Shown here: one piece after another, positions 1 to 34,477 of the stretch
Numbering within the stretch: the stretch's first letter is position 1
How the letters are laid out: each line of letters opens with the position of its first letter
DNA from: Sphingomonadales bacterium
Lineage (GTDB): Bacteria > Bacteroidota > Bacteroidia > NS11-12g > UBA955
Direction of reading: 5' to 3'
Length of the DNA: 34,477 nt
Assembly: GCA_016872175.1 (NCBI GenBank)
Contig: VHBA01000026.1
Span: forward strand, 1-34,477
The notes under the pieces: generated by a model
Told to the model about the DNA's origin: nothing
The model's input: the letters and a program-made list of their open reading frames with translations, nothing else
Database searches by the model: none
Position numbers and translations under genes: made by a program

Positions 1-273
1 TGCCGCCCAACAGAAAAATAATTCCAATGATCATGGCATACCGGCGGGTTTCTTTGGGCTTTAGTCAGCAAACGAGCATCGCGCCACTTAGGGTTCCTGC
101 GGCATGGGCCATAAAGGAAACAGATAATGCAGGGGCAGGACATTTTTTAAATCGGCCGGTGCAGGAAACCATTGATTGCCCAGCCATACAAAACACATAT
201 TGATGATACTGCCTGCATAAAGTGCAGCAATGACGCGTAATGGTTTATGAAGTAACCCAATATTTAAATTCAT
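1..273 (-). pseudogene. Small multi-pass membrane protein gene, frameshifted and with an internal stop; runs off the window
   Basis: An open frame starts at ATG 273 and runs to a stop at 88-90, giving a hydrophobic N-terminus (membrane segment about residues 12-32) and a Pro/Ala-rich loop. Near 113-120 the sensible reading moves to another frame, which gives FMAHAAGTLSGAML and then, after a TGA at 65-67, LKPKETRRYAMIIGIIFLLG running off the left edge. The composite resembles a small Bacteroidota membrane-protein family that I know only as hypothetical, with an N-terminal membrane segment, a PP-rich loop and a conserved FLAHALGT-type helix; this is recalled from memory, not searched. One missing base near 115 plus one nonsense change would explain the break. 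It could be real decay or sequence error near a contig end. The coding frame of the next gene ends only 22 bp upstream. Confidence 0.55.
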
Positions 274-295
274 AATCTGATTATTTAATTAAAAA

Positions 296-1588
296 TTAGT
301 CATGTTCTGAGTTTGAGAACCTTAAATCAGTAACGCTTAATTCTTCATATCTGGATATTTTACCATTTATTAATTTTATTTCTATTTGTACATCGCATTT
401 CTGCCATTTAGATTTACTTGGCCTATAGCAAGTAAAACTGCTTTTAAAATTGCAAATACAAGCATTGCCTGAAGAATATGTTTTGAATGATTCGCTATTT
501 ATAGTGTTTTGCGTATTCACAAAATCAGAAGATTCAGAGTAAGTTCTATTTAGACTTTCTGGATTTGTGTTTGTTAAATTGATATATTTTTCAATGTCAT
601 AATTGAAGTAGTTGTTAGCATCAAATTGACCATTCGAAAGATCATTGAACATGTTTTCAATCAATATCTTGCAATCTTCATCACTACAAATAGGGTTCAG
701 ATTGGTATTGTTATCTGTCTGGTCTTTAGCGTAATCGCCGTAAAATTTTATTTCAGAAATACAAAGGTCATTCCATCGGTTTCCAACATTGGTGTTCAAA
801 ATTTCTATTTTTATAAATTTAGTTCTGTATTTATGACTGAGATTTAATGTTTGATAATCTTGTGTTTCAATGGGATTAAATGTTTCTGAATTTCCATCAC
901 TAAAAGTAATACGAATTTTAGAAACCCTAGAATTATTATTATAGTATTGTCCATAACTTCCGTTAATTATTCTTATTTTATATACATCATAATAACCATC
1001 TTTTAAATTAAATTTTGCAAATGATTCCTTCCCGTCGGGTGGGTCTGGAGTCCACCAAGTATTAGGGTTGTCATCTATCATGTTCTTACTGGCAAACAAG
1101 GTATTGTCTGCAAAATGTTCTCCTGATGACTCAATATCTGATACTTCAATAGAATCTGAATTATTAATAGAATAAATAGAATCTTCTACTTTATTGTGTG
1201 CAATTTCCGTTTTAGCTGAAATACTGTCATGGTTTGAAGGTGTGGTTGTATCGTTGTTTTTATTTAAATAAATTATTAAAAATACAATAAATATTAATAA
1301 AATCAATATCAAGATAGGTACACTGAGTAAAGGTTTTGCGTTGTTTTGGGTGTTTTTTGCCTGACTATTTGCATCAGGATAGTTTGTTTGTTGGTTTGCA
1401 TTTGGGAAGAAGACTCTTAATTCAGGTATGTTTTTTGCGAGTGTCCATTCAATACCATCTCTGTAAACCAATGTTTCAGGTCCTATCTTTTCTATTAAAA
1501 CATCCCGGGTGAAGGGTCCAAAAGTCACTCCATCTCGAGTGTAGTAGTATAAATAATTATTATCTCCTTTGTTTAAATTAAGTGCCAT
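296..1588 (-). CDS. GYF-like domain, transmembrane, discoidin-like domain membrane protein
   Basis: The 430-residue protein has three parts. Residues 11-60 (YYYTRDGVTFGPFTRDVL, then WTLAKNIPEL) fit the GYF_2/DUF4339 fold, a short cytoplasmic interaction domain. Residues 87-108 are one strongly hydrophobic transmembrane helix after a Q/N-rich linker. Residues 160-285 look like a discoidin-type beta-sandwich of the sort attached to some secreted NADases: N-x-x-D-x-N-x-x-T-W-W near the start, then IRIINGSYGQ, SRVSKIRITFSDG and ISEIKFYG. The last 140 residues have several cysteines and resemble a small secreted NTF2-like domain, which is uncertain. Topology would be N-terminus in, C-terminus in the periplasm. 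The gene is far more AT-rich than the housekeeping genes and sits beside a recombinase island, so it is probably acquired. Its function is unknown; binding a surface or glycan ligand is inference. Confidence 0.75.
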   Translation of the reverse strand: MALNLNKGDNNYLYYYTRDGVTFGPFTRDVLIEKIGPETLVYRDGIEWTLAKNIPELRVFFPNANQQTNYPDANSQAKNTQNNAKPLLSVPILILILLIFIVFLIIYLNKNNDTTTPSNHDSISAKTEIAHNKVEDSIYSINNSDSIEVSDIESSGEHFADNTLFASKNMIDDNPNTWWTPDPPDGKESFAKFNLKDGYYDVYKIRIINGSYGQYYNNNSRVSKIRITFSDGNSETFNPIETQDYQTLNLSHKYRTKFIKIEILNTNVGNRWNDLCISEIKFYGDYAKDQTDNNTNLNPICSDEDCKILIENMFNDLSNGQFDANNYFNYDIEKYINLTNTNPESLNRTYSESSDFVNTQNTINSESFKTYSSGNACICNFKSSFTCYRPSKSKWQKCDVQIEIKLINGKISRYEELSVTDLRFSNSEHD

Positions 1589-1970
1589 ATGAAGTTTTAT
1601 ATATTTTAGAGTTAAAATTTATCATTGAATATCACTTATTATTTATTTTGTGAAAAAATATTAATAAAAATATTATTATACGAAAATAAAAATGTAAAAT
1701 AAAACATAATACATGAATTATCTGTCCTAATTTAAAATATTATTAACACTAATTTTACTGTTTTTCTCATTAAAAACTTACATTCTTTGCAGCAAAATTA
1801 ATCAAATACTATCTAATTACCTAAACATCAAAAATCAAAAAATGGATCTAAATACATAGATATTGGGTATTTCATTTTACTTATTTTATGAACCCATCAT
1901 TGATTTTATGTAAAAAACTGTATAATTGATAAGAAAAAATTACAGAATTATCGTGGAAAACAACACAGCC
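1589..1970. other. AT-rich intergenic DNA without a recognisable gene
   Basis: About 380 bp of very AT-rich sequence lies between the GYF-domain gene and the left 21-bp repeat. No frame here looks coding, and I see no RNA gene, tandem repeat or convincing hairpin. It presumably holds the promoter of the minus-strand gene starting at 1588. The left part of the frame that later encodes the recombinase-type fragment opens at 1933, just after stops at 1927-1932. Confidence 0.6.
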
Positions 1971-1991
1971 AGGGGATTACTCCACCGTCAC
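1971..1991 (+). repeat. Left copy of the 21-bp direct repeat (candidate attL)
   Basis: This stretch is identical at all 21 positions to 4124-4144, and 6 of the 8 bases before it also match (1963-1970 against 4116-4123). The core reads GGGGATTACTCCACCGTCAC from 1972. The right copy covers the last six codons and stop of glmS, so the left copy is a displaced duplicate of a gene end. This is what site-specific integration at a gene's 3' end leaves behind. Confidence 0.8.
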
Positions 1992-2058
1992 TGAACCTTC
2001 CCTCACGCAGGACTTTCGTCCCGATAAAAATACACCAACACGGACAGATTTCCTAATC

Positions 2059-2355
2059 ATGACCGTGGTTCTTACCTCTTCCAACCTTTGGATGTCACCT
2101 TATTCATCGCACCAAACGGAACTGTTCCATCTCATCAAGACCCAACACGAGGACGGGGGTAAAAACTTCAAACAGATTTCGGATTGGTTGAATGACAATG
2201 GTTATAAGACCACGCGGGGTAAAGTATTCACCCAAGGTCATGTTTGGTCGATGTATAAGAAGAAGAAAAAAAGTAACGAACGGTTCGGAAGGGAGTTCGT
2301 ACCGTCATTCAAGTCCGTGACCATTGATGTATGGGATTCTTTACCACCAAAATAG
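2059..2355 (+). CDS. Small recombinase-domain protein (serine-recombinase DNA-binding part)
   Basis: The 98-residue product has, at residues 37-68, the pattern FKQISDWLNDNGYKTTRGK followed by VWSMYKKKKK. This is the helix-turn-helix stretch typical of the recombinase domain of serine recombinases (I-x-x-W/Y-L-N-x-x-G-x-x-T-x-R-G). No catalytic resolvase domain precedes it. The start is uncertain: ATG 2059 and ATG 2092 (MSPYSSHQ) are both possible, and the frame is open back to 1933, through the left repeat. It may be a truncated recombinase, or one of the short stand-alone proteins of this type seen in Bacteroidota. Expression and activity cannot be judged from sequence. Confidence 0.6.
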   Translation: MTVVLTSSNLWMSPYSSHQTELFHLIKTQHEDGGKNFKQISDWLNDNGYKTTRGKVFTQGHVWSMYKKKKKSNERFGREFVPSFKSVTIDVWDSLPPK

Positions 2356-2505
2356 TTCTCAGGTGGTCACTACTTTTGGTTGGCGTGACAGTATAACCAC
2401 CAATCTGTTATATTTCAAATAGATTTATTACCGTATGTCGTAGGTATATATAGGGGATATTGTTATGGGGTATTGGGTTCTTGGTTTTTTATAGAGATAT
2501 GGTGT

Positions 2506-2530
2506 ACTTAGTCACTTGTGACCACTAAGT
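2506..2530. repeat. 7-bp inverted repeat around the resolvase-fragment stop
   Basis: ACTTAGT at 2506-2512 and ACTAAGT at 2524-2530 are perfect inverted copies, with a smaller CAC/GTG pair inside. It overlaps the last codons of the minus-strand resolvase fragment. There is no long T run on either strand, so a terminator is doubtful; a remnant recombination site is an alternative. Confidence 0.3.
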
Positions 2531-2814
2531 TTTACTTTCTTGATTTCTAATACCTTATTTACTTTGGTTATTGTTGTTGTACTACATCCTACTATCTTTC
2601 CTATTTCTTCATAAGAGTATGTTCCTCGTTTGAGGTAATCTATTATTGTCCTATTCTTCTTTTTATTCAAGAATACATCTATTGATTCCCTCGTACCTAT
2701 TCTACGTCCCGAATACAATCCTTTCTCCTTACGGATTTTTATACCTTCCATCTGTCTTTCACGGATGAGAGATTTCTCAAAAGATGACATGGTTGATAGT
2801 ATACCCATCATCAA
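2512..2814 (-). pseudogene. Resolvase/invertase-type serine recombinase, C-terminal fragment
   Basis: The 100-residue frame begins exactly at the long helix E region of small serine recombinases: MMGILSTMSSFEKSLIRERQ, then EGIKIRKEKGLYSGRRIGT. It continues with a helix-turn-helix (YSYEEIGKIVGCSTTTITKV) that would bind DNA at the crossover site. The catalytic N-terminal half of about 100 residues, including the nucleophilic serine, is missing. In frame upstream there is only an Asp-Leu pair and then a TAA, so the break lies at about 2815-2823. Its neighbour upstream on the same strand, the zinc-module reading frame, ends at 2832. I read it as a remnant left by an insertion or recombination event. 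Confidence 0.75.
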
Positions 2815-2831
2815 GTCTTAACTAAGTTATA

Positions 2832-3095
2832 TTACTCGGAATTTGTCTCATTATTTCTTTTGGTTTTACCAATATCACACCAAAAACAAAAGTAAGTAAC
2901 ACTATTTGGGTATCCTTTACAATTACTACAAAAAACTAACCCTTGACCATTGCAATTTATACAAATTCGTCCATCAGTATCATACATTCGCCCATTACAA
3001 TAATTACAATATGTTTTACCATTCTTGCATGTTCCATACCATCTACTTTCACATCCAACTATTATGCCGTCACCATCACAATGTACACAAGTTCT
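2832..3095 (-). pseudogene. DnaJ-like four-CxxC zinc module, in-frame continuation of the lipoprotein gene
   Basis: Reading on in the lipoprotein's frame after its TGA (3096-3098) gives 87 more codons to a TAA at 2832-2834. The peptide contains CVHCDGDG, CNYCNGRM, CINCNGQG and CSNCKGYP, four evenly placed CxxC units of the CxxCxGxG type. This is the pattern of the zinc-binding centre of DnaJ/Hsp40 and related zinc-ribbon proteins. There is no suitable start codon of its own, the only in-frame Met being between the second and third units. It is therefore probably the C-terminal domain of the upstream gene, cut off by a nonsense change (TGG or CGA to TGA) or by a sequence error. Programmed readthrough is possible but has no support here. 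Confidence 0.6.
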
Positions 3096-3653
3096 TCAAT
3101 CTGATTGGTAAATAGGACTTTCTGATTTAGTTTTATTTTTTTCATTTTGAGAATTCATATCCTCTTGATTTGGATAATCACCATTTTCTTGTCTTATTGT
3201 ATTATCACTTAATTCATCATCTCCCAATTCAACGGTGTATTCATTTACATCTTTATCATCTGAACGTGGATTACCTCTTACTAAATCAATTATACCACAA
3301 GACCGCATTGCAATTTTCCAACGTCCATTTATCTTAAACAATTGAAATTTAAAATCATTATTATTATCTTTCACACTTACTTGAGACTCATCATCATTTT
3401 CAGTTTCCAATTGAATAGTATAACTCGGATTTGCTGTAAATGAGTTTTTATTAATTTTCCAAAGGTCTTCAAGAACTTCAATATTTTCATTTGAAGTATT
3501 TCCCGTAACAAGGGTTCTTGTTTTACTGAAATTTCCTTCGTGGATTGAATTTAAAAAATCTGTCACTGTTTCAGTTGGTGATTTAGTCGAGAACGAATTA
3601 CATCCGAAAAAACAAATTGAAACAAGTAGAAATTGAATTGTGATTTTATTCAT
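3096..3653 (-). CDS. Lipoprotein with NTF2/DUF4878-like domain; probably truncated by a TGA
   Basis: The 185-residue product has a lipoprotein signal ending in FFGC with the lipidated Cys at residue 18, so it should be anchored in the envelope. Residues 25-115 follow the DUF4878/NTF2-like pattern: SPTETVTDFLNSIHEGNFSK, a central helix, then beta strands closing with LFKINGRWKIAM. The rest is acidic and Asn/Glu/Ser-rich, a likely flexible linker. The frame stays open beyond the TGA into a zinc module at 2832-3095, so the original protein was probably about 272 residues. It is cargo of the glmS island and AT-rich like its surroundings. Its function is unknown. Confidence 0.65.
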   Translation of the reverse strand: MNKITIQFLLVSICFFGCNSFSTKSPTETVTDFLNSIHEGNFSKTRTLVTGNTSNENIEVLEDLWKINKNSFTANPSYTIQLETENDDESQVSVKDNNNDFKFQLFKINGRWKIAMRSCGIIDLVRGNPRSDDKDVNEYTVELGDDELSDNTIRQENGDYPNQEDMNSQNEKNKTKSESPIYQSD

Positions 3654-3683
3654 TATAAATTATTTTCAAATACAAATTAAGAG

Positions 3684-4205
3684 TTGAACTCATATATTTC
3701 CAAGAAGAATAAAGAGTTGGAATCACTCAAAGAAACCAAATCCAAGTTGGAAGAAGGTATCATTGATGTAGAGAGGAAGAACTATATGGGTGAATTCCAA
3801 TCCGACAACATATACACCACACTCAAAAAACAACTCAACAAGGAACACCTATCAATTTCATCCAAAATAGACTCCATCCAATCCCACCTATCCACCATTG
3901 GAAACGAATCTAAATGGTTCTCAATTATAGACCGATTTAAGGACATCATTTCAAATCATGACCCATTGACCCAACCACAGAAGAAAGAGGTTCTACGGTC
4001 GATTATTGACCATATAAAGGTATCATTTGACGGTATCAATAAGACCCATGGATTGGATGTGAATTTTAGGATTCCAATGGTGTTCGTTGAACAGTTTTTG
4101 GGGTCGAAACCAAGAACCCAGCGAGGGGATTACTCCACCGTCACACTCTTCGCCAAATTCCTTGGCTGGTCTACATTGCAGCCGCGCATAACGGCAATGT
4201 GGTAG
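3684..4205 (+). pseudogene. Large serine recombinase, C-terminal coiled-coil fragment
   Basis: The frame opens after a TAA at 3678-3680; TTG 3684 is only the first possible start. Residues 1-75 are a Lys/Glu/Leu-rich coiled coil. They are followed by WFSIIDRFKDIISN and KKEVLRSIIDHIKVSFD, the helix-strand tail usual at the end of large serine recombinases in Bacteroidota, where the motif tells the integrase which att sites to pair. Catalytic, recombinase and zinc-ribbon domains are absent. From about codon 148 the frame reads through the right repeat and then antisense through the end of glmS (QRGDYSTVT onward), so the last 20 or so residues are not native. The breakpoint at about 3680 abuts the promoter side of the lipoprotein gene. 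Confidence 0.65.
4124..4144 (+). repeat. Right copy of the 21-bp direct repeat (candidate attR, inside the glmS end)
   Basis: This copy is identical to 1971-1991. On the glmS strand it covers the codons for the conserved C-terminal SVTVE, the stop, and six bases beyond. Because these codons are essential to GlmS and hardly vary, they make a dependable attachment site. Confidence 0.8.
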
Positions 4206-5971
4206 CTCAGTAACTGTAAAGGAATGGTGTTGATCAGCGGACTGAAGCTTTCCTCGGTTTCGGGTACTTCAATGATGTGGTCAGCAAGGTTGTTAAGGCC
4301 GGTATTTCCCTCGGTTACAATGGCAATGATCTTTCCTTTGCGGGCTTTCACTTCCTGAATATTGCTCACCACTTTTTCGTAGTGGGCACTGTTGGTGGCA
4401 ATCACCACCACGGGCATGTTTTCATCAATCAGGGCAATTGGGCCGTGCTTCATCTCGGCGGCAGGGTAACCTTCTGCGTGGATGTAGCTGATTTCCTTGA
4501 GTTTCAGTGCACCCTCCAAGGCTACGGGAAAATTATAACCCCGGCCTAAATACAGGAAGTTGTGTGAGTCTTTGTACAACTCGCTCAGTTTCACAATTTC
4601 ATCGTTCAGTTTCAGGGCCTTTTCCACCTTTGTAGGAATGCTTTCCAGCTCATACATTAGTGCCCTGAGTTGCTCACCGGTGAGCGCGCCGCGCAGTTTG
4701 CCCATGGCCATGGCAATCAGTGCGAGAACAGTCACCTGGGCTGTAAACGCCTTGGTACTGGCTACGCCAATTTCAGGTCCGGCGTGGGTGTAGGCCCCCG
4801 CGTGGCTTAAACGGGGTATGCTGCTTCCTACTACGTTGCAAACACCAAACACGGTCGCTCCTTTGTTTTTGGCAAGTTCCATCGCTGCCAGGGTATCGGC
4901 GGTTTCGCCACTTTGAGAAATGGCCAGGATCAAATCATCGCCATAAATCACAGGATTGCGGTAGCGGAATTCACTGGCGTATTCCACTTCCACGGGAATG
5001 CGGGCAAATTCTTCAAACAAATATTCTGCTACCAGACCGGCATGCCAACTGGTACCGCAGCCAATGAGAATGAGGCGGTTGATGTTTTTTAGTTTTTCCT
5101 CATAATCTCGGATGCTGCGCATGATAATTTCAGCGCTCATGGGGTCTATGCGGCCCCTGAAGCTATCCAAAATACTCTTGGGTTGCTCGTATATCTCCTT
5201 GAGCATGAAATGCGGATAGCCGCCTTTTTCCAGCTGCTCCAAATTCATTTCAAGTTCATGTATATAAGGAGTCTGAATTTCGTTATTGATGGTTGTGATG
5301 GTGAGTTCATCGTTTTCCACCACGGCAATTTCACCATCGTTCATGTAGATTACCTGACGGGTGTATTCCACGATGGGCGTGGCATCAGAGGCCATGAAAA
5401 ACTCTCCGCGTTCTTTGCCTATACCCACCACCAGTGGACTTCCCTTGCGGGCTGCAATCAGGTGTTCGGGGTGGTTTTTACTGAGGATAACAATGGCATA
5501 AGCGCCTACCACCTGCTTCAAGGCTACACGCACAGCTTCATGCAGGTTCAGGCCTGCATTTACCATGATGTCTTCAATCAGGTGAATGAGTACCTCGGTA
5601 TCGGTATCGCTGCTGAAGGTGTGCCCACGACGCATTAATCCTTCCTTGATGGTGGCGTAGTTTTCAATGATGCCGTTGTGAATCACGGCGAGGTCGCCAC
5701 TTTGGCTGAGGTGGGGGTGAGCGTTTACATCGTTGGGAACACCGTGCGTGGCCCAGCGTGTGTGCCCCATACCGGTGCTGCCCTGGGTGTATTCCCCTGC
5801 GGCTGCTTTTTCAAGGTCAGCTACTTTGCCTTTCTGTTTGAACACACGCAGGTCACCATTGAGTAATGCAACCCCGGCACTGTCATAACCGCGGTATTCA
5901 AGGCGTTTCAGCCCTTTGATGATGATGGGGTAGGCCTCGCGATGGCCGATGTAAGCAACAATTCCGCACAT
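4130..5971 (-). CDS. glmS: Glutamine--fructose-6-phosphate aminotransferase (isomerizing)
   Basis: GlmS makes glucosamine-6-phosphate from fructose-6-phosphate and glutamine, the first step to UDP-GlcNAc for peptidoglycan and LPS. The 613 residues match the usual length. After Met removal the N-terminal Cys2 (MCGIVAYIG) is the glutaminase nucleophile. EYRGYDSAG (25-33), HTRWATHG (70-77) and HNGIIEN (98-104) are further class II amidotransferase signatures. Two SIS sugar-isomerase domains follow, with CGTSWHAG near residue 300 and ISQSGETADT about 40 residues later. The C-terminus PRNLAKSVTVE is the conserved end. A TAACTTTG promoter box lies 10 nt upstream. No glmS ribozyme leader is possible in the 85-bp upstream gap. 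The 3' end doubles as attachment site of the island. Confidence 0.97.
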   Translation of the reverse strand: MCGIVAYIGHREAYPIIIKGLKRLEYRGYDSAGVALLNGDLRVFKQKGKVADLEKAAAGEYTQGSTGMGHTRWATHGVPNDVNAHPHLSQSGDLAVIHNGIIENYATIKEGLMRRGHTFSSDTDTEVLIHLIEDIMVNAGLNLHEAVRVALKQVVGAYAIVILSKNHPEHLIAARKGSPLVVGIGKERGEFFMASDATPIVEYTRQVIYMNDGEIAVVENDELTITTINNEIQTPYIHELEMNLEQLEKGGYPHFMLKEIYEQPKSILDSFRGRIDPMSAEIIMRSIRDYEEKLKNINRLILIGCGTSWHAGLVAEYLFEEFARIPVEVEYASEFRYRNPVIYGDDLILAISQSGETADTLAAMELAKNKGATVFGVCNVVGSSIPRLSHAGAYTHAGPEIGVASTKAFTAQVTVLALIAMAMGKLRGALTGEQLRALMYELESIPTKVEKALKLNDEIVKLSELYKDSHNFLYLGRGYNFPVALEGALKLKEISYIHAEGYPAAEMKHGPIALIDENMPVVVIATNSAHYEKVVSNIQEVKARKGKIIAIVTEGNTGLNNLADHIIEVPETEESFSPLINTIPLQLLSYHIAVMRGCNVDQPRNLAKSVTVE

Positions 5972-5981
5972 AAGTGAAATG

Positions 5982-5989
5982 CAAAGTTA
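5982..5989 (-). promoter_or_regulatory. Bacteroidota -7 box of glmS (TAACTTTG)
   Basis: The minus strand reads TAACTTTG, a full match to the Bacteroidota -7 consensus TAnnTTTG, 10 nt before the glmS ATG. Transcription would start within a few bases of the start codon. No well-spaced -33 TTTG is evident; a TTTG 23 bp upstream is slightly too far. Confidence 0.45.
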
Positions 5990-6056
5990 TACAAGGTATA
6001 CCACAATCGGGGCAAATGTCCCCAAGTTGTATAGGAATAAATACAGGAGAAACTTC

Positions 6057-8516
6057 TTACCACGAATTATTCCGTCTATCGAAGTACTCAAAGTTGAGTT
6101 TGAAACCAACTACAGGTTTCTCAAATAAGTTGCTGTAACCCACAGCGTAGTATATACCCAGTTTATAACGGTCTCTCCAAATGCGAATAAGCTTATCAAT
6201 ACCACCGTAAACTTCGTAAAACAGCATGTTACGTCTCTCCGGCGCATACAAAATATTGGCTCCTGCAGATTCGCGCAGCTTAAGCAAACGCATGAACGGT
6301 ATTTTATTGATGAGTGAACCGTTGAAATGGTGCCTGAAGTGCCCTTCTATGAAGCGTTTGTAGGTAACGAATGTTGAGTCGAGGGTTTGAAACGCATACA
6401 TAGGTGGTGTAAACACACTGGGGTCGCCACGGCGTTGGTAGCGAAAATCAACGGGACTCAGGTTGTTTTTTCGCATAAAACTGCCACTCACAATCCTGTA
6501 TTCACTTCTTCCCAGCAGTCCCAGCGGAAAATCCTGTTCAATTCTGTATTCAAGATAACTATAATCAATATTGGAGCCCATTACTCCGGGAATGGCATGA
6601 TTCAGGTTGATACTAAATGTTGGCCAGCGGCTTCCCAAAATAACCTTCTGCCGTGGTTCGCGAATGTATTTTTGAAAGGGCGTATAGCTTAGGGTGAAAT
6701 TGCCAAAAAACGCACGATTGGTTCTGAATGAAGTAGGAATATTGTTCTCAAATAAACTATCTGCAAATCCGTCAAAAGTCAAATTGCTGATATCCTTTCT
6801 TTCTGAAAATTCTGCCTGCACCCTGAGGTAAAGTCCATTGATTAATTCTCTTCTCACATACACATCAGCATGGGTGTTTTGGTAGAAATTGCCCCTACGT
6901 GCCAAATCCAGAAAAGCCGCATTTGGATTGATGAAATTAAAATCACGCCCTGCTGTGGCCGAAAATACCCCTCGGTGAAAAGGATCGAAAGTAGTGGTGA
7001 AGATGACCGTTCCGCGAATGTCTTTGTTGTTTATACCGTATGATAAATTCTCAATCAGCCTGATGTCGCGTTTGTTTTTAAAACGTCTTTCAAATGTATT
7101 CCACAAGGTAACACGGGTTCCACCGGGAAACCATGGCTGAACAATAAACATCATAGGCTGAAAGTCCATGTAGTAGCCTTTTTCACGATTCTGGTATTCC
7201 TGACCTTTGAAAAACAATTTAGCAAACGTCACTTTGTTTTTGTCTTTTTCGATACTATCCAGATAGGTTTTGCTGCTTTGTACCCGTTTTATACTGTCGG
7301 TGCGTGTAATAAACCGGATTTCGGTATTGTTCAGCGGGGTAGTGCGTTTCTGACTCCAGAACGCACTGTCGCGGTCATAGGCACTGTCTGTGGCCGAACT
7401 TACCTCCAGGCCAAAATGATTTTTTGGAAACGTTTTGTTGAGTTCGTATTTATTGTATTTGACAAGCGTATAGCCGCTGAATTTACCCTTACCTGCAGCA
7501 GCATGATAGTCAAAACGTTGTTTTTCAATGGTTAGCCAGCTGTCTTTGCTTAGGATGAACTCCTGCCGCATGGTAAATTTATCGTATTCATTAAGCTGAT
7601 TAACAGGATAATTCAGCTCGGTTCGGTAGATATAAAACAGGGTATCCACCAGATGGATTTCCCCGCTGAAAACGGCATTGGATATGGATCGCGGCGACAT
7701 CTTAATTTTAAGAATGCGCTGTCCGGCATCGTTTTTATAGCTGCCTAAAAACTGGAATTTATAGGCCAGCAGTGCTGTTCCGGAAATGGGTGACATCACC
7801 GGCATGTCCCCAATTCCACGGATGCGAATGAGGTTTTGGTAGAAATTAAAATCACCTTCGGTGGTACTGAGGTAAAAAAGCCCTGATACATCCCCAATCT
7901 TTTTTACACCGGTACGTATTTCCTTGATTTTTCCCGGAGGTTGAAAATCGCGCTGCAACAAGATTTCAGCCATATTGATATTGGGCTCATCGTCTTTGTT
8001 TTTCTTCTTTTTTTTGTTTTCCAGCGCTGTGTCGGGCTCATGCCAAATATTTTCTTTCTTTTTGGGCGGATTGTATTGCTCAAAGGCCCGTATATAAACT
8101 TCTGCGCTGGACGAAGGAAATCGCGATGCCCAATAGTCTTTTTTTTCGATGGCTTTGCGCATCATTTCCGGTCCCGGATCTGTCCATTTGCGGGTAATCT
8201 GAATTTCACCAACAGACTTGGCCAGTTCGGGTAGAATAACATTCAGTGTGTCATCTTTCTTGTCCAGAACTACTTTCAGGCTCACGCGCTGATAATTGGG
8301 ATGGTTGAAAACCACTTCATACTCACCTGATCTAAGGTCAAATTTATAGTATCCTGAACCATCTGTATTGCCCACCATGGAGCCATTGGTAATGAAAATG
8401 CTGACATCCGGGATGGGGGAACGGCTGCTGTCTGCCACATATCCGCTGACCGTAAAATACTGTGCTTTGCCTGAAAAGACGGTTAAAAAACAGAGAATGA
8501 AGGCGGCAAATCGCAT
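6057..8516 (-). CDS. DUF5686-type outer-membrane beta-barrel protein with carboxypeptidase regulatory-like domain
   Basis: The 819-residue protein begins with a signal peptide ending near SGKAQ. Residues 20-95 form a carboxypeptidase-regulatory-like (CarboxypepD_reg-like) beta-sandwich: FTVSGYVADSSRSPIPDVSI, then GNTDGSGYYKFDL. The remainder has alternating amphipathic strands, many aromatic residues and an ending in F-x-Y-F-D-R-R-N, as in DUF5686 proteins, which are predicted outer-membrane barrels. A Lys/Glu-rich insert lies at about 165-180. It is one of three minus-strand envelope genes in the order lptA-like, this gene, glmS, with gaps of 76 and 85 bp, so they may or may not be co-transcribed. 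The molecular role of DUF5686 is not established to my knowledge; transport or barrel-related work is inference. Confidence 0.8.
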   Translation of the reverse strand: MRFAAFILCFLTVFSGKAQYFTVSGYVADSSRSPIPDVSIFITNGSMVGNTDGSGYYKFDLRSGEYEVVFNHPNYQRVSLKVVLDKKDDTLNVILPELAKSVGEIQITRKWTDPGPEMMRKAIEKKDYWASRFPSSSAEVYIRAFEQYNPPKKKENIWHEPDTALENKKKKKNKDDEPNINMAEILLQRDFQPPGKIKEIRTGVKKIGDVSGLFYLSTTEGDFNFYQNLIRIRGIGDMPVMSPISGTALLAYKFQFLGSYKNDAGQRILKIKMSPRSISNAVFSGEIHLVDTLFYIYRTELNYPVNQLNEYDKFTMRQEFILSKDSWLTIEKQRFDYHAAAGKGKFSGYTLVKYNKYELNKTFPKNHFGLEVSSATDSAYDRDSAFWSQKRTTPLNNTEIRFITRTDSIKRVQSSKTYLDSIEKDKNKVTFAKLFFKGQEYQNREKGYYMDFQPMMFIVQPWFPGGTRVTLWNTFERRFKNKRDIRLIENLSYGINNKDIRGTVIFTTTFDPFHRGVFSATAGRDFNFINPNAAFLDLARRGNFYQNTHADVYVRRELINGLYLRVQAEFSERKDISNLTFDGFADSLFENNIPTSFRTNRAFFGNFTLSYTPFQKYIREPRQKVILGSRWPTFSINLNHAIPGVMGSNIDYSYLEYRIEQDFPLGLLGRSEYRIVSGSFMRKNNLSPVDFRYQRRGDPSVFTPPMYAFQTLDSTFVTYKRFIEGHFRHHFNGSLINKIPFMRLLKLRESAGANILYAPERRNMLFYEVYGGIDKLIRIWRDRYKLGIYYAVGYSNLFEKPVVGFKLNFEYFDRRNNSW

Positions 8517-8592
8517 TTGGTATTACAAAAGAACGTTTGAACTGTGGTTTTGGTTATATTTTCTGTTGAAAATTTGGCAAAATCCGACAGAA

Positions 8593-10170
8593 TTACCCTT
8601 TCCCTTTTTTACGGCCTGAGGGTTTCTGAGCAGATGTATTCCCTGGGTGCCTTGCGGGCAAAGGAGGAACAGGGAATGGTGCTTTGAATATCCGGTCTTT
8701 AGGGCGATTATCTTCATCCCACACAAAACCGGGAAGGGTTTTTTGTTCTTTGGGAAAATCGCTCATAGGGTAGAGCGTGCCTGATGGATCCCCATAAAAC
8801 CGTACTCCGGCAACCCGGTTGCTGTCAAGATCTATCTGCATATTGTTATACTGCACGGCATTGGCAGAAGTAACGGCTGAATCTTTCTCCTTTATGTAAT
8901 AGACGCTCTTGCCGCTACCTTTTACCCTAATGGTTTTGAGTTTATTTTCAGGGGTAAAGTAATTGTCCATATTGGCGCCTGAAATCTGGCTGAAATGCCC
9001 GGTATCTTCCTTCATGGCAATAAAGGAGTTTTTCCGCATCTGCATAAGTTTAATCCGGCTGTTGGCAATGAAGATCCTTATGGTGTCGGCGTTCAGACGT
9101 GTGTTTTCATTCCAAAGTACAGGTTTGCCAAACAAATAAAAGACGCTGTCATCGGCATGGTAAGTGAGGCTGTCGGCCGTGCCGCTGAAATCGGTGCGCC
9201 AGAGTAAGGTGCGGTGAAAAGCATGCAGGTAGCGCTTTTGGGTGGTGGTGTCGGCTACATACACAAACGTATCTGCTTTTAGCATAAGGCTGTCGCCGTT
9301 TTTCTCCAGTTTTTTGGCGAGTGTATTGCCCATTACCCGGGTGTATTTGCGGTTTTTATCGTAATAGCCCTTGTTGCCGAAAATACTGATGTTTTGGGAG
9401 GTGTCTTTCACCCACAAACGTCCGTAAGCATTCCCAATACCCGTATTGCGGTTGTAGCTAAGCGTGTCGGCCCGAATGGTGTTTTCTTTGTTTATGAGAG
9501 CTGCATTCCGCGTAAAATAGCTTTGTCCGGTTTTTGTGTTGTAATTTCCGTAGTTGCAAAGTATGGTGTTCTCATCGCTTTGTATTTCGGTGAAATTGAA
9601 AAACCAGGTATTGCCTGTGCGGTTGCTGTATTGCAATGTGTCGGTTTTAACAACGTAATCCGGGTGGGTTAGTACAACATTGTATCGAAAATACAACATC
9701 GAAAGGGTGGGGTTGTAGCTGCCGGTGCGGCTGCTGAGCGTTAATTCATCATCTACAATTTTGCCCCCTGCCCCATAATATCCGATGCGTGTGTCTGTGT
9801 GGTAAATAATCCACGGCGTGGTGAGTACCATACTTTTGTCGCGCAGTACCACATTGCCATCTACACGTGCGGTTTTGTTCTTGTTGTCGAAAAACAGCCT
9901 GCTGCCGGTAACCACAGCACCCTCGGAACCTACAATGCGCACGTTACCGAAACCTTCCAGTTCTTCCTTAACGGTGTTATACTCTGCTTCATCGCAGGTA
10001 ACCACACTGCCGCTTTGCTCAAACATTACGTTGCCACGCAGGATTTGGTAGTTATCGCCCCTGCGCTTTTCTCCCTTCATGCGGTCTGCTTTTAGCATTA
10101 TCTCTTGTGCCTGCAACCTGCCAAGATTGAGCATAATCATGAAAAACAAAAGCAACCGGGACTTGTCCAT
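8593..10170 (-). CDS. OstA/LptA-like lipopolysaccharide transport protein
   Basis: The 525-residue protein has an N-terminal signal peptide (cleavage near LQAQ at residue 22) and then repeated short beta strands of the OstA/LptA jelly-roll type: ADRMKGEKRRGDNYQILRGNVMFEQSG as the first repeat, GNVRIVGSEGAVVTGSRLFFD, and so on to about residue 460. LptA-type proteins form the periplasmic bridge that carries LPS to the outer membrane. Here the repeat region is much longer than the roughly 185 residues of E. coli LptA, which is usual for the OstA-like proteins of Bacteroidota. The tail is Pro/Lys/Gly-rich and probably disordered. The ATG at 10170 is 30 bp from the divergent tilS start, so the two genes share a very short promoter region. 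Met12 is an alternative start. Confidence 0.8.
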   Translation of the reverse strand: MDKSRLLLFFMIMLNLGRLQAQEIMLKADRMKGEKRRGDNYQILRGNVMFEQSGSVVTCDEAEYNTVKEELEGFGNVRIVGSEGAVVTGSRLFFDNKNKTARVDGNVVLRDKSMVLTTPWIIYHTDTRIGYYGAGGKIVDDELTLSSRTGSYNPTLSMLYFRYNVVLTHPDYVVKTDTLQYSNRTGNTWFFNFTEIQSDENTILCNYGNYNTKTGQSYFTRNAALINKENTIRADTLSYNRNTGIGNAYGRLWVKDTSQNISIFGNKGYYDKNRKYTRVMGNTLAKKLEKNGDSLMLKADTFVYVADTTTQKRYLHAFHRTLLWRTDFSGTADSLTYHADDSVFYLFGKPVLWNENTRLNADTIRIFIANSRIKLMQMRKNSFIAMKEDTGHFSQISGANMDNYFTPENKLKTIRVKGSGKSVYYIKEKDSAVTSANAVQYNNMQIDLDSNRVAGVRFYGDPSGTLYPMSDFPKEQKTLPGFVWDEDNRPKDRIFKAPFPVPPLPARHPGNTSAQKPSGRKKGKG

Positions 10171-10200
10171 CCGAATTTTTGGAATTACTTTGCAAATAAC

Positions 10201-11508
10201 GTGCTAAATCGGTTTCAAAGCTTTATCCGTGAGAATGCTCCTAAAATAATTGAGGGAAAAACACTGCTGGCAGTTAGTGGTGGTGCTGATTCTGTGGCTA
10301 TGGGGCATTTGTTTTACCAAGCCGGGTATCGCTTTGAGGTTGCCCATCTCAACTATGGCCTGCGCGGTAATGAAAGTGATGGCGATGAACAATTTGTTCA
10401 ACAACTGTGCAAACAATGGGGCGTCGAATTACATCTGGATAAACCGGATACACTCATTGAGGCACAGTTAAACGGTGAGTCTGTGCAAATGGCGGCACGA
10501 AGACTTCGCTACCATCATTTTAACCGACTGATGAATGCCGAAATGAGTACAGTATGCACGGCCCATCAGCGAACCGATAACCTGGAGCATTTGTTTATTT
10601 ACCTGCTGCGCAACAGCCCTGCCGCCTGGCAAGGTATCCCCGTTTGGCGCGATAATATTTTTAGACCCATGATGTTTGCCGATGCTGCTGAGATTCGCAC
10701 TTGGCTTGTCTCTGAAGGTTACGATTGGCGTGAGGATAGCAGCAACCGCAAAACCGATTATCTGCGAAACAAGGTTCGGCACTGGATTTTACCCTTGATT
10801 CAAACCGAATTTCCGGAAGCAGAAGCAGAATTTGCACAACATAGCCGCACTTTGAGCGCACTGCGAAGTGCTGAAAATGATAAAAACAAGCAATGGGCAT
10901 CTCAGTATCCCGTTGTCGGCGATGGCAGGTTGTTTGCTGTTGAAAATAAAAAAGCGCTTTTACAATACCTGAAAAACCTTGGTATGCATTCCAAAGAGGC
11001 TGAAAAGCTTATGAGTGCTGCAACAGGAAGCCGTTTTCATTTTCATGGGTGGATGGCTGAGGTTAGGAATGCGGGCATCTGGGTGGGTAAATCATCACGG
11101 CATGAGATTGAAGAAACAGACATTGCATCGGTAGCAGATCTTCCGGTTTGTCTGCATGCAGGTAAGTTTATCGTTACCATTCAAATTCAGCAATCAATGG
11201 ATGTTTCGGCCAAACAAGCCTGGTTTTTTGATCTGGATGCAGCTGAATTCCCATTGAGCCTGCGCAGCCGCCGCAAAGGTGAGCGCATCGAACCCTTTGG
11301 AATGCGTGGAAGTAAAAAGATTAGTGATTTGTTAACCGATGCCCATATTTCGGCATCAGAAAAGGATTCGTACCCTGTGTTTGCCCACGCAGGCGGGGTT
11401 TTGGGCGTGCCCGGTATCAGGCGTGCTGCTGCTGCACCTGTTCAGGAAATTACACAAAGAATACTGTGTGTGAAATGGGAAATATCGGAAAATCACGCCG
11501 AGTTGTAA
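10201..11508 (+). CDS. tilS: tRNA(Ile)-lysidine synthase
   Basis: TilS puts lysine on C34 of the tRNA-Ile with CAU anticodon, changing both its codon reading and its charging. I choose GTG 10201: it gives the family-typical start MLNRFQSFIREN, while the longer frame from ATG 10105 would run into the divergent lptA-like gene. The product has 435 residues. The PP-loop SGGADS (26-31) binds ATP, NYGLRGNESDGDEQFV is the following family signature, and the N-terminal catalytic domain reaches to about residue 205. The C-terminal substrate-binding domain ends with LRSRRKGERIEPFGM and KKISDLLTDAHI. The gene next in line starts 16 nt after the stop. TilS is normally essential. Confidence 0.93.
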   Translation: MLNRFQSFIRENAPKIIEGKTLLAVSGGADSVAMGHLFYQAGYRFEVAHLNYGLRGNESDGDEQFVQQLCKQWGVELHLDKPDTLIEAQLNGESVQMAARRLRYHHFNRLMNAEMSTVCTAHQRTDNLEHLFIYLLRNSPAAWQGIPVWRDNIFRPMMFADAAEIRTWLVSEGYDWREDSSNRKTDYLRNKVRHWILPLIQTEFPEAEAEFAQHSRTLSALRSAENDKNKQWASQYPVVGDGRLFAVENKKALLQYLKNLGMHSKEAEKLMSAATGSRFHFHGWMAEVRNAGIWVGKSSRHEIEETDIASVADLPVCLHAGKFIVTIQIQQSMDVSAKQAWFFDLDAAEFPLSLRSRRKGERIEPFGMRGSKKISDLLTDAHISASEKDSYPVFAHAGGVLGVPGIRRAAAAPVQEITQRILCVKWEISENHAEL

Positions 11509-11513
11509 CTTTG
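11506..11513 (+). promoter_or_regulatory. -7 box overlapping the tilS stop (TAACTTTG)
   Basis: TAACTTTG matches TAnnTTTG exactly and shares its first three bases with the tilS TAA. It lies 11 nt before the chosen ATG of the nucleotidyltransferase gene, which may thus have its own promoter despite being tightly packed behind tilS. No clear TTG is seen at the -33 position. Confidence 0.4.
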
Positions 11514-11524
11514 TGCATCTTAAC

Positions 11525-12532
11525 ATGAAAGCCATTATCCCGGTAGCCGGCATCGGAAGCAGGCTGAAACCCCATACCACTACGCAACCCAAGAGTTTAA
11601 TTCCGGTAGCAGGTAAGCCTATTTTGGGGCATATTATGGACACGCTTATTGATGCGGGAATTTCTGATTTTGTCTTTATCATAGGGCACCTGGGCGATAA
11701 AATTGAGCAATATATTTCCGATCACTATACCGGCGTAAATTCAACTTTTGTCATTCAAACCCTTGGAAAAGGTACCGGACATGCCATTTGGCTTACCCGA
11801 AATGAAATTCAAGATGACGAACCCGTTCTGATTGTGCTTGGGGATACCATTTTTGAAACGGATTTAAAGTCTGTACTGGCTCAGCAGGTAAGCAGCTTGG
11901 GTGTTAAAAAGGTAGAAGACCCACGGCAATTTGGCGTAGCCGAACTCAATGAGGAAGGCAGTATTCGCAGATTGGTTGAAAAACCCGCTATACCCAAAAG
12001 CAACCTCGCATTGGTGGGGCTTTATTATATACACGAAACCGGTGTGCTCAAAGAATGTCTTGAGTACAATATCACCCATGATATCCGCACCCAGAATGAA
12101 TTTCACCTTACCGATGCATTACAGTGCATGATGGAAAAGGGAGTGGCATTGCGCACTTTTGCCGTAGAAAACTGGTTTGACTGCGGTAAAAAGGAAATTA
12201 TTCTGCAAACCAACCGCAATCTCTTGCGCCGCGAGGGTTTGCCCGAAGTGCCCAAGGATGTGGTAAAATCGAATATCATTATTCCACCGGTATATATTTC
12301 GCCTTCGGCCAAAATTGAAAACAGCATTATAGGGCCTGATGTGAGCATTGGCGAGCATGCCGATATATCCCGTTCGGTAGTGAAAAATAGCATCATCGGG
12401 CAGAATGCCCAAATTCAAACCGCCATTTTGGAAAATTCACTCATAGGCTCCGATGCCAGCCTTATCGGTGCTGTGCAAAGTATGAATATTGGCGATGGTG
12501 CCGAAATGAACCTGGGTGGGGAAAACGCCTGA
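11525..12532 (+). CDS. Sugar-1-phosphate nucleotidyltransferase (NDP-sugar pyrophosphorylase)
   Basis: Starting at ATG 11525 (MKAIIPVAGIGSRL) rather than at 11513 places the Rossmann strand at the very N-terminus as in the family. The product has 335 residues. The nucleotide-binding signature is PVAGIGSRLKPHTTTQPKSL, followed by PVAGKPILGHIMD. LGDTIF near residue 102 holds the metal-binding Asp, and EKP and WFDCG are further conserved sites. The C-terminal 90 residues repeat I-x-x-S-x-I-G units of a left-handed beta-helix, as in long RmlA- and GlmU-like enzymes. Substrate cannot be fixed; glucose-1-phosphate with dTTP or UTP is most likely. It sits between tilS and murF-alr with a 2-bp gap to the latter, so it is probably translated from the same mRNA and serves envelope sugar supply. 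Confidence 0.85.
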   Translation: MKAIIPVAGIGSRLKPHTTTQPKSLIPVAGKPILGHIMDTLIDAGISDFVFIIGHLGDKIEQYISDHYTGVNSTFVIQTLGKGTGHAIWLTRNEIQDDEPVLIVLGDTIFETDLKSVLAQQVSSLGVKKVEDPRQFGVAELNEEGSIRRLVEKPAIPKSNLALVGLYYIHETGVLKECLEYNITHDIRTQNEFHLTDALQCMMEKGVALRTFAVENWFDCGKKEIILQTNRNLLRREGLPEVPKDVVKSNIIIPPVYISPSAKIENSIIGPDVSIGEHADISRSVVKNSIIGQNAQIQTAILENSLIGSDASLIGAVQSMNIGDGAEMNLGGENA

Positions 12533-12534
12533 TC

Positions 12535-14997
12535 ATGCAGTACACCTGGCAGGAAATTACCGCGATTATAATGGGCGAAGCTGTTACCGCCGATAGCAGT
12601 ATGGTGCTCACGCAGCCGGGATATGATACCCGCAGGCTCGGAAATCATTCATCCACACTGTTTTTTGCTTTGCCGGGGACCCACCGGAAAGGCGCTGAAT
12701 TTATACATATCGCAGCAGCTGCCGGTGTGCGCAGTTTTGTGGTTCCGCAAGATGTAGACGTGTCGGAATTATCCGGTTGTAACATCCTGCGGGTGACTGA
12801 TGTGTTGATGGCCTTGCAGGACCTAGCAGCCCACCACCGCAGCAAATTTACCTGTCCGGTTATAGGCATAACCGGCAGCAATGGTAAAACCATAGTAAAA
12901 GAGTGGTTGCATCAGCTTCTGGGTGAGGAATTTAGCGCACATCGCAGTCCACGAAGCTACAATTCTCAGATTGGCGTTGCCATTTCATTGCTGGGTATTG
13001 AGACATGGCACAAAATGGCCATTATCGAGGCCGGAATATCCAAACCCGGAGAAATGGAACGGCTGTGGAAGATGATTAAACCCAATCTCGCCATTTGCAC
13101 CCACCTGGGCAGTGCCCACGATGAAGGGTTTGAAAACCGTGAACAAAAAGCCCGTGAAAAAGCGCTGTTGTATAAAGATGCTGATGTGGTTGTGTTTCCG
13201 GGTGATTCGAACGAAATAAAAACGGCGGTTCAGGCCTACAAGCATGCCCAGCCGCTTACCAAATTTATAACCTGGGGCAGAAGCGAAGGTTGTGGTTATC
13301 GTGTACAGGATGAGCAGTATTTGCAGGGTTTCACCCGAATTAAATTCATACACCGCAGCACGGAACATTCGCTGGAGATACCATTTTCGGATAAGGCCTC
13401 GGCTGAGAATGCCATGTCATGCTTTTGCACTTTGGCTGCCTTGGAGCGTTGGGATGCGTCACACATAGAGCAATTCAGGCATTTGCATGCACTGGAAAAC
13501 CGTCTTGCGTTTACCGAAGGCAGAAATGGTAATTACCTAGTGAACGACAGCTACAGCAATGATCCTGATAGCCTGCAGGTCGCCTTGGATTTCATGGTTC
13601 GGCAGCAGCCGGATAAACCCGCCTGTGTTATTCTCAGCGACATGGACCAGAGCGATCCGGATAAATCGCGTTTGGCCAAGCAGATAGTGGGCGTTTTACA
13701 ACAAAAAGGTGTACAAAAGTTGTTGCTGGTGGGTGAGGTTTTGGCTGCGCACAACGAGATATTCTCTGTTTTTAATACAGAATTTTTCGCGGATACAACT
13801 TCACTTATTCAATCCGGCAAGCTGGATAATATTAGTGGTGAGGCTATACTCATAAAAGGTTCCAGACGATTTGGTTTTGAGAGAATTCATGCCTCGCTTA
13901 AAAAGCAACTGCACAAAACCCACTTACAAATAGATTTGGAGGCTTTGCGCCTCAATTACCGGTTCTTCAGAAATGCGGTTTCACCTAAAACCCGCATCAT
14001 GGCGATGGTGAAGGCATTCGGTTATGGCAGCGGTAGTTTTGAAGTGGCCCGTACCCTGCAGTTTATGGGTGTGGATTACCTGGCAGTGGCATTTGCGGAT
14101 GAAGGCGTGGCACTGCGTGAAGCCGGAATTCAATCCCCTATTATGGTTATGAATACAGGTGCCGAAGACATGGCAAGCCGATTGTTATACAACCTGGAGC
14201 CTGTGGTGTTTGATGGAGCCGGTTTGCAGGCGATGTCTGTGATTGCAGGCAACAATGAAATTGCAGTTCACCTGGAAGTGGATACAGGCATGCACCGCCT
14301 GGGTTTTGCGCCCGGGGCGCTGAAAGATGTTGTTGGAAATATTCCGGGTAATGTGCGCCTTGCGTCGGTATTCACACATCTGGCGGCATCAGAAGATTCG
14401 GCTCAGGATGATTTTACCCGGACACAAATAGGTACATTTACGGAAGCAGTCAATGCCTTTGAAACGCAATTGGGATATGCACCGCTGCGGCATGTGCTGA
14501 ATACCGGTGGTATCCTGCGTTTCGCCGAATACGGAATGGATATGGTAAGGCTGGGTGTGGGTCTGTATGGTGTGGACCCACGTGCTGGCCAGGAGGCAGA
14601 TTTAAAGCCCGTTACCACATTGTTCAGCAGCATTTCACAATTGCATACACTGCAACCCGGTGAAGGCGTGGGTTACGGGCGTCGTTCGGTTGCCGATAAA
14701 GCCAGGGTTATCGCTACACTGCCCGTGGGTTATGCCGATGGGTTAAGACGCAGTTTGGGCAACGGTAAGTGGCATGTGCTGGTAAAGGGGCAAAAAGCAC
14801 CGGTTGTGGGTAGCGTTTGCATGGACATGTGCATGGTGGATGTAACCGGCATTGACTGCCGCGAAGGCGATGAAGTTATTGTATTTGGTGCCGAAAATTC
14901 CGTAGCCCAAATGGCCGTGTGCGCCGATACAATTCCCTATGAAATTCTCACGGGTATTTCAGCACGGGTTCCGAGGGAATACGTGGGGGAGAATTAA
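12535..14997 (+). CDS. murF-alr: Bifunctional UDP-MurNAc-tripeptide:D-Ala-D-Ala ligase / alanine racemase
   Basis: This 820-residue fusion is characteristic of Bacteroidota. Residues 1-455 are MurF, the last cytoplasmic Mur ligase, which adds D-Ala-D-Ala to the UDP-MurNAc-tripeptide; the ATP loop is GITGSNGKT (111-119), followed by the ENRLAF and NDSYSNDPDS signatures. From about residue 460 begins alanine racemase: LQIDLEALRLNYR, then MVKAFGYG with the PLP lysine at 493. The catalytic tyrosine lies in GVGYGRR (714), and LPVGYADGLRR and GSVCMDMCMVDVT are also standard. Joining the enzyme that makes D-Ala with the one that uses D-Ala-D-Ala couples supply to use. The gene ends 33 bp from the convergent glycosyltransferase, with no obvious terminator hairpin between them. 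Confidence 0.96.
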   Translation: MQYTWQEITAIIMGEAVTADSSMVLTQPGYDTRRLGNHSSTLFFALPGTHRKGAEFIHIAAAAGVRSFVVPQDVDVSELSGCNILRVTDVLMALQDLAAHHRSKFTCPVIGITGSNGKTIVKEWLHQLLGEEFSAHRSPRSYNSQIGVAISLLGIETWHKMAIIEAGISKPGEMERLWKMIKPNLAICTHLGSAHDEGFENREQKAREKALLYKDADVVVFPGDSNEIKTAVQAYKHAQPLTKFITWGRSEGCGYRVQDEQYLQGFTRIKFIHRSTEHSLEIPFSDKASAENAMSCFCTLAALERWDASHIEQFRHLHALENRLAFTEGRNGNYLVNDSYSNDPDSLQVALDFMVRQQPDKPACVILSDMDQSDPDKSRLAKQIVGVLQQKGVQKLLLVGEVLAAHNEIFSVFNTEFFADTTSLIQSGKLDNISGEAILIKGSRRFGFERIHASLKKQLHKTHLQIDLEALRLNYRFFRNAVSPKTRIMAMVKAFGYGSGSFEVARTLQFMGVDYLAVAFADEGVALREAGIQSPIMVMNTGAEDMASRLLYNLEPVVFDGAGLQAMSVIAGNNEIAVHLEVDTGMHRLGFAPGALKDVVGNIPGNVRLASVFTHLAASEDSAQDDFTRTQIGTFTEAVNAFETQLGYAPLRHVLNTGGILRFAEYGMDMVRLGVGLYGVDPRAGQEADLKPVTTLFSSISQLHTLQPGEGVGYGRRSVADKARVIATLPVGYADGLRRSLGNGKWHVLVKGQKAPVVGSVCMDMCMVDVTGIDCREGDEVIVFGAENSVAQMAVCADTIPYEILTGISARVPREYVGEN

Positions 14998-15030
14998 ACC
15001 AATATTAAATTGTTATTTCAATCCTAGTGT

Positions 15031-15768
15031 CTAAAACCACTGAAAAATTTTCAGGAAATATTTACACCAAATTAGAGACACTGTACTAAAATAACCATGT
15101 TTTAGCAACGCGCGATGATCTTCAACATTAGCCTCCGTTATGGCTTTCAAGTCCTGCTGGCTGCTGCCTCCGCTGCGCATTAATACAGAAGTATACGGCA
15201 AAAATTTTGTGCGAATTTTTTGAACTTTTATAAAACGCAACAATAGCTCAAAATCTGCGGAACGTTTGAATTGTAAATCAAAACTTCCATATTTTTCATA
15301 ACAGATTCTGCGTACGTAAAAGCCTGGATGAGGTGGTTGATGTCCGATTCGGAACATCCATGGTTTCCAGCGGTTACAGCGGTATTTACGGACTATGCTT
15401 TCTTTCTGATTTTTGAAAATATGCACATCGCTGCAAATGGCGTCTGTATTGCTGTCCATGGCACTAATAATATGCTCAATAACGCCGGAATGAGCCAGTA
15501 CGTCATCGCTGTTTAATATGCCAATAAGTTCACCACTTGCCAGGGCAATTCCCTTGTTCATGGCATCATAAAGGCCTTTATCAGGTTCACTTACAAAGTG
15601 TGATATTCTCGATTTATATTTATCAATAATTATATGGGTTTCATCGGTGCTGCCGCCGTCTATAATCACATACTCAATATTGGTATAAGTCTGACTTAGC
15701 ACAGATTCTATGGTTTCCTGCAGTGTGCGGGCGCTGTTGTAGCAAACGGTGATGATGGAAACCTTCAC
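15031..15768 (-). CDS. Family 2 glycosyltransferase
   Basis: The 245-residue protein is a GT-A enzyme of CAZy family GT2. The N-terminal fold MKVSIITVCYNSARTL, the nucleotide-binding DGGSTDETH (37-45), EPDKGLYDAMNKG and the metal-binding SDD (87-89) are all present. It resembles WcaE-like transferases that extend exopolysaccharide or O-antigen units; the donor and acceptor are not deducible. Its ATG overlaps the stop of the WcaF-like gene by 4 bp (ATGA type), so the two are translationally coupled and should act on the same glycan. Confidence 0.85.
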   Translation of the reverse strand: MKVSIITVCYNSARTLQETIESVLSQTYTNIEYVIIDGGSTDETHIIIDKYKSRISHFVSEPDKGLYDAMNKGIALASGELIGILNSDDVLAHSGVIEHIISAMDSNTDAICSDVHIFKNQKESIVRKYRCNRWKPWMFRIGHQPPHPGFYVRRICYEKYGSFDLQFKRSADFELLLRFIKVQKIRTKFLPYTSVLMRSGGSSQQDLKAITEANVEDHRALLKHGYFSTVSLIWCKYFLKIFQWF

Positions 15769-16319
15769 GCTTCTATTTTTCTGTCCCTGATCGCTACGGC
15801 TGGATTCCCGCTGTAAATTTTATAAGCTTCCAGCTCTGAAGTGGCTATGCTTCCGGCGCTGAGTACCGCATGTGAATGGCATATTACACCCGGACAAACC
15901 ATGGCTTTGGCGCCAATCCACACTCCGTTTTCGAGGGTAATATTACCCACCATCAGGTCAAATGTGGGTTTACTGTAGTTGTGGTTGCCGCAAAGCAGCA
16001 AAGCACCCTGTGAAATACAGCAGTTGCTGCCAATGCTCACAGCGCCAAGATTGTCAATCCAAACGCTATCTCCCAGCCAGCTGTGTTCGCCAATGCTAAG
16101 GTTCCAGGGATATTTAACATTTACACGCGGTTTAATAACCACACCTTTGCCTATTTGCGCACCAAATAGTCGCAGAATACTCCGCCGCCAGGCATTGCCG
16201 GGCAAAAATGACATGAGGAGAATAGAATTGCACGCATGCCATATTCCCCGCACCACAATATTCCTGCCGGGTTTGTACCAGCGATTGTTAAATAGTGCTT
16301 GTTGGGTTTGGCCTTGCAT
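15765..16319 (-). CDS. WcaF-like hexapeptide-repeat acetyltransferase
   Basis: The 184-residue protein has the WcaF (colanic acid acetyltransferase) layout. N-terminal WYKPGRNIVVRGIWHAC is a membrane-leaning helix, and RRSILRLFGAQIGKGVVIKPRVNVKYPW begins the left-handed beta-helix of hexapeptide repeats (IGEHSW, IGSNCCI, VWIGAKAMV). His113 in CGNHNY is the probable catalytic base that lets acetyl-CoA acylate a sugar hydroxyl. The C-terminus KIYSGNPAVAIRDRKI is typical. It is followed with a 4-bp overlap by a GT2 gene, suggesting a small surface-polysaccharide module. No larger cluster is present in this window. Confidence 0.85.
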   Translation of the reverse strand: MQGQTQQALFNNRWYKPGRNIVVRGIWHACNSILLMSFLPGNAWRRSILRLFGAQIGKGVVIKPRVNVKYPWNLSIGEHSWLGDSVWIDNLGAVSIGSNCCISQGALLLCGNHNYSKPTFDLMVGNITLENGVWIGAKAMVCPGVICHSHAVLSAGSIATSELEAYKIYSGNPAVAIRDRKIEA

Positions 16320-16384
16320 GCTGCAAATTTGGGTTTAGTTTGTTAATTCGCCAACTTGATTTTTGATATTACTTTAGCTATGCG

Positions 16385-17437
16385 TTAGGTTGTGGACGAA
16401 ATACGCGTGTCCAGTGCATCCCTGAGTCCCATCGACATGAGGTTGAAAGCCATTACCAACGCCATGATGGCCATGCCGGGAACCAGCGCCAGATAAGCAT
16501 TGTCCAGCACCAGATTTCCAAGATGTTCTTTCACCATCATACCCCAGCTGGGTGTGGGTGGTGCCAGTCCCAGCCCTAGAAAACTCAGTCCACTTTCCAG
16601 CAGAATCGCCGCCGCAAAATTGGTTGTAGCCATCACGGTGAGGGTTCCTTTGAGGTTTGGTAAGATGTGTTTGCGCATGATGTAGAAAGGCTTGAATCCC
16701 GTGATTATTGACGAAAGAATAAATTCTTTTTGCCGTAGTTGCAGGGTTTGTCCGCGCACCACCCGAGCCACTTCCACCCAGGTGCTCAGCCCTGTTGCAA
16801 GCAAAACCTGCCATAGTCCTTTGCCAAATGCGAAACTCAGTCCCAGTGCAATAAGCAGGGTAGGTATAGACCAGAAAACCGCTATGAGCCAGGATAATAC
16901 ACTGTCAGTTCTTCCCCCATAAAATCCGGCTGCCATACCGATTAGGGTGCCTATAAATAATGAAATTATTACACTTACCAGCCCTACCAGCAGCGAAACG
17001 CGCGCCCCGATGATAAGCCGGCTTAGCATGTCGCGGCCAAAACGGTCGGTGCCCAGCAAAGCAGTTTTGCTATGCTCAAAACGTCCTTCTTTAGCGGCAA
17101 TGAGACTGCTTTTATGTGCGGATTTTGCTATGTTTTCGGCGTAAGGTGTATAGTAGACACTATCCTTACTTTGCTTTATTACCTTGCAAGGAATCACCGA
17201 ACCTTCAGACGGCGCTCCGGTAAAATAGTCTGAAAATGACGTAGGGAGAAGTTTTCCGGCCAAAATATAGGTAAATGAAAATCCGGGTGGTTTGTTGGCC
17301 AGTTCCGGAATAATACGGTTGCAATCGCGGGTATTATCCGGTGTGATGAGGTAGCCGAGCAGCGCCGGAACCGCAAATATACAGGTCGTAATAATACCGA
17401 TTTTAAAAGCGGTTTTTTGCCAGAGCTTGCGCAGCAT
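16385..17437 (-). CDS. ABC transporter permease, OppC/DppC type
   Basis: The 350-residue protein has an N-terminal membrane helix (14-32), a periplasmic segment of about 110 residues, then five helices in the binding-protein-dependent transport domain. GTDRFGRDMLSRLIIGARVSLLVG is the standard entry of OppC/DppC proteins. The EAA loop that contacts the ATPase lies in GFKPFYIMRKHILPNL, and LESGLSFLGLGLAPPTPSWG is a hallmark near the end. It would form half of a peptide/nickel-type channel. No partner permease, ATPase or binding protein lies nearby, so the rest must be elsewhere. The periplasmic insertion is longer than in E. coli DppC and begins with a DxxCNRIIPEL stretch. Confidence 0.85.
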   Translation of the reverse strand: MLRKLWQKTAFKIGIITTCIFAVPALLGYLITPDNTRDCNRIIPELANKPPGFSFTYILAGKLLPTSFSDYFTGAPSEGSVIPCKVIKQSKDSVYYTPYAENIAKSAHKSSLIAAKEGRFEHSKTALLGTDRFGRDMLSRLIIGARVSLLVGLVSVIISLFIGTLIGMAAGFYGGRTDSVLSWLIAVFWSIPTLLIALGLSFAFGKGLWQVLLATGLSTWVEVARVVRGQTLQLRQKEFILSSIITGFKPFYIMRKHILPNLKGTLTVMATTNFAAAILLESGLSFLGLGLAPPTPSWGMMVKEHLGNLVLDNAYLALVPGMAIMALVMAFNLMSMGLRDALDTRISSTT

Positions 17438-17442
17438 GGTTA

Positions 17443-17450
17443 CAAATGTA
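17443..17450 (-). promoter_or_regulatory. -7 box of the ABC permease gene (TACATTTG)
   Basis: The minus strand reads TACATTTG, matching TAnnTTTG, five bases before the ATG. A start seven or so bases downstream would give a leaderless or nearly leaderless mRNA. Confidence 0.4.
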
Positions 17451-17516
17451 TGGAGAAAGATACGATTCGGATTTCAAGCCTAACAAAGCCATGGAGCGGT
17501 TGGTTACAAAAATCCT

Positions 17517-20500
17517 TTAATACCCCCCAAGGTTTTTAAATAACGCAGGTTTTGCTTCTTCAGCCTTTACACGGAATGCGCTCCACTGATTGGCAAAAAA
17601 TGCGTTTACCCTTGCGGTAATTCTCGCCGTTTCACGTTCTGCAGTCTGAAGGGCTGTTTCTGCATTGCCACCGGGAATCTTGGCACTGCTTATGCTGCCG
17701 GACGCCGCCCCCAGTTGCTCGTTCAGTCGAACGGATACATCTTCATATCCCCTGAAATCTTCGCGCAGCATAAATAAATCCTTCAGCACGGCAATGGAAT
17801 CTTTCAGTGGCTCGGTCAGCTTTTTCAACCTGGCGTTTGTGCTGTCACTCTCGTAGCGTGTCTTGAGCACAATATCAATGGTTTTTTCTGCTTCTTTCAG
17901 TCCTTCGTATGCCTTGTAAGCCTTCTCACTGGTGCTTTTCAGCCTGTCCACCATCGCCTTGCGAACCTGCTCTGCACCTGCATCGTATTTTTCCTGCCAG
18001 GTTTCTTTCACTTCTACCCAGGCGCTGTCGGCCCCTTTGGCATAGCTGAGCACCAGTTTATACTTGCCGGGTGCCACACGCATGCCTTCAGGTAAAGTTG
18101 CATCCTCTTCGGGTGTTCTGTGGCTTGGGAAACGGAAACCGTCGGCTATCATGCGCCAGGTGATACGGTAAATACCTGCACTGTCTATGCTGAATTTATG
18201 GGTTCTGATGAGTTTGTTGCTTGCATCATAAACTTTGCCTGTAATCTTGGTTTTCTCCCACTTGCCTGTTTTACTGTTTTTGCTGCCATTGCAATGGTAG
18301 GTGATGAAACTGCCATAAGGTTTGTTTTCGGCTTCATAGGTAGCGTCTGCACCAAATCTCACACCGGCAGGCTGCAGGTAATTGGCCAGATAGCCATGGG
18401 TGGCATTGATGATGCTAAGGTTTTTGGCGTTGACGTTGTTTTTGGTAAGGTTGCCTAAAGCCGTTACATCATCCAAAATCCAGATGCCGCGACCAAAGGT
18501 GCCTACCACCAGATCGCCCTCGGTTTTCTGGTATTTCATATCCTGGGCCGGCGTAGCCGGAAAACCGGGATAGCGCCGCCAGTCCTTACCTTCATTAAAG
18601 CTAATCCACAATCCATGGTCGGTTCCCAGAAAAACGGTTTTTTCAAACCCCGGCAACGGCAATACGCTGAGGCAATGTCCGCTTACTTTGCTGTTGGTCA
18701 GCATGCGTGACCAGGTTTTCCCAAAATCTTTGGTTACAAACAGGTAAGGTGTGAAATCGTTATTGCGGTAGTTGTTGGCTACCACCCATGCCTCTCCGGC
18801 ATTTTGGGGGCTTACGTAAATGTAAGGTATCCAGCAGGCTTTTGGCAGGCCGGGAATTTTGGGTGAAAGGTTATTCCAGGTTTTTCCGGCATCACGTGTA
18901 AGCTGAATATTTCCGTCGTCAGTGCCCACCCAGATCACGGAAGTATCAGTTTCGGCGGGTGCAATGGCAATAATGGTGCAGTGATTTTCAGCATTGGTGG
19001 CATCAATGGTTAAACCGCCGCTTTGCGCCTGGTGCATTTTGGAAGTATCGTTTGTGGTAAGATCCGGAGATATGATGCTCCAGGACCGTCCCCTGTTAAG
19101 GCTTTTATGCAGATACTGACTGCCGTAATAAACCCCATTTGCATTTTTAGGGTGAATGGCAATGCCTGCGTTCCAGTTGTAGCGCAGATACTGTCCGCTG
19201 GGGTGTTCGGGTTTGATAAATTGGGTTCTGCCGCTTTTCAGGTCATACAGCGCTACATTTCCGCCCTGCCACATGGCATAACCTGATGTGCTTTCCTCGG
19301 GAATGGGCACTACGTCAAAACCATCGCCGAAAAGCAGTTCCTGCCAGTCGCTGTTGCGAATGCCACCTTGCACCCAACTAAATCCGGGACCGCGCCAGCT
19401 GCCGTTGTCCTGCAGACCACCATATACGTGGTAGGGAATATCTTCATCAACATTCACGTGGTAGAACTGCCCAACCGGAATATTTTCGGCAAAGCGCCAG
19501 TGTTCGCCCCCGTCATAGCTGATGTTAAGTCCGCCATCATTGCCATTGATGAGCAAATTGGGGTTGTCAGGGTGAATGTAAAAGGCATGGTGATCGGGGT
19601 GAATATGGCCCCAGTCTGCCAGAATCTGCCAGGTGCGGCCACCATCCTCGCTGCGTGCCACCTGACTCCAAAGGCTGTAAATGCGGTTTTCGTTTTTGGG
19701 ATCCACATAAATTTCGTTGTAATAGAAAGGCCGGTTGCCCATATTTTCCTGGCTGCTCACCTTGCTCCAGGTATAGCCACCATCTTTACTGCCGTAAAAA
19801 TCAAGAGTTTTACTTTCCACGATGGCGTATACACGGTCGGGTTTGCTTGCCGAAATGCCAATCCCGATGCGGCCCAGCGTTCCTTCAGGTAATCCTTCTT
19901 TGCTGCCCATTTTTTGCCAGGTTTTTCCCCCGTCTATGGTCATATACAAGCCACTTCCGGGACCTCCACTGTTGAAATGGTAGGGTTTGCGGCGGTATTC
20001 CCACATTGCGGCAAACAATTTATTGGGATTGGAGGGATCCATTACCAGTTCGGCACAGCCGCTCAGGGTATTGGTAAACAGCATACGATTCCATGTTTTA
20101 CCGCCATCGGTGGTTTTATAAACACCACGCTCTTCGTTGGGACCCCAAATGCTTCCCATGGCTGCTACGTATATGATATCAGGGTTTGACGGGTCAATGA
20201 TAATGCGGTGGATGGTCCGTGTGGCGGCAAGACCCATAAAAGTCCAGGTTTTACCGGCATCAATACTTTTGTAAATGCCTTTACCGCTGTTGTGGCTGTT
20301 GCGGGGATTGCCTTCGCCTGTGCCGGCCCAAACCACGGCAGGGTTACTTTGCTGCACGGCAAGTGCACCGATACTGCCAACATCAGCTTTATCAAATACA
20401 GGTTTCCAGGCGGTTCCTCCGTTATCGCTTTTCCAGATACCACCGCTGGCTGCCCCTGCATACATGGTATTGGTTTGTTTGTTTACTACGGCAATGGATG

Positions 20501-20639
20501 TAATTCGTCCGCTCATGCCGGCCGGGCCGATATTGCGAAAACGAAAAACAGATAACTGTGTAGAGTCAGGGGTGTTCTGGGCCATGATATTCATGGCTGC
20601 TGCACCTGCACAAACAAGCAAAAAACGGATGGTTGACAT
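17517..20639 (-). CDS. Secreted sortilin/VPS10-like Asp-box beta-propeller protein
   Basis: The 1040-residue protein has a signal peptide (cleavage after NIMAQ, residue 21) and opens with FRFRNIGPAGMSGRI, usual for bacterial proteins annotated as glycosyl hydrolase or sortilin-type. At least ten Asp-box-like units follow (IWKSDNGGTAW, IYKSIDAGKTW, VYKTTDGGKTW, LYMTIDGGKTW, FYGSKDGGYTW, VARSEDGGRTW, LFVTKDFGKTW and others), spaced over residues 50-720, giving one or two large beta-propellers. Residues 740-890 look like a beta-sandwich, and the last 150 form a helical region with heptad-like spacing. The Asp-box is a fold element, so an enzyme activity cannot be inferred. A substrate- or partner-binding surface protein is most likely. 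It is separated by 79 bp from the permease gene. Confidence 0.8.
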   Translation of the reverse strand: MSTIRFLLVCAGAAAMNIMAQNTPDSTQLSVFRFRNIGPAGMSGRITSIAVVNKQTNTMYAGAASGGIWKSDNGGTAWKPVFDKADVGSIGALAVQQSNPAVVWAGTGEGNPRNSHNSGKGIYKSIDAGKTWTFMGLAATRTIHRIIIDPSNPDIIYVAAMGSIWGPNEERGVYKTTDGGKTWNRMLFTNTLSGCAELVMDPSNPNKLFAAMWEYRRKPYHFNSGGPGSGLYMTIDGGKTWQKMGSKEGLPEGTLGRIGIGISASKPDRVYAIVESKTLDFYGSKDGGYTWSKVSSQENMGNRPFYYNEIYVDPKNENRIYSLWSQVARSEDGGRTWQILADWGHIHPDHHAFYIHPDNPNLLINGNDGGLNISYDGGEHWRFAENIPVGQFYHVNVDEDIPYHVYGGLQDNGSWRGPGFSWVQGGIRNSDWQELLFGDGFDVVPIPEESTSGYAMWQGGNVALYDLKSGRTQFIKPEHPSGQYLRYNWNAGIAIHPKNANGVYYGSQYLHKSLNRGRSWSIISPDLTTNDTSKMHQAQSGGLTIDATNAENHCTIIAIAPAETDTSVIWVGTDDGNIQLTRDAGKTWNNLSPKIPGLPKACWIPYIYVSPQNAGEAWVVANNYRNNDFTPYLFVTKDFGKTWSRMLTNSKVSGHCLSVLPLPGFEKTVFLGTDHGLWISFNEGKDWRRYPGFPATPAQDMKYQKTEGDLVVGTFGRGIWILDDVTALGNLTKNNVNAKNLSIINATHGYLANYLQPAGVRFGADATYEAENKPYGSFITYHCNGSKNSKTGKWEKTKITGKVYDASNKLIRTHKFSIDSAGIYRITWRMIADGFRFPSHRTPEEDATLPEGMRVAPGKYKLVLSYAKGADSAWVEVKETWQEKYDAGAEQVRKAMVDRLKSTSEKAYKAYEGLKEAEKTIDIVLKTRYESDSTNARLKKLTEPLKDSIAVLKDLFMLREDFRGYEDVSVRLNEQLGAASGSISSAKIPGGNAETALQTAERETARITARVNAFFANQWSAFRVKAEEAKPALFKNLGGY

Positions 20640-20757
20640 AGGGTGTAAAAATACGTGTTTTTATTTTACGCATAAAAGCAGGTCAGTCTGTATTTTTTGA
20701 TGTTTCAACGAACATAAGTCCTTACGGTTTGTTTATGTTGTTAATTCGCTGTTCTAC

Positions 20758-22059
20758 ATGTTTAAAAGCGCACTCATCGGTTTCTTCATTGTTGCTTCCA
20801 TCATCATTTTTGTTGACATTTACGCCTGGCAAGGGGTAAAATTGCTCACAGCAGGCTGGTCTTCAAAGGCAAAAAATATTTTAAAGTGGAGCTACTGGAG
20901 CTGGACTGCCGCCGGTTTTTTCTTTTTCTTGTTCTTGCGAATGGGCATTTTTGAGGTGTCACAGACCACGCTAAGAATCATCAGCAGTGTAATGTTTGCC
21001 GTATTTTTTGCCAAGTTATTCTGGTGCGTATTTCTGCTGATTGATGATATTACACGTCTCTTTCGATGGGTTTATGCTCGTTTTGAAGCTAAGCCTGAGG
21101 CTGTCGTAAAAGAAGGTGGAATTACCCGGGTTAAATTTCTAAGCTGGATGGGGCTGGGCCTCGGTTCGGCATTTATAGGTGGCAGCATTTGGGGAATTGC
21201 CAAAGGGGCGCACAATTATGTGGTGAGAAGAAAAACCCTGCGCATCAAGGGTTTGCCTTCCGCTTTTAACGGCGTAAAAATTGTTCAGCTCAGCGATATT
21301 CACAGTGGTAGTTTTTGGAGCTATGATGCGGTGAAACGCGGTGTAGATATGGTTTTGGCCGAAAAGCCGGATGTGTTTTTCTTCACAGGCGACTTGGTGA
21401 ATTATAAAGCCGAAGAAATTGAACCATGGCTCAATTTATTTGGCAGTATTGAAGCGCCCATGGGTAAATTCAGTATTCTGGGCAACCACGATTATGGGGA
21501 TTATGTGTCCTGGCCTGATTACGATCCATTGCAAGCAAAGCTCGACATGAAAGAGAAAGGTTTTTACCGAACACTCATGCAGCAGAGCAATCTGAATAAA
21601 TTATTCAGGCACCACAAGCAAATGGGCTGGGATTTGTTGCTCAATGAGCACAGGATGATTGAGAAAGACGGTGAGAAACTGGGGATTGTGGGCGTTGAAA
21701 ACTGGAGCAGTAAAGGGCGTTTTCCAAAATACGGAAAGCTGAATGAAGCGCTGAAAGGTGCCGAGGGAACACCTAAGCTATTGCTAAGCCACGATCCAAG
21801 CCACTGGCGTGAGCAGGTATTGGGTAAGCAGCCGGAGGTTGCGATAACGTTCAGCGGACATACACATGGTATGCAGTTTGGCGTTGATACCCGTTTTTAC
21901 CGATGGAGCCCCGTGAAACTGTTGTATAAAGAATGGCTGGATTTGTATTCGGAAGGAAATCAGCATTTGTATGTGAACCGCGGCTTTGGCTACCTGGGAT
22001 ATCCCGGCAGGTTGGGTGTATTCCCCGAAATTTCAGTATTTACATTGCAATCTGCATAA
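20758..22059 (+). CDS. Membrane-anchored metallophosphoesterase (YkuE/YaeI-like)
   Basis: The 433-residue protein has four N-terminal hydrophobic helices (about 4-24, 45-62, 72-96, 127-147) and then a calcineurin-type phosphoesterase domain. Metal ligands are in LSDIHSG (178-184), TGDLV (210-214), GNHDY (242-246), LLSHDP and GHTHG (367-371), all intact. Relatives such as YaeI and YkuE act on lipid-linked phosphates at the membrane, but the substrate here is unknown. It lies divergent from the Asp-box gene across 118 bp. A hairpin with an eight-pair stem (22052-22071) overlaps its stop codon but has no T run. Confidence 0.85.
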   Translation: MFKSALIGFFIVASIIIFVDIYAWQGVKLLTAGWSSKAKNILKWSYWSWTAAGFFFFLFLRMGIFEVSQTTLRIISSVMFAVFFAKLFWCVFLLIDDITRLFRWVYARFEAKPEAVVKEGGITRVKFLSWMGLGLGSAFIGGSIWGIAKGAHNYVVRRKTLRIKGLPSAFNGVKIVQLSDIHSGSFWSYDAVKRGVDMVLAEKPDVFFFTGDLVNYKAEEIEPWLNLFGSIEAPMGKFSILGNHDYGDYVSWPDYDPLQAKLDMKEKGFYRTLMQQSNLNKLFRHHKQMGWDLLLNEHRMIEKDGEKLGIVGVENWSSKGRFPKYGKLNEALKGAEGTPKLLLSHDPSHWREQVLGKQPEVAITFSGHTHGMQFGVDTRFYRWSPVKLLYKEWLDLYSEGNQHLYVNRGFGYLGYPGRLGVFPEISVFTLQSA

Positions 22060-22089
22060 GCTTTTGTGCAGTTGTAGTAATTTGCTGCC

Positions 22090-22584
22090 ATGCAATCCCG
22101 TTTAGGTAAACCCAAAACCCGCCCCACGCTACAGCAGGCCAGGATCAAAGCCGAAAAATATTGTGCCTACCAGGAGCGCAGCCAGCTGGAGGTGAAAAAC
22201 AAGCTGCTGGAGTTGGGTTTAACGATAGCGGAAACCAACGATATTCTGGTAGAATTAGTAAGAGATAATTTTATCAATGAAGAAAGATTTGCTGTTGCTT
22301 TTGCTAAAGGAAAATTAAAAGTTAAAAAATGGGGAAATCGTAAAATTACGATAGCTCTAAAAAATAAAGGTATCACAAAAAGTCTTATACAAAAGGTTTT
22401 GAAAGATTTAGATCCAAATCTATATATCGGTGAATTACGATATAGTATTCACAAAAAGGATAAAACAATTAAAGAAACCGATCCTTGGAAGCGGTCCGGA
22501 AAATTAAAACAATATTTAATGGGAAAGGGGTTTGAACCGGAACTGGTATTTAGGGAAGTGGATGCGTTTATGAAAGAGAATTAA
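22090..22584 (+). CDS. recX: Regulatory protein RecX
   Basis: RecX binds RecA filaments and moderates RecA activity. The 164-residue protein shows the three-helix repeats of the family: ARIKAEKYCAYQERSQLEVKNKLLELGL, LVRDNFINEERFAVAFAKGK and WGNRKITIALKNKGI. The N-terminal third is encoded by about 54 percent GC, while from about 22255 GC drops to roughly 28 percent. recA is not adjacent. The stop TAA lies in a TTAA that also forms the stop of the convergent small membrane-protein gene (22581-22584). Confidence 0.85.
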   Translation: MQSRLGKPKTRPTLQQARIKAEKYCAYQERSQLEVKNKLLELGLTIAETNDILVELVRDNFINEERFAVAFAKGKLKVKKWGNRKITIALKNKGITKSLIQKVLKDLDPNLYIGELRYSIHKKDKTIKETDPWKRSGKLKQYLMGKGFEPELVFREVDAFMKEN

Positions 22585-22769
22585 ACCACCCACCACACCA
22601 CCCATAACACCACCGAAACCGCTACACCGGCCCAATGCCACTTTACGGCAAACAGCCGCTGTTCGAGCACCTTGCTGAATGCCTTATCCAGCAACCACAA
22701 AACACCGGGCACAAATACATAGAAGAAAGAAGTGAGTATGGCACCCAGTAAAAACCAGTGCCTCAGCAT
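22581..22769 (-). CDS. Small membrane protein (62 residues), coupled to the ACMSD-like gene
   Basis: The product has two hydrophobic segments (about residues 4-26 and 44-62) joined by a basic loop, and ends in VVLWVVWWVV. Its ATG overlaps the TAA of the upstream decarboxylase gene by one base (TAATG), a classic coupling arrangement, and it shares the TTAA of its stop with recX. I do not recognise the family. The tight packing and clean hydrophobic pattern favour a real gene, perhaps a membrane partner or simply a co-transcribed protein. Confidence 0.6.
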   Translation of the reverse strand: MLRHWFLLGAILTSFFYVFVPGVLWLLDKAFSKVLEQRLFAVKWHWAGVAVSVVLWVVWWVV

Positions 22770-23800
22770 TACAGAAACAGTTTTTTATCCAGTCCTAGCC
22801 ACTCCATGGCGCTGTCGCCCAGCATAATTTGCTTGGTGGCATTGGGAATGCTGAGTGAACGTATCAATTCACCCGGAATGTCTTCACCCAGTGGGTAGGG
22901 ATAATCCGTTCCCATGCAGATTCGGTTTGGTCCCATCAGTTCCATCAGGTATTCCAGTATGCGGGCATCGTGGGTGAGGCTGTCTACCCAAAACTGTCCC
23001 AGGTATTTGGCAGGGTCGTGGGGATTGTCTACTGCAACCAAATCAGGTCTGCAGCGCCAGCCATGCTGAATGCGACCAAATGTTCCCGGAAAAGCGCCCC
23101 CACCGTGGGCAAATGCAACCCTCAGTTTGGGTAGTCTTTCAAAGATGCCGCCGAATATCATGCAACTCATGGCCAGCGCGGTTTCGGCGGGCATGCCCAC
23201 CAACCAGGGAAGCCAGTATCTGGGCATTTTGGTTTTGGCCATCCACCACCAAGGGTGCACAAACAAAGCCATATCCATGTCCTGCATGGCCTCAAATATG
23301 GGAAATAACTCAGGCTGATTGAGATTCCAGTGATTGATATGCGAGCCAATTTGGATGCCTTTCAACCCAATGGCCTTGCAGCGTTCCAGTTCCTGAATGG
23401 CCATGCCTGCGTGCTGCATGGGCAGTGTGCCCAATCCTACGAATCGTTTTGGGTAGCGTTCAACAATACCGGCTATGTGGTCATTCAGAAATTTAGAAAT
23501 TTCCAGGGTGTCTTTGGGTTCGGCCCAGTAGCTGAACATCACCGGAACGGTGCTCAGCACTTGCACATCCACCGGATGCGCATATGCATCGCATTCATGG
23601 ATGCGTTGCGCAGGATCCCAGTTGTTGCTCTCTATTTCCCTGAACAATTCACCATCCATCATCATACGCGCACAGCAAGGCTGATGATGCTGCAGGCTGA
23701 TAAATTCACCATAACCGAATTTTGATTTCCAGTCGGGCAAATGCTCAGGAATGATGTGGGTGTGGATGTCAACCGTAAAAAAACGAGAGGTATCGCTCAT
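22769..23800 (-). CDS. 2-amino-3-carboxymuconate-6-semialdehyde decarboxylase-like amidohydrolase
   Basis: The 343-residue protein follows ACMSD from end to end: [71 protein letters not shown] and [10 protein letters not shown] are nearly family consensus. Zinc ligands are His13 and His15 (DIHTH), His182 (FVHPW) and Asp299 (GTDYP); His232 (AHGGG) is catalytic and Arg54 matches the substrate-binding Arg. ACMSD removes CO2 from the kynurenine-pathway intermediate ACMS, steering tryptophan carbon away from NAD toward degradation. No other kynurenine gene lies in the window. An APC permease is divergent, and a small membrane-protein gene is coupled downstream. A different but related decarboxylase substrate is possible. 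Confidence 0.88.
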
Positions 23801-23808
23801 GGGTCTTG

Positions 23809-23816
23809 CAAAAATA
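23809..23816 (-). promoter_or_regulatory. -7 box of the ACMSD-like gene (TATTTTTG)
   Basis: The minus strand reads TATTTTTG, matching TAnnTTTG, eight bases before the ATG at 23800. It belongs to the 171-bp divergent region shared with the APC permease gene. Confidence 0.4.
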
Positions 23817-23907
23817 GGAGATTGACGAAACTTCCCGTAATTTGATTTTTACCATCGCAATCACGACTATTTGATGCAGAGGATATTTTTTGTTTGTACT
23901 AAAATCT

Positions 23908-23915
23908 TATTTTTG
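23908..23915 (+). promoter_or_regulatory. -7 box upstream of the APC permease (TATTTTTG)
   Basis: TATTTTTG matches TAnnTTTG. TTTG copies at 23889-23892 and 23893-23896 are nearer than the usual -33 spacing. The implied leader of about 50 nt is the longest among the promoters seen here and contains a 12-codon open frame. Confidence 0.4.
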
Positions 23916-23971
23916 CAGGCTATACTATGTCTGATAGTCTTTACACGAGGCATTGGACATATTGAGAATAC

Positions 23972-25300
23972 ATGTCGCACCGCAGAATAGATTTTTCAGC
24001 CGCCGTGAGTTTGGTAGTGGCAAATATGGTTGGAACCGGTGTGTTCACAGGCCTCGGTTTTCAGCTCCTAAGTCATTCACAGGCATTTACCATTATGACC
24101 TTGTGGTTCATTGGTGGTATTATGGCGTTGCTGGGTGCAGTATGTTACGCTGAACTTGCTACCCGACTGCCGCAGGATGGAGGGGAATATCATTTCCTTT
24201 CCAAAGTATATCATCCCGCACTGGGTTTTATGGCAGGTTTTGTAAGTGCTACAGTAGGTTTCAGCGCGCCAATAGCCCTGGCGGCGGCTTCTTTGGGCAT
24301 ATACGCACACGGTGTCTTTGATTCTCTCAATCCCGTGTGGGTAGGTACGGCTGTGATTTCCGGAATTGCAGCGATTCATGCAACTAACCTAAGTGCCGGA
24401 GTTAAGTTCCAGAAGATATTCACCCTTCTTAAAGTTCTATTAATCGGGGTGTTTGTGGTATCGGGTATTTATAACGGAAACACAGAATCTGTGTCTTTTG
24501 CCTTTGGTGAAGCCAGTTCTGCCGAAATTATGACAGCTGGTTTTGCCATAAATCTTGTATACGTAAGCTATGCCTACAGCGGTTGGAATGCCAGTGCCTA
24601 TCTGGCCGGTGAAATTCAGCAGCCTGAGAAAAATTTAAACCGATCCATCATCTGGGGAACCCTGCTGGTTATGCTTCTGTATGTGCTTCTCAATGCGGTA
24701 TTTATAGCATCTGCCCCTATGGCTGAAATGGTAGTTGATACACGAGGTGCACAGGCTTTTCAGCCTAAAGATGTAGGTATTGTAAGTGCCCGTTACATAT
24801 TTGGAACCTGGGGTGGTAAAGTTATGGGTGGTGCGATTTGTCTGCTGTTGGTGAGTACCATCAGCGCTATGATTATTGCAGGTCCAAGGGTTATACAGCC
24901 CATGTTTGGAAAGATTCCTGTCTTGAAGCAACTTTCAGTTACAAGTGCCAAAGGCAATCCTGTTGCGGCAATTCTATTTCAAACTACATTGGCCCTTGTG
25001 TTTTTATGGACGGCTGCTTTTGACAGTATTATGCAATACATAGGGTTCACACTAACGTTATTTACCACGCTCACTGTGGCTGGGGTGATTGTTTACCGGT
25101 TAAAGCATGGCAAACCGGAAGGGTACAAGGCATTTGGTTATCCTTTGTCGCCTATACTTTTTATAGCTGCCAACATTTGGGTCTGCTATTTTCAGGTCAC
25201 CGATAAAACAACCGAATCCATTGTTGGTCTTGCAACTACAATGGCAGGGGTGTTGTTTTATTTCATCAGCACAGACCGAAAGCAAAATACTATACAATAA
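23972..25300 (+). CDS. APC-family amino-acid permease
   Basis: The 442-residue protein has about 12 hydrophobic helices. The helix-1 signature SLVVANMVGTGVFTGLGF, with the unwound G-x-G-x-F that binds the substrate amino group and carboxylate, and CYAELATRLPQDGGEYHFL after helix 2 are APC-superfamily hallmarks. Helix 6 reads YAYSGWNASAYLAGEIQQPEKNL. Substrate is not predictable beyond an amino acid; whether it is an exchanger is open. The start ATG 23972 fits the helix-1 position. The lipoprotein gene starts 15 bp downstream, so they are probably one transcript. The gene is divergent from the ACMSD-like enzyme, so uptake of an aromatic amino acid is an attractive but unproven idea. Confidence 0.88.
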   Translation: MSHRRIDFSAAVSLVVANMVGTGVFTGLGFQLLSHSQAFTIMTLWFIGGIMALLGAVCYAELATRLPQDGGEYHFLSKVYHPALGFMAGFVSATVGFSAPIALAAASLGIYAHGVFDSLNPVWVGTAVISGIAAIHATNLSAGVKFQKIFTLLKVLLIGVFVVSGIYNGNTESVSFAFGEASSAEIMTAGFAINLVYVSYAYSGWNASAYLAGEIQQPEKNLNRSIIWGTLLVMLLYVLLNAVFIASAPMAEMVVDTRGAQAFQPKDVGIVSARYIFGTWGGKVMGGAICLLLVSTISAMIIAGPRVIQPMFGKIPVLKQLSVTSAKGNPVAAILFQTTLALVFLWTAAFDSIMQYIGFTLTLFTTLTVAGVIVYRLKHGKPEGYKAFGYPLSPILFIAANIWVCYFQVTDKTTESIVGLATTMAGVLFYFISTDRKQNTIQ

Positions 25301-25315
25301 CTATTAATCAGGAAT

Positions 25316-26500
25316 ATGAAACGATACATGATATTATCAATAATTATTGCTTCGCTTGGGATGTTATCCTGTGGCGGATCTAACAACAACAAACCCCAAA
25401 AACAAGATACCGGCAAGTCCGATACTGCCCGAAAAACAGCGGTTGCTAATTTTGAACGCAAGTACAATGACTATGCCCGTTTTATTGCCGGGATGGCACC
25501 CAACTCAGGCAGCAGTATGGCAAAATATGACAGTATCAAGCAGGTTAAGGAACATGCCGTACAATTCAGCAATCGCTGGGATGAAATGGATAAAAACCGC
25601 CTCAGCCTCATGCGCAAATGGGCAAAAGATGAGCTGCATCCCAAGGTGGACGAAAATCACAATACATTCTATCCATTCTCAGGTCCCGATTTTCTGCACA
25701 TGGTGCAGTTTTATCCCAATAGCAAAAGATATTTGTTTCTGGCAAATGAGATGGTGGGCAATGTTCCTGAGTTTGAAAAAATGAACCAGGCGCAGGTATT
25801 AAACTACCTTAACAGTATCGAAAAAGCCCTTGGCGATATTTTCCGCAGAAGTTATTTTATTACCAGCTATATGGGGAGCCAGATACCGGCTGTGAAAGGG
25901 GTTGTGCCTATATTTATGGTGTTTTTTGCACGTACCGGATACGAAATCACGAATGTAGAACTTATAACCATTGACGCAACAGGGAAATCGGTACTGCGCA
26001 ATCAGAATCCAAAGGGAATCAGCGGTGTTCGTTTTACGTTTTGTCCGGCAGGGAAATATGATGACGTAAGAACCCTGGAGTATTTTAATACAGATATCAG
26101 CAATGTGGGAACCAGCGGAAACGGGGGACTCAAAGCCAGGCCTGAAATGGTTAAATACATTGAAGCTTTTGGCAAGGCCAATACGTTTGTTAAGGCAGCC
26201 AGTTACTTGTTGCATTATGAAACGTTCAGCACAATCAAGGATCTTACACAGGCAAAATCAATAAGTTTGCTGCAGGATGACACGGGGATTCCCTATCGTT
26301 TTCTGGCAAAGGATTTTAGCTGTTCTCTTTATGGTAAATATACCATTCCTGTTAAGAACTTTAGTGCCACCGGGCATTATCAGAAAGACCTGGCAAAATT
26401 GTATGCTGACAGCAGTAAAGTAAAGTCTTTGCCATTTAGCCTTGGTTACCACTGGCAGGATAAAAACCAAAACTACATGCTGTTTGTAAGAAAACCCTGA
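25316..26500 (+). CDS. Lipoprotein of unknown function
   Basis: The 394-residue protein has a lipoprotein signal ending in LSCG (Cys19) and a Ser/Asn/Lys-rich linker to about residue 45. The mature part is mixed helix and strand: a helical region at about 45-180 rich in Lys, Asp and aromatic residues, then beta-rich segments to the C-terminus LFVRKP. I see HPKVDENHNTFYPFSGPDFLH and YFITSYMGSQIPAVKGV as the most motif-like stretches, possibly family signatures. I do not recognise a catalytic motif. A purine-rich AGGA sits 5 nt before the ATG. It probably shares a transcript with the APC permease. Confidence 0.75.
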   Translation: MKRYMILSIIIASLGMLSCGGSNNNKPQKQDTGKSDTARKTAVANFERKYNDYARFIAGMAPNSGSSMAKYDSIKQVKEHAVQFSNRWDEMDKNRLSLMRKWAKDELHPKVDENHNTFYPFSGPDFLHMVQFYPNSKRYLFLANEMVGNVPEFEKMNQAQVLNYLNSIEKALGDIFRRSYFITSYMGSQIPAVKGVVPIFMVFFARTGYEITNVELITIDATGKSVLRNQNPKGISGVRFTFCPAGKYDDVRTLEYFNTDISNVGTSGNGGLKARPEMVKYIEAFGKANTFVKAASYLLHYETFSTIKDLTQAKSISLLQDDTGIPYRFLAKDFSCSLYGKYTIPVKNFSATGHYQKDLAKLYADSSKVKSLPFSLGYHWQDKNQNYMLFVRKP

Positions 26501-26533
26501 TTTTTTTTGTAACTTAGTTGCAAATTCAAGCGA

Positions 26534-27790
26534 TTGAAAGCGATTGTTTTTGCGATAGCATTGTTTATTATTCCAATTTTAGGCGCTCAGCCTGAATTTG
26601 AACCGAATGATTCCCGAATGTTAAGGGTATTGTTCGAAACCAAAGGCAGTGCGTTTTTTAAGCAGATTCTTCAGCAACCGGATAAGTACCGCTATCAAAT
26701 AATTTATTCGCAAATTGATCGTAACAGGAAGGGTATTCCTTTTGTCACAATACACTATTACCACTTTAATAAAAGTAATTATTTTTATCCGGCAAGCCTT
26801 GTAAAATTGCCTGCATCCCTGTTGGCGCTGCAAAAACTGGGTTCTCTTGAATCATTCGGTGTAGGACCTGAAACACCTGTTGTTTTTGACAGCGCCTGGC
26901 ATTGCCAAACCCGCAGCGGGAAAGATGTTACGCAGTTGTCAGGATGGCCTAGCCTGGAAGGCTTTTTGAAAAAAATGCTGGTGGTAAGTGATAATCCTTC
27001 ATACAACAGAACATACGAATTTCTGGGCTATGATTACATAGCAAATACCCTCAGGCAAAAGGGCTATACGGATACACGAATAATTCAGCGATTTGACTTT
27101 CCCTGTGATTCCCTAAGTGCCTATAATACCAACCCTGTATGTTTTATAAAAGGCAATGATACATTGTATCGCCAGCCGGCAGCCCAGGCAGTTCAGCGTT
27201 TGGTAAATCCGTATGGTGATGTATATATGGGAAGTCGCTACTATGATGCATTGGGAAATCTGTACCCGTTTCCGCGGTCTTTCATGTTCAATAATTACCT
27301 GCCATTGGATGAACTGCACAGGATGCTCATTTCCACCTATCTGCCGGAGGCTTTGGCCGAGGAAAAACGCTGGGATATAAAACCTGAATACGCCGGTCTG
27401 CTTAAAAAATATATGGGAATATGGCCCCGTGAATGCCGCAATCCATCATTTGGTTATGCCGATCATTTTAAAAAATACCTATTGATGGGAAATGGGACAC
27501 CATTGCCTGATACTTCCGATGTGCGCATCTTTAATGTTGTTGGCAGAGCCTTTGGATTGCTGGCCGACTGTGCTTACATAGTTGATTTTAAACACAATGT
27601 TGAATTCTGTGTTACTGCGGTGATATACTGCAATGAAGAGGATGTGTTAAATAGCGATCGATATCAGTATGAAACAATTGGACTACCTTTTCTAGGTGAA
27701 TTGGGGCAGTTGCTTTACCGGGAGGAGGTTCAACGCGAAAAGAGATTTCCTTTTTCCAATGCTGATTTACGGTCTCTTTTTGACAAATAG
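26534..27790 (+). CDS. Beta-lactamase-fold serine hydrolase, exported
   Basis: TTG 26534 gives a compact signal peptide (cleavage after ILGAQ, residue 19), so it is preferred; no ATG precedes it. The 418-residue protein has the class A-type nucleophile motif YPASLVKLP with Ser88 and Lys91, and SDN at 152-154 (VVSDNPSYNRTYEFLG), at the usual spacing of about 60 residues. The third active-site motif KTG is not present; the corresponding stretch is probably NVVGRAFGLLADCAYIVDF. Length exceeds a plain class A enzyme by about 130 residues, from a middle insertion. A periplasmic or surface esterase, peptidase or penicillin-interacting protein is likely; antibiotic resistance should not be assumed. 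Confidence 0.75.
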   Translation: MKAIVFAIALFIIPILGAQPEFEPNDSRMLRVLFETKGSAFFKQILQQPDKYRYQIIYSQIDRNRKGIPFVTIHYYHFNKSNYFYPASLVKLPASLLALQKLGSLESFGVGPETPVVFDSAWHCQTRSGKDVTQLSGWPSLEGFLKKMLVVSDNPSYNRTYEFLGYDYIANTLRQKGYTDTRIIQRFDFPCDSLSAYNTNPVCFIKGNDTLYRQPAAQAVQRLVNPYGDVYMGSRYYDALGNLYPFPRSFMFNNYLPLDELHRMLISTYLPEALAEEKRWDIKPEYAGLLKKYMGIWPRECRNPSFGYADHFKKYLLMGNGTPLPDTSDVRIFNVVGRAFGLLADCAYIVDFKHNVEFCVTAVIYCNEEDVLNSDRYQYETIGLPFLGELGQLLYREEVQREKRFPFSNADLRSLFDK

Positions 27791-27805
27791 GTGATACCCC
27801 GTTAT

Positions 27806-27813
27806 TAACTTTG
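27806..27813 (+). promoter_or_regulatory. -7 box of the YbjN-like gene (TAACTTTG)
   Basis: TAACTTTG lies only four bases before the ATG at 27818. If transcription starts about seven bases after the motif, the mRNA would begin at or slightly inside the start codon. Confidence 0.45.
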
Positions 27814-27817
27814 CCCC

Positions 27818-28285
27818 ATGTTGCTGATCGATCTTTATCAGGCTGTGGAAAAGGCTATACATGATATGGGAATACATCCAGAGGAAACCCGGGGCGAGGA
27901 AGCTGGTCAGTGGTTGATGCTCAGAGAGGGAATGCCCATATATTTAGATGCCTGGGAAGATCCTGACTCCAATCCCTGGAACTACTTTGTGTTTGAAAAA
28001 GACAAAACCGTATTTCAAATCTCAGTTCCTTTTTGCTATGCGCCAACACTTAAACGGGACGAATTTCTTCAGGAAATGCTGGTAGTGAACCTAAATCTGA
28101 TGTACGGGAAATTTACGTACAACGAAAAAGACAATGTAACGGCGCTCGTATATCGGGTTCCTGGCATGTCATTTCAGTCGTCCGATCTTCAGACAGTGGT
28201 AGACAGCCTCTGCTATTATGCAGAAATGGCATACCATGTTTTAAAAGATGAGTTTAACCTGAAACGGGTATTGGCGGAATCCTGA
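27818..28285 (+). CDS. YbjN / type III chaperone-fold protein
   Basis: The 155-residue protein has the helix-strand order of YbjN-like proteins, which share the CesT/Tir chaperone fold: helix LIDLYQAVEKAIHDMG, strands around QWLMLREGMPIYLDAWE and WNYFVFEKDKTVFQISVPF, helix RDEFLQEMLVVNLNLMYGKF, strand NVTALVYRVPG, and a long C-terminal helix. It has no signal peptide, so it is cytoplasmic. Such proteins are thought to bind partner proteins, but the client is unknown. Its stop abuts the stop of the convergent lipoprotein gene with no gap. Confidence 0.6.
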   Translation: MLLIDLYQAVEKAIHDMGIHPEETRGEEAGQWLMLREGMPIYLDAWEDPDSNPWNYFVFEKDKTVFQISVPFCYAPTLKRDEFLQEMLVVNLNLMYGKFTYNEKDNVTALVYRVPGMSFQSSDLQTVVDSLCYYAEMAYHVLKDEFNLKRVLAES

Positions 28286-29152
28286 TTAACGAATAGCCCC
28301 CTGACTTGCCTGACTGAGCTCCTGTAGGGTTTTGGCGGCCAGGTAAAACTTAGGATCTGCTTTGAGAGCTTCTTTTAATGTGTTGGCCATCGGCTGGTAC
28401 TGTTGTTTAACCTGTAATAAAAGTGCTTTGAGATATAAAAAGGATGGTTTCACAGCCAGATTTTCTTTTATCTGTTCCTGTAGGTGGTGTAATCTTACTT
28501 TTTTGGTGACCGGAATATCCGCTTTGAGCACCTGCATTACGCCTGCTTCGGCGCTTTTTATATTGCCACGGGCTATCTCTATGTAAAGTTCATACCAGCG
28601 ATACGTGTAGTCGCCGGTTTCTTTGTATAACTGCCTGAACGCTTCTACGGCTCCAGTATCATCCTGCTCTATGAGTAAAATACGGGCTTTCATTTCGCGC
28701 AGGAACAAGTTGTTTTTGTTTAGCGACAAGCCCTTGTCTATCATATAATTAACGAGTGATGTGCTGCGGGCAAGGTCAAGCGGATTTCCGTAGAAATAGT
28801 GGTAAAAAGCCAGTGAATCATATGCCCAGGGATATGCAGAAGGCTCTTCTGTTATAAGCAATTGCAGACAAAGGGTTGCGCTTTTCATTTCGCCCAAAAG
28901 CAATGCTTTTTCGTAACCATCTGTCAGATGTGATACATATTGAGATTTCCACTGGTCTTTCATGCGAAGCGAGTCCTTTAAAAAGCTTATTTCCCGCTGT
29001 TGCTGCTGTATTTTTTCTTCCGTTTTTTGCCATTTTTCCTCCTGAGAAATCCTTTCCTTCTGAATGGCACTGTTAAGTTCTTTCTTGGATACGCAGCCCG
29101 GCAGCGTAATTACCGATAAAAAAACAATGTAAGGGATACCTTTATTTATCAT
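28286..29152 (-). CDS. TPR-like lipoprotein, second of a tandem pair
   Basis: The 288-residue protein has a lipoprotein signal ending in LPGC (Cys20), then a charged Gln/Lys/Glu-rich coiled coil (about 23-65), then alpha-helical pairs typical of TPR solenoids. YPWAYDSLAFYHYFY, DYTYRWYELYIEIARGN and TKKVR appear in nearly the same order in the upstream paralogue, with identity concentrated in these blocks. The coiled coil is absent from the paralogue. ATG overlaps the upstream stop by 4 bp, so the two are translated together. Role unknown; a periplasmic scaffold is inference. Confidence 0.75.
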   Translation of the reverse strand: MINKGIPYIVFLSVITLPGCVSKKELNSAIQKERISQEEKWQKTEEKIQQQQREISFLKDSLRMKDQWKSQYVSHLTDGYEKALLLGEMKSATLCLQLLITEEPSAYPWAYDSLAFYHYFYGNPLDLARSTSLVNYMIDKGLSLNKNNLFLREMKARILLIEQDDTGAVEAFRQLYKETGDYTYRWYELYIEIARGNIKSAEAGVMQVLKADIPVTKKVRLHHLQEQIKENLAVKPSFLYLKALLLQVKQQYQPMANTLKEALKADPKFYLAAKTLQELSQASQGAIR

Positions 29153-29874
29153 TGCGGAGTTCCTTTTCCGGCAGCGTTTTGCTGCATTTCATAAATGCCT
29201 TTTTTTGCCAGATAAAAATCAGGAGAAAACTCAAGACACTTACTCAGGGTTTCTGCCGCCCCTATAAAATTACCCTTATTGTTTTTCATGAGTGCATCAA
29301 AAAATAAAAATGCAGCCCTGGCCTCTATGCTTTCCTGCATGGCTACTTCAGGATGGGTGAATCTCACCTTTTTAGTAGTAGCATCAGGTTGACTTAATAC
29401 CATCCTTATCGTGGAATCACAGAGGTTGAATTTTCCGGTTGCCATGTTTAAAAATGTAATTTCCCACAGGTATGTATAGTCTTTGTTTTTATTCCAAAGA
29501 GAAGTGAAAAGCAACATTGCAGCACTGTCTTTACCCTGATTAAGCAGAAGCTTTCCTTTAAGTTCGGTTAGAAATGCATTTTCCGGATTGGAAGCCAGAC
29601 CCTTATCGCAGTAATGCAGTGCCGTGGATGGGTTTTTTACCAGGCCGGGAATGTTAAGGTAAAAGAAATGATAAAATGCCAGTGAATCAATGGCCCAGGG
29701 ATATGTTGCTGAATCTTCGGTTGCCATCATAGACAAGGCAGTGATGGCAGTCTGGTAATCCTGAGCTGCTCTGGCGTTGGTGAATAAGCCGTAATTAACG
29801 GAATCTTTTTTCCCTGAATTGTTGCAGGCAAAAAGCAACGAAATGCCTGCCAGAATAGTCACGTTATAGCGCAT
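29149..29874 (-). CDS. TPR-like lipoprotein, first of a tandem pair
   Basis: The 241-residue protein has a short lipoprotein signal ending in FACNN (Cys17), with no coiled coil after it, then TPR-like helical pairs: ARAAQDYQTAITALSMM, YPWAIDSLAFYHFFY, FLTELKGKLLLNQGKDSAAM, DYTYLWEITFLNMATGKF. The C-terminal half (GAAETLSKCLEFSPDFYLAKKGIYEMQQ) parallels LKEALKADPKFYLAAKTLQELSQ in the next gene, showing a tandem duplication followed by divergence. A TACATTTG -7 box at 29900-29907 lies 25 nt upstream. The pair is divergent from the giant PKD gene. Confidence 0.75.
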   Translation of the reverse strand: MRYNVTILAGISLLFACNNSGKKDSVNYGLFTNARAAQDYQTAITALSMMATEDSATYPWAIDSLAFYHFFYLNIPGLVKNPSTALHYCDKGLASNPENAFLTELKGKLLLNQGKDSAAMLLFTSLWNKNKDYTYLWEITFLNMATGKFNLCDSTIRMVLSQPDATTKKVRFTHPEVAMQESIEARAAFLFFDALMKNNKGNFIGAAETLSKCLEFSPDFYLAKKGIYEMQQNAAGKGTPQ

Positions 29875-29899
29875 AAATTAGATACTGTTCTATTGAAGG

Positions 29900-29916
29900 C
29901 AAATGTAGTATTTTTG
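29900..29916. promoter_or_regulatory. Back-to-back divergent -7 boxes
   Basis: On the minus strand 29900-29907 reads TACATTTG, for the lipoprotein pair. On the plus strand 29909-29916 reads TATTTTTG, 12 nt before the PKD-protein ATG. The boxes are one base apart, so the two RNA polymerases would compete for the same 54-bp gap and each -33 element would fall within or near the opposite gene's leader. Confidence 0.4.
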
Positions 29917-29928
29917 TAGGGTAGCTCC

Positions 29929-32900
29929 ATGCATTCGGCTGTGAAAAATTTTATCAGGTTTTGGCTGGTTCTGTGCGGACTGTTGCCTTCATTGATAAGT
30001 GCCCAGACGCCCTCTATCGAAGTGCTCACGCCCAGCGTTTGCGTGCCGCAGACAGTAAAACTGCGCATTAAAAATTGCACCGGTTGTACCAATTATGAAT
30101 GGAAAATAGGCAGTGGAAATTTTCAGTCAGGTACCTCCGATTATTCTACCGTAATGACAACGCCGGGCACATTTGATGTAGAAGTTCGTGTTACAACCTC
30201 AGGCGGCGTAATAGTTCCGCTCCAGAAATTAAAAGCATTTCGTGTTCACGATAATCCTTCTATTGATGTAGGATTCAGCAAGGTGTCCTTGTGCGGGTAT
30301 TCCACGGATACCATCATTATAACGGACAATTCTAAAAATATTGTTTACCGTGATTGGCTGGTAGAATCTCGTTTCATTGGCAATGGCCCCAAGCAGTTCT
30401 GGCATGTGTTTACCCAGGGAGGGAAGGGTTACAAACGCGTTTACATTGCCGTGAAAGACAGCTGGGGTTGTCAGGCACAAAAGGTACTGGACTCAACACT
30501 CGGAATTTGGGAGGATGTGGTTTTCTCAGCAGCTCCTTCCAGAAGCTCAGGCTGTGCACCGCTCAGTGAGCGGTTCACGCCCACCATAGACAGCGCCAAT
30601 CAGGCAGTGGATTACATCAAGTGGTGGATGCCGGGTTCTACCACCGATAGCCTTTTCGGACGGTCTCCGATAGTTACCTATAACAAAGCAGGCACATACT
30701 CCTACAGAGCCATGTTGGTTACCAAAGCAGGTTGTAAGTATTTTTATGAAAACAATAATGCCATGAAATACGGCGATACCGCTGTCATGAGTATCTCTTA
30801 CAGTCCTAGTACCCTCTGTGCAAACCGGCTTTTTACCGCTTCGGTTTCCAATACCGGCGCCGGAACGGTTAGCTGGAACATAAACGGTGCAGGCTACAGC
30901 GGACAAACCTCAGGTTCTTCCGTAAAAGGAAAATTTAATGACACCGGCTCAGCTGATATTACGGTTACAAGTGAAAGCGGAGGCTGCCGAAGCTATTTGT
31001 TTAAAAAGAAGGCTGCTATCATCAGTGGGCCCAGGGCTGCATTTACCACCCCAGTGCCTTTCTACTGTGCTACACCTGATACGGTTCAGTTTACCAATGC
31101 TTCTGTTTTAGGACCAAATACTACCTGGCGCTGGACTATTTGGGATAGTGCAGGCACAATTATCAACGTTGCTACCGGTAAAGATTATCAGTATATCACC
31201 AACAGCATCAATAAATATTCTGCGCGACTAATTGCATCGTCATCCAATGGCTGCATAGATACGCTTTACCAAAAAAATGCAGTGGTGGGTGGATCCATAG
31301 ATACGGAATTTGTATATAATCCTGCCCCCACATGTCCATATCAGAAAGTTACCTTTAGCAGCCGCATTGGTTCAGGTACAACACGCACTAAAAATCAGTT
31401 TCAGTGGACTTTCTATAACCTGAGTGGGGGTGTGCTGGCTGCATCTACAGACGATCAGCCGGTAATACAATACAGTTTACCCGGAAATTATGCGGTGCGC
31501 ATGATTGTAAGTAATAACAGAGGATGCCGTGATACCCAAACAAAAAAAGCCTGGGTTAAAGTGGAGGTGCCTGATGTAGTGCTGAATGTACCCGATACCA
31601 TCGTCTGTACCAATCAGAAAGTTTTGTTTAAGGCAAAGCAGTTAAAGCCGGTAAAGGGTTTTCAGTCATACTGGAAAGCCTATCATCTTGATTCATCAAA
31701 CATTGTTTACCAGTCTTATGGCGATTCTTCGTTTATGCAGATAGGATTCCCGGGTATTTACAGAATAGAATACACCATTGAAAAACCCAATGGCAAATGC
31801 AAGTATACAATCAAGCACAACCGAAGGGTAAAGGTTAGTGGAGCTGTTATCAGTACCAGCATTAGCCCCACATACGGTTGTGCACCTTTGCCAGTGACAT
31901 TGAAAGCAACTTTGTTAAGCGATCTCAACTTTCACGGCAGTTCCTCCTCATTTCAGTATTTATGGAAAAGGACCAACCCTGCAGGTTTTCCCATTTCAGA
32001 TCCGACCAAAAACACAGTAAACAGTTCTCTGGCCCGTGGCGATTATGAATGCTGGCTGGTATACAGTACTGCTTCCGGGTGTAAAGATTCAACACGTAAA
32101 ACGTACATTGAATCAGGCGTGAAAGCACGTATTAACATACCCTACATGGGCAGGTGCAGGGGCAATACCGTAAATTTCGGCAATGCCAGCAGTTGGTGGT
32201 CCGACAGTGTGCGCTGGATCTGTGATTCGCCCAGCGTAATTATTAAGCCTTCACGAACCGTATGGGCGCCTAATGGAACGTTTACACAAATGGGGGATTT
32301 TCCGGTAAAACTCATTGTTAAGTATAAAAACTGCGTCGATACAAGCAGCACCGTTATTAATATTTTTAAATTAAAAGCCTCCCTGTATTCCCCCGATTCA
32401 GTTGTCTACTGCGCACCAAAACTGATTAAAATATTCAATACAACGCCGGGCGTAATCAATAGCTGGTGGACCTTTTCCAATGGTGCAAGCCAGTATTCCA
32501 AAAACAACGATGTGATATCACAGACTTTCAAAGACAACCTGGGATCGGGATATGATGTAAGACTCGTGGTTCAAAATTATCTTGGATGTTATGATACGCT
32601 CACCAAAAAGGGATTTTTCAAGGTAATTGGTCCAATACCCAAACTGACACTTGCCGGAAATAAAGGATGTGAACCCCTCACCGTGAGCTTTAACAACAAC
32701 AGCCAGGATTATGTGCGGGCCTATATTGATTACGGAGACGGAAACGTAACCGATAGTCTTAAAAACGGGCAGTTTCACAAATACAAGGTTACCGATAAAA
32801 CCCTTACCACCCAGCGCTTCGATCCTTTATTGATTGTTGCTGACCAGTTCAATTGCTTTGCTTATGCAAAATCTCCCGAAAGCGTGGAGGTATGGAAGAC

Positions 32901-34477
32901 AGCCGAACCCAATTTCACATACAGTTCGGCTCGCTTTCTCCGAAAAACAGAAGGCTGTGCAGGTGAACTGATTGTGAGTTTCAGTGAAAAAAGCCGGTTT
33001 GTGAGCAAAAATTACTGGGATTTTAACGGTGATGGTAAAATTGACATCAAAAATCAACCTGCGCCCAATTATCTGTTTGGTTCTCCAGGAGTATTCAGAA
33101 CTAAGCTCATTGCAGAAAATATCAATGGCTGTAAAGACAGTATTACCATAGATTCGTTTGTGGTTTGGGAAAAGCCTAATCCTTCCTTCAAGCCCTCAAA
33201 GGATTCTTTTTGTTCCAAAGATGCCGTTCAGTTTACCTACACTGGAACTTCAGCGTCGCCTGTTGCCGCTTACCGTTGGGATTTTGGTGATTTGTCAACC
33301 TTCAAGGATACTTCAAGCCTCAAAAATGCCGGCTGGAGATATAAGGATCCCTTTAATCATGCCGTTTCACTGAATGTGCGAGACGTCAAGGGTTGCACAG
33401 CAACCTATGTGCGGGGGGTTTATGTACTGGATACCGCCGGCCCAAAACCATCCGATATTGCATATATCACCATTAAAGACCCAAGCACAGTGCTGTTGAA
33501 TTGGCGTCAATCCGGATTGGGTAATTTCGTGCGCTACCATATTTACCTGGATAGCACGAGATACATTTACCGACAAAGTGTATCAACACGTAAAGATACA
33601 AGCCTAAATTTCTCATTTCCGCCTCAAATCCTCAGCATTCAGCGTTATTGTTACAGTTTGAAAGTGGAAGACACATGCGCTCAGCAGGGCAAACTGGCAG
33701 TTTCGCACTGTACGATCCTACTGCGTGATACTTCCACCCAAAAATACCACATTGATTTAAAATGGCTTTCCTATGATGGCTGGGGAACAGAACTGAGCCA
33801 TTACGAACTTTTTAGAAGGGATCCCGGTGGAAGCTTTAAGTCTTTAACCATCATAGATAAAGACCAGCTTGTGTATACCGACAGTTGGAAATGCGACCAA
33901 ACCTATTGCTATTTTGTAGAAGCTGTCCATAAAAACAAGGTATACCGCTCACGCAGCAATGAAACCTGCGGAAAACCGCTCTATGGCAAGCCGGATGGCA
34001 GTGCAATGGTAACGCTGGTAACTGTGGCCAATGATTCATTCCCCACAGTGTTTTGGAAATCGGATTACGCATGGAATCCCGGCGCAACTTTTGTACTCGA
34101 AAAGTCAGGCAGTGGCCTGCCCGGTAGTTTTCAATCGGTGAAGCAGGTTAAGGGTTTAAGTGCAACGGACAATACTGCCGATGCACATGCGGCAGCGTAT
34201 TATTATCGTGTGGCATACCGCGATCACTGCGGACTTACCGATGATGCCGGAACGCCATCCAATTCCATCTTTCTGCAGGGAGTTGCAGGCAGCAAAACGG
34301 TTAAAATCAACTGGAACCAATACGGATACTGGCATTCAGGGGTTAAAGCCTGTAAGTTACAGCTAAAACAACGCAACGGGCGCTACAAAGACTGGCTCAC
34401 AATGTCTTCATCACAAACAGCAAAGGATAGTATAAACCTGGAAAGTTTTGGGCTGGACAGTATCTGCTTCCGGATTG
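29929..34477 (+). CDS. Giant secreted PKD-repeat / fibronectin-like surface protein (3' end beyond the window)
   Basis: One uninterrupted frame runs from ATG 29929 to the window end, at least 1,516 residues. The first 26 residues form a signal peptide (FWLVLCGLLPSLISAQ). Then come beta-sandwich modules of roughly 80-110 residues, most ending in a [GN]C-x-D-[ST] motif (near 442, 533, 718, 801, 886 and 1067). PKD motifs include YIDYGDGN (about 935), YWDFNGDG (about 1030) and YRWDFGD (about 1115). From about 1185 on, modules with LNWRQ, LKWLSYDGWG, VFWKSDYAW and INWNQYGYW resemble fibronectin type III repeats. Such proteins are usually outer-surface adhesins exported by the type IX system, whose C-terminal sorting domain would lie beyond the window and cannot be seen. 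No catalytic motif was found. Confidence 0.8.
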   Translation, partial: MHSAVKNFIRFWLVLCGLLPSLISAQTPSIEVLTPSVCVPQTVKLRIKNCTGCTNYEWKIGSGNFQSGTSDYSTVMTTPGTFDVEVRVTTSGGVIVPLQKLKAFRVHDNPSIDVGFSKVSLCGYSTDTIIITDNSKNIVYRDWLVESRFIGNGPKQFWHVFTQGGKGYKRVYIAVKDSWGCQAQKVLDSTLGIWEDVVFSAAPSRSSGCAPLSERFTPTIDSANQAVDYIKWWMPGSTTDSLFGRSPIVTYNKAGTYSYRAMLVTKAGCKYFYENNNAMKYGDTAVMSISYSPSTLCANRLFTASVSNTGAGTVSWNINGAGYSGQTSGSSVKGKFNDTGSADITVTSESGGCRSYLFKKKAAIISGPRAAFTTPVPFYCATPDTVQFTNASVLGPNTTWRWTIWDSAGTIINVATGKDYQYITNSINKYSARLIASSSNGCIDTLYQKNAVVGGSIDTEFVYNPAPTCPYQKVTFSSRIGSGTTRTKNQFQWTFYNLSGGVLAASTDDQPVIQYSLPGNYAVRMIVSNNRGCRDTQTKKAWVKVEVPDVVLNVPDTIVCTNQKVLFKAKQLKPVKGFQSYWKAYHLDSSNIVYQSYGDSSFMQIGFPGIYRIEYTIEKPNGKCKYTIKHNRRVKVSGAVISTSISPTYGCAPLPVTLKATLLSDLNFHGSSSSFQYLWKRTNPAGFPISDPTKNTVNSSLARGDYECWLVYSTASGCKDSTRKTYIESGVKARINIPYMGRCRGNTVNFGNASSWWSDSVRWICDSPSVIIKPSRTVWAPNGTFTQMGDFPVKLIVKYKNCVDTSSTVINIFKLKASLYSPDSVVYCAPKLIKIFNTTPGVINSWWTFSNGASQYSKNNDVISQTFKDNLGSGYDVRLVVQNYLGCYDTLTKKGFFKVIGPIPKLTLAGNKGCEPLTVSFNNNSQDYVRAYIDYGDGNVTDSLKNGQFHKYKVTDKTLTTQRFDPLLIVADQFNCFAYAKSPESVEVWKTAEPNFTYSSARFLRKTEGCAGELIVSFSEKSRFVSKNYWDFNGDGKIDIKNQPAPNYLFGSPGVFRTKLIAENINGCKDSITIDSFVVWEKPNPSFKPSKDSFCSKDAVQFTYTGTSASPVAAYRWDFGDLSTFKDTSSLKNAGWRYKDPFNHAVSLNVRDVKGCTATYVRGVYVLDTAGPKPSDIAYITIKDPSTVLLNWRQSGLGNFVRYHIYLDSTRYIYRQSVSTRKDTSLNFSFPPQILSIQRYCYSLKVEDTCAQQGKLAVSHCTILLRDTSTQKYHIDLKWLSYDGWGTELSHYELFRRDPGGSFKSLTIIDKDQLVYTDSWKCDQTYCYFVEAVHKNKVYRSRSNETCGKPLYGKPDGSAMVTLVTVANDSFPTVFWKSDYAWNPGATFVLEKSGSGLPGSFQSVKQVKGLSATDNTADAHAAAYYYRVAYRDHCGLTDDAGTPSNSIFLQGVAGSKTVKINWNQYGYWHSGVKACKLQLKQRNGRYKDWLTMSSSQTAKDSINLESFGLDSICFRI

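Follow-up and report, generated by a model that had tools for sequence, protein, structure and literature searches.

DUF4878 (PF12870) is an NTF2-like family in which, according to the available text of its description, no conserved polar residues hint at catalysis (PMC3924330). The same text names a conserved tryptophan near the end of the domain. Cysteine units of the CxxCxGxG type belong to a different group, the central cysteine-rich domain of DnaJ (PF00684) and BSD2 (PF25436), and in BSD2 two units follow the spacing CxxCxGxG-x3-CxxCxG (structure 6ekb). The window analyzed here, i.e., the whole stretch of 34,477 nucleotides, contains a minus-strand reading frame in which a lipoprotein with a DUF4878 match and an array of such units are separated by a single TGA. 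The features of this frame are as follows.

3096 to 3653, minus strand: lipoprotein open reading frame of 185 amino acids, ending at the TGA at 3096-3098
3600 to 3653, minus strand: signal peptide up to a lipobox-like FFGC, with Cys18 as the likely anchor (read by eye)
3309 to 3584, minus strand: DUF4878 (PF12870), NTF2-like domain (Pfam E 6e-5, 23.8 bits against a cut-off of 24.1)
3096 to 3098, minus strand: in-frame TGA separating the lipoprotein from the array, the one TGA inside the joined frame
2835 to 3095, minus strand: 87-codon continuation with a six-unit CxxCxGxG-like array and 12 cysteines, followed by a stop at 2832-2834
3078 to 3089, minus strand: unit 1, CVHC
3027 to 3053, minus strand: unit 2, a split pair C-x7-C aligned with the CxxC of relatives
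2997 to 3008, minus strand: unit 3, CNYC
2952 to 2963, minus strand: unit 4, CINC
2919 to 2930, minus strand: unit 5, CSNC
2877 to 2888, minus strand: unit 6, CFWC

The joined frame, which runs from 3653 down to 2832, comprises 273 codons for both parts, and the 87 codons past the TGA continue the lipoprotein frame with no intervening bases. A preliminary description of this DNA had placed the 185-codon open reading frame, the TGA and the same-frame continuation correctly; all of them are on the minus strand. It had also proposed a lipoprotein-like signal, an NTF2-like domain and DnaJ-like cysteine units, and these assignments were supported, the domain (DUF4878) with a score near the cut-off. 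Its count of four CxxC motifs and eight cysteines has to be corrected, since the tail includes five CxxC motifs (CVHC, CNYC, CINC, CSNC and CFWC) and a split pair, CESRWYGTC, which together account for 12 cysteines.

The head, i.e., the lipoprotein part, begins with a hydrophobic stretch followed by FFGC at Cys18, as judged by eye. In a profile search of the genome, the DUF4878 match reached 23.2 bits, or 26.1 bits when the frame neighbors were included, which is over the cut-off of 24.1; at the stricter E value of 1e-4, the window head was absent from the DUF4878 listing of the phylum. The structure predicted for the head from one sequence had a mean pLDDT of 36.5, unusable for recognizing an NTF2-like fold, and a second model (pLDDT 49.2) was too poor for a fold search. 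The head resembles DUF4878 lipoproteins in its signal peptide with a cysteine and in the domain match, and it has a tryptophan near the domain end (GRWKI), where the available text of PMC3924330 names a conserved one. DUF4878 matches were found in 5 of 107 genomes of the order, namely the window, the lipoproteins L314 and L315, and two proteins identified by eye as ABC ATPases (L316 and L317), which were excluded from the relatives. In the phylum, 12 of 375 genomes had matches at E 1e-4. The 14 relatives examined are therefore L314 and L315, from the same family, and the 12 from the phylum genomes. Unlike the window frame, none of the 14 has a cysteine array in frame, as ascertained by searching their frames for CxxCxG. 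Twelve stop 4-8 residues past the domain, and the other two, those of the same family, carry a comparable polar tail (48-49 residues). At one of the 14 loci (L370), a single CxxCxGxG occurs in a different forward frame.

Pfam profiles gave scores under their cut-offs for the tail. BSD2 (PF25436) matched the joined frame with E 0.042 (14.5 bits, cut-off 27) and the DnaJ central domain (PF00684) with E 0.068 (13.9 bits, cut-off 32.7), while no J domain or substrate-binding domain was found in the joined frame with Pfam up to E 1. The nearest solved structure is BSD2 (6ekb, E 0.0067). Units 4 and 5 share the BSD2 spacing, and the corresponding DNA pattern matches the window at 2914-2963; the tail differs from these domains in having six pairs, one of them split. 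To compare the tail with array proteins encoded on viral contigs, 29 of 77 candidate viral segments were taken into an alignment and 48 were left out. All 12 tail cysteines were in register with the 29 viral rows, and the tail showed insertions of one residue before unit 2, five inside unit 2 and three before unit 6. A profile HMM of the 29 rows scored the tail at 40.2 bits (bias term 17.7), while the maximum among 200 shuffles of the tail with fixed cysteines was 23.3 bits. Because the cysteines are in register and the score exceeds that of the cysteine-fixed shuffles, we conclude from the sequence that the tail is a true cysteine array. The same HMM scored cellular array frames at 23-48 bits (best domain), and these scores do not place the tail closer to viral than to cellular arrays. 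Weaker tail matches in 71 of 395 class genomes, the window's included, at E up to 0.1 were dropped; among 29 loci inspected, those read on the correct strand and containing cysteines were DnaJ (L005, L022) or cytochrome-like (L013), and among weak phylum matches L036 and L050 were heme-type CxxCH proteins and L047 was DnaJ.

The continuation also has the properties of coding DNA. The preference for A or T at the third codon position persists beyond the TGA, and the codon-position bias is alike in head and tail. A first-order Markov model built on the surrounding insert was used to generate 40,000 random stretches; 55 of these lacked a stop over 87 codons, and four CxxC motifs occurred in none. 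Shuffling the tail protein kept four CxxCxG in 0 of 100,000 cases and reached five CxxC in 605 of 100,000. In 19 of 20 other long open reading frames of the window, the stretch past the stop was open for 0-57 codons; the remaining one was open for 399 codons, entering a neighboring open reading frame with an ATG as its sixth codon. The tail, in contrast to that same-frame pair, has no ATG, GTG or TTG in its first 36 codons. Its only candidate start is the ATG at codon 37, so that no start of its own would keep all the cysteines. A separate zinc protein translated from its own start was rejected, as this ATG leaves three CxxC motifs.

The preliminary description had called for a search with the joined 273-codon translation for homologues running through the TGA. 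None was found. The window itself was the only strong match when relatives were searched with the head (1 of 97) and in the genomes of the order (1 of 108). In the phylum, 44 of 395 genomes matched at E 0.05, but these were the window and 43 weak, short partial matches (best E 0.0012). Scans of phages, plasmids, viral contigs and genome contigs, done with short exact peptide patterns whose reach is limited to close relatives, gave no intact homologue. None of the 6 congeners and none of the order genomes covered by the searches has the gene, and the pairing of DUF4878 with a DnaJ-like cysteine array was seen nowhere besides the window in these searches.

The surroundings of the gene are those of a decaying mobile element, the main parts of which are listed here.

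4130 to 5971, minus strand: open reading frame assigned to glmS by its sequence, i.e., the host gene in which the insertion site lies, with matches in 7 of 7 genomes from the genus
3684 to 4205, plus strand: large serine recombinase, C-terminal fragment matching positions 452-584 of 651 in the phrog_95 integrase profile (E 1.9e-8)
4112 to 4144: first copy of a 33-bp repeat, located at the 3' end of glmS, a putative att site
1959 to 1991: second 33-bp repeat copy, 91% identical to the first, putative other end of the element
2059 to 2355, plus strand: recombinase fragment (PF07508, E 1.8e-4, 22.2 bits against a cut-off of 21.1; phrog_95, E 0.003)
2512 to 2814, minus strand: DNA invertase, C-terminal fragment (match to phrog_125 with E 6.7e-14)

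Two serine integrase fragments and one DNA invertase fragment thus lie between the repeat copies. The 3' end of the larger integrase fragment crosses the repeat into antisense glmS, and the invertase fragment, which also matches NF009949 (E 6.6e-6, far below its cut-off), begins 17 bp past the stop of the array. About 3.86 kb separate the end of glmS (4130) from the next conserved gene (273), and the insert exceeds the stretch between the repeats in length. Its GC content is mostly near 0.30, with 0.44-0.47 at 1951-2400, compared with 0.40-0.55 in 4051-6900. In G005, a congener, the glmS stop is followed after 68 bases by the start of the next gene, which matches window positions 88-273 (47% over 53 aa, E 3.8e-12). 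A flanking repeat, a recombinase at the end of the element, here as a fragment, and an uninterrupted region in a relative were all found, and recombinase-like stretches lie beside antisense glmS in G071 and G075 too, judging by match positions. These results indicated that a serine-recombinase element lies at the 3' end of glmS, that it carries the lipoprotein gene as cargo and that it is in decay. The region corresponding to window positions 273-4144 varies among congeners: G005 has no small genes after glmS, and G006 has others, with signal-like starts. In G004 the contig stops here, and the region after glmS lies outside the matches in G001, G002 and G003. The locus is an insertion spot linked to glmS whose small envelope genes vary within one genus. 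The same low-GC stretch encodes a protein with GYF_2 and NADase-type discoidin domains (296-1588, minus strand). Beyond the insert, the gene at 2-237 (minus strand) aligns to its counterpart in G005 as two segments that lie in different frames, so this gene at the end of the contig may contain a frameshift.

Taken at a probability of about 0.58, our reading is that the locus represents one envelope-protein gene that recently lost its array to a nonsense change in the course of the decay of the insert. The original product would have been a periplasm-facing lipoprotein consisting of a signal peptide, an anchor cysteine, DUF4878, a polar linker of 70 residues and the C-terminal array. The six DnaJ/BSD2-type units would bind about three zinc ions and, by analogy with DnaJ-like zinc-finger proteins of plastids, might serve as a holdase or thiol module. 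After the change at 3096-3098, translation would end behind the linker, the array would be lost and the anchored DUF4878 part could still be made. The carrier would be the serine-recombinase element, whose recombination genes are already fragments. The preliminary description had suggested a very recent mutation; a recent event is plausible. It had also named homologues ending at the TGA and array homologues with starts of their own as evidence against a single gene, and the results point both ways. On one side, the 14 DUF4878 relatives are without an array, small stand-alone array-like open reading frames exist (L287 and L289, each with its own ATG) and no intact homologue was found in the searches. 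On the other side, no start within the tail would preserve its full set of cysteines, and the majority of array relatives lie in longer proteins. Overall, we judge this to be a broken gene whose architecture is plausible but rare, and the stop codon is most likely a product of ordinary gene decay rather than of a new decoding mechanism.

The same relatives and stand-alone frames lend some weight to a doubtful but possible alternative, in which the two parts of the locus have nothing to do with each other. The first would be a full DUF4878 lipoprotein ending at its natural stop, and the second a piece of an array from a different gene, without its head, which a rearrangement of the element left in the lipoprotein frame. 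Since none of the 14 relatives continues into an array, and 12 end shortly past the domain, a lipoprotein ending at the TGA is an ordinary product, and truncated genes do occur in the surroundings. A rearrangement could bring an array into frame with a 1-in-3 chance. Nonetheless, such a chance match of frames is a requirement of this explanation, no bases intervene between the two parts, their codon bias is alike and the long polar linker ahead of the stop would fit a junction of two domains.

An improbable alternative is that the TGA is missing from most cells, as an assembly error or a strain variant, in which case the population would carry an intact gene. The assembly is a draft of 91 contigs, and all 12 cysteines and the entire frame are preserved past the stop, both of which speak for this explanation.

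Readthrough of the TGA at a low level, by which a small share of the lipoprotein would carry the array, is very unlikely. The intact tail fits it, and a survey (PMC7918605) reports, in the portion available, that in-frame stops are widespread in bacterial genes and that many are under purifying selection. The preliminary description had mentioned readthrough among its explanations, but no positive sign of it emerged from tests of SelB, the tRNAs, tRNA-Trp or RNA folding. The SelB family profile gave six matches, the best with 184.8 bits and none over the cut-off of 242, and none of the 33 tRNA genes found had a UCA anticodon. Read by eye, the anticodon stem of tRNA-Trp (CCA) consists of five pairs, the outer one being G-U, unlike the 4-pair form described in the available text of PMC13092985. 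The 69 nt of RNA from the TGA on folded worse than shuffled sequences (z +1.9), 194 of 200 shuffles being at least as stable. Consequently, a selenoprotein was rejected for want of a SelB over the cut-off, a UCA tRNA among the 33 and a hairpin after the UGA; a suppressor tRNA and the 4-pair tRNA-Trp were unsupported. A genome-wide code change was also rejected, as TGA terminates 5 of the 20 other long open reading frames of the window. Since the genome is a draft, a readthrough gene could be missing from it. Least credible is a natural gate, in which leaky decoding of the UGA would add a periplasmic zinc array to a small amount of a mostly anchored NTF2-like lipoprotein, so that one gene would make two proteins differing in redox or chaperone ability.

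Array proteins comparable to the proposed original product occur elsewhere in Bacteroidota. The DNA pattern for CxxCxGxG-x3-CxxCxG was found in 18 of 395 class genomes, the window's included, compared with 4 for the reversed control, and frames with at least three CxxCxGxG units were present in 12 of the 17 other pattern-positive genomes, where they belong to longer proteins. The remaining five genomes comprise the two with the stand-alone frames L287 and L289, one (L283) in which the units lie at the end of a longer frame, and two (L295 and L296) whose matches look like chance. Taking one array protein per genome, a signal-like N-terminus was recognized by eye in 8 of the 12, though in three of these it requires a TTG start. 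Thus, the claim that the combination is unusual holds for the exact pair of DUF4878 and array, whereas the broader pairing of a signal-like N-terminus with such an array recurs across Bacteroidota, and these proteins deserve a functional test. The secreted representatives (e.g., L284, L288, L293 and L298) share the signal-like N-terminus and DnaJ-like units with the window; many have an 11-residue period, and in contrast to the window their arrays are uninterrupted and follow other N-terminal parts. Those of L284 and L298 had no Pfam domain at E 0.01, and L293, which exceeds the Pfam DnaJ cut-off, has weak TPR matches ahead of the array. L290-L293, from four Bacteroidota genomes, form a family of secreted proteins that combine TPR-like parts with a cysteine module of DnaJ type. 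A literature search for CXXCXGXG with Bacteroidetes found no paper.

A longer pattern with a 15-residue spacer was found in at least 120 stretches of viral contigs from IMG/VR (L163-L282), and a script identified at least 97 frames with three or more CxxCxGxG units from at least 93 loci. Among the matches listed, the unit spacing 11-11-15-11 was present in 72 of 97 viral frames and in 0 of 17 cellular frames, a comparison that is biased because the viral set was selected by the spacer. The window units, spaced 11-11-15-11-11 in the alignment, share with the viral arrays the register of the 12 cysteines and a D and a G in the long spacer; the viral proteins differ from the window in their flanking parts, and no signal peptide was seen by eye in the 40 viewed. 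Two viral examples had no match in PHROG and one had none among 50,697 phage records. Many of the proteins encoded in these IMG/VR stretches, e.g., L168 and L184, are approximately 250-310 aa long and have the CxxCxGxG array in mid-protein.
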